Below are positions 1 to 64,000 of a stretch of DNA of 64,000 bases, in pieces. Within the stretch, counting starts at the first letter, position 1; each line of letters begins with the position of its first letter. Under the pieces are notes generated by a model that made no database searches, had not been told where the DNA came from, and was given only the letters and a program-made list of their open reading frames with translations. Where the stretch lies: the NCBI GenBank assembly GCA_016462645.1, contig JAEMSX010000007.1, positions 1-64,000 on the forward strand, given 5' to 3'. The translations under genes and the position numbers were made by a program. Source of the stretch: Thermoleophilaceae bacterium. Its GTDB lineage: Bacteria; Actinomycetota; Thermoleophilia; Solirubrobacterales; JACPNS01.

Positions 1-2060
1 AACGACTTCTGGTCGACCTTCTTGGCCTTCGGAGCGGTGCCTGCGGCCTTGCCGTACTTGATGCCGAAGAATGACTTCTGCTTGCCGGTTGCTCCCTGTG
101 CGGTGCTCTCGCCGGGCTCGGCGTAGACGCCTGCGGCGGGCGGTGCGACGGGTGCTGCCGCGGGCTGCGCGACCGCGTTCGGGTCGTATGCGGGCGCGAC
201 CGGAGCCGCGTTCGGGTCGTATGCCGGAGCCTGCGGCGCGGCCTCGTAGGCGGCCAGCTCAGGAGCTGCCTCATAGGCAGGTGCTGCCGGGACTGCGGAC
301 GGGTCGTATACGGGCTGCTGCGGCATTGCCGCGTCGTCGACGAACTGCTCGCCCTGCGGCTGCGCGGCGGCCTGCTTTTTCTTGCCGAGGCTGAACGATC
401 CGGCCTTGGCCTTCTTGGCCTTCTTCCCCTTCTTGCCCTTGGATGCGGCGGGGGCCTTGCCGCCCTTGCCGCCGTCGGCGACAACAAGTCCGCCGACAAC
501 CATGTCCTCCATCCCTGGAGGCGCGACGCTTTCCGTGCGATCGGTGTCTGGCAACTCGACGTCCCCAAAGCTTGATCCCGCGTTGTAGTCCTGGTAGAGC
601 GGCTGGTCGGCGTTCGGCGTGTTCGGGTCGTGCGGCTCGACCTCGGGCTGAATCGTCGGATCACTGCGCACGAAGACCTCGGGCTCGGACTGCTCGACGA
701 CGGCTTCGGTGTTCGAGAGCGCCATCGCCGGGTCGATCACTTCGGCCTCGTTTGAAACCGTGGCGTACGGGTTGACGATCTGCGTGGGCGTGTCCGGGTC
801 CACTTCCGGCTCTTGGGTGAAGCCCGACGCGGGGTCGATGACTTCGGCTTCGTCGGACGCAGTGGCGTACGGGTTGGCGATCTCCGCCCCGGCGAGCGGC
901 GGAGCTTCCTCGGTCGGCTGCGAGAACAGTGCCTCGCGATCGTTGAGGGCCGGAGTCGCGGGCTCGTCCGGTACTGCGGAAAGCGCGTCTGCCAGCGCCG
1001 GCATCTCGACCATCGGCGACTCGTCCTGAACTTCCTGAACGGGCTCGAAGGCAGGCTGCTCCATCTCGAAGCTCGGTTCCGGGACAGGAGGCGGCTCGGC
1101 CGCTGCAAGCGGCTCGGCGGGTGCCTGCGGCTCAAAGGTCGGCGGCTCCATTTCGAAAGCGGGCTCGGGGGCGGGCTCGAAGGCGGGCTCGGGCGCAACC
1201 ATCGGCTCGGGTGCGGCAAGCGGTTCGGCGGCCAGCGGCTCCGGTGCGGCAAGCGGCTCTGCGGGGAGCGGCTCGAACGTCGGCTCCGCGTCCGGGGCCG
1301 GCAGCGGCTCGGGCGATGCCAGCGGCTCGGGCGAGGCGAGGGGCTCGGGCGAGGCGAGCGGCTCGGGCGAAGCGAGCGGCTCCGGGGCCGCCAGTGGCTC
1401 CGGCGCGGCAAGCGGCTCTGCGGCCTGCGGCTCGAAAGCCGGCTCGGCGGCGGATTCGTCGCCCGCGATGTCGTCGATCGAGAACATGTCTCCGCCGGCA
1501 GCGGCTGCCCCGGGATCCTCAATCTCAAAGGTGTTCTCCTGCACGACTGCGTCGTCATCGAAATCGTCGATCGAGAACATGTCGCCGTTGTCGGCGGGAG
1601 CGGCGAGCGGCGGCGGCGCGGCGGCCTGCTCGAACGCAGGCTCGGGTTCAGGCTCGATGAACTCGTCCACCGAGAACATGTCTCCGCCCGCGTCGCTCTG
1701 CGGCGCCGGGATCGGATCCATCGCAAGCTCGGTCAGCGGCTGCGGTTCGGCCGGCGGGGGCAGCTCCATGTCGCTGCCGTCGCCGTAGGAAAGTCCGACG
1801 TCGGCGAGTCCCCCGGAACTGGCGTCCTGCGGAAACGATATTTCGGCGGCGTCGTTGTCGACGCCGAACATGTCGTCCGGGTACTGACCACCAACGGGCA
1901 CGTCAATGGCGGGCTCGTCAGGATTCTGCGGCCATTCGCCGGGCGTGGACGCGCCGATCGGCGCGAGTCCGGGTTCCTGCGAAAGATTTTCTGAGCTTGT
2001 TTCTTGCGTGGCGTTGACCGGGTCTTGCGGAGACTCGGGCGGAAACTGGCCGTCTGACAT
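1..2060 (-). CDS. Acidic Pro/Glu/Ala-rich repeat protein (partial, C-terminus beyond left edge)
   Basis: I read an uninterrupted minus-strand frame of 686 codons from the ATG at 2060 to the left edge with no stop. I do not recognise the family. The protein looks low-complexity and probably disordered. It is acidic over its first ~500 residues, with four copies of a DMF(S/G)(V/I)D(D/E/N) motif (bases ~1864-1880, 1660-1689, 1566-1587 and 1472-1497). It then has a run of EPLASP/EPLAAP hexapeptides, two NPYAT...EAEVIDPA repeats, a lysine-rich KGKKGKKAKK block (~base 430), and YDPN/YEAAP repeats. No signal peptide or membrane segment is visible. A sigma-28-like promoter lies just upstream. The function is unknown. 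A scaffold with short binding motifs is inference only. Long antisense open frames across this region are GC-driven shadows. Confidence 0.8.
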   Translation of the reverse strand, partial: MSDGQFPPESPQDPVNATQETSSENLSQEPGLAPIGASTPGEWPQNPDEPAIDVPVGGQYPDDMFGVDNDAAEISFPQDASSGGLADVGLSYGDGSDMELPPPAEPQPLTELAMDPIPAPQSDAGGDMFSVDEFIEPEPEPAFEQAAAPPPLAAPADNGDMFSIDDFDDDAVVQENTFEIEDPGAAAAGGDMFSIDDIAGDESAAEPAFEPQAAEPLAAPEPLAAPEPLASPEPLASPEPLASPEPLASPEPLPAPDAEPTFEPLPAEPLAAPEPLAAEPLAAPEPMVAPEPAFEPAPEPAFEMEPPTFEPQAPAEPLAAAEPPPVPEPSFEMEQPAFEPVQEVQDESPMVEMPALADALSAVPDEPATPALNDREALFSQPTEEAPPLAGAEIANPYATASDEAEVIDPASGFTQEPEVDPDTPTQIVNPYATVSNEAEVIDPAMALSNTEAVVEQSEPEVFVRSDPTIQPEVEPHDPNTPNADQPLYQDYNAGSSFGDVELPDTDRTESVAPPGMEDMVVGGLVVADGGKGGKAPAASKGKKGKKAKKAKAGSFSLGKKKQAAAQPQGEQFVDDAAMPQQPVYDPSAVPAAPAYEAAPELAAYEAAPQAPAYDPNAAPVAPAYDPNAVAQPAAAPVAPPAAGVYAEPGESTAQGATGKQKSFFGIKYGKAAGTAPKAKKVDQKS
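1303..1428 (-). repeat. Seven-unit 18-bp tandem repeat encoding (EPLA[S/A]P)n
   Basis: Units of 18 bases start at 1303, 1321, 1339, 1357, 1375, 1393 and 1411. Each encodes Glu-Pro-Leu-Ala-Ser/Ala-Pro on the minus strand. The first four units are nearly identical and the outer ones are degenerate, so the array may vary in copy number without changing the frame. Confidence 0.85.
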
Positions 2061-2092
2061 AGGTCCACCTCAACGATTGTTGTACTCGCCCT

Positions 2093-2119
2093 GTATCGGC
2101 AGCTACGGGCGGAACTTCA
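2093..2119 (-). promoter_or_regulatory. Sigma-28 (FliA/WhiG)-like promoter for the acidic repeat protein
   Basis: On the minus strand I see TGAAGTTC (2112-2119), 11 bases, then GCCGATAC (2093-2100). The known FliA/SigD-class consensus is TAAAGTTT-N11-GCCGATAA. The -10 differs at one position and the -35 at two. The site lies 33 bases before the ATG at 2060. Function is inferred from sequence alone. Confidence 0.55.
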
Positions 2120-2142
2120 ATCGAATTAGAAAATCGGGTGGG

Positions 2143-2781
2143 TCAGCGTGCAGAGCCCGTTGCACGCACTTCGCGTGCTGGAGCGCCCATCACAAGCATT
2201 CCGGGGGCCACATCCCGCGTCACGAGCGAGCCCGCGGCCACAAACGCCTCTTCGCCGATCTCGATGCCCGGGAGAATCACTGCAGCCGCACCTACGCGAC
2301 ATCCACGACGAAAAACCGGGCCTTTGTTGCTGTGATCGGATCCGTGGCGGCCCATTGTGTTGTCGTTCGTGGTGACAACAGCAGGTGCGATGAAGACGTC
2401 ATCCTCGACAATCACGTGCGCCGTGACGTATGCGCCGGTCTGGATCTTCACGCGTGCACCGACGACCGTGTCGTTCTCGACCACGACGTTCGCGCCGACA
2501 ATCGAGCCCGCGCCGATCTTCGCCCGCTCGCGCACGATCGCGTGGTCACCGACGATCGCGCCGTCGGCGAGTTCGGCTCCGGCGAACACAACGGCGTTCG
2601 CACAGACCGCCACCCCGGCGCCGAGTACTGCGGGCGCCGCGGCGCCGGCTGCGGTCGAAGTCCTGCCGAGCACGGCTGGCTTGCCGACGATCGCGCCGTC
2701 CTGAAGAATGCAGCCGTCGCCGATCACCGTGCCGGGGTGGATGACAACCCCCTCGCCGATCTGAACGTCGGCGCCGATCAT
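2143..2781 (-). CDS. WbpD-like sugar-nucleotide N-acetyltransferase (left-handed beta-helix)
   Basis: The 212-residue protein consists largely of hexapeptide repeats ([LIV]-G-x4 type), the signature of left-handed beta-helix acyltransferases. By family it resembles WbpD/WlbB, which acetylates the 3-amino group of UDP-2-acetamido-3-amino-2,3-dideoxy-glucuronate using acetyl-CoA. The start at 2781 is chosen because its ATG overlaps the TGA of the upstream dehydrogenase (TGATG), the usual translational-coupling arrangement. A longer in-frame extension would run into that gene and reads as shadow sequence. Coupling to WbpB-, WbpA- and WecB-like genes supports nucleotide-sugar synthesis for a surface polysaccharide. 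The exact sugar is inferred. Confidence 0.85.
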   Translation of the reverse strand: MIGADVQIGEGVVIHPGTVIGDGCILQDGAIVGKPAVLGRTSTAAGAAAPAVLGAGVAVCANAVVFAGAELADGAIVGDHAIVRERAKIGAGSIVGANVVVENDTVVGARVKIQTGAYVTAHVIVEDDVFIAPAVVTTNDNTMGRHGSDHSNKGPVFRRGCRVGAAAVILPGIEIGEEAFVAAGSLVTRDVAPGMLVMGAPAREVRATGSAR

Positions 2782-3785
2782 CAGACTTCGGCGCCCGCGC
2801 GTGAGGAGTCGAGCGAGTTCTGCAGGCCTTCGAGCACGCGGACGGTGCGCAGACCGGACGCGGCGTCGGTGCGCGGCGTCTGGCCGGTCCGGATGCACTC
2901 GACGAAATGACGGCAGACGATGCGCAGCGGTTCCTCGTTGGAGATGTGCGGCATCGTGATGTCGCCCGAGCGCGCGAGGTATTCGCCGTAGGACTCGAAG
3001 TTCTCGTCGAAGCCCTTGTCGTAGATCGTCAGCTTGCCCTCGATCGACATGTCATCGAACGTCGCCATCTTGTTTGAACCGACGACGGTGATGCGGCGTT
3101 CCTTGTGCGGGTCAAGCCAGGAGAGGTGGATGTGCGCGGCGACTCCGGTGGGGAAGCGCAGATAACCGAAGACGACGTCCTCGACGCCCGGGTTCATGTA
3201 CGACTCGCCGTGGGCGGAGATCTCGTTCGGCTCCTGGTCGATCAGGGCGAGCGCGACGGAGACGTCGTGCGGGCCGAGGCTCCAGAGCGCGTTCTCGTCG
3301 GTGCGCAGTTTGCCGAGGTTGAGGCGCGTCGAGTAGACGTAGCGGATGTCGCCGAGCTCGCCGTCCTCGATCAGCTGACGCAGCTTGATGACGGCCGGGT
3401 GGTATTCGAGCAGGTGATCGACCATCACGATGCGGTCGCTCGCGGTGGCGGCTGCCGCGACGGCTTCGGCCTCGGCGAGCGTCGCGCCGATCGGCTTCTC
3501 GATGAAGACGTGCTTGCCGGCGTCGATCGCGCGCAGGGCGAGCTCGGCGTGCGCCGGGACGGGCGCGGCGATCACGACGGCGTCGAGCGCGGGGTCGGCG
3601 AGCAGCTGGTCGAAGTCGCTCGTCAGCTGCGCCGACGGGTGCGCGGGGCGCTGGCGCTCCAGCGCGCCGGGGTCGCCGTCGCAGAGCCAGGTCACTTCGG
3701 CGTCTGGCAGCGCCGCGAAATTGCGCGCGAGATTCGGACCCCAGTAGCCCAGACCCAGAACACCGATTGAAACCGCGTCACTCAC
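2781..3785 (-). CDS. Gfo/Idh/MocA oxidoreductase, WbpB-like
   Basis: The 334-residue NAD(P)-dependent dehydrogenase has an N-terminal Rossmann motif GVLGLGYWGPN (residues ~8-18) and the family EKP catalytic motif (FIEKPIG, near residue 95). In the Wbp pathway this family oxidises C3 of UDP-GlcNAcA to the 3-keto sugar before transamination. The start is GTG at 3785, three bases after the stop of the upstream wbpA-like gene. The stop overlaps the acetyltransferase start. The position between a UDP-sugar 6-dehydrogenase and an N-acetyltransferase supports the assignment. Substrate identity is not proven by sequence. Confidence 0.85.
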   Translation of the reverse strand: MSDAVSIGVLGLGYWGPNLARNFAALPDAEVTWLCDGDPGALERQRPAHPSAQLTSDFDQLLADPALDAVVIAAPVPAHAELALRAIDAGKHVFIEKPIGATLAEAEAVAAAATASDRIVMVDHLLEYHPAVIKLRQLIEDGELGDIRYVYSTRLNLGKLRTDENALWSLGPHDVSVALALIDQEPNEISAHGESYMNPGVEDVVFGYLRFPTGVAAHIHLSWLDPHKERRITVVGSNKMATFDDMSIEGKLTIYDKGFDENFESYGEYLARSGDITMPHISNEEPLRIVCRHFVECIRTGQTPRTDAASGLRTVRVLEGLQNSLDSSRAGAEV

Positions 3786-3788
3786 GCG

Positions 3789-5069
3789 TCAGAGCCTGAC
3801 GACCTTCGCGGACTCCACATCGAGCCCGCGCGTGACGCCGCGGAAGTCGAGCACCTGCTTGGCGCTGGCGACGACCTCTGTGTAGTCGACGGCGCTGTGC
3901 GCGGTGACGATCAGCGCGAGGTCCGCGCGCCCGAGGATCGCGTCGAGCGGCTCGGAGGAGAGATCGAAGGAGGGCAGATCGGGCACGTGCGGGTCGTGGT
4001 AGCTGATCGTCGCGCCGAGCGCAGCCAGCTGTTCCATGATCTCGAGCGCGGGCGATTCGCGCAGGTCGCCGACGTCAGGCTTGTAGGAGACGCCGAGCAC
4101 GGCGATCTCGGCGTTCGAGGTGGCGACGCCGGCCTTGTTCAGCGTCGCCATCGCGCGCTCGGTCGCAAAGCGCGGCATGTTCGTGTTGGTGCGACCGGCC
4201 AGCTCGACGAACTCGGCTGAGACGCCGTACTCACGCGCCTTCCAGGAGAGGTAGAACGGGTCGACCGGCAGGCAGTGGCCGCCAAGGCCGGGGCCGGGCT
4301 TGAAGCTGGCGAATCCGTAGGGCTTGGTCGCGGCGGCCTCGACGACTTCCCAGATGTCGATCCCCATGCGGTCGGAGATCACGGCCATCTCGTTGACGAG
4401 CGCGATGTTCACGGCGCGGTAGATGTTCTCGAGCAGCTTCGTCATCTCGGCGACCTCAGGCCCGGAGACCTCGACGACGGTGTCGCAGACGAGCGAGTAG
4501 AAGTCCTTGGCGCGGGCGGCGGCCTCGGGACCGTCGCCGCCGACGACCTTCGGCGTGGTGCGCAGGGTGAAGTCGGTGCGGCCCGGGTCGATGCGCTCGG
4601 GCGAGAAGGCGACGAAGAAGTCCGCTCCGGCTTTGAGACCGGACTCTTCGAGCATCGGCACGAGGCGCTCGCGTGTGGTGCCGGGGTAAGTGGTGGATTC
4701 CAGAACGACGAGCTGGCCTTCGCGCAGCACGCTCGAGAGCGCGGTGGCGGAGGAGACGAGCGCGCCGAGGTCGGGTTCGCGGTTGGGGGTCAGCGGGGTC
4801 GGAACGGCAATCACGACTGCGTCGGCGGCGGCCAGCTCGGAGTAGTCGCTGGTCCAGGTGAAGGCCTCGGCGTTCTCGGCGATCAGGCCGGCGGGGACGT
4901 CCTCGATGTAGGAGCGCCCGGCGTTGAGTTCGGTGAGCTTCGACTGGTCGACGTCCACGCCGACGACGCGGAGGCCGGCTTCGGCGAACGCTACGGCGAG
5001 CGGTAGCCCGACGTAACCGAGACCGATCACGCCGACTGTCTCGAAGCGGTGCCGAGGGATTTCAGTCAT
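3789..5069 (-). CDS. UDP-N-acetylglucosamine 6-dehydrogenase, WbpA/WecC family
   Basis: The 426-residue nucleotide-sugar dehydrogenase oxidises C6 of a UDP-HexNAc to the uronate with two NAD+. It shows the NAD-binding GLGYVGLPLAVAF (residues ~16-28) and the catalytic cysteine C266 in GLGGHCLPVDP. The C-terminal UDP-binding domain contains GVSYKPDVGDLRESP. The start at 5069 is chosen because it overlaps the stop of the epimerase gene (TGATG). Sequence upstream in frame is low-complexity shadow. It is the second gene of a four-gene coupled operon and would supply UDP-GlcNAcA to the WbpB-like enzyme. Confidence 0.9.
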   Translation of the reverse strand: MTEIPRHRFETVGVIGLGYVGLPLAVAFAEAGLRVVGVDVDQSKLTELNAGRSYIEDVPAGLIAENAEAFTWTSDYSELAAADAVVIAVPTPLTPNREPDLGALVSSATALSSVLREGQLVVLESTTYPGTTRERLVPMLEESGLKAGADFFVAFSPERIDPGRTDFTLRTTPKVVGGDGPEAAARAKDFYSLVCDTVVEVSGPEVAEMTKLLENIYRAVNIALVNEMAVISDRMGIDIWEVVEAAATKPYGFASFKPGPGLGGHCLPVDPFYLSWKAREYGVSAEFVELAGRTNTNMPRFATERAMATLNKAGVATSNAEIAVLGVSYKPDVGDLRESPALEIMEQLAALGATISYHDPHVPDLPSFDLSSEPLDAILGRADLALIVTAHSAVDYTEVVASAKQVLDFRGVTRGLDVESAKVVRL

Positions 5070-6157
5070 CACGCTGACTTTACCCCCGCACCCGCCGCGT
5101 TTGGCGCGAAACGCGCTTCCAGCGCGGAAACGACCGCTGCGCCCGCGTTGCCGGCGTTGTAGAGCCGCGGAGCGTCCCCGAGAGGCGGTTTGGCGAGCGA
5201 TTGGGCCGCGAGCACCGGATCGAGGTCGACGACGGTGTTCCAGCCGCCGTCGAGCGTTTCGAGCCATTCGGTGCTTGGTCGCAGGGTGATGCACTGCGTG
5301 CCGAGCCAGACGGCCTCTTTCTGGAGGCCGCCGGAGTCGGTGAGGACGGCGCGTGCGTCGGCGGCAAGGGAGATCGTGGTGGCGTAGTCGAGCGGGGGCG
5401 CAAGCGTGACGGTGGGAGCTGCCTCGAGACGTTCGAGCTGGCCGAACTGCTCAAGCCGGGCGCGGGTGCGCGGGTGGACCGGGAAGATCACCGCGAGTTC
5501 GAGCGAGAGGATCAGGTCGACGAGTTTGGCGAGTCGCTCAGGGTCGTCGACGTTGGCGGCGCGGTGTGCGGTGACCAGGAAGTAGCCGTTGAGCACGACG
5601 CCGAACTCGTGGGCCGCGGCGCCGTCCGGGAGCCCGAGCACCACATCGCCCATCACGTCGCCGGTGACGACGACGTCGCCGATCACGCCTTCGCGCGCAA
5701 GGTTGTCGGCGGCGGCGGGTCCGGGGGCGAGCAGGAGATCGGCGAGCGCGTCGCAGACGACGCGGTTGACTTCTTCGGGCATGGCGCGGTCGAAGGAGCG
5801 CAGTCCGGCTTCGACGTGTGCGAGCGGGATCTTCAGTTGCGCGGCGACGAGCGCGCCGGCGAGCGTGGAGTTCGTGTCGCCGTAGACGAGCACGACGTCG
5901 GGCGAAGCATCGGCAACGATCGGCTCGAGCGCTTCGAGCATGCGCGCTGACTGCTGTGAGTTGGAGCCGCCGGCGATCGAGAGGTTGTGGTCCGGCTCGG
6001 GCAGGCCGAGCTGTTCGAAGAACACGGAGGAGAGTTCGCGGTCGTGGTGCTGCCCGGTGTGGATCAGCGTCTCGGTGTGGCGCTCGCGCAGCAGCGGGCT
6101 GACGGCGGCCAGCTTGACGAACTGCGGACGGTTGCCAATGATGGTGAGTACGTGCAT
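5069..6157 (-). CDS. wecB: UDP-N-acetylglucosamine 2-epimerase (non-hydrolysing)
   Basis: The 362-residue protein opens with the family signature TIIGNRPQFVKLAAVSPLL and contains HVEAGLRSF, VTAHRAANVDD and DSGGLQKEAVWLG. These are typical of bacterial WecB/MnaA/WbpI GT-B fold epimerases, which interconvert gluco and manno UDP-HexNAc. It is the first gene of the coupled operon. In the Wbp scheme the WbpI homologue performs the final 2-epimerisation to UDP-ManNAc3NAcA. A simple WecB role (UDP-ManNAc, then UDP-ManNAcA with the next gene) is an alternative. I see no clear Shine-Dalgarno before the ATG. Confidence 0.9.
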   Translation of the reverse strand: MHVLTIIGNRPQFVKLAAVSPLLRERHTETLIHTGQHHDRELSSVFFEQLGLPEPDHNLSIAGGSNSQQSARMLEALEPIVADASPDVVLVYGDTNSTLAGALVAAQLKIPLAHVEAGLRSFDRAMPEEVNRVVCDALADLLLAPGPAAADNLAREGVIGDVVVTGDVMGDVVLGLPDGAAAHEFGVVLNGYFLVTAHRAANVDDPERLAKLVDLILSLELAVIFPVHPRTRARLEQFGQLERLEAAPTVTLAPPLDYATTISLAADARAVLTDSGGLQKEAVWLGTQCITLRPSTEWLETLDGGWNTVVDLDPVLAAQSLAKPPLGDAPRLYNAGNAGAAVVSALEARFAPNAAGAGVKSA

Positions 6158-6197
6158 GAAAAGGGGGTGCCGGCCCGCGCCGAGGCGCGCGGAGGTC

Positions 6198-7013
6198 TTA
6201 GGAGATGTTCGCGGCGGCGTCGGCGATTCTTGCCTGGACCGCTTCCGCGTAGAGCTTCTTGGCGGCGGTGGTGAGCGGGCCGGGGGCGGCCATCACGTGG
6301 TCGTCGATCCGGTTGATCGCCTGGATCTCGCGAATCGAGGAACAGAGAAACGCTTCTTCAGCGCCGAGCACTTCTTCAAGTGCCGCGCTGCGCACTTCAA
6401 CGTCCAGCCCCTTGAGCAACGCCATGCGCGTGATCGAGTCGAGGATCCCGTCGTCGAGCGGCGGCGTGATCAGCTTCTTGCCGTCGGGCGAGAAGAAGAG
6501 CGAGGCCGTGGGTCCTTCGAGCAGCAGGCCTGCCGGCGTCACGAGCAACGCCTCATCAAACCCACGCTCAACCGCAATGCGATTGGCGAGCACGTTGCCC
6601 CCATAGGAGAGAGTCTTCAGCCCATCAAGCACGATCGTCGTCCGATAGTCAACGACGCACAGCGAGATCGAATCAGGAAACTCATGCAGCGGCTCGCTCT
6701 TGACCACAGTGTGGCCACCGCGTGTGCAGACGATGCGGATCGCGTAGTCAGCCTCACCGCGAGCTTCGATCAGCGTCTCCACATCGCGGCGGATCGAGTC
6801 CACATCAATCGGGAGCCGCATCCCGGCCGCCGAGAGCACGAGCCGGTCAAGGTGTCGGCTGAGGCCGTACTGCTTGCCGCCATAAACGCGAAAAGCCTCG
6901 AAGATGCCGTCGCCACGAACAAACCCGTCGTCGGTAACCGGGATCGTCGCTTGCTCGACCGGCATCAACTGCCCATCAAGTACCGCAAGTTCGTTTTGGA
7001 GTGATTCAGTCAC
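6198..7013 (-). CDS. Class IV PLP aminotransferase / aminodeoxychorismate lyase-like
   Basis: The 271-residue fold-type IV PLP enzyme has the candidate Schiff-base lysine in LKTLSYGGNVLA. It has the conserved phosphate-binding region LLEGPTASLFF and the downstream TPPLDDGILDSITR. The family covers branched-chain and D-amino-acid aminotransferases and 4-amino-4-deoxychorismate lyase (PabC). Length and spacing do not separate these. The start is GTG at 7013 with GAGG five bases upstream. It sits 40 bases before wecB in the same direction and may be co-transcribed. It is not the sugar aminotransferase (WbpE, a fold-type I DegT family) that the neighbouring pathway requires. Confidence 0.8.
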   Translation of the reverse strand: MTESLQNELAVLDGQLMPVEQATIPVTDDGFVRGDGIFEAFRVYGGKQYGLSRHLDRLVLSAAGMRLPIDVDSIRRDVETLIEARGEADYAIRIVCTRGGHTVVKSEPLHEFPDSISLCVVDYRTTIVLDGLKTLSYGGNVLANRIAVERGFDEALLVTPAGLLLEGPTASLFFSPDGKKLITPPLDDGILDSITRMALLKGLDVEVRSAALEEVLGAEEAFLCSSIREIQAINRIDDHVMAAPGPLTTAAKKLYAEAVQARIADAAANIS

Positions 7014-7021
7014 ATCCGCCT

Positions 7022-7128
7022 CATTTTGTGAGCTGAGCGGTGGGTTGGCAAGGACGCAGGTGGCGAAGCGACCTCTCGGTCGTGAGCCACCGAAGGACGC
7101 AGTCCAACGCGCCGCTCAGCGCACAAAA

Positions 7129-7130
<2 letters not shown>
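7022..7130. repeat. 109-base imperfect palindrome between tRNA-Lys and the class IV aminotransferase
   Basis: The arms pair as CATTTTGTG/CACAAAATG (9), GCTGAGCGG/CCGCTCAGC (9), GTTGG/CCAAC (5), GGTGGC/GCCACC (6) and CGACC/GGTCG (5) around a TCTC loop, about 34 base pairs in total. The largest internal loop carries the same AGGACGCAG on both sides, so it is a direct repeat inside an inverted repeat. The right arm ends at the first base pair of the tRNA acceptor. It fills almost the whole intergenic gap. A tRNA 3' processing or terminator structure, or a small palindromic mobile element, are both possible. Confidence 0.8.
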
Positions 7131-7201
<71 letters not shown>

Positions 7202-7228
7202 GGAGAAAGAAAGGGTACTGAACTGAAA

Positions 7229-7996
7229 CTACTGGCCCGCTGGAGCGCCGGCTGCTGCGCCGCCGATGCCACCGAACGGGTTGGCCGGAGCGCCACCGCC
7301 GGCCGCGCCCTGAGCCTGCTGGGCGAACTGCTCCTGAATCTGCTTCTGGACTTCGGCGTTGCGATCGCCGATCTGTTTCTTGATCTCTTTGATCTGAGCG
7401 AGGACGTCCTTCTTCTCATCCTTGGTCGCAAGTTTCTTCGCCTGGACTTCCGCTCCCGACGCCACCAGTGAGTCGCCGGCGTACGAGGCGTAGAGCATCA
7501 GCGCGAGATAGTTGGCCGCGTTGGGCTGCTTCTCGGTGATGATCTGTTGGGCCTTGGTCGCGCCCTTGGCATCCTCGAGTCCGAGGAAGCCGCTGACCGC
7601 GTAGTTCGCCGTCGCAAGATTGGGTTTGTCGTCGGTCAGCTTGAGATAGTCGTTCCAGTCGTCCTTCATCAGTTCGAGCTGGTCCTTGCCCTCCTGAGAG
7701 AACGTGCCCTTCTCCTGGTTGAAGTTCTCCGGAGTGCCGGCGAGCGAGTAGCGCGCGGCGATCAGGTTCTGCAGGGCGACCTTGTTCTTCGGATCGGCCT
7801 GAACCTGCTCGGCGTACTTGTTCACGTTGTCCTTGGCGGCGGATGATCCGCTGTCGCCACTGAAGACATTTGCGAGCCCGCCGTTGACGCTGCTGCCGAT
7901 TCCGAACAGCACGAGACCACCGGCCATGAGGATGGCCAGGCCCAGATAGATCACCTTGACGGCGGTCTTGCGAGATCCCTGTAGGTCAAACAGCAT
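7229..7996 (-). CDS. Membrane-anchored TPR-like protein of unknown function
   Basis: The 255-residue protein has one N-terminal transmembrane helix (roughly residues 13-36, VIYLGLAILMAGGLVLFGIG). It is followed by a helical, TPR-like region (DPKNKVALQNLIAARYSLAG; KQPNAANYLALMLYASYAGD) and an Ala/Gly/Pro-rich tail ending in GAAAGAPAGQ. I cannot assign a function. The topology predicts an extracytoplasmic helical-repeat domain, similar to chaperone-like or secretion-accessory proteins. The gene is directly upstream of tRNA-Lys and 15 bases downstream of tatC in the same direction, so a link to protein export is possible but is inference. Confidence 0.75.
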   Translation of the reverse strand: MLFDLQGSRKTAVKVIYLGLAILMAGGLVLFGIGSSVNGGLANVFSGDSGSSAAKDNVNKYAEQVQADPKNKVALQNLIAARYSLAGTPENFNQEKGTFSQEGKDQLELMKDDWNDYLKLTDDKPNLATANYAVSGFLGLEDAKGATKAQQIITEKQPNAANYLALMLYASYAGDSLVASGAEVQAKKLATKDEKKDVLAQIKEIKKQIGDRNAEVQKQIQEQFAQQAQGAAGGGAPANPFGGIGGAAAGAPAGQ

Positions 7997-8011
7997 TTCC
8001 CGGCGGGAAAG

Positions 8012-8797
8012 CTACCGCATCGCGGCGTCTGGTTCGGCTGTTTTCGGCGCCGTAACGGCATCTTCATGCGGCTCGGGTTTCGCGAACCAGACGGTCAGCC
8101 AGATCGAAAGCTCGAACAGCAGCAGCAGCGGAACCATTTCGATCAGCATCGAGACGGGGTCAACGCCCGGCAGCAGCATTGCGACGATCGCGATGATCAG
8201 GACCGCATAGCGCCGATTCGAGCGCAACTGCTGCGAGGTCACGACGCCCATCCGCGCTGCGATCAGGATCGCGAGCGGCATTTCAAACAGCGCGCCCATC
8301 GCCAGGACGGTCATGCCGAAGAAGCTGTAGTAGTCGCTCGCGCGCAACAGGATGTTGAACTGGTCGGCGTTGAAGTTCAGCAGGAAATTGACGGCGGCCG
8401 GAAGCACGATGTAGTAGCCGAACACGCATCCGCCGATGAACAGGAGCGGGGTGAGCAGCATCAGCGGCCGCGCGATCCGTTGCTCATCCTCACTGAACGC
8501 CGGAACCACGAACGCGTACAGCTGGTAGACGATCAACGGACTGGTGATGATCAGCGCCGCATAAGCCGTCACGGTCAGCGTCGACATGAAGGCCTCGGAA
8601 ACCGCGAAGGTCGCCGGCTGGGTCCCTTCCGGAAGCGGCCCGTTGACGATCTCGAGAATCTTGTCGTTCTGCCAGAAGCAGACCGCGAGCACCGCCACAA
8701 ACGCAGCGATGATGATGAGCAGTCGCGTGCGCAGCTCATCGAGGTGTTCGACGAGGCTCAGCTCATCTTCATGCGCGATTGGTTTGATCTTGCCCAT
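8012..8797 (-). CDS. tatC: Sec-independent protein translocase TatC
   Basis: The 261-residue multi-spanning membrane protein begins with the conserved cytoplasmic segment LSLVEHLDELRTRLL and continues through about six hydrophobic helices, including PLIVYQLYAFVVPAF and FLLNFNADQFNI. TatC recognises twin-arginine signal peptides and forms the core receptor. It lies downstream of tatA with a 36-base gap, forming a tatAC pair. A likely client is in this window: the Rieske protein at 13629-14306 carries a TRRSF twin-arginine motif. Confidence 0.95.
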   Translation of the reverse strand: MGKIKPIAHEDELSLVEHLDELRTRLLIIIAAFVAVLAVCFWQNDKILEIVNGPLPEGTQPATFAVSEAFMSTLTVTAYAALIITSPLIVYQLYAFVVPAFSEDEQRIARPLMLLTPLLFIGGCVFGYYIVLPAAVNFLLNFNADQFNILLRASDYYSFFGMTVLAMGALFEMPLAILIAARMGVVTSQQLRSNRRYAVLIIAIVAMLLPGVDPVSMLIEMVPLLLLFELSIWLTVWFAKPEPHEDAVTAPKTAEPDAAMR

Positions 8798-8833
8798 GGA
8801 TCCAAATCCCTTGGGATCAGCCCGGGCGGGCGA

Positions 8834-9094
8834 CTAGGAGCCGGCCGAGGTTTCCCGCGGCTTGTCGGGGTCTACTGGGGTCGCCGTGACGGTGGTCTCG
8901 ACCTTGTCCTTTTCGCCCTCGTCGATCTCGGTCACGACGGGCTTGTCGTCGTGGTCGCCGCTGATCGAGCCCTTGAACTCGCGGATGCTGCGGCCGAGTG
9001 ACTGGCCGAGTTCAGGCAGCCGCTTGGGGCCGAAGATGATCAAAACGATTACGAGTACGACCGCAATCTCGAATGGTCCGATGTTTCCTGGCAT
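8834..9094 (-). CDS. tatA: Twin-arginine translocase subunit TatA
   Basis: The 86-residue protein has one N-terminal membrane helix (IAVVLVIVLIIFGPKRLPEL), the conserved FGPKRLPELG hinge, and an amphipathic helix LGRSIREFKGSI. A charged, disordered tail follows. This is the TatA/E type that oligomerises to form the translocation element. It is encoded immediately upstream of tatC and 25 bases downstream of dcd, all minus strand. Confidence 0.95.
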   Translation of the reverse strand: MPGNIGPFEIAVVLVIVLIIFGPKRLPELGQSLGRSIREFKGSISGDHDDKPVVTEIDEGEKDKVETTVTATPVDPDKPRETSAGS

Positions 9095-9119
9095 GGCTTG
9101 AGACTACGCGTTAATCCGG

Positions 9120-9686
9120 CTACTTGGAGAAGTTCAGGTGGTAGCTGCTGGGTGTCGGCTCGGCCTGACCCTGGTACTTGCTGGTCAGCTCGCCGGAGCC
9201 GTAGGGCTTCTCGACGGCGCGATCGAGGCGCATGAAGGAGATCTGACCGATCGGCATTCCCTGGTAGATCGTGATCGGCAGGTTCGCGACGTTGGAGAGC
9301 TCGAGCGTGATGTTGCCGGTGAAGCCGCTGTCGATGAACCCGGCCGTCGAGTGGATCAGCAGGCCGAGTCGGCCGAGCGAACTCTTGCCCTCGAGGCGGG
9401 CGACGAGATCGTCGGGAATCGATACACGTTCGAGCGTCTGGCCGAGCACGAACTCGCCGGGATGAAGGATGAAAGGCTCGTCGCCGGCTATCTCAACGAG
9501 TTCGGTGAGATCGTCCATCGGCTTGCGCACGTCGATGTACGGGTGACGGCCGTTGTGGAAGACCCGGAACTTGGCGTCGCAGCGCACGTCGATGCTTGCC
9601 GGCTGAATGTTGCCCGGCTCGTACGGATCGATCACGATGCGTCCGGATTCGATCTCGGCCTTGATTGTTCCGTCGGAGAGAACCAT
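9120..9686 (-). CDS. dcd: dCTP deaminase, probably the bifunctional dUMP-forming type
   Basis: The 188-residue trimeric enzyme converts dCTP to dUTP, or to dUMP in the bifunctional DcdB/DCD-DUT subtype. Visible motifs are [25 protein letters not shown] with the active-site region, [21 protein letters not shown], and the C-terminal nucleotide-closing segment [12 protein letters not shown]. Similarity to mycobacterial Dcd, which is bifunctional, suggests the same here, but this is inference. The start ATG at 9686 faces the plus-strand gene at 9821 across a 134-base divergent region. Confidence 0.9.
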
Positions 9687-9749
9687 GAGGGGATCAGTCT
9701 ATTCAGGGCCAGGGACTTCAACACTTGGCCAATTGGCGAAATTCGGGAC

Positions 9750-9777
9750 TAAAGCCATCGAAGGTGACGGCCGATAC
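9750..9777 (+). promoter_or_regulatory. Sigma-28 (FliA/WhiG)-like promoter for the zinc-ribbon protein
   Basis: TAAA (9750-9753), a 16-base spacer, then GCCGATAC (9770-9777) matches the WhiG/FliA class consensus TAAA-N15/16-GCCGATAA. It sits 43 bases upstream of the GTG at 9821. The -10 differs from consensus only at the last base. The inference would be that a flagellar- or WhiG-type sigma factor exists in this genome. None is encoded in the window. Confidence 0.65.
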
Positions 9778-9820
9778 GTGAGCCAAGCCGCAAGGCACTC
9801 CCACAAAGAGCAGACTCAAA

Positions 9821-10189
9821 GTGAACCCTTACAACAACAAGATCAGCAAGCGCGAGCAGCGCACACGGCGCGTCGAGGACAACGTCGCCAGCCGTATCGA
9901 TGAAGTTGCCAACTGCGTCCACTGTGACTGCGACATGGTCTACCCGATTGACTGGGAGCAGGCCGAAGGCACACTGTGGCGCGTAACGCTCCGTTGCCCC
10001 AACTGCGAGGACGTCTCGCCGGGTGTGATGGATGAAGAACTGATCGAGAAGTTCGACTGCCTGCTCGACCGCGGCACCGACTCTCTGGTCCGTGACCTGC
10101 GCAACCTGACATACGCCAACATGGCAACCGAGATCAACTCGTTTGTCGGGGCTCTCGACGGCGGACACATCCTGCCGGAAGACTTCTAA
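9821..10189 (+). CDS. Small zinc-ribbon protein of unknown function
   Basis: The 122-residue acidic protein has two CxxC knuckles, CVHC (residues 32-35, followed by DC) and CPNC (near residue 60). Together these would bind one zinc ion in a ribbon fold. A helical C-terminal half rich in Asp/Glu follows, and there is no membrane segment. I do not recognise a named family. The start is GTG at 9821. It is a single-gene unit, divergent from dcd, preceded by a sigma-28-like promoter and followed by an intrinsic terminator at 10233. The promoter suggests membership of a motility or developmental regulon, but that is inference. Confidence 0.75.
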   Translation: MNPYNNKISKREQRTRRVEDNVASRIDEVANCVHCDCDMVYPIDWEQAEGTLWRVTLRCPNCEDVSPGVMDEELIEKFDCLLDRGTDSLVRDLRNLTYANMATEINSFVGALDGGHILPEDF

Positions 10190-10232
10190 ACCACTTCGTA
10201 GGACCCACCCCCCCGGGGAATACGAATTGATC

Positions 10233-10266
10233 AAGGGCCGCTCGCGAGAGCGGTCCTTCTTCTTGG
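10233..10266 (+). terminator. Intrinsic terminator after the zinc-ribbon gene
   Basis: AAGGGCCGCTC (10233-10243) pairs with GAGCGGTCCTT (10248-10258) around a GCGA tetraloop, with one G-U pair. It is followed by the U-rich CTTCTTCTT. It lies 44 bases after the stop at 10189, between convergent genes. Confidence 0.75.
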
Positions 10267-10283
10267 GCCGGCGGGCGGACCCG

Positions 10284-11276
10284 TCAGGCGTTGCGACCGA
10301 CCGCCTGATCGGCGATCGAGGAGAGCACCTGGCGTTCCGCGCGGGAGATCTCGGGGCCGAACATCTGCTTGGCCTCCTCGACGAGCTGGCGGGCCTCGGC
10401 GAGAACGTCATCGGGGGCGCCGGTGGTGGCGATGCGGTCACAGACGTTCGCGGCCTGCTCGGGTGTGTTGATCGCGCGGAGGTCGAGATCGGCAAGTGCC
10501 GGATCGCGCTCAGCCGCGACGATCAGCGGAAGGTTGACTGTCCCGTCCAGCAGGTCGGCCCCGCGGGTCTTGCCTGTGACTTCAGTTGGTGCGACGACGT
10601 CGAGCACGTCGTCTGCAAGCTGGAATGCGAGGCCGACCTTCGAGCCGAACGAGCCGAACTGCTCGGCGAGCTCCGGGCGACCGCCGGCGTGGGCCCCGAG
10701 CTGCGCGGCGGCCTCGAACAGCCTGGCGGTCTTCAGGAGGCAGCGGCGCAGGTAGCGCTCGCGCGTGACGGTGGCGTCCCACGCGTCTTCGCGCTGGAGG
10801 AGTTCGCCCTGGGCGAGGCCGGATGAGGCGTCCGAGAGCGCGCGGACCTGGGCGCTGTCGCCGCTCGCGGTGAGTTCCATGAAGGCGAGCGCGAACAGCA
10901 TGTCGCCGGTCTGCGTCGCGGCGTCGCGGCCGTTCTCGGCGTAAACCGTGGGCTTGCCGCGCCGCAGGTCCGCGTCGTCGAGCACGTCGTCGTGCACGAG
11001 CGTCGCCATGTGCACGAGCTCCACTGCCGCGCCCGCGCTGATCAGCGCAGCTGCGGCTTCTGGCGTGGCATCGTCGATCGCACCGCAGGTGAGCACGAGC
11101 AACGGGCGCAGGCGCTTGCCTCCGGCCCGCAGGGTGACGAGGGCCGGCGCGGTCGCGCCGGGATCGCGCGCCTCGACGATCTCGGTGAGGCGCTGCTCGA
11201 CATCGGCGAGGCGCGCGGTGATGCTCTCGCCGACCGTCGCCGCCAAGGCCTGGAACGCGCGCGTGTCGCCGCTCAC
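10284..11276 (-). CDS. Polyprenyl diphosphate synthase (menaquinone side chain)
   Basis: The 330-residue all-helical trans-prenyltransferase has both aspartate-rich motifs: DDVLD at residues 96-100 followed by DADLRRG, and DDVLD in LAFQLADDVLDV. AGGKRLRPLL is the conserved substrate-binding segment. It elongates allylic diphosphates with IPP. Placement ten bases after menG points to the menaquinone isoprenoid tail. Chain length cannot be read reliably. The start is GTG at 11276 with AAGGCGG overlapping the menG stop. Upstream in-frame sequence is the shadow of menG. It is the last gene of a nine-gene minus-strand run. Confidence 0.85.
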   Translation of the reverse strand: MSGDTRAFQALAATVGESITARLADVEQRLTEIVEARDPGATAPALVTLRAGGKRLRPLLVLTCGAIDDATPEAAAALISAGAAVELVHMATLVHDDVLDDADLRRGKPTVYAENGRDAATQTGDMLFALAFMELTASGDSAQVRALSDASSGLAQGELLQREDAWDATVTRERYLRRCLLKTARLFEAAAQLGAHAGGRPELAEQFGSFGSKVGLAFQLADDVLDVVAPTEVTGKTRGADLLDGTVNLPLIVAAERDPALADLDLRAINTPEQAANVCDRIATTGAPDDVLAEARQLVEEAKQMFGPEISRAERQVLSSIADQAVGRNA

Positions 11277-11286
11277 GGTGGCCGCC

Positions 11287-12021
11287 TTAGACGACGACGC
11301 CGTGGTGAATCGTGATGATGCCGCCGGCGAGGCTGATCCAGCCGACCTGCTCCGTGCCGGCCTCATGCAGTACAGCGGCGAGCGCCTCGGGCTTGGCGAA
11401 GCGCTTGACCGAATTCGGCAGGTAGGTGTACGCGGAGTCCTCGCCCGCGAACTTGCCGATGAACGGAACGAGGCCGTCGAACCATGCCTTGTAGAAGTAG
11501 CTGAGCGCGCCCTTCTGAGGTTGCGAGATCTCAAGGATCACAAACTTGCCACCGGGGCGCACGACGCGGGCCATCTCCGTGAGGCCGGCGGCGAGGTCGG
11601 AGAAGTTGCGCACGCCGAAACCGACAGTCACGGCGTCGAAGGTGTCGTCGTCGTACTTCAGGTCGAGTGCGTTGCCCTGCTCGAAGACGATTTCTGCATC
11701 GAGGCCTGTGGCCTCGCTGCCCTGCTTCTGGCGCGCGACGGAGAGCATCTCCTCGGAGAAGTCCGCGCCGGTGACGCTTCCGCCGGGGGCGACCGCCCTT
11801 GCGAGTTCGAATGCGAGGTCTCCGGTGCCGGTCGCGACGTCAAGCACGTGATCACCGGGCTTCACGCCGGCGACCTTCACGGCGCGGCGGCGCCACTCGT
11901 CGTGAAGACCAGCGGTCATCACGGAGTTCATCAGGTCGTAACGCTTGGCGATGCGGTCAAACATCGCTTCTACCTGCTCTTCAGGAAGCGTGCCTTTTTG
12001 CGCGGCGGCGGAGTCGCTCAT
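11287..12021 (-). CDS. menG: Demethylmenaquinone methyltransferase MenG/UbiE
   Basis: The 244-residue class I SAM methyltransferase has the UbiE/MenG family landmarks FDRIAKRYDLMNSVMTAGLHDEWR, VLDVATGTGDLA (motif I, residues ~59-70), VGFGVRNF and YLPNSVKRF. It C-methylates demethylmenaquinone in the last step of menaquinone synthesis. The ending GGIITIHHG matches MenG orthologues. It lies between the cytochrome complex genes and the polyprenyl synthase, which pairs quinol production with the quinol-oxidising complex encoded just upstream. Confidence 0.93.
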   Translation of the reverse strand: MSDSAAAQKGTLPEEQVEAMFDRIAKRYDLMNSVMTAGLHDEWRRRAVKVAGVKPGDHVLDVATGTGDLAFELARAVAPGGSVTGADFSEEMLSVARQKQGSEATGLDAEIVFEQGNALDLKYDDDTFDAVTVGFGVRNFSDLAAGLTEMARVVRPGGKFVILEISQPQKGALSYFYKAWFDGLVPFIGKFAGEDSAYTYLPNSVKRFAKPEALAAVLHEAGTEQVGWISLAGGIITIHHGVVV

Positions 12022-12060
12022 GGCGTGGAGACTAGAGGAAGAGGGAAAGCGAGGCGCGTA

Positions 12061-12762
12061 TCAGCGCAGCTGGCCAAGGAAGTCCACGAGCGCAGTCTTC
12101 TGTGCCTGCGGCATGTCCTTGAAGCTCGGCATCGGCGCCGTCGGGTTGTTCAACGTGCGCTCGATCGCCTGCTTGGGCAGACGTGCACCGATCTTCGTCA
12201 GGTTCGGACCGGGGCCGTCGTTGCCGTTCTCGCCGAACTTGTGGCAGCCCAGGCAACCGGAGTTCGCGGCGACTTCCTTGCCGTACTCATACTGCGGTGC
12301 GACCTCCATGTCGATCTCGGTCGGCGAACCGGCCAGCGAACCGAGGAGGGTCAGGTAGGTCATCGCGACGATCGTGAGCACCATGCAGGTCATGGCGATC
12401 GGGCGACGCTCGGGGCGACGCTCGGGACCGCGGTCGTAGAACGGAAGCAGGACGAGCAGACCGATCGCGATGTTCGGGATACCGAGTGTTGCGACGAACA
12501 CGAGCTCCGGCGGCTTGATCACGCGCAGCAGCTCGAAGAGGAAGAAGAAGTACCACTCCGGACGCGGCACGTAGGAAGTGGTGGTCGGGTCGGCCTTGGG
12601 GCCGAGCTCGGCGCCGAGGATCAGTGACATCAGGATGATCACGATCAGCACGACACAGGCCATCAGGCCGTCCTTGCCGACGGCGTAGGGGAAGAACGGC
12701 TTGCCCTTGGCCTTCAGCGCGCTGTATTCGCGGAGGTACTGCTCCTTCTGGCGTGCGTCCAT
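12061..12762 (-). CDS. qcrC: Menaquinol:cytochrome c reductase cytochrome b/c subunit (QcrC-like)
   Basis: The 233-residue protein is a fusion. The N-terminal ~145 residues resemble subunit IV of b6f complexes, with three membrane helices and the quinol-site motif PEWY at 68-71. The C-terminal ~80 residues form a cytochrome c domain with the covalent haem motif C170-LG-C173-H174 and a candidate methionine ligand in PMPSFKDM. This is the Bacillus QcrC architecture, and it differs from the diheme QcrC of mycobacteria. The start at 12762 follows the cytochrome b stop by four bases. An earlier in-frame start would overlap that gene. The haem domain would face outside the membrane. Confidence 0.88.
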   Translation of the reverse strand: MDARQKEQYLREYSALKAKGKPFFPYAVGKDGLMACVVLIVIILMSLILGAELGPKADPTTTSYVPRPEWYFFFLFELLRVIKPPELVFVATLGIPNIAIGLLVLLPFYDRGPERRPERRPIAMTCMVLTIVAMTYLTLLGSLAGSPTEIDMEVAPQYEYGKEVAANSGCLGCHKFGENGNDGPGPNLTKIGARLPKQAIERTLNNPTAPMPSFKDMPQAQKTALVDFLGQLR

Positions 12763-12766
12763 CTGA

Positions 12767-13603
12767 CTAGACCCGCTTCTCGTCGCTGGTCGGAAGGTCA
12801 GCCTTCTTCCACGGCGGAGCCGAGGTGCCGAGCTTGGCGACCAGGTAGAGGTGGGCACCGATCAGCGCGCCGATCAATCCCGGCACGAGCATCATGTGGA
12901 TCGCGTAGAAGCGGGAGAGCGTCGTCGCGGTGAAGTCCGATCCGGCACGCAGGAAGTCTGCGAGGTACGGGCCGATGATCGGGCCGGTGCCGTTCAGGTT
13001 CACGCCGACGACCGTGGCCCAGAAGGAGCGCTGGTCGAAGGGCAGCAGGTAGCCGGTGAAGCCCATCATCATGGTCATCATCAGCAGCAGGACGCCGACG
13101 ATCCAGTTGAGCTCACGCGGGTACTTGTAGGCGCCGAAGACGAAGGTTCTTGCCATGTGCACGAAGACGAGGACCGTCATCACGGTCGCTCCCCACTTGT
13201 GCATGCCGTGGACGAACTCACCGAGGAACACGTCGTTGTTGACGTGGCGCATCGACTCGTAGGCCTCGGTCGGGCTCGGCGTGTAGTACATCGCCAGGAA
13301 GACGCCGGTGAAGGCCTGCGCGATGAAGGCGAACATCGTCGCCGAGCCGAGCGTGTACCACCAGTTCGTGCCCTTGGGCACCTTGCGGAAGAGGAAGCCG
13401 CGCAGGAAGCCCGAGCCGCTGGTGCGCTCGTCGATCCATGCGACGACGCTCGTTCCGCCGGCGGCTGCGGCCTCTCCGACGGTGACTTCTTCCTTCGGGC
13501 CCGGCTTCGGGTTCGGGCGCAGGCTCGGGGGAAGCGGCGGCATCGGCGGCTTCGGCAGGTCCGAGACGTTCTTCTTGAGCGGGTTGCTTAGTTTGGGCGG
13601 CAT
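12767..13603 (-). CDS. qcrB: Menaquinol:cytochrome c reductase cytochrome b subunit (b6-type)
   Basis: The 278-residue four-helix cytochrome b has candidate haem ligands H135/H149 and H236/H251. The second pair is spaced 15 apart, as in b6-type cytochromes rather than mitochondrial b. VGVNLNGTGPIIGPYL is the Qo-side cd-loop region. The N-terminus has an unusual proline-rich cytoplasmic tail of about 40 residues (PKPPMPPLPPSLRPNPKPGP) before the first amphipathic helix. The C-terminal half of a classical cytochrome b is supplied by the next gene. It sits between the Rieske and b/c genes. Confidence 0.9.
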   Translation of the reverse strand: MPPKLSNPLKKNVSDLPKPPMPPLPPSLRPNPKPGPKEEVTVGEAAAAGGTSVVAWIDERTSGSGFLRGFLFRKVPKGTNWWYTLGSATMFAFIAQAFTGVFLAMYYTPSPTEAYESMRHVNNDVFLGEFVHGMHKWGATVMTVLVFVHMARTFVFGAYKYPRELNWIVGVLLLMMTMMMGFTGYLLPFDQRSFWATVVGVNLNGTGPIIGPYLADFLRAGSDFTATTLSRFYAIHMMLVPGLIGALIGAHLYLVAKLGTSAPPWKKADLPTSDEKRV

Positions 13604-13628
13604 CTAAAGATTTGGGTGATCGGGCGAA

Positions 13629-14306
13629 TTACGTGGTCGGGCGCGGCGGGTAGAGGACCTGCCACACGCCGTCAACGTGCTCACCCGGGTCGCGCGTCGG
13701 GACGCGCTCGAGCTGCGAGTTGACCGAGAAGCGGGCTCCGAGCATGACCCGACCGTTCTGAACGTAGGTTTCGAATCGGTCCAGCGGGCGGACCGGCGGA
13801 CCGCCGGTGACTTCGCCCTCGAAGTTGTAGGTGCCGCCGTGACACGGGCAGATGAAACTCTTGGCGGCCTCGATGTAACGGACCGGGCAACCGAGGTGGG
13901 CGCAGCGGTTCGAAATCGCGACGAACGGCCAGCTCTGCTCTGGTGTCGGGTTGTCGTTCTTACGGATGTAGACGAGCGTCTTGCCGACCTCGCCGATGCC
14001 GGCGGTCGTGGTGACGACCTGCGGAACGAACGTGTCTGCCGGGAACTCGTCGACCGGGCCGACGTCCAGCAGCGAGATGTGATTCGTCTTCTCGAACAGC
14101 GGTCCGAGCGCGAAGCCGAGCGCCGGCAGCGCGAACATCATCGACGCGACACCACCGGCGGTGAGAGCGACGCCGGTCATGAACGAACGGCGTGTGACGG
14201 TCTCGCCCTCGAATGAGCCCGGCCAACCGCGATCAGCGGTGAACTTGGACTTCGGCGGCTTGGCCGCGTCAGCCGAGGAGGTCTTGGTGTCTGTTTCCGG
14301 GGGCAT
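13629..14306 (-). CDS. qcrA: Rieske iron-sulfur protein of the menaquinol:cytochrome c reductase
   Basis: The 225-residue protein binds a Rieske 2Fe-2S cluster via C135-x-H137 and C153/H156 within CAHLGC and CPCHGG. C140 and C155 would form the stabilising disulfide. The N-terminus carries a twin-arginine motif TRRSFMTG (residues ~38-45) followed by one hydrophobic helix, so Tat-dependent export with a retained anchor is expected. tatA and tatC lie 5 kb away. It is encoded 25 bases upstream of the cytochrome b gene. Confidence 0.93.
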   Translation of the reverse strand: MPPETDTKTSSADAAKPPKSKFTADRGWPGSFEGETVTRRSFMTGVALTAGGVASMMFALPALGFALGPLFEKTNHISLLDVGPVDEFPADTFVPQVVTTTAGIGEVGKTLVYIRKNDNPTPEQSWPFVAISNRCAHLGCPVRYIEAAKSFICPCHGGTYNFEGEVTGGPPVRPLDRFETYVQNGRVMLGARFSVNSQLERVPTRDPGEHVDGVWQVLYPPRPTT

Positions 14307-14343
14307 CGTGAGAAGGATTCGTGCGGATCAGATCAAGGAAGGA

Positions 14344-14727
14344 TCAGTCCGAACCGGGCGCAAGCATAGCCAAAGTGGACTCCCACAATTCGTCTGCGCG
14401 TGCGCTTTCATCAACTGCGTGAGCTTCCGCACAACCGGCGATGAGCGCGGCCAGCGCGCTGACTGCCGAAGTGTCGCCTTCCGCGGCCAGAACTGCGAGT
14501 CCCGCCGCGTACATCCGGTCCCCTGCAAGCAGCGCCAGGTCGCGATCCGGGATGGCGTACCAACGCGGCTCGCCGTAGTGCAGGAGGTAGCCCTCGCGAA
14601 CGACTTCGGCCGCGGCCAGCCGCAGGCTCGGTGCCGACTCGACCGCCGTCGCCGGCACGTCGTTGCGACGATCGGCGATCAGTCGCTCGGCGGGAAGAAT
14701 CTCGAACGGCGGCGCGGCGGCGTTCAT
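14344..14727 (-). CDS. Small helical protein of unknown function between hemL and qcrA
   Basis: The 127-residue protein starts at ATG 14727, overlapping the hemL stop by four bases (ATGA), so it is probably translationally coupled. It is Ala/Glu/Asp-rich, with segments such as YLLHYGEPRWYAIPDRDLALLAGD. It has no signal peptide, membrane helix, metal motif or family I can name. Its location between the haem-synthesis genes and the haem-containing bc complex makes a role in haem or cofactor handling worth testing, but the sequence does not show one. Confidence 0.65.
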   Translation of the reverse strand: MNAAAPPFEILPAERLIADRRNDVPATAVESAPSLRLAAAEVVREGYLLHYGEPRWYAIPDRDLALLAGDRMYAAGLAVLAAEGDTSAVSALAALIAGCAEAHAVDESARADELWESTLAMLAPGSD

Positions 14728-15998
14728 CTTCCGACCGCTTCGAATGCGCCGCGCGCGGCCTCGAGCGTGCGCTCGATCACCGCGTCGTCGTGGACCAGCG
14801 ACGGGAACCAGGCCTCGAACTGCGACGGCGGGGCGTAGACGCCGCGCTCGAGCAGCGCGCGACACCAGGCCGCGTGCGTCTCGAGATCGCAGGCCTTGGC
14901 CGCCTCGTAATCGGTCGGCGCGCTCGAGGCGAAGAAGATCGTGAGCAGGCCGCATTCGCTGACGATCGAGACTTCGACACCGGCATCAGCTGCCGCGGCG
15001 GCGAGCCCGTTTGCGAGGTCGTGCGTGCGCAGCGCAAGGACGGAGTAGGCCTGATCGTCGAGCTTGCCCAGCGTGGCGAGGCCCGCGGTCATCGCCAGCG
15101 GATTGCCTGAGAGCGTGCCCGCCTGGTAGACGTCGCCGGCGGGCGAGATCATCTCCATCAGTTCGCGACGGCCGGCGTACGCCGCGGCCGGCAGCCCTCC
15201 GCCGACGATCTTTCCGAGCATCGTGAGGTCAGGCGTCACGCCGGCGAGCTGCTGGTAGCCGCCACGCGCAACGCGGAAACCGCTGATCACTTCATCGAAG
15301 ATCAGCAGCGCGCCGTTTGCGTCGGCCTGCTCGCGCAGCAGTTCGAGGAAACCATCTGCCGGAGGGACAAGCCCCATGTTCGCCGGGCACGGCTCGGCGA
15401 TCAGCGCGGCGAATTCGTGTTCGGTGCAGGCTGCGATCAGCGCGTCGCGGTCGTTCCACGGGACGACGATCGTGTCCTTTGAGGATCCGGTGGTCACGCC
15501 GGGGCTGCCCGGGACGGCGAGCGTCGCGAGGCCCGAGCCGGCATCGACGAGCAGGCTGTCGCTGTGCCCGTGGTAGGCGCCGGCGAACTTGAGGATCTTG
15601 TCGCGGCCGGTCGCGGCGCGCGCGAGTCGCAGCACGGACATCCCGGCCTCGGTGCCCGATGAAGTCATGCGCACCATCTCGATGCTCGGCACGCGATCGG
15701 CGATCGCCTCGGCGAGCTGCACCTCGACCTCGGTCGGCGCGCCGTATGAAGTACCGAGCTCGGTCGCGCCCTCGATCGCCTCGACGACGTCACGATCGGC
15801 GTGGCCGAGGATCATCGGACCCCACGAGCAGACGTAGTCGATGTAGGCCGCGCCGTCGACGTCGACGATCTCGCAGCCGTGTGCTTTGGCGATGAAGAGC
15901 GGGTCGCGCCCGATCGAGCGCATCGCGCGGACCGGCGAGTTGACGCCACCGGGCAGCACCTTGCATGCCCGGGCGTAGAGCTCGTCAGACCGGGTCAC
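14724..15998 (-). CDS. hemL: Glutamate-1-semialdehyde 2,1-aminomutase
   Basis: The 424-residue fold-type I PLP enzyme converts glutamate-1-semialdehyde to 5-aminolevulinate. The signature GGVNSPVRA is at residues 17-25. The catalytic lysine K263 lies in LGKIVGGGLPAAAY, and SSGTEAGMSVLRLARAATGR and FDEVISGFR are also present. The start is GTG at 15998, overlapping the upstream stop by GTGA. A longer frame to 16283 would overlap the preceding gene in low-complexity sequence. It feeds HemB, encoded two genes upstream. Confidence 0.95.
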   Translation of the reverse strand: MTRSDELYARACKVLPGGVNSPVRAMRSIGRDPLFIAKAHGCEIVDVDGAAYIDYVCSWGPMILGHADRDVVEAIEGATELGTSYGAPTEVEVQLAEAIADRVPSIEMVRMTSSGTEAGMSVLRLARAATGRDKILKFAGAYHGHSDSLLVDAGSGLATLAVPGSPGVTTGSSKDTIVVPWNDRDALIAACTEHEFAALIAEPCPANMGLVPPADGFLELLREQADANGALLIFDEVISGFRVARGGYQQLAGVTPDLTMLGKIVGGGLPAAAYAGRRELMEMISPAGDVYQAGTLSGNPLAMTAGLATLGKLDDQAYSVLALRTHDLANGLAAAAADAGVEVSIVSECGLLTIFFASSAPTDYEAAKACDLETHAAWCRALLERGVYAPPSQFEAWFPSLVHDDAVIERTLEAARGAFEAVGR

Positions 15999-17128
15999 GC
16001 GCCGTGTTTGGCTTCCCACTCCGCGTAATCGGGAGTGAAATACCTGAGGCGGATTTTCTTGTATTCGGTCGAGGAATAGAGCGTCGCACGCTCGTGGATC
16101 CCGGTCTCCTCGGCGATCTGGTCGAGGATCTGATCGCACTCCTCCTTCGAGCGGCCGTGCGCCATCGTGAACACCGAATACGGCCAGTCCTCGTAGGTCG
16201 GGCGCTGGTAGCAGTGGGAGATGCCGCGGAACTCGGCCATCTGCGGGCCTATGCGATCGATCTGATCTGCGGGGACCTTCCACACGCCCATGCCGTTGGC
16301 GGAGAAGCCGGCGCGACGGTGGAAGAGGATTCCGGCGACGCGGCGCAGCAGGCCGCGATCCACCATGTCGCGACAGTGGTTCAAAAGCTCATCGACGCTG
16401 ATGCCGATCGCATCCGCGGCCGGCTGGTAGACGTCGCGACGCACTTCGAGCGCGCCCTGAAGGTTCTTGATCACCGCGTAGTCCATCTCGGTCAGCTTGA
16501 TCGCGTCGATCGGGCGCTCCTTCGACTCGCCGCCTGGGGCAGCGAGCGTCTCGGTGCCCTTCTCCATCTCGAGATTCATGTTGATCTTGAAGAGGCGGAT
16601 CGTCGGGAGCGAGCGGACGCTGGTCGCGCCGGCCTCGCGGGCGAGCACGTCGAGCGTGCCCTGGAGTCCGAGCTTGGAGTCCGGCGGCGTGGCGATCGTG
16701 AACCAGAGGTTGAACTCGTGGTTGCGCAGGTAGTTGTGACTGACGCCCGGGTGGGCGTTGATCACTTCAGCCGCGCGGTGCGGATACTCGGGATCGACGC
16801 TCGCGGCGACGAGCATCGACTCGTAGCCGAGCGCGCGCGTGTCGAAGATCGGAGTGATCTCGCGGATGATGCGATCGTCGAGGAGCTGCTGCGTGCGTTC
16901 CAGCACCCAGTCGAGATCCGCGCCCAGCTCTTCGGCAACCGAGTCGTAGGGGTACGGCTCAAGCGGGAAGCTGCTCTGCAGCAGGTTCAGCAGCTGCTTG
17001 TCGCGCTCGTCGAGCGGAACGGCTGCGCCGCCCTCGCGCGATCGCAGCTTCGGCTGGTTGCGACCTTCTCCGATCGGCTTGATGCCGTCTTCGGTTGCTG
17101 CAGGGGTGTCGGGGATTACTGGTTCCAC
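15995..17128 (-). CDS. Fused AhbA/AhbB-type siroheme decarboxylase (Lrp/AsnC-like)
   Basis: The 377-residue protein contains two related halves, each with a winged-helix segment and an AsnC-like ferredoxin fold (residues ~38-180 and ~210-370). The signatures belong to the NirDLGH/AhbAB family rather than ordinary Lrp regulators: SHNYLRNHEFNLWFT in the first half, and LRRVAGILFHRRAGFSANGMG plus SHCYQRPTYEDWPYSVF in the second. Known members decarboxylate siroheme to 12,18-didecarboxysiroheme, on the way to haem (archaea, sulfate reducers) or haem d1. Usually AhbA and AhbB are separate subunits. It is overlapped by hemB upstream and hemL downstream. A haem-responsive regulator remains an alternative. 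Confidence 0.75.
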   Translation of the reverse strand: MEPVIPDTPAATEDGIKPIGEGRNQPKLRSREGGAAVPLDERDKQLLNLLQSSFPLEPYPYDSVAEELGADLDWVLERTQQLLDDRIIREITPIFDTRALGYESMLVAASVDPEYPHRAAEVINAHPGVSHNYLRNHEFNLWFTIATPPDSKLGLQGTLDVLAREAGATSVRSLPTIRLFKINMNLEMEKGTETLAAPGGESKERPIDAIKLTEMDYAVIKNLQGALEVRRDVYQPAADAIGISVDELLNHCRDMVDRGLLRRVAGILFHRRAGFSANGMGVWKVPADQIDRIGPQMAEFRGISHCYQRPTYEDWPYSVFTMAHGRSKEECDQILDQIAEETGIHERATLYSSTEYKKIRLRYFTPDYAEWEAKHGA

Positions 17129-18105
17129 GATGCAAAGTCCTTCGCGTGGTAGGTGAAGATGATGTCCGCTCCGGCGCGGCGCATTGCAAGCAGCGACTCG
17201 GCGACGGCGGATCGTTCATCAAGGTAGCCGCTGGCCGCTGCCGCCTTGAGCATTGAGTACTCGCCGCTGACGTTGTAGACCGCGACGGGAGTGGGCACGG
17301 CGTCGCGCACCTGGCGCACGATGTCGAGATACGGAAGGCCGGGTTTGACCATCACGATGTCCGCGCCCTCCTCGACATCGAGCACCGCCTCGCGCACTGC
17401 CTCACGGGCGTTGGCCGGGTCCATCTGGTAGCCACGACGGTCCTCTTTGATGTGCCCGTCGGGCTGCGGGGCGGAATCTGCGGCGTCGCGGAACGGGCCG
17501 TAGAAGGCGCTCGCGAATTTCGCGCTGTAGGCGATGATCGCGGTGTCGGTGAAGTCTTCCTCGTCGAGCGCGGCACGCAGCACGCCGACGCGGCCGTCCA
17601 TCATGTCGCTCGGCGCGACGGCGTCGGCGCCGGCCGCGGCGTGCGAGATCGCCGTGCGCGAGAGCAGATCGAGCGTCTCGTCGTTGTCCACGTCGCCGCG
17701 CGGCCCGATCACGCCGCAGTGGCCGTGCGTCGTGTATTCGCACATGCAGACGTCGGTGACGACGGTCAGCTCCGGGGCCGCCGCCTTGATCGCCTGCACG
17801 GCGAGCTGAACGGGGCCGTCCGGGTCCCAGGCGCTGCTGCCGATTTCGTCCTTCTCCTCGGGCAGTCCGAAGAGCAGCACACCGGCGAGGCCGAGCTCTT
17901 GGAGCTGGGCTGCCTCCTGCGCCATCAGATCGACGCTGAGGCGGTCGATGCCGGGCATCGACGCGATCGGCTCGCGCTTGCCCGCGCCCGGCACGATGAA
18001 GTACGGGGCGATCAGGTTTGCGGGGCCGACTTCGTTCTCGCGCACGAGGTCGCGGATTGAACGGGTGGTACGCAGCCGACGCATCCTTGTCGCTGGAAAA
18101 GCCAT
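17116..18105 (-). CDS. hemB: Porphobilinogen synthase (5-aminolevulinate dehydratase)
   Basis: The 329-residue TIM-barrel enzyme condenses two ALA molecules to porphobilinogen. Schiff-base lysines are K196 (AYSAKFASAFYGPF) and K254 (MVKPGLPYLD). The cysteine cluster C120, C122 and C130 (DVCMCEYTTHGHCG) indicates the zinc-dependent subtype. Its 3' end overlaps the siroheme decarboxylase gene by 13 bases. It is the first gene of the nine-gene haem, bc-complex and menaquinone run. On the minus strand a TACAGT hexamer lies six bases before the ATG, which would give a leaderless mRNA if it is the -10. Confidence 0.95.
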   Translation of the reverse strand: MAFPATRMRRLRTTRSIRDLVRENEVGPANLIAPYFIVPGAGKREPIASMPGIDRLSVDLMAQEAAQLQELGLAGVLLFGLPEEKDEIGSSAWDPDGPVQLAVQAIKAAAPELTVVTDVCMCEYTTHGHCGVIGPRGDVDNDETLDLLSRTAISHAAAGADAVAPSDMMDGRVGVLRAALDEEDFTDTAIIAYSAKFASAFYGPFRDAADSAPQPDGHIKEDRRGYQMDPANAREAVREAVLDVEEGADIVMVKPGLPYLDIVRQVRDAVPTPVAVYNVSGEYSMLKAAAASGYLDERSAVAESLLAMRRAGADIIFTYHAKDFASWNQ

Positions 18106-18108
18106 GTT

Positions 18109-18137
18109 TTGACTGTATCTGTCACGGGCGGTACGGT
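18109..18137 (+). promoter_or_regulatory. Housekeeping-type promoter for the ABM-domain gene
   Basis: TTGACT (18109-18114), a 17-base spacer, then TACGGT (18132-18137), nine bases before the ATG at 18147. The transcript would be leaderless or nearly so. The -35 overlaps the divergent hemB promoter region, so the two genes share 41 bases of control sequence. Confidence 0.5.
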
Positions 18138-18146
18138 GGCAGTGAA

Positions 18147-18434
18147 ATGTACGGATTGATCGGACAGATGCAGGCCGTCCCGGGCGAACGCGCGCGGCTG
18201 ATGCAGCTCCTCGCGAGCTCGAGCGAAGCGATGCCGGGATGCCTCAGCTATGTGATCGCCGCAGACAAGGACGACCTCGATTCGATCTGGATCACCGAGA
18301 TCTGGGATTCGGCGGAAAGCCACAAGGCTTCGCTCGAGATCCCGGCCGTGCGCGAAGCGATCACGCAGGCGCGCCCGCTGATCGCCGGGTTCGGCACCCG
18401 CGCCGAGACCGAGCCCCTGGAACGAACCCCATAG
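18147..18434 (+). CDS. Antibiotic biosynthesis monooxygenase (ABM)-domain protein
   Basis: The 95-residue protein is a single dimeric alpha/beta ABM domain: MYGLIGQMQAVPGERARLMQLL, MPGCLSYVIAADKDDLDSIWITEIWDS, and a helix with SHKASLEIPAVREAI. Members include quinone and polyketide monooxygenases and haem-degrading IsdG-like enzymes. Many are uncharacterised. The asparagine and histidine that mark IsdG haem oxygenases are not evident. The start at 18147 is chosen because it begins the domain and follows a good promoter. An in-frame extension upstream would overlap hemB antisense. It is divergent from hemB. Confidence 0.75.
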   Translation: MYGLIGQMQAVPGERARLMQLLASSSEAMPGCLSYVIAADKDDLDSIWITEIWDSAESHKASLEIPAVREAITQARPLIAGFGTRAETEPLERTP

Positions 18435-18553
18435 GCAAGCCCGAAACTTTGTAAACACTCGCCCTCCAGGGCCAGTCTTTCCACTGCCGTAACACCCGTC
18501 ACCGCGGCGTCACAGCACTGCTCCCCGTCGATGCCCGCCGCGAAGCGGCCCGA

Positions 18554-19894
18554 TCAGGCGACGCGGCGCTTGATCGCAAACGAAGCGATCAGGCAGTAGG
18601 CGAGGATCAGGATCGCCAGGTGGATCCCGGGCCAGAGCGCGTCAAAGCCTGGCGAGAGTCCGGCGCGCAGGAAGTCGAGCGACGGCTTGAACGGGAAGAT
18701 CGAGTTGATCACCTGGAGCACGCTGTAGAGACCATCAGAAACGGCGCCCTTCGGAACGAGCGCTGCAGCGGTCAAAGGCAGACCGATCATGAACGAGGCC
18801 AGCGAGGCGGCGCGCACGTCGCCGCTGGCGGCACCGACCATCACGCCGGCCGCGCCGAATGAGATCGAGGCGACGATGATCGCCGGCCACCACAGGAACG
18901 CGCGCTCCCAACGGATGTCGACGAACGCCCCGAAGGCGAGCACCATCACCGTGCCCACGATCAGCGCGCAGATCCCGGCGAGCAGTGTCTTCTCGATCAC
19001 GATCGTGCTTCGCGGCGCGAGCCCACGCAGAAGCCGCGTGAGCATCTGGTCCTCCTGTTCGTAGGCCAGCATGCCGGCGCCGAGCAGCAGCGCGACGAAC
19101 ATCGCCGAGACCGCGACCGCCACGGCCACCGCCAGCGATGAGAGCGAAGAGTTCGTGCCGACCGGCTTGTTCTGCAGCTTGATCGGTTGACCGACCCGGC
19201 GCAGCAATGACTTCGCGAAGTTCGCGCCCTGTTTTGCGCCCTCGGAGAGCGCGGCGAATTCCTGCAGGTCCTTGCGCTGCTGCGCCGGAACGTACGGCAG
19301 GACATCCTTGATCAGGTCGGCGCCGTTTGCGAGGCCCTCGATATTTCGCGTCTCGCCGCCAAAGGTGATCTCACCGCCGTTGACGATGATGTTGATGTAG
19401 TCGAGCGAGACATCCGTGAAACGGTTCGTCAATTCGTTGTTGGTGTCGACGAGCAGGCCCTTGATCGTGTTCTCCACGTACGCCTTGCGCGTCGGATCGG
19501 TGGAGTCGAAGATCGCCTCGATCGTGCCCTGGCTGCTCGACGACTCGAGCTGCTCGACGATGTCCTCGGGGATGATCACCGCCGCGACGGCATCGCCCGA
19601 CTTGACCTCTTCGAGCGCCGCCGCCGGATCCTTGACGTTGTAGCCGTCGACGTTCTCGTAGAGCGCCTTGGTCAGCTTGTCGAGATCGAACTTCTTGCCC
19701 CCGATGCGGATGTCGCGCTTGTTCTCGGGAACCTGGTTGACGATCGCGACGCGCGGCTTGGTCGGCGGGCGTCCGACCGCAAGACCGACCAGCACCGCGA
19801 CGAGTGCCGGATAGAGCGCGAGCAGAATGACGATCGTCGGCGTGCGCTTGAGCAGGCGCATGTCCTTGCCGAGCAGGTAGCCGAGCCGCTTCAT
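18554..19894 (-). CDS. ABC-2 type transporter permease
   Basis: The 446-residue protein has the ABC-2 layout. It has an N-terminal helix (residues ~20-42), a large extracytoplasmic domain (~50-245, including IGGKKFDLDKLTKALYENVDGY), then about five helices from ~250 to the C-terminus. The family includes exporters of drugs, lipids and sodium (NatB-like). The start overlaps the stop of the ATPase gene by four bases (ATGA), so the two subunits are coupled. Substrate is unknown. Confidence 0.85.
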   Translation of the reverse strand: MKRLGYLLGKDMRLLKRTPTIVILLALYPALVAVLVGLAVGRPPTKPRVAIVNQVPENKRDIRIGGKKFDLDKLTKALYENVDGYNVKDPAAALEEVKSGDAVAAVIIPEDIVEQLESSSSQGTIEAIFDSTDPTRKAYVENTIKGLLVDTNNELTNRFTDVSLDYINIIVNGGEITFGGETRNIEGLANGADLIKDVLPYVPAQQRKDLQEFAALSEGAKQGANFAKSLLRRVGQPIKLQNKPVGTNSSLSSLAVAVAVAVSAMFVALLLGAGMLAYEQEDQMLTRLLRGLAPRSTIVIEKTLLAGICALIVGTVMVLAFGAFVDIRWERAFLWWPAIIVASISFGAAGVMVGAASGDVRAASLASFMIGLPLTAAALVPKGAVSDGLYSVLQVINSIFPFKPSLDFLRAGLSPGFDALWPGIHLAILILAYCLIASFAIKRRVA

Positions 19895-20601
19895 TCGGCA
19901 TCACCGCCGACGTTGACGTGGGCGCGTCTGGCACGCAGGAAGTTGATGAACGCGAGCTCGAAGTGCGCGCCTGGACCGATGTCGGCGGGCGCGCCGTCGT
20001 AGAGCAGCTTGCCGCCGTCGAGGATGATCACCCGATCGGCGTGGCCCTCGACCTCGCCGGCCGAATGCGTCGAGAAGACGATCCCGATCCCCGAGTCGGC
20101 CAGCGATCCGAGCAGTTCCCAGAGGCGCTCGCGCTGCAGCGGGTCGAGCGCCGCGGACGGCTCGTCGAGCAGCAGCACTGCGGGGTCGGCGATCAGACCC
20201 ATGCCGATCGAGAGGCGCTGCCGCATTCCGCCCGAGAGATCCTCGGCGCGATCGGATGCGCGGTGCGCGAGCTCGATGCGATCCATCATCCGCGTCGCCG
20301 AGCCGAAGACGTCGTCGACCTTCTCCAGCCGCGCGAACAGTTCGAGGTTCTCGCGCACGGTCAGCTTCTGGTAGACCGCCGCCTTCTGCGGGACCCACCC
20401 GAGCTTGCCCCCGGGCAGCTCGACCGAGCCGGAATCGGGCGTGGTGACGCCGGCGAGCATCGAGAGCAGGGTGGTCTTGCCGGCCCCGTTGGGACCGGCG
20501 ATCGCGACGCTTTCCCCAGCTTCCACGACGAATGAAACGTGATCGAGTGCCGCCCGCTCGTCGTAGCGCTTGACGAGGTCGCGACCTTCAAGGACTGGCA
20601 T
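19891..20601 (-). CDS. ABC transporter ATP-binding protein
   Basis: The 236-residue nucleotide-binding subunit has Walker A GPNGAGKTT (residues ~38-46), Q-loop VPQKAAVYQKL, signature LSGGMRQRL, Walker B LLLDEPSAALD and switch histidine STHS. It belongs to the ABC-2 exporter ATPase type and pairs with the downstream permease. On the minus strand TATGAT lies eight bases before the ATG, suggesting a very short or absent leader. It is divergent from the ymdB-like gene. Confidence 0.9.
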   Translation of the reverse strand: MPVLEGRDLVKRYDERAALDHVSFVVEAGESVAIAGPNGAGKTTLLSMLAGVTTPDSGSVELPGGKLGWVPQKAAVYQKLTVRENLELFARLEKVDDVFGSATRMMDRIELAHRASDRAEDLSGGMRQRLSIGMGLIADPAVLLLDEPSAALDPLQRERLWELLGSLADSGIGIVFSTHSAGEVEGHADRVIILDGGKLLYDGAPADIGPGAHFELAFINFLRARRAHVNVGGDAE

Positions 20602-20640
20602 GGAGCGGGATCATAAACGTGCGCGGGCGAGCATGACCCG

Positions 20641-20646
20641 TAGACT
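20641..20646 (+). promoter_or_regulatory. Candidate -10 element giving a leaderless ymdB transcript
   Basis: TAGACT ends six bases before the ATG at 20653. With the usual seven-base distance from -10 to start site, transcription would begin at the A of ATG. There is no Shine-Dalgarno in the gap. No convincing -35 is visible. Confidence 0.4.
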
Positions 20647-20652
20647 CGCCGA

Positions 20653-21441
20653 ATGCCCAAGATCCTCTTCATCGGCGATGTCGTCGCCGAGCCCGGACGC
20701 CGCACGCTCAGCGCGCTCCTACCCAAGCTGCGTGAGGAGCACGAACCGGACTTCGTCGTGGTCAACGGCGAGAACGCGGCCGGCGGAATGGGGATCTCGC
20801 CGAAGACCGCCGACGAGATCTTCGACCTCGGCGTCGACGTGATCACGCTCGGCAACCACACCTACCGCCACCGCGAGGTCTACGCCTACCTCGACTCGGG
20901 CAAGCCGATCATCCGCTGCGCCAACCAGCATTCGAGCAACCCCGGCAAGGGGTCAGTCGTGGTCGAGGCCAAGGGCGGCAGCCTGCGCCTCGGCGTGATC
21001 AATCTGATCGGTCAGTTCGGCCTCGACAACGACGGCAACCCGTTCGACGTCGCCGATCGACTCGTGCGCGAGATGAGCGGCGACGCCGACCTGATCCTCG
21101 TCGACTTCCACGCCGAGCTGACGAGCGAGAAGGTGACGATGGGCTGGTTCCTCGACGGGCGCGTGACCGCCGTCGTCGGAACACACACTCACGTGCCGAC
21201 CGCCGACGCCCGCGTGCTCCCCGAAGGCACGGCCTACTGCACGGACGTTGGAATGACCGGCTCGCGCGCCGGCGTGATCGGCGTCGTCAAGGAAGCGATC
21301 ATCACGAAACTGCGCACCGGCATGCCCCAACGCTTTGACAGCGCCAGCGGCGATGAACACCTGATGGGCGTGCTGATCGAGGCCGATCGGAACGGCACCG
21401 CGACGAGCATCACTCAGCTGATCGTGCCGCTCGAGGCCTAG
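20653..21441 (+). CDS. ymdB: YmdB-family metallophosphoesterase
   Basis: The 262-residue calcineurin-like phosphoesterase matches the TIGR00282/YmdB family. Metal-binding motifs are FIGDVVAEPGR (residues ~6-16), VNGENAAGGMGI, LGNHTYRH, DFHAELTSEK and GTHTHVPTADARVLP. Bacillus YmdB is a 2',3'-cyclic nucleotide phosphodiesterase affecting biofilm and motility gene expression. It probably has the same chemistry here, with an unknown physiological role. Its TAG overlaps the stop of the convergent gtrA-like gene through a shared CTAG. Confidence 0.9.
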   Translation: MPKILFIGDVVAEPGRRTLSALLPKLREEHEPDFVVVNGENAAGGMGISPKTADEIFDLGVDVITLGNHTYRHREVYAYLDSGKPIIRCANQHSSNPGKGSVVVEAKGGSLRLGVINLIGQFGLDNDGNPFDVADRLVREMSGDADLILVDFHAELTSEKVTMGWFLDGRVTAVVGTHTHVPTADARVLPEGTAYCTDVGMTGSRAGVIGVVKEAIITKLRTGMPQRFDSASGDEHLMGVLIEADRNGTATSITQLIVPLEA

Positions 21442-21917
21442 CGCCGACTGTCGAACGACCAGAGCTTGTTGCCGATGAAGTTCAGCGGCGTGGCGCAGAT
21501 CACCGCGACCGCCTGGGCCGGGAACTCGCCGACGCCAGCTGCAACCAGGACCTGGAGCAGCAGGAGGTTGAACGCCAGCGCGAAGAGACTGACGACGAAG
21601 AAGCGCAGGGCCTGGAAGCCGGCGTGACCGTCGGTCGCCTTGAAGGTCCAGTGCCGGTTCCAGAGGAAGTTGTTGGTGACGGCGAAGATGAACGCGATCA
21701 CGGCCGCCACCAGGTAGTGCACGTCGAACTGCTGGCGCGCGATCTCGTAGACAGCGAGGTTGACGACGTAACCACTCGCTCCGACCGCGCCGAACTTGAT
21801 CAGCTGGATCCAGTTGTGTGGTTGGCGCATGCCCTCGCCGACGCGCTGGTGCAGGCGTTCGCGGTCGACCTGCTCGGGCACTGCTTGCTCCTGCACGCCT
21901 TGTTCGGGAACGGTCAC
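21438..21917 (-). CDS. GtrA-family membrane protein
   Basis: The 159-residue protein has four membrane helices (starting IQLIKFGAVGASGYVVNLAVYEI, then FIFAVTNNFLWNRHWTF, FFVVSLFALAFNLLLLQVLV and a final AVICATPLNFIGNKLWSF). This is the GtrA-like/DPMS pattern associated with transfer of lipid-linked sugars in cell-surface glycan assembly. The start is GTG at 21917, overlapping the methyltransferase stop as GTGA. A longer in-frame extension to 22019 would overlap that gene in Arg-rich shadow sequence. Confidence 0.8.
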   Translation of the reverse strand: MTVPEQGVQEQAVPEQVDRERLHQRVGEGMRQPHNWIQLIKFGAVGASGYVVNLAVYEIARQQFDVHYLVAAVIAFIFAVTNNFLWNRHWTFKATDGHAGFQALRFFVVSLFALAFNLLLLQVLVAAGVGEFPAQAVAVICATPLNFIGNKLWSFDSRR

Positions 21918-22666
21918 GGGCGCGTTGCGACGACGACGACTGCGTGGCCCGGAACGTCCTCGCCGGCGTGTCCGATGTCCCACTCGTCCTCGAGTTGGAT
22001 CGAGAAGTCCTTCAGCCACGAGCGCAGCGTCGCGATCGAGATCTCGTGCGGCTCGGTCGGGCTCGCGGGGTGATCGATGTCGACGTTGAGGATCAGCGTG
22101 CCGCCGGGCCTCAGCAGACGGTGGATCTCGGCGACGACCGTCGTCGGCTTGTCGACGTGGTCGAGGCTGTTGCGGCAGACGATCACATCGACGCTGCCGG
22201 ACAGCAGCGGAATGCGCTCGGCCGGCGTGTTCAGGTAGATCGCGTCGGAGTCGAGCAGGAGCCCCGCGTCGGCGTAGCCCTCGGCGATCGGATCGACCCC
22301 GAAGCTCTGCTTGGCCGGAACCGAGACGGCGTCGGGAAAACCGACGCAGCCGGGCCCGATGTCGAGCACGACCTTGCCGTCGAAGAAGTGCTTGTCCTCG
22401 ATCTTCGCCTCTTGCAGCACGCGGTTGACCTCGGCGCGCGCCTGCTGCCAGCGACGCTCCTCGTACGTGGCGGCGACTTCCGCCTCACCCGAGAGCTCCA
22501 GTGAGTTCTCGCCCCAGAGATGGCCCTCGCGGATGTGCTTGTCCCAGTGGTCGGTCCAGAAGGAGAGCTCGGAGCGGTCCTTGTACTTGGTCAGGCGCAC
22601 GACGCCGCGCGATGCACGCATGACGGTGCGCCGCACCGGGGTCGGAAGATTGGAGGCCAGGCTCAT
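21914..22666 (-). CDS. Class I SAM-dependent methyltransferase
   Basis: The 250-residue protein has an N-terminal helical extension (residues 1-95) and a Methyltransf_11-type core. Motif I is VVLDIGPGCVGFPDA (~99-113), then DVIVCRNSLDHVDKP and LLRPGGTLILNVD. The substrate is unknown. Translational coupling to a GtrA-type protein suggests cell-envelope glycolipid or polysaccharide modification, which is inference. Confidence 0.75.
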   Translation of the reverse strand: MSLASNLPTPVRRTVMRASRGVVRLTKYKDRSELSFWTDHWDKHIREGHLWGENSLELSGEAEVAATYEERRWQQARAEVNRVLQEAKIEDKHFFDGKVVLDIGPGCVGFPDAVSVPAKQSFGVDPIAEGYADAGLLLDSDAIYLNTPAERIPLLSGSVDVIVCRNSLDHVDKPTTVVAEIHRLLRPGGTLILNVDIDHPASPTEPHEISIATLRSWLKDFSIQLEDEWDIGHAGEDVPGHAVVVVATRP

Positions 22667-22691
22667 TCGGGCGAGATTAGTGGTCGGCGCG

Positions 22692-24179
22692 TTAATTGCC
22701 GGTTGAGAGCCCGAAGTGCTCCAGCACCAACGTGTTCACATCCGCGATCGACCAGGCTCGTTGCTCACGACGGTGCTCGCCGGTCCCGGTGACGATCAAC
22801 TGCGCGGCCGAGTCGGCCTTGTGCAGCGAACCGTGAGTGCCGCCGCCGACGTGCGCGACGCCGCCCCAGTCGAGGAACTCGTACCCGAGCTCCGGCGTGA
22901 TGATCAGATCGCCCGCGCCGGGACAGTGCAGCGCCGACCACACGCGCGCGAGCGAGTCCGGGTACTCCTCGCTGTGAATCTCGTCGCCCTCGACGAACAG
23001 ATCGAGGACGATCAGGTCGCCCTCGACATCCCAGCCGACACCCCGGCGGTCGGTGTACTGCGTGCCGGGCTTGAAGTGGATCTCGGCCTCGCCGAGCGCT
23101 CCGTATGCCTCGTCCTCATCGAGCCAGAAGACCTGTTCGATCTTCTGCTCGCGACGCAGGTCCTCGACCAGCAGCGGGAGCTTGCCGCCGCGGTGCGCAG
23201 GGTCGAGCACGTAGATGTGCGCGGCGCGGGCTGCGGGGCTGACGGCGATGTCCGCGTCGCCCGGCTTCTTCCCCTTGCGCGGCTGCAGCACCTCCCAATC
23301 GTGGCCCCCGAGCATCTCGACGAGGTCGATCGCCTCGTGCACGACGCTGTGCGAGTGATCGGAGACGACGATCACCGCGTGGTCCTCCATGAATCGGCGA
23401 TACCCGCCGGCGGCGTCGAGCACGCGCTGGAACTGCGCGTCGGCGTTGGCGATCGAGGCCGGCTGCTCATCCGGTCCGAAGCGATGCGACCAGTTGTCGT
23501 TGTCGGGAAACGAGAGCAGCATGAACTCATAGCGGTCGGCAAGCACCAGCTCGATCCCGGCGCAAGCGGTGTGCTGGTCGCGCTTGCCGGGAACGCCGAA
23601 GCTCGAGCGGCATTCGGTGCCGATCGAATCGAAGATGTCGCTGTACAAGAGGTCGGTCGGTCCGTAGGCGGGACGCGACATTCCGGTGACGCCGGCGAGC
23701 GCACCGGCCATTCCGCTGCCGACGAACTTGTGCTCGTGCGGGCCGCGGTAGATCATGTAGGTGGTGCAGGCGCAGCGGATCCCGGCGTTCTCCAGGGACT
23801 CGAAGAAGGTTGGCGTGTCGGGCGAGAGGTGGTCCTGGTTGATCCGGTAGACGAGGTCCTTCAGGACCGTGATCACACCGCTCCGGCGCGACGCCGGGAA
23901 GCTGATGCCGTAGTCGATGTAGCGCTTCTCGTCGCGGTTGTACCAGTTCATCGACGGCACACCGTGCTCGGCGGGGCCACGTCCGGTGACGATCGTGGAG
24001 GTCGCGACCGGCGTCAGGGACGGGAATGATGAAATGCATTCGGAGCTCGCGTAGCCCTCGCGGATCAGCCTGGCGAAGTTGGGCGCCGAGCCCTCGGCGA
24101 TCGCTTTCTGCAGCGACGCCGGGCGCATGCCGTCGACGACTACGAGGCAGAGCTTCTTGCGGTCCTTAGGAGAGGACAC
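22692..24179 (-). CDS. Alkaline phosphatase superfamily phosphodiesterase/pyrophosphatase
   Basis: The 495-residue protein has the type I phosphodiesterase/nucleotide pyrophosphatase core. It has the metal site VVVDGMRP (residues ~13-20), the nucleophile threonine region FPSLTPVATSTIVTGRGPAEHG, FPDNDNWSHRFGPDE, VVSDHSHS, and the C-terminal metal histidine GGGTHGSLHKAD. No signal peptide is visible, so it is probably cytoplasmic. The substrate is not predictable. Its start overlaps the DUF4126 gene by 14 bases. Confidence 0.8.
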   Translation of the reverse strand: MSSPKDRKKLCLVVVDGMRPASLQKAIAEGSAPNFARLIREGYASSECISSFPSLTPVATSTIVTGRGPAEHGVPSMNWYNRDEKRYIDYGISFPASRRSGVITVLKDLVYRINQDHLSPDTPTFFESLENAGIRCACTTYMIYRGPHEHKFVGSGMAGALAGVTGMSRPAYGPTDLLYSDIFDSIGTECRSSFGVPGKRDQHTACAGIELVLADRYEFMLLSFPDNDNWSHRFGPDEQPASIANADAQFQRVLDAAGGYRRFMEDHAVIVVSDHSHSVVHEAIDLVEMLGGHDWEVLQPRKGKKPGDADIAVSPAARAAHIYVLDPAHRGGKLPLLVEDLRREQKIEQVFWLDEDEAYGALGEAEIHFKPGTQYTDRRGVGWDVEGDLIVLDLFVEGDEIHSEEYPDSLARVWSALHCPGAGDLIITPELGYEFLDWGGVAHVGGGTHGSLHKADSAAQLIVTGTGEHRREQRAWSIADVNTLVLEHFGLSTGN

Positions 24180-24834
24180 GGAGGCCCTCGTGCTTCTTGG
24201 CCTCGCGGCGACGTCCGCCGATGATCAGAGCGATTGCCACGATCGGCAGGATCAGGCCGGCCGGTGGCAGGAGCAGCGGGATGACCACGGCGATCATCGT
24301 GACGATGTCAACGCCAAAGGCGAGCACGCGCAGCGAGGCTTCGGCGTCGGCCTTCGCCGCTTTCGCTTCGTCGCGACTGGCACCCTTGAGCTGGCGCTGT
24401 TCGCCGCGTGCGAGACGCTCGCCGACGCCCTTGAGCAGGCGGCCGGAGGAAAACGCGACGAGCGCGGCAGGCAGGCCGCCGAAGACTGCGCCGATCCAGG
24501 CCGCATCGTTCTGGGTCCCGAAGACGATTGCGCCGCCCAGCGCTCCGAGCACGATCGCGACGCCGAGATGAATCGGCATGATTCGCGGTCGGTCCGCGGA
24601 GACGCGCGTCAGCATGCCGCCGGGCACGACGATCAGCGCGAGTGACTGCAGCAGCACGACGATCGCAACGATCACCGCGGCCGCACCGGCGAGGAAGTCG
24701 TAGTCCTTGTTGGACGTGTCGAGACCGAGGCTCGCGGCCACGCAGACCACCACGGCCGCGAGTGCGACGAGCGGCGAGAGACCGGCTGCGGCACCCACGC
24801 CGATCGCCTGACAGATGTTCCAGATCGTGTCCAT
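24166..24834 (-). CDS. DUF4126-like integral membrane protein
   Basis: The 222-residue protein has about five hydrophobic helices: IGVGAAAGLSPLVALAAVVV near the N-terminus, VIVAIVVLLQSLALIVVPGG, a Gly/Ala-rich middle pair, and a C-terminal hairpin ending IVAIALIIGGRRREAKKHEG. A charged loop (ARGEQRQLKGASRDEAKAAK) separates the halves. It resembles DUF4126 and has no known function. On the minus strand TACCGT lies six bases before the ATG, another possible leaderless start. It is coupled to the downstream phosphodiesterase. Confidence 0.7.
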   Translation of the reverse strand: MDTIWNICQAIGVGAAAGLSPLVALAAVVVCVAASLGLDTSNKDYDFLAGAAAVIVAIVVLLQSLALIVVPGGMLTRVSADRPRIMPIHLGVAIVLGALGGAIVFGTQNDAAWIGAVFGGLPAALVAFSSGRLLKGVGERLARGEQRQLKGASRDEAKAAKADAEASLRVLAFGVDIVTMIAVVIPLLLPPAGLILPIVAIALIIGGRRREAKKHEGLRVLS

Positions 24835-24883
24835 CTCGATACGGTAAGTGGGAATCTAGATGGTCAGCAGCGAATAACCAACC

Positions 24884-26242
24884 ATGAGCAGACAGCGCAG
24901 CAGCAAGCACGACATCGAGCGTTACGCGCGCCTGTTCGCCGCACGCTCCGAGAAGGTCAAGACGAGCGCGATGCGCGACATGATGTCGATCACCGATCGC
25001 CCCGAGGTGATCAGTCTCGCCAGCGGAATGCCCGACACCAAGAGCTTCCCGAAGGACGTGCTCGAGAGCGTCTTCGTCGACATGGCGCGCCACCACAGCG
25101 CCGAGCTGCTCCAGTACACGCCGACGGACGGGATCGACGGTGTGAAGGACTGCATCGTCGAGGTGATGGGCGCCGAGGGGGTCAGCGCCGATCGCGAGAA
25201 CATCCTCGTGACGACCGGCGGCCAGCAGGCGATCGACCTGGTGACGCGCGTCTTCGTCGATCCCGGCGACACGATCATCACCGAGGCCCCGACCTACCCG
25301 GGCGCGGTGCCGAGCTTCCTCAGCTTTCAGGCCGAGGCCGTGCAGATCGATCTCGACGACGAGGGCATGCGGATCGATCTGCTCGAGCAGGAACTGGACC
25401 GGCTCGACAGCGAGGGCATCACGCCGAAGTTCATCTACACCGTCCCGACCTTCCAGAATCCGGCCGGCGTGACGATGTCGCTCGAGCGCCGCAAACGCCT
25501 GGTCGAGATCGCGAACGAGCGTGAGCTGCTTGTGCTTGAGGACAACCCGTACGGGATGCTGCGCTACAGCGGCGAGCCGCTTCCGACGTTGCGTGAGCTC
25601 GACGGTGGCCACTTCGTGATCTACCTCGGCACGTTTTCGAAGATCCTCGCGCCCGGCCTGCGCATGGGTTGGCTCGAGGCGCCCTCACCGGTGCTCGAGA
25701 AGTGCAACATCGCCAAGGCCGCGGCCGACCTCAACTCTTCAGGCGTCTCGCAGTACCTGATCACCACCTACTTCGAGCAGGCCGACTGGAAGGACTGGGT
25801 CCGGACGGCGGGCGGGATCTACAAATCCAGGCGCGACGCGATGATCGCCGCGATGGAGCGCTACTTCCCGCCCGAGGCGAAGTGGACAGTGCCCGACGGC
25901 GGCCTGTTCATCTGGGCGACGCTGCCGGAGATGATCGACACCACCGACCTGCTGGCAAAGGCGCTGCACTCGAACGTCGCGTTCGTGCCGGGCGCCGGCG
26001 CGTATCTCGGCTCCGACGTCGTGCGCGGCAAGAACTCGATGCGACTGAACTTCTCCGGTGTCCCCGAGGACCGCATCACCGAAGGCATTCGCCGCATCGG
26101 CGAGGTCCTCGCCGATCAGTTGGATCTGTGGCGCACGATGACGGGCGAGCACCGCACCGTCGCTCCCGCAAAGCCGGCCGAGGACGAGACGTCCGTCTCG
26201 TGGCTCGCGGGCGAGCGGCTCAAGCGAGCGCGGAACAAATGA
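24884..26242 (+). CDS. PLP-dependent aminotransferase (class I/II, LysN/MocR-domain type)
   Basis: The 452-residue fold-type I aminotransferase has VISLASGMPDTKSFP near residue 45, TTGGQQAIDLVTRVFVDPGD, VPTFQNPAGVTMS, LEDNPYGMLRYSGE, and the PLP lysine in GTFSKILAPGLRMGW. This matches multi-substrate 2-aminoadipate/aromatic or Ala/Glu aminotransferases rather than a MocR regulator, because no GntR domain is present. Its stop overlaps the start of a D-Ala-D-Ala ligase-like gene (ATGA), so the two act in one transcript. Supplying an amino-acid substrate to that ligase is a plausible inference. Confidence 0.85.
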   Translation: MSRQRSSKHDIERYARLFAARSEKVKTSAMRDMMSITDRPEVISLASGMPDTKSFPKDVLESVFVDMARHHSAELLQYTPTDGIDGVKDCIVEVMGAEGVSADRENILVTTGGQQAIDLVTRVFVDPGDTIITEAPTYPGAVPSFLSFQAEAVQIDLDDEGMRIDLLEQELDRLDSEGITPKFIYTVPTFQNPAGVTMSLERRKRLVEIANERELLVLEDNPYGMLRYSGEPLPTLRELDGGHFVIYLGTFSKILAPGLRMGWLEAPSPVLEKCNIAKAAADLNSSGVSQYLITTYFEQADWKDWVRTAGGIYKSRRDAMIAAMERYFPPEAKWTVPDGGLFIWATLPEMIDTTDLLAKALHSNVAFVPGAGAYLGSDVVRGKNSMRLNFSGVPEDRITEGIRRIGEVLADQLDLWRTMTGEHRTVAPAKPAEDETSVSWLAGERLKRARNK

Positions 26243-27189
26243 GGGTCGCGGTCCTCAAGGGCGGCAGTTCGCTCGAGCGTCAGGTCTCGCTGCGCTCCGG
26301 AGCACGGATCGCTGAAGCCCTGCGCGCGAACGGTCACGATGTCACCGAAGTCGATGTCGACCAGGGACTGGTTCAGCGACTGGAAGAGATCAGACCCGAC
26401 GCGGTGTTCATCGCGCTGCACGGTCGCGGCGGTGAGGACGGAACGGTCCAGGAACTGATGGAGATCCTCGGTCTGCCGTTCACCGGTTGCGGAGTGCTCT
26501 CATCGATCCAGTGCATGGACAAGGCGGTGACAAAGTTGGTTCTGCAGAAGCACGGCGTTCCGACTCCGCGCTTCGTGACCTTCAACGAGACGGCCTTCAG
26601 GAATCTCGGCGCCGCGGACTCGCTGGCGACGATCGAGGGCGACCTCGGATTCCCCGTGGTCGTGAAGCCGGCGCGTCAGGGTTCTGCGCTCGGAATCAAG
26701 TTTGCCGCCTCCCAGGACGAACTCCCGGGCGCGCTGGTGTCAGCGTTCAGCTACGACGACCGCGTGCTGATCGAACAGTTCATCAAGGGCCGCGAGATCG
26801 CCGTCAGCGTGCTCGACGGCGAGCCGCTGCCACCCGTGGAAGCGGTGCCGATCGGCGGCGACTTCTACGACTTCGAGAGCCGTTACGAGATCGGCAAGAC
26901 CGAGTACGTCTGCCCGGCTGAGCTACCCGACGATGTCGCGGCACGGCTTGCGGATCTCGCCGTCCAGACCTACGGGCTGCTCGGTTGCCACGGCTTCGCG
27001 CGGGTCGACTTCATGGTTCCCGAGCAAGGCGAGCCGCAGGTGCTTGAGGTCAACTCGATCCCCGGACTCACGCGGACAAGCCTGATGCCGATGGCCGCCG
27101 AGGCCGCCGGCGTCGCATTCGAGGAGCTGGCCGAGCGACTGCTCGCGACGGCGAACACGCGCAAGTCGTACCCGCTCAACGTCAGCTGA
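26239..27189 (+). CDS. ddl: D-alanine-D-alanine ligase family protein (short form)
   Basis: The 316-residue ATP-grasp ligase has VAVLKGGSSLERQVSLRSG at the N-terminus, ALHGRGGEDGTVQELMEILG, VVKPARQGSALGIKF, and LEVNSIPGLTRTSLMPMAA with the metal- and substrate-binding residues. It joins two D-amino acids, or a D-amino acid and another acceptor. A second, more canonical Ddl lies at 62980 in the cell-wall cluster. The ATG at 26239 overlaps the aminotransferase stop. The 3' end overlaps the convergent ppk2 gene by eight bases. It could be a specialised ligase rather than the main peptidoglycan enzyme. Confidence 0.82.
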   Translation: MRVAVLKGGSSLERQVSLRSGARIAEALRANGHDVTEVDVDQGLVQRLEEIRPDAVFIALHGRGGEDGTVQELMEILGLPFTGCGVLSSIQCMDKAVTKLVLQKHGVPTPRFVTFNETAFRNLGAADSLATIEGDLGFPVVVKPARQGSALGIKFAASQDELPGALVSAFSYDDRVLIEQFIKGREIAVSVLDGEPLPPVEAVPIGGDFYDFESRYEIGKTEYVCPAELPDDVAARLADLAVQTYGLLGCHGFARVDFMVPEQGEPQVLEVNSIPGLTRTSLMPMAAEAAGVAFEELAERLLATANTRKSYPLNVS

Positions 27190-28036
27190 GTTCGAGGCGT
27201 TGCCGTTCGGCCTCCACGTCGAACCCGGGCTTCGGCCACTTCAGCTTCAGCGCACGCAGCTCCTCGAGCAGCAGTTGGTTCACCGCCAATCGCGCGAACC
27301 ATTTGTTGTCGGCCGGAACGACATGCCACGGAGCGACCGCGGTGTTGGTCTTGTCGAACACCGCCTGGTAGGCCTCCATGTAGGCGGCCCAGTGCGCGCG
27401 CTCGGAAACGTCGTCGGGGTTGTACTTCCAGTACTTGTCCTTGCGTGCGAGGCGCTCGGCGAGTCTGGCCTTCTGCTCGTCGCGTGAGATGTGGAGCATC
27501 ACCTTGACGATCGACGTGCCGGACTCCGCGACCTTCCGCTCGAATGCGTTGATCTGGGCGTAACGCCTGGCCCAGGTCGCACGCGGAACGTAGTTGTGCA
27601 CGCGCACCACGAGCACGTCCTCATACTGGGAGCGATCGAACACGCCGATGTAGCCGGGCCGCGGCAGCGCGTTGCCGATGCGCCAGAGAAACGGGTGGGC
27701 GAGCTCCTCCTTGGTCGGCGCCTTGAAGGCCGTGAGCTTCACCCCCTGCGGATCGACCTGACCGACGACGTGGCGCATGATCCCACCCTTGCCCGCGGTG
27801 TCCATTCCCTGGATGATCAGGAGAACTGCCGGACCGTTTGCGTCGCGACCGTTCGCGTACAAACGCTCCTGCAGCTCGGAGATCTCGACGTCAGCCGCCG
27901 CCATCGCTCTGGCGGCGCCCTTCTTGCCTCCGGAGAATCCGGGCGTCGAATCGGCAGCGAGATCGGCGAGTTGAAATCCCTCGCCGATCCGCACTGCCTG
28001 AGAAATCCTGTCCGTGCTGTCCTTGACCTTCGCCAT
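27182..28036 (-). CDS. ppk2: Polyphosphate kinase 2 family nucleotide phosphotransferase
   Basis: The 284-residue protein has the PPK2 P-loop fold, with Walker A GMDTAGKGG (near residue 80), lid-region VDPQGVKLTAFKAP, and Walker B GVFDRSQYEDVLVVRVHNYVP. It is the polyphosphate:AMP/ADP phosphotransferase type (PPK2-related family 1), using polyphosphate to phosphorylate nucleotides. AMP versus ADP preference is not resolvable. The start at 28036 is the first ATG at the family N-terminus. The longer in-frame extension is antisense to the RTX-like gene region. Confidence 0.88.
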   Translation of the reverse strand: MAKVKDSTDRISQAVRIGEGFQLADLAADSTPGFSGGKKGAARAMAAADVEISELQERLYANGRDANGPAVLLIIQGMDTAGKGGIMRHVVGQVDPQGVKLTAFKAPTKEELAHPFLWRIGNALPRPGYIGVFDRSQYEDVLVVRVHNYVPRATWARRYAQINAFERKVAESGTSIVKVMLHISRDEQKARLAERLARKDKYWKYNPDDVSERAHWAAYMEAYQAVFDKTNTAVAPWHVVPADNKWFARLAVNQLLLEELRALKLKWPKPGFDVEAERQRLELS

Positions 28037-28067
28037 TGACGACGAAGTATCGCTGACTGAGCGCGAC

Positions 28068-28769
28068 TCAGTTTCGCGTGACGTGCTCGCAGTCGCGCGC
28101 GACCTTGTCCTTCGCGTCGGCCACAACCCGGTCGTCGCCGCGTCCGCACCTGACGCGATCGCGAACACCGTCATCAGAGTTGATGCGGTCGTTGCCCTTG
28201 TCGCCGCGAATCCTGTCGTGGCCGGGTCCACCGCTGAGCTTGTCAGCGCCGCGGCTGCCGATCACGAGGTCATCGCCGCTGCCACCGGACTCGGTGTCGT
28301 CACCGGAGTTTCCGTTGATGCTGTCGTCGCCAGCGCCGCCGTCGAGGTCGTCATCGCCGCGTCCGCCGCTGAGGTGGTCGTCGCCTTCCTCGCCGCAGAT
28401 GTCGTCGTCGCCCTCGTCTCCGTGGATGCTGTCATCGCCGCCGTTGCCGTCGAGTTCATCGTCACCGGAGCCGCCGCCGATGTGGTCCGAGCCGTCCTCG
28501 CCGTCGAGGTTCTCGTTGCTGTCATCGCCGTTGATGTCCTCACCGTCGGGAGAGTCATCGGATGTGGTCTTGTCGCTGTCGTCGCCGGACTCGAGGCCGT
28601 CGCGAGAGATCGTGGCGCCTGTCGAAGGCGTGGCTGAGTCGTTGGTGCAGACGACTGCGACGTCGTCGTCCGTGCCTTCGGCGCTGTCATGTGCCTGTAC
28701 GACACCGACGCCGACGGTGGCGCAAAGTACTGCGAGAAGACAACTGAACAAAAGGATTGAGCGTTTCAT
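28068..28769 (-). CDS. Secreted RTX-like calcium-binding acidic repeat protein 1
   Basis: The 233-residue protein has a Sec signal peptide (MKRSILLFSCLLAVLCATVG, cleavage near VVQA-HDS). It is followed by an acidic stretch and about ten degenerate GGxGxDxxx nonapeptides (for example GGSGDDELDG, GGRGDDDLDG, GGAGDDSING) of the calcium-binding beta-roll type. The C-terminus is RVRCGRGDDRVVADAKDKV..DCEHV with two cysteines. The start at 28769 is preferred over 28775 because GGAG lies seven bases upstream of it. The paralogue at 29393 shares repeats and C-terminal module. Function is unknown. Surface or adhesive calcium-dependent folding is likely. Confidence 0.8.
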   Translation of the reverse strand: MKRSILLFSCLLAVLCATVGVGVVQAHDSAEGTDDDVAVVCTNDSATPSTGATISRDGLESGDDSDKTTSDDSPDGEDINGDDSNENLDGEDGSDHIGGGSGDDELDGNGGDDSIHGDEGDDDICGEEGDDHLSGGRGDDDLDGGAGDDSINGNSGDDTESGGSGDDLVIGSRGADKLSGGPGHDRIRGDKGNDRINSDDGVRDRVRCGRGDDRVVADAKDKVARDCEHVTRN

Positions 28770-28915
28770 TTTCATACTCCAGTGGGGGGTGAACCTGTCA
28801 GGCATCCGGCCTGCGCGAGTTGAGTATCGACATTGATCCAACACTTATGAAGACGAACGCTGGACGGATAAGTCCCGCTCGCCGGAGAAGATCGACAAAC
28901 GGTCGATGTACGCAG

Positions 28916-29317
28916 CTAGTTGTCTTCGCCGGGGGTGAGCTCGGTCAGCGCCATCACGGCGCCGGCCGGGTCCTCGACCACGCACCAACGACCCATCGTC
29001 TCTGAGTCGCGCGGTCCGAAAACCACCTTGCCGCCGAGCTCGTCGCATGCGGCGATCGAGTCGTCGAGGTCGTCGACGGTCACGTAGACGAGCCACTGCT
29101 GCGGAAGCCCGACCAGGCTCCCGGCCTGGTGGCAGATCCCGGCCGCGGGATCTCCGGTCTCCGGGTGGGCCATGACGTAGTCCTCGCGGCCCTCGACGGG
29201 AAGCCCGATTGCGTTCCAACCGACGACGCCCGCGTAGAAGTCGCGCACGTCTTCCGCGTTCTCAACGGTGAGGTCGGCCCACTTGATCAGGCCGGTGCGT
29301 GGCGGGAAAGCGTTCAT
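28916..29317 (-). CDS. VOC-superfamily (glyoxalase-like) protein
   Basis: The 133-residue protein has a single vicinal-oxygen-chelate domain with two beta-alpha-beta-beta-beta units: WADLTVENAEDVRDFYAGVVGW and VYVTVDDLDDSIAACDELGGKVV, ending RWCVVEDPAGAVMALTELTPG. Possible metal ligands include the C-terminal glutamate in MALTE. Actual substrates of such single-domain proteins are usually unknown. It lies between two RTX-like genes, all minus strand, with gaps of 146 and 75 bases, so co-regulation is not certain. Confidence 0.8.
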   Translation of the reverse strand: MNAFPPRTGLIKWADLTVENAEDVRDFYAGVVGWNAIGLPVEGREDYVMAHPETGDPAAGICHQAGSLVGLPQQWLVYVTVDDLDDSIAACDELGGKVVFGPRDSETMGRWCVVEDPAGAVMALTELTPGEDN

Positions 29318-29392
29318 CGGATCGAGACGATGTTACGGGTCGGGCGGGCGCTTCGTGTCGAAGCACCGGTTCGATCCGGCTCGCTCCGCGCG

Positions 29393-30052
29393 TCAGGACT
29401 GTTTGACGCGTTCGCAGTCGCTCGCGACCACGTCTTTGCGGTCGGCCGCCACGATGTCGCGTCCGCGTCCACAGCGGATCTTGTCGCGCTCGCCGTCGTT
29501 GGCGTCGATGCGGTCGTTGCCGGATCCGCCGTTGATGATGTCGCGGCCATCGCCGCCACTGATCTCGTCGTTGCCGGCCTCGCCGTAGAGCTTGTCGTTG
29601 TCGGCTTCGCCGAAGAGCTGGTCGCGCCCCTCGCCCGCCCTCACGTTGTCGTCGCCGTCGGCGCCGTCGATCACGTCGTTGCCGGCGCCGCCACTCAATT
29701 CGTCGTCTCCGCCTTCGGCGCAGATGTCGTCGTCTCCGCCCTCACCGGTGATCGTGTCGTTGTCGTCGGTGCCGAGCATCGCTTCGTCTTCGGAAGTGCC
29801 GAGCAGCGTGAGGTCATCGGAGCCGTCGCTGACGGGTCCTTCCTCGAGCGCGGGATCGTCGTAGGTCTGGTCGGCAGGCTCGATCAACTCGTCGGCCGGG
29901 TCTTCGCTGCCGTCCCAACCGAGCTCAGCACATGTCAACTCCGGAAGGGTGAAGTGCGGTTCGACCGGGCCCGGGCTTGCGCTCGCCGCGCCGACCATCG
30001 CGCTCGAAAGCAGGAGTAGCGAACTGCAGATAATTGTTGTGAGGAGTCGCAT
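29393..30052 (-). CDS. Secreted RTX-like calcium-binding acidic repeat protein 2
   Basis: The 219-residue protein has a signal peptide (TTIICSSLLLLSSAMVGAASA-type, residues ~5-26) and a short region with one cysteine (LTCAELGWDGSEDPADE). It then has about eight RTX nonapeptide repeats (GEGGDDDIC, GGAGNDVIDG, GEAGNDEISG, GGSGNDRID). The C-terminal module RDKIRCGRGRDIVAADRKDVV..DCERV is nearly the same as in the paralogue at 28068. The Shine-Dalgarno AAGGA lies eight bases before the ATG. Calcium-induced folding outside the cell is likely. The role is unknown. Confidence 0.8.
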   Translation of the reverse strand: MRLLTTIICSSLLLLSSAMVGAASASPGPVEPHFTLPELTCAELGWDGSEDPADELIEPADQTYDDPALEEGPVSDGSDDLTLLGTSEDEAMLGTDDNDTITGEGGDDDICAEGGDDELSGGAGNDVIDGADGDDNVRAGEGRDQLFGEADNDKLYGEAGNDEISGGDGRDIINGGSGNDRIDANDGERDKIRCGRGRDIVAADRKDVVASDCERVKQS

Positions 30053-30198
30053 GACGGGTGTCCTTGCCTGGTTCGCTGGTCACGGCCAGTTACCGCGATC
30101 AACCACCTGATCGACTTCCCATCGCTGCCCGCAACCCTCTGCGGACGTCTGCCGTACACCGATCGCGTCCCCCGATCGCTCGTACGGATTGTTACAAG

Positions 30199-30687
30199 CT
30201 ATCCCTCGGCGCCGAAGTCCTCGGGCGAGACCTCGTCGAGGAACTTGCGGAACTTCCCGACCACTTCCTCTGTGTCCTCGACCTCATGCTCGAATTCGAT
30301 CGCCGACTCTGCGATCACCTCTTCGGCGACGAAGATCGGCGCCTCGGTACGAACGGCCAGTGCGATCGCATCGGAAGGTCGCGCGTCGATCTCAAGTTCT
30401 CGTTCGCCGGATCGCAAAGTGATCGTCGCGTAGAAGGTGTTGTCGCGGAGCTCGGTCACGGCGATCTGTGAGCATTCGAGCTCGAGGTCCTCGAACACCG
30501 ACGCCATCAGGTCGTGGGTCATCGGTCGCGGGGTCTCCGCGCCCTGAAGCTTCATCAGAATCGCGGCGGCCTCCGGGTGTCCGATCCAGATCGGCAGGAA
30601 CTCATTGCCGTCGACGGCCTTGAGCAGGATGATCGGCTGCTTTCCGACCATGTCGAAGCTGACGCCGTAGATGACCATTTCGCGCAT
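30199..30687 (-). CDS. Bifunctional nuclease family protein (DUF151)
   Basis: The 162-residue protein matches the BFN/DUF151 family: VYGVSFDMVGKQPIILLKAVDG.., LPIWIGHPEAAAILMKLQG, RPMTHDLMASVFEDL, and DARPSDAIALAVRTEAPIFVAEEV. Known members have nuclease activity in plants. The bacterial role is unclear. The start at 30687 is chosen because it places the conserved domain at the N-terminus. A second ATG at 30678 is possible, and neither has a clear Shine-Dalgarno. Upstream in-frame sequence would run into tRNA-Ile. Confidence 0.85.
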   Translation of the reverse strand: MREMVIYGVSFDMVGKQPIILLKAVDGNEFLPIWIGHPEAAAILMKLQGAETPRPMTHDLMASVFEDLELECSQIAVTELRDNTFYATITLRSGERELEIDARPSDAIALAVRTEAPIFVAEEVIAESAIEFEHEVEDTEEVVGKFRKFLDEVSPEDFGAEG

Positions 30688-30792
30688 AGGGCAGAAGTAT
30701 GGCGAATCCAAGCGGATTCCTGCCTCAGCGGATTCCCCGGCGCATGCTCGAGGCGATGAATCGTGCGAGATCGTACGAGTCATCGACTTGAG

Positions 30793-30866
30793 TGGGCGAT
30801 CCAGGATTCGAACCTGGGACCTCATCCTTATCAGAGATGCGCTCTAACCGACTGAGCTAATCGCCC
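30793..30866 (-). tRNA. tRNA-Ile(GAT)
   Basis: The minus-strand 74-base cloverleaf has acceptor GGGCGAT/ATCGCCC with discriminator A, D arm AGCTCAGTCGGTTAGAGC, anticodon loop CTGATAA (anticodon GAT), and T arm CCAGG-TTCGAAT-CCTGG. CCA is not encoded. It is not part of an rRNA operon here. It follows parB by 15 bases in the same direction. Confidence 0.95.
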
Positions 30867-30881
30867 GAGGAGTCCGGGAGT

Positions 30882-31808
30882 TTAGCGCCGTTTTACGTCC
30901 TCGATCGCGCGCACCGCTTCATCGACAGAAGCGAAGTCGAGCGTCACTTTGACGCCGCGGTCGCTCACCTTGACGCGGGGGTCGATCCCGAATGTCTTCA
31001 TGAACCGCTCGGCGATCGCATGGGCTGCCTCGGCGGCTTCGGCCTGCTCGGTTACCGCCTTAGAACCCTCTACCTCGGCTTTAGGGTTGGCGGATTCGGC
31101 TGCAGCTTCTGCCCGACGCTCCGTCTCGCGAACGGACCATCCATTGGCGGCGGCCTCGTGAGCGAGGCGTCGGATGGTGAAGTGATCGCTTGCCCGGAGC
31201 AACGCGCGGCCGTGGCCTTCGCTCAGCATCCCGTCCTCGACCATCTGGATCACTTCATCGGGAAGATTGAGCAGACGGATCAGGTTCGAGACGGCGACGC
31301 GGCTCTTGCCGACGCGCTTGGCGACTTCTTCCTTGGTCAGCCCGAGGTCATCGACCAGCGCGGCGCAGGCGCGCGCGGCGTCGATCGGGTTGAGGTCGAC
31401 GCGGGCCATGTTCTCGACCAGGGCGAGCTCGAGCGTGTTGGCCGTGAGGTCGGCGCGGACGTAGGCCGGAACCGCTTCGACGCCGGCAAGCTTCGAAGCC
31501 CGCAGGCGGCGCTCGCCTGCAACCAGTTCGTAGCGGCCGGCCGCGAGCGGCTTGACGAGCAGTGGCTGGATCACGCCATTGGCCGCGATCGAGTCAGACA
31601 GCGCCTTCAACGCGTCGTCGTCAAAGCTCTTGCGCGGCTGGTTCGGGTTGACATCGATCGCGCTCGTCGGGAGCTGGCGCAGCTCATCCTGGACGAGGTC
31701 GTTGTGTGCGGTCGGCAGGATCGCCGAGAGTCCGCGACCCATGCCGCGGCGGTTCGCGCGGGTGGGCTCGGGGTTTGCAGGCTCGGAATCTGTACGTGCT
31801 TCAGCCAC
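30882..31808 (-). CDS. parB: Chromosome-partitioning protein ParB
   Basis: The 308-residue CTP-dependent clamp protein binds parS and loads SMC. It has the N-terminal ParA-stimulating peptide MGRGLSAILP (residues ~23-32), the CTP-binding motifs VAGERRLRASK and ENMARVDLNPIDAA, a central HTH (TKEEVAKRVGKSRVAVSNLIRLL), and a C-terminal dimerisation domain. Its start overlaps the parA stop by eight bases. A degenerate parS-like sequence occurs nearby at 33337. Confidence 0.96.
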   Translation of the reverse strand: MAEARTDSEPANPEPTRANRRGMGRGLSAILPTAHNDLVQDELRQLPTSAIDVNPNQPRKSFDDDALKALSDSIAANGVIQPLLVKPLAAGRYELVAGERRLRASKLAGVEAVPAYVRADLTANTLELALVENMARVDLNPIDAARACAALVDDLGLTKEEVAKRVGKSRVAVSNLIRLLNLPDEVIQMVEDGMLSEGHGRALLRASDHFTIRRLAHEAAANGWSVRETERRAEAAAESANPKAEVEGSKAVTEQAEAAEAAHAIAERFMKTFGIDPRVKVSDRGVKVTLDFASVDEAVRAIEDVKRR

Positions 31809-32598
31809 GGAGGGCCACCTCTTTCGCGAGTTCGAAGTAAGCGCCGGCTCCAGCGCTGTGGGGATCGTGATGCGTGACCGGTTTGCCGAAGCTCGGGGCC
31901 TCGGCGACGCGCACGTTGCGCGGGATCACGGAATTGAAGAGCAGTCCGGGGAAGTGCTTGCGCAACTCATCCTCGACGTCGGTTGCTAGGCGAGTGCGGC
32001 CATCGTGCATCGTCATCACCAGACCGCCGATCGTCAGTCTGGGATTGAGTTCCTTCTGGATCAGGCCGACGGTGTCGAGCAGGTCGGCGAGACCCTCCAG
32101 CGCGTAGTACTCGGTCTGGACCGGGACGATCACGCGATCGGCCGCTGCCAGAGCGTTGATCGTGAGCGGCCCGAGCGACGGAGGACAGTCGAAGAAGATG
32201 AAGCGGTACTCGCCGCGTAGCGGCTCGAGCGCCTCGCGCAGGATGAACTCCGAGCCCGCGATCCGCGGGAGTTCGACGTTCGCTCCGGCCAGATCCGGAG
32301 TGGAGGGGACGATCGAGAGATTCGTGATGTTCGTGCTCAGCGTGGCCTGTTCTAGCGTGGAATCGCCGACCAGAACCTCGTAGATCGTGTGATTCTCGGT
32401 CTTTGAGTGCCCAAGTCCGACAGTCGCGTTCGCCTGCGGATCAATGTCGATCAACAGCGTTTTATAGCCGGCTTCAGCGACGCAGGCAGCGAGATTCACG
32501 GCAGTCGTGGTCTTGCCGACGCCGCCTTTCTGGTTGGCGATCGCATAAATCGTCGTCTGTGCGGGGCCGTTTGGGCCGAGATTCTCGTGCGCTTCCAT
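31801..32598 (-). CDS. parA: Chromosome-partitioning ATPase ParA (Soj)
   Basis: The 265-residue deviant Walker ATPase has the motif ANQKGGVGKTTTAVNLA (residues ~20-36), DIDPQANATVGLG (Walker A' region), and FFDCPPSLGPLTINALAAAD (Walker B). It drives ParB-parS segregation by forming ATP-dependent DNA-bound dimers. It is encoded 71 bases downstream of rsmG and overlapping parB, the usual origin-proximal arrangement. Confidence 0.96.
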   Translation of the reverse strand: MEAHENLGPNGPAQTTIYAIANQKGGVGKTTTAVNLAACVAEAGYKTLLIDIDPQANATVGLGHSKTENHTIYEVLVGDSTLEQATLSTNITNLSIVPSTPDLAGANVELPRIAGSEFILREALEPLRGEYRFIFFDCPPSLGPLTINALAAADRVIVPVQTEYYALEGLADLLDTVGLIQKELNPRLTIGGLVMTMHDGRTRLATDVEDELRKHFPGLLFNSVIPRNVRVAEAPSFGKPVTHHDPHSAGAGAYFELAKEVALRG

Positions 32599-32669
32599 TC
32601 GGGCAGAAGCCTACGCTCGAATCCGGACCTTTCGCGCGTGCTGCAGCCGGTATTTCGCGGAGTTTGCGA

Positions 32670-33326
32670 CTACGCGAGCGGCTTTTTCAGCGCCACGCCC
32701 GCGCGACGGGGAAATCGGTCGTCGGTGGGCTGCGTTTTCTGCGCCACGTAGAAATGGCGCGCCCGGGACCCCTGGAAGGGTTTCGTCGCCGTCAGTTCGC
32801 CCGGCGCGAAGCCGAGAATCTCGGCAGTTGCGTCCGCGGCGGCAAGCTCGACCTGATCCGGCGAGCCCTTCCACGCGACCAGATGTCCGTCCCGGCGCAG
32901 GAGCGGGGCCGCATACTCCAGCAGAACGCCGAGCTGCGCGAGCGCCCGGGCCGTGACCACGTCATAGGCCTCGCGGTGGGGCGAACCGATCGCGGCGAGC
33001 TCCTCAGCCCTTCCCCAGACACAATCGACGTTGTCAAGCTCGAGTTCGCGCGCGAACTTTCCCGCGACTTCCATCTTCTTGCGGACGCTGTCCACCAGCG
33101 TGATCTGCGTCTCTGGAAGCATCACCGCCAGAACCAGGCCGGGAAATCCCGCTCCGGAGCCTATGTCGACAATGCTGCCGGCGTCCCGGATCGCGGGTAT
33201 CTCCAGGCCGGCGAGGCTGTCGGCGATGTGGATCTTTCGCGCATCGGCGGCGGTCTTCACCGCCGTGCCGGATATCTCCAGCCCGACAGACCACTCAGCG
33301 ATCCGTTCGAGTTGCTCCTGCTCCAT
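32670..33326 (-). CDS. rsmG: 16S rRNA (guanine-527-N7) methyltransferase RsmG
   Basis: The 218-residue protein (GidB) methylates G527 of 16S rRNA. The SAM-binding motif is IVDIGSGAGFPGLVLAVMLP (residues ~68-87), with TLVDSVRKKMEVAGKFARELEL and VVTARALAQLGVLLEYAAPLL following. Gene order with jag, yidC and parAB is classical. In other bacteria rsmG loss gives low-level streptomycin resistance, which is known of the family. Confidence 0.95.
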   Translation of the reverse strand: MEQEQLERIAEWSVGLEISGTAVKTAADARKIHIADSLAGLEIPAIRDAGSIVDIGSGAGFPGLVLAVMLPETQITLVDSVRKKMEVAGKFARELELDNVDCVWGRAEELAAIGSPHREAYDVVTARALAQLGVLLEYAAPLLRRDGHLVAWKGSPDQVELAAADATAEILGFAPGELTATKPFQGSRARHFYVAQKTQPTDDRFPRRAGVALKKPLA

Positions 33327-33336
33327 GGAACGGAGC

Positions 33337-33350
33337 GTAAAACGTGAAAC
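33337..33350 (-). promoter_or_regulatory. Degenerate parS-like sequence
   Basis: GTAAAACGTGAAAC matches the parS core GTTTCACGTGAAAC at 11 of 14 positions. One half-site (ACGTGAAAC) is perfect and the other is altered at three bases. It sits between jag and rsmG, within 3 kb of parB. It may be a weak or decayed ParB site, or chance. Confidence 0.3.
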
Positions 33351-33352
33351 GG

Positions 33353-33853
33353 TCAGGATCCAGCAGGCGTGACGACGATCCGACGGTCCGGATCCTCACC
33401 AACGCTGTGCGTGTCAACGTCGCCATTGTCGATCAGATAGTGGTGCACGCTGCGACGCTCGTTTGAAGTCATCGGCTTCAGCTCCACTGCCTGACCGGAC
33501 GCGAGCGCATCACGAACAGCGCGATCGGCAAGATCAAACAGTTCTTCTTCGCGGGCAGCGCGGTACTCATCGATGTCGACCGACACGCGGCGACGATCGT
33601 CGGGATCGACTGCCTTGGCGCTGACCAGATATGCGATCAACTGAATCGCATCGAGAGTCTGAGCGCGACGACCGATCGCGAATCCGAGGTCGTCCCCGGT
33701 GACGTCGATATTGATGTCTTCTTCTTCCTGAGAAAAGGCGACCTGGGCCTCGAGCCCAGCGCCGGCGAGGATGTCGCGAACGATGCTCGCCGCGACCTCT
33801 GCCTGGCGGGTGTCCGTGCCGGGAGCTTCGTTCGTTGTTTCAGTGTCAGTCAT
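33353..33853 (-). CDS. khpB: KH-R3H RNA-binding protein Jag/KhpB
   Basis: The 166-residue protein has a KH domain with the GxxG loop in GFAIGRRAQTLDAIQLIAYLV (residues ~58-78) and an R3H domain ending MTSNERRSVHHYL (~128-140). The Jag N-terminal domain found in many Firmicutes is absent. It is instead preceded by a short acidic segment. Family members bind RNA and influence cell division and envelope gene expression. It is encoded between yidC and rsmG in the conserved cluster. Confidence 0.9.
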   Translation of the reverse strand: MTDTETTNEAPGTDTRQAEVAASIVRDILAGAGLEAQVAFSQEEEDINIDVTGDDLGFAIGRRAQTLDAIQLIAYLVSAKAVDPDDRRRVSVDIDEYRAAREEELFDLADRAVRDALASGQAVELKPMTSNERRSVHHYLIDNGDVDTHSVGEDPDRRIVVTPAGS

Positions 33854-33867
33854 AAGTGTTTCCCCGT

Positions 33868-34695
33868 TCAGCGCCTACGCCCAGAACGCTTTTTCTTCGT
33901 CTTGGGCGGTGGAGGCGGAGCCTTGGTCGGCTTCTTGTCGACAAGTGCCGCGCCGCCGGAAGTTACCACCGCTGCGTCGTCATCGCCGGACGATGAGACC
34001 AGCACCGGGTCGCCCTGGCGGATGCGCATCCACTTGACCACGAACGACTGACCCAGGGTCCAGAAGTTCGTCGTGATCCAGTACAGGATCAGGCCGGCCG
34101 GGAAGTGGATGATGAACGGCACAAAAATGAACGGCAGAGCCAGCATCAGGCGACGCTGCATCTGGTCGGTCGCCGTGGAGAGCGAGACCAGTGTCGAACC
34201 CAGCTGCGAGCCGACGTAAAGAACCAGAAGCACGACCAGTTCGGTGCCGGTCGGATCCTTGGTCAGGTTCGGGATGAAGAACCAGCTGGGATCCGTCGCA
34301 TTCATGGCGACCTGCAGCGACGGCTCGCGCAGCGCGTAGAACATCGCGATGAAGAACGGCATCTGCAGGAGCAGTGGGAAACAGGAAGCAAGCGGGTTGA
34401 TCCCGTGTTCCTTGAAGAACTTCATCAGTTCCTGCTGCTTGCGTTGCGGATCGTCCTTGTACTTCTCGTTCAGCTCCTTGATCTGGGGCTGATACTGCTG
34501 CATGTGCAGCATGCTCGTGACCTGCTTGTAGGTCAGCGGCAGCAGCAGAAGACGGACGATGACCGTGAGCAGGATGATTCCCCAACCCCACGGGATGCCC
34601 CAGGAGTAGAACTGACGCAGCGCTTCATCGAGGATGTCGCTGATCGGAGCAACGATGTCCTGGATGATGTTCGCGTAGGGGACGACGTAGTTCAC
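33868..34695 (-). CDS. yidC: Membrane protein insertase YidC
   Basis: The 275-residue YidC/Oxa1 protein of the short Gram-positive type lacks the large periplasmic domain. The conserved hydrophilic-groove arginine lies in LTVIVRLLLLPLTYKQV. The cytoplasmic coiled-coil hairpin is QPQIKELNEKYKDDPQRKQQ, followed by CFPLLLQMPFFIAMFYALRE and further helices, with a Lys/Pro-rich tail (KTKKKRSGRRR) that may contact ribosomes. The N-terminus starts directly with the first helix and has no lipoprotein signal. Its start overlaps yidD by four bases. Confidence 0.95.
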   Translation of the reverse strand: MNYVVPYANIIQDIVAPISDILDEALRQFYSWGIPWGWGIILLTVIVRLLLLPLTYKQVTSMLHMQQYQPQIKELNEKYKDDPQRKQQELMKFFKEHGINPLASCFPLLLQMPFFIAMFYALREPSLQVAMNATDPSWFFIPNLTKDPTGTELVVLLVLYVGSQLGSTLVSLSTATDQMQRRLMLALPFIFVPFIIHFPAGLILYWITTNFWTLGQSFVVKWMRIRQGDPVLVSSSGDDDAAVVTSGGAALVDKKPTKAPPPPPKTKKKRSGRRR

Positions 34696-35021
34696 AGCGC
34701 TGCCCCGTGATGCTTGTGACTTTCCTCACAAGCGTGAGAGTGCTGCTTGAACAGCTTCTGATCCTCGACGTAGTCAAATCCGCCGTCGCTGAAGGGGTTG
34801 CAGCGCACCACTCGCCATGCGGCCAGGATCGAACCGCGGATCGGTCCGTACTGCTTGAGCGCGTCGACGGCGTACGTCGAGCAGGTCGGGTAGTAGCGAC
34901 AGCGCGGCTGGATGAACGGCGAGATCAGCTTGCGGTAGGCGAAAACCGGCAGCAGCAAGGGGAAGATTGCGACCTTGCGCAGGCGCGTACCGAGAGTCGG
35001 GCTGGAACTGGTCGAAGTCAC
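34692..35021 (-). CDS. yidD: Membrane protein insertion efficiency factor YidD
   Basis: The 109-residue protein contains the complete YidD signature: FAYRKLISPFIQPRCRYYPTCSTYAVDAL, followed by RGSILAAWRVVRCNPFSDGGFDYV. Conserved cysteines are in RCRYYPTCS and RCNP. It assists YidC-dependent insertion at the membrane. It lies 20 bases after rnpA and overlaps yidC. The His-rich C-terminus (HSHACEESHKHH) is outside the family core. Confidence 0.93.
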   Translation of the reverse strand: MTSTSSSPTLGTRLRKVAIFPLLLPVFAYRKLISPFIQPRCRYYPTCSTYAVDALKQYGPIRGSILAAWRVVRCNPFSDGGFDYVEDQKLFKQHSHACEESHKHHGAAL

Positions 35022-35041
35022 TGGAGGAAAGGTGTGGGTGG

Positions 35042-35416
35042 CTACTGGCCGGCCGAAATCAACTCAGAGAGTGAATCTCTGACTCCGTGCATCCCGTCTC
35101 GTTCAAGCAATTCGACGATGTCGGGACGCGCGAGCACGACGTAGTCTAGGCCGTCCGCCATGTTCGGCTCCAGTTGATCGAGCGCCTCCCGGATCGTGCG
35201 CTTGACGCGGTTGCGTATCACGGCGTTGCCGATCTTGCGCCCGACGGAAACGCCGAAGCGCGAATCCTCATCGGCGCCGTCTCCGCGCGCGAACGAGTAG
35301 AGAACGAGATAGCGGTTCGCCTTCGACCGCCCCTGGCGGTAGACGCGTTGAAACTCCGTGCTGCGAGAAAGGCGACGGCCTTTCCCCCGAGTGGGGCTGG
35401 CCAACGCAGCGGACAT
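35042..35416 (-). CDS. rnpA: Ribonuclease P protein component
   Basis: The 124-residue basic protein supports the catalytic RNase P RNA in 5' tRNA maturation. Family motifs are RLSRSTEFQRVYRQGRS near the N-terminus and the RNR box RFGVSVGRKIGNAVIRNRVKR (residues ~53-73). The start at 35416 is chosen because it lies two bases after rpmH and matches the family N-terminus. Upstream in-frame sequence is an antisense reading through rpmH. Confidence 0.95.
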   Translation of the reverse strand: MSAALASPTRGKGRRLSRSTEFQRVYRQGRSKANRYLVLYSFARGDGADEDSRFGVSVGRKIGNAVIRNRVKRTIREALDQLEPNMADGLDYVVLARPDIVELLERDGMHGVRDSLSELISAGQ

Positions 35417-35418
35417 CG

Positions 35419-35553
35419 CTACGGCGTGAGCCGCTTGCGACCCTTGGCGCGGCGACGCTTGAGTACGTTGCGGCCGGCCGCGCTGCTCATGCGGGCGCGA
35501 AACCCGTGAGTGCGGGCGCGCTTGCGTTTTTTGGGCTGGTAAGTGCGCTTCAT
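35419..35553 (-). CDS. rpmH: 50S ribosomal protein L34
   Basis: The 44-residue protein is very basic and has the invariant start [22 protein letters not shown] and ends [18 protein letters not shown], the standard length for L34. It is the first gene of the leftward rpmH-rnpA-yidD-yidC-jag-rsmG-parAB run and faces dnaA across 237 bases. A minus-strand TACAAT (35585-35590) is a plausible -10 for its promoter. Confidence 0.97.
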
Positions 35554-35790
35554 GAAAGTTCCTAATGAGAAGTCTGGAAGCCGGGATTGTAGAGACTGGC
35601 GCGTACAACATCCACCGGCGGACAAGAAAAACGTTTTTGTGCGAGTTTGCGACCTTCGCACCGACTCGCCGGGGTGACCGCTCAAGACCTCCGTTATAGT
35701 CCGAAACACGGAGCCTGAAGACGTCGTTTTTTCACGCTGCGCCTCTCTTGAATATCTCAAACCGCCGGAACCTTCGGCCCGGAGTCTGCA
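35554..35790. other. Divergent rpmH-dnaA intergenic region
   Basis: These 237 bases carry the promoters of rpmH (minus) and dnaA (plus). I see a possible dnaA -10 TATAGT near 35693, with a poor -35 about 16 bases upstream (GGTGAC), and a rpmH -10 TACAAT at 35585-35590. No good DnaA box is visible, so this gap is less likely than the dnaA-dnaN side to be the origin. Confidence 0.5.
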
Positions 35791-37158
35791 ATGCAGATCG
35801 ACCAACTCTGGTCAAAAACAGATGCCGTTTTTCGCCGTGATGTCTCCGATGACGTCGCAGACATCTGGTTGAGCCAACTGGCCCCGGCAGCGCTCGAGGA
35901 TGGTGTTCTCTATCTCACAGGGACAGACCGCGCCCGCAGCTGGGTGGAGCTCCGGTATGGCCGGGTACTCAACCGCTGCGCCGCCCGCGCGGCTGGCACC
36001 GAACTACGAGTCGTGCTGGTCTCCGAGGATGAACTCCCTGCAAAAGCGCGTATTTCTGCCTCCGAGCCGGCATCCAAGGAATGGCACACCTCTCCGCTTA
36101 ACCCACGCTACAGCTTCGATCAGTTCGTGATCGGCGGCTCCAACCACATCGGTCATGCCGCCGCGCTCGCGGTCGCGGAGCAACCCGCGCAGGCCTTCAA
36201 CCCCCTGTTCGTCTACGGCGCACCGGGTGTTGGAAAGACGCACCTGCTGCACGCGATCGGCAACTACCTGCGCCAGCAGGCGCCGGAGATCCAGGTCCGC
36301 TATCTGACCGCCGAGAACTTCGCCGCGATCTTCCGCAGCGTCCTCCGCGACAACACGATCCAGGACTTCAAGGAGGATCTGCGTCGCAGTGACGTTCTGC
36401 TGATCGACGACGTCCAGTTCCTGCAGAACAAGGTCAAGACGGAGGAGGAGTTCTTCCACACCTTCAACCACCTGCATGAGGCCGGCCGGCAGCTCGTGAT
36501 CACTTGCGACCGAACACCGCGCCAGCTCGATCAGCTCGCCGACCGTCTGCGCGAGCGCTTCGAATCCGGCCTCGTCGTTGAGATCGAGAAGCCGGACGAC
36601 CGCTTGAGGAGCGCGATCCTGCGCAAACGCGTGCGCGTCGACAACATCCCCGTGGACGACGACCTCGCGCTCGACCGCATCGCCGAGCGCGTCCCGGCGA
36701 ACGTCCGCTCACTCGAAGGGGCCCTGATCCGCGTCAGCGCGTTCGCCTCGATGCGCGGTGAGCCCGTGACGACCGAACTGGTCGATGAGCTGCTCGACTC
36801 CCTTCACCCGCACACCGCCGGCGTGAAGACCGAGCACCACACCCCTGAGGTCCCGATTCCGCATATTCAGACCGCCGTCGCTGAGCACTTCGAGCTCTCG
36901 ATCGAAGAACTCCTCAGCAAGGACCGCAGCCGCCGCGTCGCCGGACCCAGGCAGATCGCCATGTATCTGGCATGCGAGCACAGTGGTCAGTCACTGCCGG
37001 CGATCGCTGCCGCTTTCGGCCGCGACCATTCGACCGTCGTCCACGCCCGCGACAAGGTCCGAACCGACCGCAGAAACAATCCCGCTGCCGCTGATGCTGT
37101 GGATAGTCTCAAGGCAGTTATCCACGGTTCCCAGCGGACCGCGGACAAGACCGCGTGA
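35791..37158 (+). CDS. dnaA: Chromosomal replication initiator DnaA
   Basis: The 455-residue AAA+ initiator has domain I at ~1-80, a short linker, and domain III with Walker A GAPGVGKT at 143-150, Walker [11 protein letters not shown] near 203 and [11 protein letters not shown]. Domain IV carries the DNA-binding signature [15 protein letters not shown]. Three DnaA-box-like nonamers lie within or just after its 3' end, so its coding sequence may double as part of oriC. The ATG at 35791 is the family-consistent start. Confidence 0.97.
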
Positions 37159-37217
37159 ATTAGTCTGTTCAAACGCAGAACTGAAGCGGGTTTGCACAGT
37201 TGTCCACATCTTCCACA
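37098..37217. other. Candidate oriC: DnaA-box-like cluster
   Basis: Four nonamers resemble TTATCCACA. These are CTATCCACA on the minus strand (37098-37106), TTATCCACG (37118-37126), TTGTCCACA (37200-37208) and TCTTCCACA (37209-37217). The first two fall in the 3' end of dnaA. The others lie in the 110-base dnaA-dnaN gap, which continues into comparatively AT-rich sequence to ~37262. The gene strands diverge around this region. There are fewer boxes than in Streptomyces-type origins. Confidence 0.6.
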
Positions 37218-37268
37218 TACCAACACCAACAAGAATCAAACAACTTGAATCATGAAGGTTCATCTGGA

Positions 37269-38369
37269 TTGCGACTGAACGTTGATCGAGCGATCTTCGT
37301 CGAGTCGCTTGGTGCGGTAGGCCGCGCGGTCTCCACCCGGTCGATCATTCCGGCGCTCTCCGGGATTCAGCTCCAGGCCGAAACCGGTTCGCTCACTCTG
37401 ACCGCGACCGACGGCGACATCTCGATCCGTTCGAAGATCCCGGCCGAGGTCGAGTCGGGCGGCGTCATCGTCGTCCCCGGTCGGCTGCTCGCTGACGTCG
37501 CGCGCCAACTTCCCGCCGGCGACGTATCGCTGGTCGTCGGCGACGGCGGTCTGCTTGCGCTCGACTGCGGCAGTGCCTCCTTCAAACTGCGCCTGCTCGC
37601 CGCTGATGACTTCCCTGACGTCCAGCCGATCGAGGGCGCGACCGTGACGCTGCCCGTCGGCGAGTTCTCGGAGACCATCGAGCAGGTGGCCCGCTCCGCA
37701 TCGCGCGATGAGACGCGTCCGCACCTCACCGGCATCCTGCTTTCGATCGAGGAGGACAAGCTCCGCTCGGTCGCGACTGACTCCTATCGCCTGGCCGTGC
37801 GCACCACCAAGATCGCCCCGCCGGTGACGCAGAAGATCGAGGCCAACGTCCCCGCGCGCGCCCTGCAGGAGGCCACGCGCATCGCCGACGGTCACGACAC
37901 GATCGAGATCACGCTGGCCGAGCGCCAGATCGCATTCTCCGCCGGCGACACGTTGCTTGTCTCGCGACTGATCGATGGTCAGTTCCCCGACTTCGAGCAG
38001 CTTCTGCCCGACAGCTATGAACACGTGCTCGACATCGACGTCTCAGAACTGCACGATGCGGTCAAGCGCGTCAGCCTGCTCGCGCAGCGCAACACCCCGC
38101 TGAAGGTTGCGCTGTCTGAGGGTGAACTTGAGGTTTCTGCTCAGACCACAGACATCGGTGAAGGTCGCGAGACTCTGCCCGCACCAGACTTCTCCGGCGA
38201 TCCCCTGGAGATCGGCTTCAACCCTGATTTCCTGCGCGACGGTCTCGACAGCGCGCACACCGAACGCGCCAAGTTCAAGCTGATCAGCGCGTTCCGGCCA
38301 GGCCTGATCGTCGCCGGCGAGGACGAGGAGTTCATGTACCTCGTCATGCCGATTCGCCTGAACACCTGA
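37269..38369 (+). CDS. dnaN: DNA polymerase III sliding clamp (beta subunit)
   Basis: The 366-residue clamp is made of three similar domains. Recognisable segments include VGRAVSTRSIIPALSGIQLQA, SARDETRPHLTGILLSIE and the C-terminal LVMPIRLNT. I chose TTG at 37269 because GAAGG lies ten bases upstream and the protein then begins MRLNVDRAIFVESL with normal family length. A longer frame from TTG 37200 would put DnaA-box-like sequence into the coding region. Confidence 0.92.
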   Translation: MRLNVDRAIFVESLGAVGRAVSTRSIIPALSGIQLQAETGSLTLTATDGDISIRSKIPAEVESGGVIVVPGRLLADVARQLPAGDVSLVVGDGGLLALDCGSASFKLRLLAADDFPDVQPIEGATVTLPVGEFSETIEQVARSASRDETRPHLTGILLSIEEDKLRSVATDSYRLAVRTTKIAPPVTQKIEANVPARALQEATRIADGHDTIEITLAERQIAFSAGDTLLVSRLIDGQFPDFEQLLPDSYEHVLDIDVSELHDAVKRVSLLAQRNTPLKVALSEGELEVSAQTTDIGEGRETLPAPDFSGDPLEIGFNPDFLRDGLDSAHTERAKFKLISAFRPGLIVAGEDEEFMYLVMPIRLNT

Positions 38370-38394
38370 GTCGCAGAAAGCATTCGTTTGCGGC

Positions 38395-39480
38395 GTGATT
38401 GTTCAGTCGCTCAGCGCCAGGAACTTTCGCAGCTACGAGCGCGCTCAGGTCGAGCTGGGCGAACGCGTGACCGTCGTGACCGGCGACAACGGCGCCGGCA
38501 AGACCAACCTGCTTGAAGCGCTCTTCTTCGGGTGTGTCGGTCGCTCGTGCCGCACGCGCATCGACGCCCAGGCGGTGCGCTTCGATCAACCCGTCGCTCG
38601 AGTTGAGGTTGAGGGATACGAGTCATCCGACCGGCATTCGATCGCGGTTGCGCTCGATCGAAAAGAGGGCAAGACCTACTTCGCCGACGGCGCCAGAGTT
38701 GAATCACTCGAACCGTTCGAATGGCGACCGCCCACGGCGGTGTTCATGCCGGACCGCCTGGAGCTGATCAAAGGAGCACCAGGCGTTCGCCGGGGACACC
38801 TCGACCAGTTGATCGCCGCCCTGTGGCCCGCGCGACGCGCGAATCGCCGGTCATACGCGGAAGCGCTCGCACAACGCAACGCGCTGCTGTCCCGCGGCAG
38901 CGGTGGCGACCAGCTCGACGTCTGGGACCGCGAGCTGGCGCGTCACGGGCGCGCACTGATCGCCGATCGTCAGGAAGGCGTTGCCGCGATCGAGCAGCGC
39001 TTCGCGGCGATCGGCCTGGAGCTCGGGCTTGAACCGGCACCCACACTTCGCTACCGCACGATCGCCGACGTCGATCCCGAGGACGAAGACGCGTACGTCA
39101 CCGCGCTCGCCGATCGTCGCGAGTCGGACCGCCAGCGCGGCTTCACGACCTTCGGTCCGCATCGCGATGAACTCGTGATCAAGCATCAGGCTCGCGAGGT
39201 GCGAACGTACGGATCACAGGGCCAGCAGCGCATCTCGCTTCTCGCGCTGCTGCTCGCCGAGTGCGAGGCGATCGCCGAGGTGACCGACCGCGGCCCGTTG
39301 ATCCTGCTCGACGACGTGATGAGCGAACTCGATGCGACGCGCCGCCATCTGCTGGTCGAACGCGTCGCCGGCATCGGTCAGGTCTTGATCACGACCACGG
39401 AGATCGAGCACGTTCCGAGCGAGGCCCCGATCGACGCCGTGCTCGCGGTCGCCGATGGACAGGTCGCACCGGCGACGTGA
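38395..39480 (+). CDS. recF: DNA replication and repair protein RecF
   Basis: The 361-residue SMC-like ATPase loads RecA at gaps. Walker A is GDNGAGKTNLLEAL (residues ~29-42), the signature region is YGSQGQQRISLLALLLAE, and Walker B is LILLDDVMSELDATRR. The start is GTG at 38395, immediately followed by IVQSLSARNFRSYERAQ, the family N-terminus. It lies 25 bases after dnaN. Confidence 0.95.
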   Translation: MIVQSLSARNFRSYERAQVELGERVTVVTGDNGAGKTNLLEALFFGCVGRSCRTRIDAQAVRFDQPVARVEVEGYESSDRHSIAVALDRKEGKTYFADGARVESLEPFEWRPPTAVFMPDRLELIKGAPGVRRGHLDQLIAALWPARRANRRSYAEALAQRNALLSRGSGGDQLDVWDRELARHGRALIADRQEGVAAIEQRFAAIGLELGLEPAPTLRYRTIADVDPEDEDAYVTALADRRESDRQRGFTTFGPHRDELVIKHQAREVRTYGSQGQQRISLLALLLAECEAIAEVTDRGPLILLDDVMSELDATRRHLLVERVAGIGQVLITTTEIEHVPSEAPIDAVLAVADGQVAPAT

Positions 39481-39496
39481 TTGGCTACTCACACCG

Positions 39497-39790
39497 ATGA
39501 CCCGTCGCCGCGACCTTTCACCACTCTCAGGCGCCCTCGCCGAAATCACCGCCGGAATGCAGCCGGCCACGGGAATCGCGCGAGTGCAGACCGCGTGGCC
39601 CGAGGCCGTCGGTCCCACGGTCGCAAAATGGGCTGTGCCGGTGTCCGAAAGGGCCGGCGTCGTGACCTTCGCCTGCACCGATTCGATGGTCGCTCACGAG
39701 CTTGAAATGATGAAGCCGGACCTGCTCAAAAAGCTCGAAAAAGTGCTCGACGGCGGGGCACCGACCGAGCTTAAGTTCGTGATCCGGTGA
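39497..39790 (+). CDS. dciA: DciA-type helicase loader (DUF721)
   Basis: The 97-residue protein has the DUF721/DciA domain: VQTAWPEAVGPTVAKWAVPVSERAGVVTFACTDSMVAHELEMM and the C-terminal LKKLEKVLDGGAPTELKFVIR. DciA loads the replicative helicase in bacteria lacking DnaC/DnaI. Placement between recF and gyrB is typical of actinobacteria. The ATG at 39497 is 16 bases after the recF stop. A longer in-frame start at 39455 would overlap recF. Confidence 0.88.
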   Translation: MTRRRDLSPLSGALAEITAGMQPATGIARVQTAWPEAVGPTVAKWAVPVSERAGVVTFACTDSMVAHELEMMKPDLLKKLEKVLDGGAPTELKFVIR

Positions 39791-39814
39791 ATTACTTCAC
39801 ATAACCGTCAAAAA

Positions 39815-39834
39815 CCGCATAACCATGCGGGTTT
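39815..39834 (+). terminator. Possible intrinsic terminator after dciA
   Basis: CCGCAT (39815-39820), loop AACC, ATGCGG (39825-39830), followed by the short GTTT and preceded by an A-run. It lies 25 bases after the dciA stop. The T-tract is weak. The rest of the 221-base gap before gyrB holds a TAGACT (39874-39879), a possible gyrB -10, and a perfect palindrome AACGCCGGCGTT around 39930. Confidence 0.45.
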
Positions 39835-39876
39835 GCGAGTGGCCGGAATGCCAATTTCGTCCGCCCTGAATGCTAG

Positions 39877-45061
<5,185 letters not shown>

Positions 45062-45287
45062 ACCGATCGGCGGAGACGATCGGACCGAACAGGACAACCA
45101 GTATTGGGTCCGATCGCGGGATCGTGCGTCGGGGTCAGATCTCGATACATAAGCATCGACGGTAAGCCTTCTCCTTGAGGGTCTCCGCCACTCAGTTGGA
45201 ATCGGGTGTCTGCCCCTTGCTCCAGCTCATAGTTCCGCCAGATACCGAGAGCAAGGACGCAACCGGGATCTGGCGGAATTTTTTTTT
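45062..45287 (+). ncRNA. Candidate structured RNA or long gyrA 3' UTR
   Basis: The 226 bases after gyrA contain ordered structure. There is a 7-bp hairpin CCGATCG-GCGGAGA-CGATCGG (45063-45083), a small stem near 45139-45155, and then CCTTGCTC (45215-45222). This last element is perfectly complementary to GAGCAAGG (45249-45256) inside the loop of the terminator hairpin at 45233-45278. The two helices would form an H-type pseudoknot just before a nine-U run. I recognise no Rfam family and no strong internal promoter, and no plus-strand gene follows. It is either a 3' UTR or an sRNA. Confidence 0.4.
45233..45287 (+). terminator. Strong intrinsic terminator downstream of gyrA
   Basis: TTCCGCCAGAT (45233-45243) pairs perfectly with ATCTGGCGGAA (45268-45278), followed by nine Ts (45279-45287). 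The 24-base loop is unusually long and carries the pseudoknot partner. It is directional: on the minus strand no T-run follows. It ends plus-strand transcription before the convergent LuxR-type gene. Confidence 0.9.
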
Positions 45288-45297
45288 GCCGCGACGC

Positions 45298-45936
45298 TCA
45301 GTCGATCCAGCCGTGGCGAATCCCTTCAGCGACCGCCGCCGCGCGCTCCGAGACGCCGATCTTGTCGTAGATCCGGGTGAGGTGCGTCTTGATCGTGCTC
45401 TCAGCGAGGTTCAACTCCTTGGCGATCTCGCCGGCTGAGTGACCCATCGCCACCGACTGCAGGATCTCCAACTCGCGTGGGGTCAGCGGCGGCGCGGTAT
45501 CGGTGCGTCGCGCGCGAATCGCTGAAGCGAGGCCTTGGTGCACCTCGGCCGGCAGCACCGTGCGGCCCTGGGCGACGGCCTCGACGGCATCGACGATCTC
45601 GCCCGCTCCGGCCGTCTTCAGTTCGAAGCCGGAAGCGCCCGCCTCGATCATGGCGTAGACGACCTCGCTGTCGCACTCACCCGAGAGCACCAGCACGCGC
45701 GTCTCGGGATGCTCGGCCATGAGCGTTTCCAGAACCTTCGCGCCGGCCAGGTCCGGGAGACCGAGATCAAGCACGCAGACAGTCGGCGGGTTACGCCGCA
45801 CGAACTCGATCGCTTCGCGTCCGAACTCGGTCTGGCCGACGACCAGCATGCCCTCGCGCGCTGAAATCGCGCGCACGACGGCCTCGCGGAACATCGGGTG
45901 GTCATCCACTACCAGTACTGAAACGTTTCCATTCAT
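45298..45936 (-). CDS. LuxR-family (NarL-type) response regulator
   Basis: The 212-residue protein has a receiver domain (residues ~5-120) with acidic pocket VDDH, phospho-acceptor aspartate in CVLDLGLPD, conserved Ser in LVLSGE and a lysine in FELKTAG. A LuxR HTH follows: LTPRELEILQSVAMGHSAGEIAKELNLAESTIKTHLTRIYDKI. Its start overlaps the HD-GYP gene by four bases (ATGA), making it the third gene of a signalling operon whose first gene is a hybrid kinase. Target genes are unknown. Confidence 0.9.
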   Translation of the reverse strand: MNGNVSVLVVDDHPMFREAVVRAISAREGMLVVGQTEFGREAIEFVRRNPPTVCVLDLGLPDLAGAKVLETLMAEHPETRVLVLSGECDSEVVYAMIEAGASGFELKTAGAGEIVDAVEAVAQGRTVLPAEVHQGLASAIRARRTDTAPPLTPRELEILQSVAMGHSAGEIAKELNLAESTIKTHLTRIYDKIGVSERAAAVAEGIRHGWID

Positions 45937-47003
45937 CGCATGATCTCTTCGTAGTTGTCCAAGAAAACTTTCACAAGCTCCGGATCGAACTGCGTGCCCG
46001 CGCCGTCAGCCAGCTCCTGGATAGCGGTTTCCGTCGGGAGCGCCTTCCGGTATGGCCTGTCGTTGGTCATCGCGCTGAGCACGTCGACGATCTGGACGAT
46101 GCGTGCCGCCATCGGAATCTCCTCGCCGGCGAGTCCGCGTGGATAGCCGGTACCGTCCCAGCGCTCGTGGTGACACCGCGCGATCTCGGACCCGATCCTC
46201 AGCATCGGGTTGGGCGATCCGGAGAGCATGTGGTGTCCGATCTCTGCGTGCTCCATCATCACCGTCCGCTCATCAGTTGAGAGCGGACCGGGCTTGAGCA
46301 GAATGTGGTCAGGGACGCCGATCTTGCCGACATCGTGCATCGCGCTCGCCCAGCCGAGCGTCTTCGCGTCGACGTCGCTGTAGCCGAGTTTGCGCGCGAA
46401 GCGTTCGACGACCTGGACCATGCCGTCGATATGCGCCGCGGTGACGTGATCGCGTGCCTCGACAGCGAGGCAGAGACGGCGCAGGGTCTCAACCCGCTCG
46501 GCTTCGAGATCGCTGAGCGCGGAGGACAGATCGGAAGTCTTGTTCATCAGCTGGGATTCGAGACGCCCGGTGTAATCGCGACGCGCGATCTCGAGCGCGC
46601 GCCGACGCAATGCATTCTCCACGTTGATGATCAGCTCCACGCGGCGGTAAGGCTTCACGATGTACCCGTAGGCGCCAAACTCAAGCGCGGTCTCGGCGGT
46701 CTGCACGTCGTTGGTTCCGGTCACCATGATCACGGCCGCGTCTGGCTGCAGCGCGGGAATCTCGCGCAGCAGGTCGAGCCCGGACTCGCCGGGCATCTCG
46801 AGATCGCAGATGATCAGATCGAAATCGGTTTCCTCCATCAGCTCGCGCGCAGCAGCGGCGTTCGCGGCAGTGGCACAGTCGTAGCGGTCGGCGAGCGAGC
46901 GCACCAGCAGATCGCGCTGCTGGGGCTCGTCATCGATCAGCAGCAACGACCCTGCCGGAGCGCCGGCAGACTCATTCAGTGTTGCCACCTCCGTGCTGCT
47001 CAT
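45933..47003 (-). CDS. Receiver-HD-GYP domain protein (putative c-di-GMP phosphodiesterase)
   Basis: The 356-residue response regulator has a receiver (residues ~18-135) with IDDE, phospho-acceptor aspartate in LIICDLEMPG and KPYRR. A coiled coil follows (~145-180), then an HD-GYP domain with HDVGKIGVPD, HH-signature CHHERWDGTGYPRGLAGEEIP and VDVLSAMTNDRPYRKAL. HD-GYP enzymes hydrolyse c-di-GMP to GMP, and the full GYP triad is intact here. It is the middle gene of the kinase/HD-GYP/LuxR operon, overlapping both neighbours by four bases. Confidence 0.9.
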   Translation of the reverse strand: MSSTEVATLNESAGAPAGSLLLIDDEPQQRDLLVRSLADRYDCATAANAAAARELMEETDFDLIICDLEMPGESGLDLLREIPALQPDAAVIMVTGTNDVQTAETALEFGAYGYIVKPYRRVELIINVENALRRRALEIARRDYTGRLESQLMNKTSDLSSALSDLEAERVETLRRLCLAVEARDHVTAAHIDGMVQVVERFARKLGYSDVDAKTLGWASAMHDVGKIGVPDHILLKPGPLSTDERTVMMEHAEIGHHMLSGSPNPMLRIGSEIARCHHERWDGTGYPRGLAGEEIPMAARIVQIVDVLSAMTNDRPYRKALPTETAIQELADGAGTQFDPELVKVFLDNYEEIMR

Positions 47004-48592
47004 GCAACCCCTTTGCGGATCGACTTGCCCACCTCGCTGAGCAGGTCGTTCACAGTGAAGGGCTTCTCGATCAGATTGGTCTCGGGGTGAATCGCATCCA
47101 CCTTGTCGAGGATCAGCTCGCTGTAGCCCGACATGAAGAGTGTCGGCATTTCCGGTCGCACGCGGGCTGCGTGCCGCGCGAGTTCCGTGCCCTGCATGTC
47201 CGGCATCACCACGTCGGTCAGGAGCAGCGCGAATTCGTCGCCGGAGTGTTCAAGTGCCCTGAGCGCGTCGGCCGCGCGGGCAAAGTGGGTCACCTCGTAG
47301 CCGTTGTTCTCGAGCACGCGCATGACCATCTGTCGCACCGCGTCCTCGTCCTCTACCAGAAGCACATGCTCGCCGGAACCCTGCGCATGCAGGCGATGCT
47401 TGTCGCGATCCCCCGTCACGATGTTCTGATCGGACGCGGGCAGGTGGATTTTTATCGACGTCCCCCTGCCCGGCTCGCTGTAGACGAAGATGTTTCCGCC
47501 GAGGTTCTTGACGATGCCGTACACGGTGGCCAGGCCGAGGCCCGTCCCGACGGGCTTGGGCTTGGTCGTGAAGTAAGGCTCAAAGACGCGGGCGACCGTT
47601 TCGGCATCCATCCCGGCACCGCTGTCCGAGATCGTCAACCGGACGTAGCGCCCGACCGCCGGCGAGTCGGGATGTGAACTCGCGTACTCCTCGTCGAGTT
47701 CGACGTTTGACGTCTCGATCTCAAGCCGTCCGCTCTCGGGCATCGCATCGCGCGCATTCACGGCGAGGTTCACCGTCACCTGCTCAATCTGGCCGGGGTC
47801 CGCGACCACAGTCCAGAGAGCGGGCTCGAACTTCGTGATCAGTTCGATGTTCTCGCCGAGTACCCGGCGCAGCAGTTTCTCCAGACCCGTCAGTGCGTCG
47901 TTCAGCTGGATCGGCTGCAGCTTCACGGCTTCGCGACGACTGAATACGAGCAACTGACGCGTCAGTGCGGCGGCACGGGTCGCCGCCTCCTGGATCTGTT
48001 CAACGTCCTCGCGAACCTCCGGTCGGTCGGAGAGTTCGGCGATCGCGAAATCCGCATAGTTGATGATCACGCCGAGGAGATTGTTGAAATCGTGAGCGAT
48101 CCCGCCCGCAAGCTGACCGATGCTCTCGAGTCGCTGGGACTGGTTGAGTTCGAGCTGCGATTCGAATCGATTGCGTTCCTTCTCGAAACGGACGCGGTCC
48201 GTGATGTCCCGGATCGCGGCGAGCGCCAACGGTTGCTCCTCGGTCCCGACGACCGACAGTGCGATCTCGGCCGGGAACTCACTGCCGTCGGCGCGCAACG
48301 CGAACAGATTCAGTTCGGCGCCCACCGGTCGTCGTCTGGGCTTGCTGAAGAAGTCCTTGCGATGCGCACCGTGCTCGTCGCGGAAGCGCTCAGGAACGAG
48401 GAGGTCGACGTTGAGTCCGATCATTTCCTTGCGCTCATAGCCGAAGACGGAGGTTGCCTCGTCGTTCACGAACACGATCTGTCCGCGACCGTCCACGGCG
48501 ATCGTCGCGTCGGGAATCAGCTCAAGGAACTCGTTGAAATGCGCAGTGGTATTCAAGAATGGAATCAAGGTCGAAGTCGCCGACCCGATCAT
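47000..48592 (-). CDS. PAS-domain hybrid sensor histidine kinase with C-terminal receiver
   Basis: The 530-residue protein has no membrane helix, so it is probably cytoplasmic. It has a PAS domain (residues ~15-135, FNEFLELIPDATIAVDGRGQIVFVN), then HisKA with the phospho-acceptor histidine in LAGGIAHDFNNLLGVI. The HATPase domain has VNLAVNARDAMPESG (N box), ISDSGAGMD (G1) and TGLGLATVYG (G2). A receiver ends the protein (~410-525) with LLTDVVMPDMQG. The HDFNNLL type is common in hybrid kinases. It is the first gene of a three-gene coupled operon. The likely phosphate route is kinase to both response regulators. Confidence 0.9.
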   Translation of the reverse strand: MIGSATSTLIPFLNTTAHFNEFLELIPDATIAVDGRGQIVFVNDEATSVFGYERKEMIGLNVDLLVPERFRDEHGAHRKDFFSKPRRRPVGAELNLFALRADGSEFPAEIALSVVGTEEQPLALAAIRDITDRVRFEKERNRFESQLELNQSQRLESIGQLAGGIAHDFNNLLGVIINYADFAIAELSDRPEVREDVEQIQEAATRAAALTRQLLVFSRREAVKLQPIQLNDALTGLEKLLRRVLGENIELITKFEPALWTVVADPGQIEQVTVNLAVNARDAMPESGRLEIETSNVELDEEYASSHPDSPAVGRYVRLTISDSGAGMDAETVARVFEPYFTTKPKPVGTGLGLATVYGIVKNLGGNIFVYSEPGRGTSIKIHLPASDQNIVTGDRDKHRLHAQGSGEHVLLVEDEDAVRQMVMRVLENNGYEVTHFARAADALRALEHSGDEFALLLTDVVMPDMQGTELARHAARVRPEMPTLFMSGYSELILDKVDAIHPETNLIEKPFTVNDLLSEVGKSIRKGVA

Positions 48593-48693
48593 GTGCGCCC
48601 CGCCTTCGTGGACAAGACCGACTCATCCCACGTTACTGGAAAGTGGCTATCCAGGGTCCGCATGGTGTAACCCGGGGCAATCCTCCGATACGG

Positions 48694-49794
48694 CTACTCA
48701 AACTCGACGGTGTGCACGCCGGCGTCGGGTTCGAGAAACTCAAGCAGTCGCTCGGCCTCGGCGGCGAGCTCGTCGAGGGTCGACCGCGGTTCGTCGTGGA
48801 ACGGAGTCACGACGACTCGCGCCGACTGCTTGTCACGCTCGAGCCGCCAGGACGCGCGAACGCGTCCATCGATCAGCACCGTGAACGCGCGACGACCGTT
48901 CCTGCTCAGGTTGAAGCGCTTTGCGTCGTCGGCGTCAACGATGCGCGCGCGGTCGGCATGGGAAAGCGCGACGTTGTCGAACTCGCCGAGAAAGCGGACC
49001 GGCGCCGGAGTGTCGGCGCGCGGACGCGGCGCGTCGGGCAGGTCGAACAGCTCGCGGCCGGACTCATCGCGAAAGACCTTCAGCTGCGGCCACAGCGGCT
49101 CGATGGCTTCACGGACGCCCGGCATTCCGGACCACGTGCGCAGGTCCGAGGTGCTCGCCGGCCCGATGGCCGCGAGGCCGCGCAGCATCAGCTCGGATGC
49201 TGCGGACCGCTCAAGCGTGTCGCCGAGCCAGCGCTCGGCCAGCATCAGCTGCGGTGGACGCGAGTAGTGCCAGCGCGCGCCGGCCGGGGTCATCACCACC
49301 GGCACGTGGATGCGCGCGCAGTTGACGAGGCCGTCGAGATTCAACGCGGGGAACTGTTCGTGCAGCTCCTTGCCGATCTCCCGGCCGGTGCGCGGCACGT
49401 CGTCTGAGAGCAGTTCCTCGACAGCGCGACGAACGGTGGGAATGTCGAGACCGACATAGTTGGCCCGCCAGTTGGCGGCGTCGCGTTCGATCACCGGGCT
49501 CAGCGTCAGCCGGAAGCGGCGAAAGTCCTCGGCGGTGACGGTGTGGAGCGTGCAGCGCATGTACGAGCCGCGCACGATCTCCCGGCGTTCGGCCGCCTGG
49601 CGCAGCTTGTCGGGATCGAAGTTCGCGATCCGCGACCAGAGCGCGATGAAGGCGTCGCGCGGCTCCTGGGTCTGGAGTCCGCCGACCTGCTCGATCATCT
49701 TCACGACCGAGACGCGTTTGCGCGCGAGCAGCCCCTGGCGCGCGAGCAGGGCGCGGTTGAGCTCACGGGTGGTCAGCGTGCGCTGGCGTGCCAC
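48694..49794 (-). CDS. AlkZ-like winged-helix DNA glycosylase family protein
   Basis: The 366-residue protein matches the HTH_42/AlkZ-YcaQ-like family (PF06224). The N-terminal RELNRALLARQGLLARKRVSVVKMIEQVGGLQTQEPRDAF contains a Q-T-Q motif, similar to the catalytic QxQ of AlkZ. The middle and C-terminal winged-helix segments include RGSYMRCTLHTVTAEDFRRFR, PVRFLGEFDNVALSHADR and FTVLIDGRVRASWRLE. AlkZ and YcaQ unhook DNA interstrand crosslinks. Most actinobacterial members are untested. It is 21 bases downstream of sodA. Confidence 0.75.
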   Translation of the reverse strand: MARQRTLTTRELNRALLARQGLLARKRVSVVKMIEQVGGLQTQEPRDAFIALWSRIANFDPDKLRQAAERREIVRGSYMRCTLHTVTAEDFRRFRLTLSPVIERDAANWRANYVGLDIPTVRRAVEELLSDDVPRTGREIGKELHEQFPALNLDGLVNCARIHVPVVMTPAGARWHYSRPPQLMLAERWLGDTLERSAASELMLRGLAAIGPASTSDLRTWSGMPGVREAIEPLWPQLKVFRDESGRELFDLPDAPRPRADTPAPVRFLGEFDNVALSHADRARIVDADDAKRFNLSRNGRRAFTVLIDGRVRASWRLERDKQSARVVVTPFHDEPRSTLDELAAEAERLLEFLEPDAGVHTVEFE

Positions 49795-49815
49795 CCGTGA
49801 GCCTCCGCAGGCTTC

Positions 49816-50418
49816 CTACTTGGCGGCTGCGTAGCGCTCCGCGACGACGTCCCAGTTGACGACGTCCCACCATGCCTTGAGATACGCCGGGCGGGCGTTC
49901 TTGTAGGTCAGGTAGTAGGCGTGCTCCCAGACGTCGTTGCCGAGCAGCGGGGTCTTGCCGTCGGTCAGCGGGGAGTCCTGGTTCGCGGTGCTGACGATCG
50001 CCAGCTCGCCGCCGTCCACGACCAGCCAGGCCCAGCCGGAGCCGAACTGTCCGACGCCTGCCGCCTCGAACTTCTCCTTGAACTCATCGACCGAGCCGAA
50101 CTTCGCGGCGATCGCGTCGGCGAGCTCGCCGGAGAGCTCGCTGCCGCCCGGAGTCATCGACTCCCAGAAGAGCGAGTGGTTGTAGTGGCCACCGCCGTTG
50201 TTGCGCACCGGCCCCTTGATGTCGTCGGGAAGGCTCGACAGGTTCGTGATCACTTCCTCGATCGGCTTGTCGGCCCACTCGGTGCCTTCGAGGGCAGCGT
50301 TGGCCTTGTCCACGTAAGCCTGGTGGTGCTTGTCGTGGTGCAGGTGCATCGTCTCTTCGTCGATCGTCGGAGCGAGCGAGTCGTAGGGGTATGGGAGAGC
50401 AGGTACTTCGTAGGCCAT
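49816..50418 (-). CDS. sodA: Superoxide dismutase (Mn/Fe)
   Basis: The 200-residue enzyme has all metal ligands of the Mn/Fe family: His in [20 protein letters not shown], His in [11 protein letters not shown], and Asp and His in [31 protein letters not shown] is also conserved. Mn versus Fe use cannot be decided by eye. No signal peptide is visible, so it is probably cytoplasmic. A 7-bp inverted repeat (50441-50466) lies 22 bases upstream. Confidence 0.96.
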
Positions 50419-50440
50419 GTGACAGTCCTCAATTGATGGT

Positions 50441-50466
50441 GGATTCCAAAGCTGTGGGCGGAATCC
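50441..50466. repeat. Inverted repeat upstream of sodA
   Basis: GGATTCC (50441-50447) and GGAATCC (50460-50466) form a perfect 7-bp inverted repeat with a 12-base loop, between the HNH gene stop (50491) and the sodA start (50418). No T-run follows on the minus strand. It could be an operator or a weak stem-loop. Confidence 0.4.
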
Positions 50467-50490
50467 TAACGCCGGGACTTCAGATCGGAA

Positions 50491-51225
50491 TCAGGCGGCG
50501 TCGGCGTCGGCGACGTCGGTCACGACGCCGGCGGTCGCGGGCACATACGGCAACCACTGCGAGGGAATCGTCGGACTTGCGACGTGGATGAAGATCGTCG
50601 GGTGCGGTGCGATCGGGCGCGTGCTCAGCTTCATGCCCGATTGCGCGACGCTGCGGTCGCCCTTGCGGCGATTGCAGGTGGCGCAGCAGGCCACGACGTT
50701 CTCCCACGAAGTGTCCCCGCCCTTCGAGCGCGGGATCACGTGGTCCATGGTGAGCGAGCCGCGACGACCGCAGTACTGGCACGCCCAGCCGTCGCGCGCG
50801 AACACGGCCCGACGGGTGATCTTGCGGCGGAACGACTGGTACGGGATGCGCACGTAGGTGCGCAGACGGATCACGGCCGGACGAGTCATCGACATGCGCT
50901 CGGCGTGGACCTCGAGGTCATGTTCGTCGATCACCTCGGCCTTCTGCTTGAGGATCAGAACGATCGCGCGGCGTACGGTGCAGACGTTGATCGGCTCGTA
51001 CGACGCGTTCAGGACGAGCACGCGACCGCTGAGCGCAGAGCCTTCGCGCCGGACATGCAGCGAGGGCGTCGGGCCGGAAAGGGAGGAAAAACGGGCGCCT
51101 GCGGGCGTTTGCGGCGCAAGGGTTCCTACTGCCGGAGAATCGTCGACCTCCGATCGGATGAGCCCGGGTACATCGCCGGGCTCTGAGCAGTCGCTGCTCA
51201 AGCTCGTCGCCGCCTTGCTGGCCAT
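50491..51225 (-). CDS. HNH endonuclease family protein
   Basis: The 244-residue protein has a conserved N-terminal region VLVLNASYEPINVCTVRRAIVLIL and a C-terminal HNH nuclease with zinc-type knuckles: CQYCGRRGSLTMDHVIPRSKGG.TSWENVVACCATCNRRKGDR. This family is widespread and usually chromosomal. Its cellular substrate is unknown. The first ~75 residues are Ser/Pro-rich and poorly conserved, so the true start is uncertain. I chose ATG 51225 over the GTG at 51267, and neither has a clear Shine-Dalgarno. Confidence 0.8.
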   Translation of the reverse strand: MASKAATSLSSDCSEPGDVPGLIRSEVDDSPAVGTLAPQTPAGARFSSLSGPTPSLHVRREGSALSGRVLVLNASYEPINVCTVRRAIVLILKQKAEVIDEHDLEVHAERMSMTRPAVIRLRTYVRIPYQSFRRKITRRAVFARDGWACQYCGRRGSLTMDHVIPRSKGGDTSWENVVACCATCNRRKGDRSVAQSGMKLSTRPIAPHPTIFIHVASPTIPSQWLPYVPATAGVVTDVADADAA

Positions 51226-51288
51226 CGGAACAATCGCAGTGTAGAGCCTGCTCCGGGCGGTTCCCACCGCTCCGACGTGAGCCGGCGG

Positions 51289-52173
51289 TCAGCTCTCGAA
51301 TGCGTTGAAGGATCCGAGCACGCGCAGCGTGCGGACCTTCGCCGTCACGGCCTCCACCGATGCCGCGATTGCCGCGTCCTCGATCGAGCCGTCGAGGTCG
51401 ACGAAGAAGAGGTAGTGACCGAGCTCGGTGCGCTCAGGGCGCGACTCGATCTTGCTCATGTTCACGCCGCGGTCGGCGAACTCCGAGAGGATGCTGACCA
51501 GCCCGCCGGGAGAAGTGTCATTGAAGCCGGAGAAGACCAGCGAAGTTCTGGTGGCGGCCGCCATCGGGTTGCCGGCCCAGGGCGAGGTGAGCGGCGCCTT
51601 CGCCAGCCAGACGAAGCGCGTCTTGTTGCCCGCGACATCCTCGATCGCAGACTCGATCACGGTGCCGCCGTACATCTCCGCTGCGATCGCGGATCCGATC
51701 GCGGCGTTGCCGTCGCCGATCTCGACGGCGCTGCGCACTGCCTCGGCGGTTGAGACCTGCGCGAGCTTCGCCGCGTTCGGCAGGCGCTCGGCGATGAAGC
51801 CGGCGCACTGCGCGAGTGCCTGCGGGTGCGAGGCGACCACGTCGATCTCCACCAGGGGAATCTCGCGCGCGGCGATCAGGCAGTGGTGCACCGCCCATAC
51901 GACCTCGCCGACGATCTGCACTCCAGGGGCGTCGTGCACCAGTGCGTCGAGCGTCTCGGTCACGGCGCCTTCAACCGAGTTCTCGATCGGCACGAAGCCG
52001 GCCTCGACGGTGCCGGCCTCCACTGCCAGCACGACATCGCGATTGGTGTCGAGCGCGACCAGTTCGACCGAGCCGGCACGCTCACCGAGCGCGGCGCGCA
52101 AGGCCTCTTCGCCATAGGTGCCCGGAGGACCGAGATGACCTATGCGACGCGGAGCAAGGGCCTCAGCGTTCAA
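51289..52173 (-). CDS. pheA: Prephenate dehydratase
   Basis: The 294-residue monofunctional enzyme converts prephenate to phenylpyruvate. The substrate domain has LGPPGTYGEEALRAALG, FVPIENSVEGAVTETLD and the catalytic TRF in GNKTRFVWLAK. The C-terminal ACT domain (FNDTSPGGLVSILSEFADRGVNMSKIESRP) would bind phenylalanine for feedback inhibition. No chorismate mutase domain is present. The start is the weakest part: I chose TTG at 52173, overlapping the upstream stop by 11 bases, because no ATG or GTG precedes the domain outside the neighbouring gene. Confidence 0.88.
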   Translation of the reverse strand: MNAEALAPRRIGHLGPPGTYGEEALRAALGERAGSVELVALDTNRDVVLAVEAGTVEAGFVPIENSVEGAVTETLDALVHDAPGVQIVGEVVWAVHHCLIAAREIPLVEIDVVASHPQALAQCAGFIAERLPNAAKLAQVSTAEAVRSAVEIGDGNAAIGSAIAAEMYGGTVIESAIEDVAGNKTRFVWLAKAPLTSPWAGNPMAAATRTSLVFSGFNDTSPGGLVSILSEFADRGVNMSKIESRPERTELGHYLFFVDLDGSIEDAAIAASVEAVTAKVRTLRVLGSFNAFES

Positions 52174-52789
52174 CGTTGGCCTGACGAACTGCTTGCACCT
52201 GCGGCTGCTCGCCCGGCGGCTCGGGTGGCTTGGTCGGGGCATTCGACACCACGCGCGGCGGTGCCGGCGGGGCGGGCGGCACCGGAGCCTGCCCCGGCGT
52301 CGCGAACGCGAGCTCGACCGCATGGCGCTCCTCGGGCGAGAGCTCGATGTCCGAGGCGCCCTCGGTGAGGTTCTTGACGTAGAGGTGGGAGAAGTTGCGA
52401 CTGACGATCGCCGTCAGCACCACTCCGGTCCTGTGCTCGTTGAGCAGCGCGACACTGCTCGACTGCTTGCCGGACTTCGCGCCGAAGGCGTCGTAGCGGA
52501 CCATCGCCGTATGCGTGACGGCGCCGTCGAGCCCGGTCTCAAGGCGGGACATGCGCTGGTCCAATGTGAACGAGGCGTCGTCGACCCAGTCGCGCAGCGC
52601 CACGAACTCGCGCTGGAGTTGCTCGGCGTGAGTGATCACATCGCGTTCGGTGCCGGCCAGCAGCACGCGCTGAGCGCGGCGCACGCGGCGCAGGGCAAGG
52701 GCATTCCAGACCAGCAGCACGAGGCAGACAACTGCCACCGCAGCTCCGGCGAGCGCCAACCACTCATACAAACCGTCAGGGGAGTGCAT
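52163..52789 (-). CDS. DUF4446 family membrane-anchored protein
   Basis: The 208-residue protein has an N-terminal membrane helix (residues ~11-32), then a coiled-coil-like segment (ITHAEQLQREFVALRDWVDDASF). The DUF4446 core is TAMVRYDAFGAKSGKQSSSVALLNEHRTGVVLTAI with LYVKNLTEG. A Pro-rich tail (PVPPAPPAPPRVV) follows. Function is unknown. In other bacteria DUF4446 genes lie near origin or partition genes. Here it precedes pheA and overlaps its start. Confidence 0.8.
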   Translation of the reverse strand: MHSPDGLYEWLALAGAAVAVVCLVLLVWNALALRRVRRAQRVLLAGTERDVITHAEQLQREFVALRDWVDDASFTLDQRMSRLETGLDGAVTHTAMVRYDAFGAKSGKQSSSVALLNEHRTGVVLTAIVSRNFSHLYVKNLTEGASDIELSPEERHAVELAFATPGQAPVPPAPPAPPRVVSNAPTKPPEPPGEQPQVQAVRQANVER

Positions 52790-52841
52790 CGACTTCAGAC
52801 TACTGATGAGAAGCGCGGAGCCATCACGCCTTCATCGCAGC

Positions 52842-53912
52842 TCAGAACTTGACGTCGAAGGTCTGGCTGTTGTTGTCGAGGTTCTCTTCGCCCGGGACCT
52901 TTTTGACGTCAACCTTCAAGGTCGCGCTGGCCCCGGCTGCGGGGATCTTGGTCAGTGGCAGAGTGACCTTGGTCGTGTCGCCGGCGGCGATCGCGGGGAT
53001 CGTCTTGTTCTGCTTGATCGCAGTGCCGGCTCCGGAGATCGTGTAGGAGACGACCACGTCGGTCTCGTCGTTCTCGCCCTGGTTCTGGACGCTGACCTCG
53101 ATCTGCTTGGCGCCGTTGAGGTCGTTGGTCGTGCCTTCGGCGAGTGCGGTGCCTGACGGCTGCACATTCACGCCGGTGATGCCGGTTCCGTGGGTGCCCG
53201 GGGTGACGGCCGCGGTCGAGCCGCCACCGCTCACGCGGCTGAAGACGTCGAGCACCTGGGCCGGGTCGAGCCACTCGAGACTGGGCAGGAACTTGCTGGC
53301 CGGCAGAGACACGCCTTCGATGTCCTTGTCCTTGACCGCGGCGTTCATATAGGCGTAGGCGCGCTGCGAGTAGATCACGTCGCTGGCCAGGAACTGCTGC
53401 ATGTTCGCGGCGATCTTCTCGGTCGCGGCCTCCGCGTCCTGGTCGCCCAGCGCCTGTCCGATCTCGCCGGAGATCTCGGTCAGCCCGTCGCGGCGGAACT
53501 CGAGTGTTTCGACGAGGTACTGCTTGGCGGCGGTCAGGTCCTCGCCGCTGGCCGAAAGATCGAGCGCCTGGCGAACGAGCTCTGAAGCCTGGGAGCGCTG
53601 GACGTTGACGGAGGTCTCGATGTCGGTCGCGCTGGCGTCGCCCGGGTCCTTCAGCGTCGAGAAGAAGTCGCTCGAGACCTGGTTGGACTGGGTGACGATC
53701 GAATTCGCCTGCTTGACGAAGTCCTTGACCGCGTTTTCCTGGCGGGCGCTCTGGCAGCCTTTGCCGAGCAGCACGACCACGATCAGAAACAGCACGATGA
53801 GGCCGCCGGCGATTGCGCGGCGTTGCATCACGGCCTGGTGTTCAGCGTCGCCGCCGCGGGGGTTTTCACCGCGGATCGGTCGCTCCTGTTGGTCGCCTGG
53901 ATAAGAAGGCAT
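52842..53912 (-). CDS. Membrane-anchored protein with C-terminal CARDB-like domain
   Basis: The 356-residue protein has a short cytoplasmic tail, one membrane helix (residues ~33-52, IAGGLIVLFLIVVVLLGKG) and an extracytoplasmic helical region (~55-215, rich in Gln, Ser and Asp). A final domain (~245-356: KQIEVSVQNQGENDETDVVVSYTISGAG..., ending DNNSQTFDVKF) has the CARDB/immunoglobulin-like pattern of adhesion modules. The start at 53912 follows AGAGGAA seven bases upstream. It is divergent from the first Ser/Thr kinase gene and may be a surface partner of that system. This is inference. Confidence 0.75.
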   Translation of the reverse strand: MPSYPGDQQERPIRGENPRGGDAEHQAVMQRRAIAGGLIVLFLIVVVLLGKGCQSARQENAVKDFVKQANSIVTQSNQVSSDFFSTLKDPGDASATDIETSVNVQRSQASELVRQALDLSASGEDLTAAKQYLVETLEFRRDGLTEISGEIGQALGDQDAEAATEKIAANMQQFLASDVIYSQRAYAYMNAAVKDKDIEGVSLPASKFLPSLEWLDPAQVLDVFSRVSGGGSTAAVTPGTHGTGITGVNVQPSGTALAEGTTNDLNGAKQIEVSVQNQGENDETDVVVSYTISGAGTAIKQNKTIPAIAAGDTTKVTLPLTKIPAAGASATLKVDVKKVPGEENLDNNSQTFDVKF

Positions 53913-54027
53913 AAAGGTTCCTCTCGGAAGGCGAGGATCGTAACGAAGTATTCCCTGCGTACCGGGCGGATTCCTGTATGACAAGCGGCTTGCAGGCTTG
54001 CCTGCTTCGCCCGCGAAAAACCTAGCC

Positions 54028-55791
54028 ATGGGATTCCGTACCCACAGCCTGCGCGAGCGGACGACTCGCGCCCTGCGTTCCGGCTCCGGGCCGAGCTCGC
54101 GCGGAACACGTCTGCGCGACCGCTTTGAGCTGCTGGTGCCGCTTGGCAGCGGGGGTTTTGGCACGGTCTGGGAGGGCTTTGACATGCTGCTTGAGCGCCC
54201 GGTGGCGATCAAGGAGATCAGGATCGATGAAGAGCTTTCCGACTCCGGCGACGCCCTGCGCGAGGCGCGCGCGACCGCGCGGCTGAATCACCCGGCGATC
54301 GTTTCGCTCTACGAGATTCACGCCGAACCCGACCGCATCTACATGATCAACGAGCTCGTGCACGGTCACACGCTCGGCGAGATGATCGATGAGGGCCTGA
54401 TGTCCGACAACGACGCGGGGCGCATCTCCTATGCGCTCTGCGAGGCGCTCGCCCACGCGCACGGTCAGGGCGTCATCCACCGGGACGTCAAGCCCGCAAA
54501 CGTGATGGTCACGTCCGCGTGGCTCGAGGGCTCGGGCGGCTGGCGCGTGCAGCCCGCGAAGCTCATGGACTTCGGCATCGCGAGCATCGTGGATCCCAGC
54601 GAGCATGGTGGCCGCGCGCACGCCGGTCCGCACGCCGGTTCGCGTGGATACGTCGCGCCCGAGCAGGAGGCCGGCGAGCCCGCCACCCCGGCGACCGACG
54701 TCTACTCGCTCGCTCTGGTGATGTTCGAATGCTTCACCGGCGCCGGGCCCGGCAAGGGTCGCCGCTCGCGGCTGGCGAAGGTGCGACGCGATCTGCCTTA
54801 TGAGCTGACCTGCACGATCGACCGCTGCCTCGAGCCCGATCCGCATCTGCGGCCGGACGTGGTTGAACTCGGCCAGGCGATCTACGACGCTTTGCCCGAG
54901 CTGTCGCACAACCTCGCGGCGCCGACCGTTTCCTCGCGCTTTCGCGGTCTCTTCGGTCGCACTCCGCGTGAGCGCTCTGACAGTTACACCCACGATCGAC
55001 CGGCCTTGCGCGTGCCCCGCGACGAGCAGGTCTGGCGCGAGCCCGGCTCCGGGCGGATCTGGCGCTTCGGCATCGCGGCGCTGGCCGCGCTGATGTGCGT
55101 GGTGACGATGCTCGCGGCCGGCGTCACGCTCTCCTTCATCCAGCCGTTGATCGCGGCAGCGCTCGTGTTCGTGCTGCCGCGCGCAGGTTGGGCGCTCGCC
55201 GCCACGGCCGGAGCGACGGCCCTGGCGATCGACGGCCAGGTCGGATCGGCGATGTTCCTCGTTCTTCCGGCGGTCGTCGCGGCGTTCGCCGCGATGGTGC
55301 CGCTGCCGCGGCTGCTCGACGGCGCGCTCGCGGGCGCTGGAGCGTTCGCCTGGGTGGTCGCGGTGCAGGCGATGTCGGGGACTTCCCTGGCGCTCAGCAT
55401 TCCGGAGGCGACGGGAAACCCCGAGGACCTGCGCCAGTACGCCGACATCGCGGCGCACGCGCTGGTGACCTACACCCACCCTGCGTACACAGCTTCGCTC
55501 GGACTCTGGTCGCTGTCGGGCGCGGTGGCCGTTCTGCTCGTCGATCGGCGCGCGCCGCTGACGGCCTGGGCGGTGCTGGGCCTCGTGTTTGCGGCCGCCC
55601 AGGTCGTGATCGGCCAGGCGATGCAGATGCCGGTACCGGCGATCTCGATCGTTGTCGCGGTTCTTGCACTCGTGGTGCTGGTTTGCGCGGCCGTGATCAG
55701 CCGCCGTGCGGGTAGGGTTTTTGCACCTTCAGGCAGCCCCGGAGCACCCCATGAGCGGGCGCGCGGCAGACGAGCACCGGCAGGCATGTGA
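54028..55791 (+). CDS. Ser/Thr protein kinase with polytopic membrane C-terminus
   Basis: The 587-residue protein has a kinase domain at ~33-295: glycine loop GSGGFGTVWEG, ATP lysine K62 in VAIKEI, catalytic D153 in HRDVKPANVM, MDFGIAS and APEQ. After a linker, residues ~345-575 contain about seven hydrophobic segments, starting FGIAALAALMCVVTMLAAGV and ending ISIVVAVLALVVLVCAAVIS. This differs from the single-helix PASTA kinases. The ATG at 54028 begins the conserved part. It heads the run fhaA-fhaB-pstP-rodA-pbpA-pknB, the position where pknA-like kinases often cluster. Confidence 0.85.
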   Translation: MGFRTHSLRERTTRALRSGSGPSSRGTRLRDRFELLVPLGSGGFGTVWEGFDMLLERPVAIKEIRIDEELSDSGDALREARATARLNHPAIVSLYEIHAEPDRIYMINELVHGHTLGEMIDEGLMSDNDAGRISYALCEALAHAHGQGVIHRDVKPANVMVTSAWLEGSGGWRVQPAKLMDFGIASIVDPSEHGGRAHAGPHAGSRGYVAPEQEAGEPATPATDVYSLALVMFECFTGAGPGKGRRSRLAKVRRDLPYELTCTIDRCLEPDPHLRPDVVELGQAIYDALPELSHNLAAPTVSSRFRGLFGRTPRERSDSYTHDRPALRVPRDEQVWREPGSGRIWRFGIAALAALMCVVTMLAAGVTLSFIQPLIAAALVFVLPRAGWALAATAGATALAIDGQVGSAMFLVLPAVVAAFAAMVPLPRLLDGALAGAGAFAWVVAVQAMSGTSLALSIPEATGNPEDLRQYADIAAHALVTYTHPAYTASLGLWSLSGAVAVLLVDRRAPLTAWAVLGLVFAAAQVVIGQAMQMPVPAISIVVAVLALVVLVCAAVISRRAGRVFAPSGSPGAPHERARGRRAPAGM

Positions 55792-55795
55792 GAGC

Positions 55796-56566
55796 GTGAA
55801 CTTCCTCAAGAATTTTGAATCGAAACTCGAACGACTGATCGAGGGCGGCTTCAAGTCAGCCTTCAAGTCAGAGGTGCAGCCGATCGAGCTGGCGCGCAAG
55901 CTTGCGCGCGAAATGGACGCCCACCGCGCGGCCTCGATTTCGCGCACCTATGCGCCCAACGAATACACGGTCTTTCTCTCGCCGCAGGACCGCGAGCAGT
56001 TCGCGCACTACGAGGACGGGCTCCAGCGCGAGCTCTCGCTCTACCTGCTCGAGCACGCCAGGAAGCGCGGCTACTCCCTGATCAGCCGCCCGACGGTCGA
56101 CTTCGACACCGATGATCGCCTCGAGCTCGGCCTTTTCGGGATCCAGGCGCGGCTCGCCGACGCACCCGAAGCCGAGGACGTGCAGCCGGTGGAGCCACAG
56201 GCGCCGTCAGGCCACACGCAGGTCTACAACGTGCGCGACCTCCAGGCACCGCCAACCGATCTCGAGCAACCGGGCGCACGGGTCGCCGCCCGCGCGGTGA
56301 TCGAAGCGGGCGATCGCCGATTTGCGCTCACCCCACCGTCCACGGTCGTCGGCCGCGGCCGCGACGCCGATGTGCGTCTCGACGATCCGAACATCTCGCG
56401 CACCCATGTGCAGTTCCGCGTCGAGGGCGGCGACTGGATCGTTGCCGACATGGGCTCGACCAACGGGACGCGCCTGAACGGTGGATCGCTCGTCGCGCCC
56501 ACCCCGTTGCGCCCGGGCGACGTGATCGAACTCGGCAACACCGTCCTGAAGTTCGTGCTGGAGTAG
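55796..56566 (+). CDS. fhaA: FHA-domain protein FhaA (DUF3662-FHA)
   Basis: The 256-residue protein has an N-terminal DUF3662 domain (FLKNFESKLERLIEGGF..., residues ~1-115), a short linker, and a C-terminal FHA domain with VVGRGRDADVRLDDPNISRTHVQF and DMGSTNGTRLNG (~180-250), which binds phosphothreonine. In mycobacteria FhaA binds kinase targets that control peptidoglycan synthesis. The GTG at 55796 is four bases after the kinase stop and places the family N-terminus first. An ATG at 55751 is an alternative. Confidence 0.9.
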   Translation: MNFLKNFESKLERLIEGGFKSAFKSEVQPIELARKLAREMDAHRAASISRTYAPNEYTVFLSPQDREQFAHYEDGLQRELSLYLLEHARKRGYSLISRPTVDFDTDDRLELGLFGIQARLADAPEAEDVQPVEPQAPSGHTQVYNVRDLQAPPTDLEQPGARVAARAVIEAGDRRFALTPPSTVVGRGRDADVRLDDPNISRTHVQFRVEGGDWIVADMGSTNGTRLNGGSLVAPTPLRPGDVIELGNTVLKFVLE

Positions 56567-56568
56567 GC

Positions 56569-57036
56569 ATGGACGATCCGATCGCCGTCGCGCTGAAGTT
56601 CGCGTTTCTCCTGTTGCTCTTCCTCTTCATCGTCTGGGTGGTGCGCAGCTCGTCGCGCGACCTCGTGGGCAGCGATCGCGCCGATTTCGATCCGCTGCTC
56701 GATCCCGGCGAGGGACAGGCTCCGATCGACCTCAAGCGTGGGGTCAAACCGCGGCTGGTCGTGGTCGCGGCTCAGCGCTACGACACCGGGAGTTCGTTCG
56801 ATCTGCTCGGCGGCCTGCTGCTCGGGCGCGACAAACCGGCCGAGGTGATCGTCGAAGATGTCTTCGCTTCGGCGCGCCACGCGCGGATCACGCCCCGCGG
56901 CCCGTATAACTTCCTTGAAGACCTCGGCTCGACGAACGGCACCTACTTGAACGGCACGCGCGTCGAGGGCCCGCAGAGACTCACACCGGGCGACAAGATC
57001 ACCATTGGCGACACCGAGTTCAGATATGAGGAGTAG
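56569..57036 (+). CDS. fhaB: Membrane-anchored FHA-domain protein FhaB
   Basis: The 155-residue protein has an N-terminal membrane helix (ALKFAFLLLLFLFIVWVV, residues ~6-23), a linker, and a C-terminal FHA domain: GGLLLGRDKPAEVIVEDVFASARHARI and DLGSTNGTYLNGTRV. FhaB (FipA-type) recognises phosphorylated partners at the membrane and couples to SEDS/PBP function in relatives. It begins two bases after the fhaA stop. Confidence 0.92.
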   Translation: MDDPIAVALKFAFLLLLFLFIVWVVRSSSRDLVGSDRADFDPLLDPGEGQAPIDLKRGVKPRLVVVAAQRYDTGSSFDLLGGLLLGRDKPAEVIVEDVFASARHARITPRGPYNFLEDLGSTNGTYLNGTRVEGPQRLTPGDKITIGDTEFRYEE

Positions 57037-57045
57037 CTGCACCTG

Positions 57046-58317
57046 ATGCTGCGCGTCACTGAATTCGCTGCCGCGAGCGACGTCGGCCGCGTGCGCAAGG
57101 CCAACGAGGACTCGTACTACGTGCGCTCGCCCCTGTTCGTGGTCGCCGACGGAATGGGCGGCGCCCAGGCCGGTGAGGTCGCTTCGCAGATCGCCGTGGA
57201 CTCGTTCAAGGATCCGCTCGATGAGAGCGTCGCTCCCGAGCCGCGGATGGCCAGCGTCGTTCGCCACGCGAACCTCGAGATCCACAAGAAGTCCGTCTCG
57301 AGCGACGAGTTCAAGGGCATGGGCACGACGCTCACGGCGCTGCTGCTCGGTGAGAACGAACTGACGATCGCGCACGTCGGCGACAGCCGCGCGTACCGGC
57401 TGCGCGAGGGCGACCTCGAGCGCCTCACCCGCGACCACTCGCTGGTCGGGGAAATGGTCCGCCGCGGCGCGATCACCGAGGCCGAGGCCGAGGTGCACCC
57501 GCAACGTTCGATCCTGACCCGTGCGCTCGGTCCTGAGGACGAGGTCGAGATCGACACGCTCAGCCACAACGTGAAGGCCGGCGACGTGTATCTGATCTGC
57601 AGCGACGGCCTCACCGGAATGGTCGACGAGGCGACGATCGCGCAGGAGATGGGCTCGGGCAAGCCGCTTCAGGAAGTGGCAGATTCGCTGATTCGCAAAG
57701 CCAACGAGAACGGCGGCGTCGACAACATCACGATCGTGACCTTCAGGATTGACGGGACGGGCGAGCAGGCCCCCGCGCCGCCGACGACCGAAGCCGAGCC
57801 GGCAGGCGACGAGACGATCATCGCTCCGGCGGTTGTTGTTCCCGCGGCCGAAACCGCCGCGCCCACGCCGCCGCCGGCCGCCGTGCCCCAGACCGCCGCC
57901 GGCGCGAACGGAAACGGCCAGCCCGCACCGGCGACCTCTCCCTCACACGCTTTCGACTCGCGCCGGGCGCAGTCAAAGAAGTCACGCCGCTGGGTCGGCG
58001 GCGTGATCATTTCGGTCGTCCTGTTGATCGGTATTTTCGGCGCGGTCGTGGGTTCACTCAACGTGTACTTCATCGGAGGAAACGAGAAGGGCCTCGTGAC
58101 CGTCTATCGCGGCCTGCCCTACGACCTGCCGCTGAGCGTCTCGCTCTACACACGCGACTTCGTCACGACCGTCCCGGTCAGCGAGCTGCCGGCGGACACG
58201 CGCGCGAAGATCCTCGATCACAAGCTGCGCACGCGTAGTGACGCACTCGACCTCGCTCAGCAGATCGAGAAGGGTCAGATCAACCCGGACACGCTGGACG
58301 GCGCGACCGCGCCCTAG
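57046..58317 (+). CDS. pstP: PP2C-type Ser/Thr phosphatase PstP
   Basis: The 423-residue protein has a PP2C domain at ~1-235 with metal-binding residues in NEDSYYV, VADGMGGAQAGEVAS, AHVGDSRAYRL, CSDGLTGMV and GGVDNITIVTF. A Pro/Ala-rich linker, one membrane helix (~315-338, VGGVIISVVLLIGIFGAVVG) and an extracytoplasmic tail follow. It reverses phosphorylation by the kinases flanking it. It lies 9 bases after fhaB, in the standard actinobacterial order. Confidence 0.94.
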   Translation: MLRVTEFAAASDVGRVRKANEDSYYVRSPLFVVADGMGGAQAGEVASQIAVDSFKDPLDESVAPEPRMASVVRHANLEIHKKSVSSDEFKGMGTTLTALLLGENELTIAHVGDSRAYRLREGDLERLTRDHSLVGEMVRRGAITEAEAEVHPQRSILTRALGPEDEVEIDTLSHNVKAGDVYLICSDGLTGMVDEATIAQEMGSGKPLQEVADSLIRKANENGGVDNITIVTFRIDGTGEQAPAPPTTEAEPAGDETIIAPAVVVPAAETAAPTPPPAAVPQTAAGANGNGQPAPATSPSHAFDSRRAQSKKSRRWVGGVIISVVLLIGIFGAVVGSLNVYFIGGNEKGLVTVYRGLPYDLPLSVSLYTRDFVTTVPVSELPADTRAKILDHKLRTRSDALDLAQQIEKGQINPDTLDGATAP

Positions 58318-58330
58318 CGCGAGGCGAGTC

Positions 58331-59644
58331 ATGCTCAGCGCGCGCAATCGCGAACTGCTGGGGCTCGTCCCGGTCGCCCTGGCGACGGCCGCCGGATTCG
58401 CCGGCGTCCTGATCGCTCGCGAGGCGCAGGTCAATGACCTGACCGTTACCTACGGCGCGATGTTCCTGGTTCTCTGCCTGGTCGGCCACCTGTTCATCCG
58501 CTGGCGCCTGCCCGACGCCGACCCGTACATCTACCCGCTGACGGCCTCGCTCGCGGGCATCGGCATCGTCACGATCTACCGGATCGACCCCGAGCTCGCG
58601 CGCGAGCAGGCGCAGTGGTTCGTGATCGCGCTGATCGCGTTCATGGCGACCGTGGTGCTGGTGCGGGACATCTCGATCCTCGAGCGCTACCGCTACTCGA
58701 TTGCGATCGGCGCGTTCATCCTGCTGATGCTCCCGCGCCTGACCGGTGGCGTCGTGAACGGCGCATACCTGCAGATCAACATCGGACCGCTCTCCTTCCA
58801 GCCGACCGAGATCGCGAAGCTCGCGATCGTGATCTTCATCGCGGCCTATCTCGCCGAGACGCGGGAAATCCTCGTGACCCAGGAGCGGCGGTTCCTCGGC
58901 ATCAGTTTTCCGCCGCTGGGGTTCTTCGGCCCGATGATCGTGATCTGGGCGATGGCGATGATCATGCTCGTGTTCATCCGCGACCTCGGCAGCGCGGTGA
59001 TGTTTTTCGGCGCGTTCCTGGCGCTGCTCTACGTCGCGACCGGGCGATTGAGCTACGTCGTGCTCGGGCTCGCGATGTTCATCTTCGGATTCGAGTTCTT
59101 CTCGCAGACCGTCGGGCACATTCAGGCGCGCGCTGACATCTGGCACCATCCGCTCGATCCCGCGCTGTACCACGCCGAGGGCGGTTCCTACCAGATCGCC
59201 CAGGGGCTGTTCACGATGTCTGACGGGGGCGTGCTCGGCAGCGGCTTCGGGCAGTCGCTGATCCGCGTTGGCGGCGATCCGATCCTCCCTGCCGTGCAGA
59301 CCGACTCGATCTACGCGCTGTTCACCGGCGAGGCCGGGCTGATCGGCGCCATCGGGCTGCTGCTCCTGTACCTCGTGTTCATCGAGCGCGGCCTGAAGAC
59401 GGCGATGATCGCGCGCGATGCGTTCAGCAAACTGCTGGCAACCGGCCTCACTTTCGTCTTCGCGCTGCAGGTCTTCGTGATCGTCGGTGGCGTCACGACA
59501 GTCATCCCGCTGACCGGCGTGACCCTGCCTTTCGTCTCCTACGGCGGCAGCTCGATCGTCGCGAACTTCATTCTGATCGCGCTGCTGATGGTGATCTCGG
59601 ACAACGCGCGGCGCGAGGACGCCGAAATCGGCGGGGTGATCTAG
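58331..59644 (+). CDS. rodA: SEDS peptidoglycan glycosyltransferase RodA/FtsW family
   Basis: The 437-residue polytopic protein (about twelve helices) has the SEDS signatures VNGAYLQINIGPLSFQPTEIAKL, VQTDSIYALFTGEAGLIGAIG and TGVTLPFVSYGGSSIVANF. It polymerises lipid II with the class B PBP encoded next. The start at 58331 is the first ATG after pstP, and a longer in-frame extension overlaps pstP. FtsW versus RodA cannot be separated by eye, but location in the pstP-pbpA cluster supports RodA. Confidence 0.92.
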   Translation: MLSARNRELLGLVPVALATAAGFAGVLIAREAQVNDLTVTYGAMFLVLCLVGHLFIRWRLPDADPYIYPLTASLAGIGIVTIYRIDPELAREQAQWFVIALIAFMATVVLVRDISILERYRYSIAIGAFILLMLPRLTGGVVNGAYLQINIGPLSFQPTEIAKLAIVIFIAAYLAETREILVTQERRFLGISFPPLGFFGPMIVIWAMAMIMLVFIRDLGSAVMFFGAFLALLYVATGRLSYVVLGLAMFIFGFEFFSQTVGHIQARADIWHHPLDPALYHAEGGSYQIAQGLFTMSDGGVLGSGFGQSLIRVGGDPILPAVQTDSIYALFTGEAGLIGAIGLLLLYLVFIERGLKTAMIARDAFSKLLATGLTFVFALQVFVIVGGVTTVIPLTGVTLPFVSYGGSSIVANFILIALLMVISDNARREDAEIGGVI

Positions 59645-59659
59645 GTGGGCTCGGAGAAG

Positions 59660-61084
59660 ATGAACAAGCCGATCCGCCGCGTCTTCTTCGTGGTGGTCTT
59701 CCTCTTTGCGCTGCTGGCGTTCTACACAACGCGCTGGACCGTCTTCGAGGCGCGCTCGCTGAACCAGAACGCGCTGAACAAGATCCCGGCGCAGAAGAAC
59801 GCCAAGAAGCCGCGTGGCGCGATCCTGACCGCGAACGGTCGCGTGCTCGCGCGCAGCGTGAAGCGGTCAGACGGCGAGTACGTGCGGCGCTACCCGCAGG
59901 GCGAGCTCTTCAGCCACCCGGTCGGCTACTCGTTCGCCTTCTACGGCCAGAGCGGGCTCGAGAAGTACTACGACGACCGCCTCACCGGCCGGACCAAGAG
60001 CGTCGGATCGATCCTCGATCAGTTGCTCGGGCGCGGCGGCGATGAGCAGTCGATGATCACGAACCTCGATCGCGGCGCGCAGCAGCTCGCGCAGACTGAG
60101 ATGGCCGGACGCAAGGGTGCGGTCGTGGTGATGGAACCGCGCACGGGCCGCATTCCGGTCTACCTCAGCATTCCCAGCTTCCCGCCCGCCGCGATGGGTA
60201 CGAACGCCGGCGTGAAATCCCTCAACTCAGACAACCAGAATTCGCCGCTTGTCGACCGCGTCTCCGACGCGACCTATCCGCCGGGCTCGACCTTCAAGGT
60301 TGTGACCGCCACGGCCGCGCTTGACAGCGGAACGATGACCACAGAGAGCACCGTGGACGGGAACTCGCCGCAGACCTTCGCGAGCAAGCCGCTGCAGAAC
60401 GACTTCAATCAGCAGTTCGGTCCGACCAACCTCGAGACCGCCCTGACCTACTCGGTCAACACGGCGTTCGGCAACATCGGCGTCGACCTCGGCCCGGATC
60501 GCCTGCTCGAGTACATGAAGCGCTACGGCTTCTACGAGCCGCCGCCAGTCGATCTTCCGCCCGGGCAGCTGCTCTCGAGCGGCCTGCGCCGCGGCGGCGA
60601 TCTGCTGCCGGCCGATGCGAACTTCGACCTTGCGCGCACGGCCATCGGCCAGGAGCGTCTGGCCGTCACGCCGATCCAGATGGCAACGGTTGCGGCGACC
60701 GTCGCCAACAACGGCGTGCGCATGGAGCCGCGCATCGCGCGCGCCTTCCGCGACGACTACGGCCGCACCACGCTGAAGGTCTCGCCCGAGCGCGCGACCC
60801 GGGTGATGAAGCCCTCCACGGCGGAAGAGCTGAACAAGATGATGCGCAAGGTCGTCGAGGAGGGCACCGGCGGCGCCGCGAACATCGGCGACCTGCGGAT
60901 GGCGGGAAAGACCGGCACGGCGGAAGTGCGCGGCGGCAATCAGGCCTGGTTCATCGGCTTTGCGCCATATGACAATCCGAAGTACGCCGTCGCCGTGACG
61001 ATCGAGAAAACACAGCTTTTCGGCGGCCAGGTCGCAGCTCCGATAGCCGCCGACGTGTTGCAGTATTTGCTTCGAAATCAATGA
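59660..61084 (+). CDS. pbpA: Class B penicillin-binding protein PbpA
   Basis: The 474-residue transpeptidase has an N-terminal membrane anchor (VFFVVVFLFALLAFYT), a dimerisation region, and the active site S210-TF-K213 in YPPGSTFK. SVN is at 265-267 and KTG is in AGKTGTAEV. It crosslinks peptidoglycan and is the SEDS partner. I prefer ATG 59660, giving MNKPIRRVFF as in relatives, over the GTG at 59645. The cognate SEDS gene ends at 59644. Confidence 0.93.
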   Translation: MNKPIRRVFFVVVFLFALLAFYTTRWTVFEARSLNQNALNKIPAQKNAKKPRGAILTANGRVLARSVKRSDGEYVRRYPQGELFSHPVGYSFAFYGQSGLEKYYDDRLTGRTKSVGSILDQLLGRGGDEQSMITNLDRGAQQLAQTEMAGRKGAVVVMEPRTGRIPVYLSIPSFPPAAMGTNAGVKSLNSDNQNSPLVDRVSDATYPPGSTFKVVTATAALDSGTMTTESTVDGNSPQTFASKPLQNDFNQQFGPTNLETALTYSVNTAFGNIGVDLGPDRLLEYMKRYGFYEPPPVDLPPGQLLSSGLRRGGDLLPADANFDLARTAIGQERLAVTPIQMATVAATVANNGVRMEPRIARAFRDDYGRTTLKVSPERATRVMKPSTAEELNKMMRKVVEEGTGGAANIGDLRMAGKTGTAEVRGGNQAWFIGFAPYDNPKYAVAVTIEKTQLFGGQVAAPIAADVLQYLLRNQ

Positions 61085-61139
61085 TTGGGAAATGCGTGTG
61101 GCAGGGAGCTGAGGCTTTCCGGCCAATAAGGATCTGACT

Positions 61140-62933
61140 ATGAGTGTGCTTGCAAACGGAACGTTGATCGACAACCGCTACACGGTGCGTGGCCGCATCG
61201 GCTCCGGCGGCATGGCCGACGTCTACCTCTGCGACGACCAGCACCTCGGGCGCCCCGTCGCGCTGAAGGTCATGCACGAGCGGTTCGCCGCTGACCAGTC
61301 CTTCGTGACGCGCTTCGAGCGTGAGGCCCAGGCGGCTGCCGGCCTGCAGCACAAGAACGTCGTCAACGTCTTCGACCGGGGCAAGGTCGGCGAGACCTAT
61401 TACATCGCCATGGAATACCTGCCCGGGCGCACGCTCAAGGACGTCGTGAACGCGATGGGCGCGCTCGACCCCAAGCTCGCGATCCACATCACGTTGCAGA
61501 TCCTCGCCGCCGAGCGCTTCGCGCATGCCAAGGGCATCGTGCATCGCGACATCAAGCCGCAGAACGTGATGATCGACGATGAGTGGAACGTCAAGGTCAC
61601 GGACTTCGGCATCGCCCACAATCCCGTCGACGGCGACCTCACGCAGACCGGCCAGATGGTCGGCACTGCGCAGTACATCTCGCCCGAGCAGGCGCAGGGC
61701 AAGCCAGTCGCCAACACGTCAGACCTTTACTCGACCGGCGTCGTGCTGTTCGAGATGCTGACCGGCAAGGTCCCGTTCGACGGCGAGTCTTCCGTGGCGA
61801 TCGCGCTGCAGCACATCAATCAGCCGCCGCCGCGTCCGACCGCCGTGAACCCGGCCGTGCCGCCGGTGCTCGACGGAGTCGTGATGAAGGCGATGGCCAA
61901 GTCGCCGGTCGAGCGCTACGCCAACGCCGACGAGTTCTCACAGGCGCTCGAGCGCGCCCGCGACAACCTCGGCGCGCCGGCGGGCAAGACCGAGATGCGC
62001 GGAGCTGTCGCCGCCACCCCGACCGCCGCCAAGGACAACCGGAAGCGCAACTGGCTGATCGCCGGCGGAATCCTCGCCGCGTTGCTGATCGCCGCGGCCG
62101 CCTACTTCCTGCTGGTCGGCAACAAGCAGGTTGTTCCGAACGTCGTCGGCCGCGCTGCGGGCGACGCCCAGTCGCGGATCGCCGAAGCAGGCTTCAAGAG
62201 CCAGGTCTTCTCGCAGACCAACAAGGCACCGGTCGGTGAAGTGATCAGCCAGAGCCCGGCCGGCGGCAAGAAGGCGAAGAAGGGCTCGACGGTCATCCTC
62301 AACGTCAGTTCCGGTCCGGGTGAGGTCTCGATGCCGGATGTCGAAGGCCTCTCGCAGTCCGCTGCGACAAAACAGCTGGAAGCACTGGGCCTGACCGTGA
62401 AGGTCACGCAGGAGTTCGATTCCGACATCGCCAAGGGCAAGTGCACGCGCACGGTGCCGGGCGTCGGCGAGAAGGCGCAGAAGGGCAGCGAGGTTGAGCT
62501 GTACGTGAGCAAGGGCGCCAAGCAGGTCGTCGTTCCCGACGTGGTCGGCCAGGACATCGACGCCGCGACCAAGGAACTCGAGGATGCGGGCTTCGAGGTC
62601 TCGTCGGTCGAGGAGGACAGCGAGAAGCCTGAGAACGAAGTCACCAAGCAGTCGCCGTCGGCCGGGGCCAAGGCCGATGACGGCTCGAAGATCAAACTCA
62701 CTGTTGCGACCGGCCAGAACACCGTGCCGGATGTGATCGGCCTCGCGAAGTCGGACGCGGTCGGGCAACTCGAAGCAGCCGGATTCAAGGTCAAGACGAC
62801 GACCACCGACGTGACCGATGAGGCCGATGACGGCAACGTCGTATCTCAGGATCCGACCGAGGGAACGGCCGACGTCGGATCGACAGTCACGCTGGAAATC
62901 GGCAAGTTCGTGGACGACGGGACGACGCCGTAG
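61140..62933 (+). CDS. pknB: Ser/Thr protein kinase PknB with four PASTA domains
   Basis: The 597-residue protein has a kinase domain at ~14-275 (GSGGMADVYL, K43 in VALKVMHE, D137 in VHRDIKPQNVM, TDFGIAH, SPEQAQG) and a juxtamembrane segment. One helix (~306-325, IAGGILAALLIAAAAYFLLV) precedes four tandem PASTA domains (~330-590) starting VVPNVVGRAAGDAQSRI, SMPDVEGLSQSAATKQL, VVPDVVGQDIDAATKEL and TVPDVIGLAKSDAVGQL. PASTA repeats bind muropeptides or lipid II and relay envelope status. The Shine-Dalgarno AAGGA lies seven bases before the ATG. Confidence 0.96.
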   Translation: MSVLANGTLIDNRYTVRGRIGSGGMADVYLCDDQHLGRPVALKVMHERFAADQSFVTRFEREAQAAAGLQHKNVVNVFDRGKVGETYYIAMEYLPGRTLKDVVNAMGALDPKLAIHITLQILAAERFAHAKGIVHRDIKPQNVMIDDEWNVKVTDFGIAHNPVDGDLTQTGQMVGTAQYISPEQAQGKPVANTSDLYSTGVVLFEMLTGKVPFDGESSVAIALQHINQPPPRPTAVNPAVPPVLDGVVMKAMAKSPVERYANADEFSQALERARDNLGAPAGKTEMRGAVAATPTAAKDNRKRNWLIAGGILAALLIAAAAYFLLVGNKQVVPNVVGRAAGDAQSRIAEAGFKSQVFSQTNKAPVGEVISQSPAGGKKAKKGSTVILNVSSGPGEVSMPDVEGLSQSAATKQLEALGLTVKVTQEFDSDIAKGKCTRTVPGVGEKAQKGSEVELYVSKGAKQVVVPDVVGQDIDAATKELEDAGFEVSSVEEDSEKPENEVTKQSPSAGAKADDGSKIKLTVATGQNTVPDVIGLAKSDAVGQLEAAGFKVKTTTTDVTDEADDGNVVSQDPTEGTADVGSTVTLEIGKFVDDGTTP

Positions 62934-62979
62934 AGCAGGCCCGGTCGAACTGGCATGCGCGAGGGATTAATGTCCGCGC

Positions 62980-64000
62980 ATGCCCGAGGCAAGCAAAGAT
63001 CCGAATCCCGCCAAGCGCGTAGTGCTGCTGGCCGGCGGTCGCTCAAGTGAGCGCGAGGTGTCGCTGGTTTCCGGCGAGGCCGTCGCGAAGGGTCTCCACG
63101 GACAGGGACATGACGTCGTGCGCGTCGAAATCGGACGCGACGGACGTTGGTTCCAGGTCGTGCGCTTCGGCCCAGAGGAGATGCCGACCGGCGAGCCGAT
63201 CGCGATCACGCCCGGCGAGGGTCTGCTCGGCGCGGACGTTGTCTTTCCGGTGCTGCACGGACCCTTCGGCGAAGACGGGGTGATTCAGGGCACGCTCGAC
63301 TCGCTCGAGGTCGCCTACGTCGGATCGGGCGTTGCGGCATCGGCGATCTGCCTCGACAAACTGCTCTTCAAGGAAGTCGCCGGCCGCGCCGGGATCCCGC
63401 AGGTCCGCTACGCCGCGATCCTCGCCTCTGAGTGGGACGGCGACGAGCGCAAGCACGACGCGCTGCTTGAAGCCGCTGCGGCGCTGGGCTTCCCCTCCTT
63501 CGTCAAGCCCGCCCGCCTCGGCTCTAGCGTCGGGATCTCCCGCGTCACCGGGCTCTCCGAACTCAGCTCCGCGATCGACGACGCACTCAAATACGACCCG
63601 CGGGTGATCGTCGAGGCAGGTTCTGCCGGCGATGAGATCGAGTGCTCGGTGCTCGGCAACGACGAACTCGAGGTCTCGCAGCCGGGCAGGCTCGAGTTCG
63701 ATTCCGACTGGTACGACTTCGACGCCAAGTACGAGGCCGGCGGCATGCGCCTTGTCGCGCCGGCACCGATCGATGAGGCGCTCGAGATCGAGATCGCGTC
63801 GATGGCGGCCCGCGTGTTCAAGCTTGTCGGTTGCGCCGGGATGGCGCGCGTTGACTTCTTCGTCGAAGATCCGGAGGGCGAGAAGCCGAAGGTGCTGGTC
63901 AACGAGATCAACACGATCCCGGGGTTCACCAGCACGAGCGTCTACGCGAAGCTCTTCGAAGTCTCGGGCCTGCCTTACGGCGAGCTGCTCGACCGCCTGC
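62980..64000 (+). CDS. ddl: D-alanine-D-alanine ligase (partial, runs off right edge)
   Basis: I read an open frame of 340 codons from ATG 62980 to the right edge with no stop. Ddl motifs are VVLLAGGRSSEREVSLVSG, VLHGPFGEDGVIQGTLD, CLDKLLFKEVAGRAGI, VKPARLGSSVGISRV and NEINTIPGFTSTSVYAK. The DWYDFDAKYEAGG omega-loop is typical of true D-Ala-D-Ala ligases. It directly follows pknB, so it is the likely main peptidoglycan Ddl. A second, shorter homologue is at 26239. Confidence 0.93.
   Translation, partial: MPEASKDPNPAKRVVLLAGGRSSEREVSLVSGEAVAKGLHGQGHDVVRVEIGRDGRWFQVVRFGPEEMPTGEPIAITPGEGLLGADVVFPVLHGPFGEDGVIQGTLDSLEVAYVGSGVAASAICLDKLLFKEVAGRAGIPQVRYAAILASEWDGDERKHDALLEAAAALGFPSFVKPARLGSSVGISRVTGLSELSSAIDDALKYDPRVIVEAGSAGDEIECSVLGNDELEVSQPGRLEFDSDWYDFDAKYEAGGMRLVAPAPIDEALEIEIASMAARVFKLVGCAGMARVDFFVEDPEGEKPKVLVNEINTIPGFTSTSVYAKLFEVSGLPYGELLDRL

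What the first reader, a model, noticed from the sequence alone, without database searches (positions are those of the whole stretch)
1..2060. Unrecognised acidic repeat protein with a recurring DMFSxD motif
An intact frame of at least 686 codons encodes a low-complexity acidic protein carrying four spaced copies of DMF(S/G)(V/I)D(D/E/N). It also has an 18-bp EPLASP array, duplicated NPYAT...EAEVIDPA blocks and a switch to Lys-rich and YDPN repeats near the C-terminus. Regularly spaced short motifs in a disordered chain often act as docking peptides. The repeats are seen; the docking idea is inference.
Basis: partly seen in the sequence, partly recalled or inferred. Interest (0 to 1): 0.55.

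Follow-up and report, generated by a model that had tools for sequence, protein, structure and literature searches.

The report
Genus-specific disordered acidic motif protein
A small group of uncultured actinobacteria carries a very long, floppy, acidic protein in which a few short peptide motifs stay the same while the rest of the chain changes, which suggests a flexible scaffold for other proteins, although no partner is known yet.

Summary
Window 3..2060 (minus) is an open 686-codon frame with four DMF(S/G)(V/I) motifs, two NPYA..EAEVIDPA blocks, an 18-bp EPLA(S/A)P array and a switch to Lys-rich sequence. It is cut by the contig end. The missing C-terminus probably lies on contig C11 of the same MAG: 374 more codons with five further QKSFFGIKYGG repeats, then an RDD gene and purA.

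All five held genomes of the genus (Solirubrobacterales) have the orthologue. The DMF motif occurs 3-4 times in each, 18 copies in all. Over all pairs, pN/pS is 0.23 (DMF copies 1-3) and 0.26 (NPYA) against 0.60 for linkers; the closest pair alone shows no difference. Profile searches of 232 order, 399 class and 396 phylum genomes hit nothing outside the genus. AlphaFold2 gives mean pLDDT 41.6. Two orthologues end in an RDD membrane domain, one truncated; G003, G004 and the C11 tail do not.

Best reading: an intrinsically disordered, acidic, lysine-free N-terminal half with conserved docking-type motifs and a basic, repetitive C-terminal half, membrane-tethered in some species, acting as a multivalent scaffold. 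Motif conservation is shown; docking, partner and scaffold role are inferred.

The parts
3..2060 (-). acidic, disordered repeat protein, N-terminal 686 codons; 3' part cut off by the contig end
   Evidence: open frame; contig starts at window base 1; orthologues in 4 of 4 other held genomes of the genus
2065..2071 (-). Shine-Dalgarno-like GAGGTGG
   Evidence: read from the sequence
1854..1874 (-). DMF copy 1 (DMFGVDN, residues 63-69)
   Evidence: mean pair identity of residues 61-67 is 0.89
1662..1682 (-). DMF copy 2 (DMFSVDE, residues 127-133)
   Evidence: block 125-133 pair identity 0.84
1563..1583 (-). DMF copy 3 (DMFSIDD, residues 160-166)
   Evidence: pair identity 0.86
1470..1490 (-). 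DMF copy 4 (DMFSIDD, residues 191-197); no counterpart in G001 and G002
   Evidence: pair identity 0.34
1203..1434 (-). EPLA(S/A)P hexapeptide array, 18-bp period
   Evidence: Tandem Repeats Finder rows 1203-1434 and 1306-1418
828..875 (-). NPYA..EAEVIDPA block 1 (residues 396-411)
723..773 (-). NPYA..EAEVIDPAM block 2 (residues 430-446)
477..551 (-). PDTDRTESVAPPGMEDMVVGGLVVA block (residues 504-528), one copy in each orthologue, where the acidic half ends
   Evidence: pair identity 0.77
378..476 (-). Lys-rich stretch that opens the basic C-terminal half
   Evidence: translation; K counts
51..71 (-). first FFGIKYG repeat (residues 664-670); five more on contig C11
2143..6157 (-). upstream genes on the same strand: WecB-like epimerase, UDP-sugar dehydrogenase, Gfo/Idh/MocA oxidoreductase, hexapeptide-repeat protein
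   Evidence: Pfam; same order in G003, G004, G001 and G002 where the stretch was read, except that no hexapeptide gene was kept in the G003 map

Best explanation
The gene encodes a cytoplasmic, intrinsically disordered, multivalent scaffold or tether. Its acidic, lysine-free N-terminal half (about 530 residues) presents two or more kinds of conserved short linear motif (3-4 copies of D-M-F-S-hydrophobic-D-D/E, two NPYA..EAEV(I/L)DPA blocks, one SVAPPGM..LVVA block) on fast-drifting Pro/Glu/Ala linkers. The motifs would each dock weakly on a folded partner, and several copies together would gather it. The basic C-terminal half with FFGIxxG repeats would give a second contact surface (another partner, membrane, nucleic acid, or the acidic half itself). 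In two of five species the chain ends in an RDD membrane domain, so there it would be held at the membrane. Shown: the motifs, their conservation over the genus, linker turnover, charge split, low predicted order, RDD fusion in two species. Inferred: cytoplasmic location, docking, partner, scaffold role, membrane tethering.
For: Motif copies far above shuffles in 5 of 5 orthologues. DMF (3-4 copies) in 5 of 5; two NPYA-type blocks in each (G004's second block fits the alignment but not my stricter pattern). Four 7-residue DMF windows are more conserved than random placements (0.721 against 0.425, p 0.004). Synonymous changes inside the motifs, with a TCG/AGT serine switch in G004, show that the peptide is kept. 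Mean pLDDT 41.6, 620 of 686 residues under 50. Residues 1-528: 115 D/E, 3 R, 0 K. Whole-gene omega 0.21 between G000 and G003, near that of the adjacent RDD gene, 0.19. RDD domain at the end of G002 (E 3.4e-19) and G001. No hydrophobic N-terminal segment in the sequence.
Against: No binding partner, expression or localisation data. In the closest pair motif pN/pS equals linker pN/pS and omega of DMF codons (0.26) is not below the rest (0.21); synonymous divergence is also lower in the motif blocks. DMF copy 4 is absent from two orthologues. Low pLDDT may partly reflect an alignment of four sequences. FFGIKYG copies are near-identical in DNA within a genome, so they may be recent duplications. 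The charge-hydropathy rule puts the N half on the disordered side in 5 of 5, but the C half in one of five.
Confidence: 0.5

Rival explanations
1. A bulk acidic spacer or polyelectrolyte: the chain works by length and charge (spacing, crowding, ion or water binding), and the motifs are not docking sites.
For: Strong charge bias with no lysine in 528 residues, about 16 expected from seven neighbouring genes; hexapeptide array that differs between species; motif pN/pS no lower than linkers in the closest pair.
Against: Over the genus the motif blocks keep residues that bulk charge would not need (Met, Phe, hydrophobic positions): pair identity 0.84-0.89 for DMF copies 1-3 against 0.34 for the rest.
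Confidence: 0.22
2. Self-associating block polyampholyte: the acidic half and the Lys-rich FFGIxxG half attract each other and form a condensate, without any specific folded partner.
For: Net charge per residue near -0.2 in the N half and slightly positive in four of five C halves; conserved aromatic stickers in the basic half. PopZ of Caulobacter, whose acidic Pro-rich linker tunes a condensate, is a working analogy (PMC9512792, passages).
Against: The C half is only weakly basic (+0.02 to +0.06; about zero in G002). No folded oligomerisation domain was found.
Confidence: 0.15
3. Sliding-clamp binder: xxDMF is a relative of the beta-clamp-binding pentapeptide (E. coli Pol III internal motif QADMF), and the chain gathers clamps.
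For: DMF is shared with QADMF, the Pol III peptide used as a positive control in PMC13254535 (passages). dnaB lies close by.
Against: The defining Gln is absent in 18 of 18 copies, while the genus's own main DnaE carries QGSIF in 4 of 4 genomes searched. The conserved D-D/E after the motif is not part of the clamp consensus. The dnaB neighbourhood is old and occurs without this gene.
Confidence: 0.04
4. A cell-surface or exported repeat protein (as the Trypan_PARP look-alike match might suggest).
For: Acidic Pro-rich repeats are common on surfaces (general knowledge). Neighbouring genes make sugar precursors.
Against: No hydrophobic N-terminal stretch in the sequence (no signal-peptide program was run). 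The PARP match has 19.2 bits against a cut-off of 100. The RDD domain sits at the C-terminus.
Confidence: 0.07

Closest known systems
RDD family membrane proteins (PF06271), including Halobacillus andaensis RDD and B. subtilis SppI/YteJ
   Same: G002 and G001 orthologues end in a domain that scores above the Pfam cut-off; the next gene in G000, G001, G002 and G003 encodes an RDD protein.
   Different: The window protein, its C11 tail, G003 and G004 have no such match. The characterised RDD proteins are a Na+/H+ antiporter (PMC5996927, abstract) and an SppA inhibitor (PMC7568657, passages); neither source, as far as read, mentions a tail of over 1,000 residues.
PopZ (Caulobacter polar scaffold)
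   Same: Acidic, Pro-rich disordered stretch; [quoted passage not shown]
   Different: No helical oligomerisation domain found; repeated DMF and NPYA motifs; much longer. Analogy only, no sequence relation was tested or claimed.
Beta-clamp-binding motif proteins
   Same: DMF core as in QADMF.
   Different: Gln absent in 18 of 18 copies.

Membership tests
RDD family (PF06271) | RDD transmembrane domain above the Pfam cut-off | tested here: not met
   Window part: only Trypan_PARP below cut-off; C11 part: no family. Met in orthologues G002 (70 bits, cut-off 24.1) and G001 (58.6 bits, profile positions 2-101 of 137), so the gene family includes RDD fusions but this protein as found is not one.
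Beta-clamp-binding motif | Q at position 1 of the pentapeptide (QL[S/D]LF or Q-aliphatic-x-[L/M]-[F/L]) | tested here: not met
   0 of 18 motif copies have Q there (consensus from passages of PMC13254535).
Trypan_PARP (PF05887) | score over the curated cut-off | tested here: not met
   19.2 bits against 100, over the Glu/Pro-rich stretch 188-255.
PopZ-like scaffold | C-terminal oligomerising helices and an N-terminal partner-binding helix | tested here: inconclusive
   The window part is predicted unfolded and no Pfam or NCBIfam match to such a domain was found; no direct comparison with PopZ was run.
Multivalent short-linear-motif protein (functional class) | short motifs conserved in a disordered, drifting chain | tested here: met
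   pooled pN/pS 0.23-0.26 against 0.60; mean pLDDT 41.6; the closest pair alone shows no contrast.
Multivalent short-linear-motif protein (functional class) | motifs bind a folded partner | not testable with these tools
   needs binding experiments
Pup-linked 'lysine desert' protein | organism has Pup | tested here: not met
   Pup (PF05639) in 0 of 5 genomes of the genus, of which 3 count as over 90% complete; control found in Corynebacterium glutamicum.

The most novel reading that the evidence does not exclude
A genus-specific organiser: a disordered chain of 800 to 1,400 residues that arose next to an RDD gene between a sugar-precursor operon and purA, gathers one dedicated partner through three to four DMFSIDD docking sites, and is switched between membrane-bound and free forms in evolution by keeping or losing a C-terminal RDD domain.
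Probability: 0.2. Interest if true: 0.6.

Novelty: new variant of a known kind. Interest (0 to 1): 0.36.

Why it matters
Bacterial disordered scaffolds with repeated docking motifs are few, and most were found one by one in model species. Here motif conservation, linker turnover and a membrane anchor that is present, truncated or absent can be followed within one genus. The DMFSIDD peptide is short enough to use as bait, so the partner question can be tested directly. If there is no partner, the gene is still a clean example of a young, long, acidic disordered protein kept under selection.

Tried and rejected
Homologues outside the genus: the two matches outside it (G041, G023) cover only query residues 208-260 and 219-259, the EPLA array. 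I read part of the G041 stretch and it is a GC-rich tandem repeat; G023 was not looked into. The profile of the N block hit 5 of 232 order genomes, all of the genus. The profile of the NPYA-SVAPPGM block hit 4 of 399 class genomes, all of the genus (G001 is not among the rows listed), and 1 of 396 phylum genomes, the window's own. In genome contigs 45 stretches matched the peptide patterns and 3 encoded relatives.

Motif elsewhere in the genomes: a degenerate DNA pattern for D-(M/L)-F-x-hydrophobic-D-(D/E) gave 14 places in the five genomes, 13 of them in this gene and one on G000:C9, whose frame I did not check. A first pattern, too narrow in its Ser codons, gave none. For FFGIxxG a first pattern left out Tyr; the wider one gave 14 places, all in this gene or on C11.

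Pup link to the lysine-free half: rejected, Pup in 0 of 5 genomes. Clamp binding: rejected as membership. Solved structures: no match for either block. NCBIfam: nothing for the window protein, G003 or G002. G004 has a sub-cut-off match to PF18361 (23.3 bits, cut-off 25, residues 603-633), taken as chance. Origin of the fused RDD from the adjacent RDD gene by recent duplication: not supported; the two fused domains group together at 93/93, not starred, with G001 filling 49% of columns. PADLOC and PHROGs were not searched.

Literature: six searches listed nothing about this protein; only the held open-licence library was searched.

Full report
What is in the window. The finding covers one open frame, window 3..2060 on the minus strand, 686 codons from an ATG with GAGGTGG just upstream. 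The window begins at the first base of contig C120 of a metagenome-assembled genome of 2.65 Mb in 149 contigs, 82% complete, so the 3' end of the gene is cut by the assembly, not by the window. D[MIL]F[SGA][VIL] occurs 4 times against 0.0076 on average in 5000 shuffles.

The missing end. A search with the RDD protein that follows the gene in G003 found its counterpart on contig C11 of the window's own genome (71% identity). C11 opens with 374 codons in frame that carry five more QKSFFGIKYGG repeats and end in a tail like that of G003, then the RDD gene at 1185-1910, then purA on the other strand. In the window's genome the FFGIxxG pattern occurs only at these two contig ends. I found no exact overlap of 11 to 150 bases between the contig ends. 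That C120 and C11 are neighbours is therefore inferred from order and repeats; a break inside a repeat array is expected.

Orthologues. The four other held genomes of the genus have the gene: G003 883 codons, G004 934, G002 1432, and G001 split over two contigs (813 codons, then 328) with a 34-base overlap. The order of the genes is epimerase (WecB-like), UDP-sugar dehydrogenase, Gfo/Idh oxidoreductase, hexapeptide protein, this gene, RDD gene, purA (convergent), with a DnaC-like gene and dnaB beyond purA. Exceptions: G004 has no RDD gene there, and none at E 1e-10 anywhere; in my G003 map a longer opposite-strand frame took the place of the hexapeptide gene.

Outside the genus. I mapped the purA region of 20 genomes of other families in the order, 20 of the 36 others with a purA match. 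In none of the 20 maps did a kept frame have this protein as its best match. RDD genes were marked in 6 of 20, all of family f3, and the hexapeptide gene in 12 of 20. So the neighbourhood is old and this protein is an addition of the genus, as far as these maps show. Profile searches agree: 5 of 232 order genomes, 4 of 399 class genomes and 1 of 396 phylum genomes, all in the genus.

Is the motif conserved while linkers drift? The 18 DMF copies (4, 4, 4, 3, 3) are in 5 of 5 orthologues. Mean pair identity is 0.84-0.89 for copies 1-3, 0.34 for copy 4 (absent from G001 and G002) and 0.34 for the rest of residues 1-530. Random placement of four 7-residue windows reaches the observed mean in 0.4% of 20000 draws. 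Pooled over ten pairs, pN/pS is 0.23 for DMF copies 1-3 with flanks (28 codons), 0.26 for NPYA, 0.23 for the SVAPPGM block, 0.60 for linkers and 0.69 for the part after residue 530. Against this: in the closest pair (G000-G003) the values are 0.36, 0.33, 0.30 and, for linkers, 0.33, and omega is 0.26 for DMF codons, 0.20 for all motif blocks and 0.21 for the rest. In that pair synonymous divergence is also lower in the motifs, which may reflect alignment trouble in the repeats. The contrast therefore rests on the more distant pairs, where synonymous sites are near saturation and ratios are rough.

Physical character. Residues 1-528 have 115 D/E, 3 R and no K; seven neighbouring proteins have 3.1% K, so about 16 would be expected. 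The other four orthologues have 0 to 2 K in the same part. The second half holds 21-54 K, but its net charge is only slightly positive, about zero in G002. AlphaFold2 on the window part, with three relatives, gives mean pLDDT 41.6 and 620 of 686 residues under 50. The few residues at or above 50 include 63-67 and 192-198, at DMF copies 1 and 4. This is consistent with disorder; the shallow alignment weakens it.

The membrane domain. G002 ends in an RDD domain (E 3.4e-19, residues 1289-1422). G001 ends in one that fits profile positions 2-101 of 137. G003, G004 and the C11 tail have none. Whether the domain was lost in one lineage or gained in the other is not settled; the fused domains group together (93/93) apart from the adjacent RDD genes. 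RDD proteins of known function are a Na+/H+ antiporter (PMC5996927, abstract) and SppI, which inhibits the protease SppA through its C-terminal part (PMC7568657, passages), so a partner-binding tail on an RDD protein has a precedent in kind.

Mechanism. The best-supported explanation is a flexible, multivalent scaffold or tether: conserved short motifs on drifting acidic linkers, a basic repeat half, and in some species a membrane anchor. The steps shown are conservation, charge split, low predicted order and RDD fusion; location, docking and partner are inferred. A charge-based spacer or a self-associating condensate former remain open. A clamp binder is unlikely because Gln is missing in 18 of 18 copies while the genus's main DnaE has QGSIF in 4 of 4 genomes searched. 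A Pup-related lysine desert is unlikely because Pup was found in 0 of 5 genomes; the two papers behind that idea (PMC10169902, PMC10465538) were seen only in a search listing.

Novelty. No Pfam, NCBIfam or solved-structure match covers the conserved blocks, and six literature searches listed nothing about it. It is a new, genus-restricted protein family of a known general kind (disordered, motif-bearing), with an unusual architecture where fused to RDD.

Noticed in passing
L014:10224-11999 (-), L044:4472-5998 (-), L017:11913-13001 (-): The dnaB genes of G003, G001 and G002 seem to carry an intein (splice-like junctions such as CVVGETLV / CVTGDTLV and VHNS / THNS by eye); the dnaB of G004 (L015:10371-11888) shows none in the part printed.
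   Followed up: no
L044:1-987: The fused RDD domain of G001 lacks the last third of the Pfam profile (positions 102-137) although the frame ends normally.
   Followed up: partly
L027: Two RDD genes in tandem in a genome of another family (G171); the second begins like the fused RDD of G002 (PVYLLASFGQRV / PVYRLATWRQRV).
   Followed up: no
L031, L037, L038, L105 (family f3 RDD genes): RDD proteins of family f3 have their own Pro-rich N-terminal tails with PQSP/PQAP repeats and a conserved YGGPVPPGGW or YSGPVPPGGW just before the domain.
   Followed up: no
window 61140-62933 (+): A PASTA-domain Ser/Thr kinase (PknB type, four PASTA repeats); a possible modifier of a Ser-bearing motif such as DMFSIDD, untested.
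   Followed up: no
G000, G001, G002, G003, G004: Pup was not found in any of the five genomes, although many actinobacteria have it (general knowledge).
   Followed up: partly
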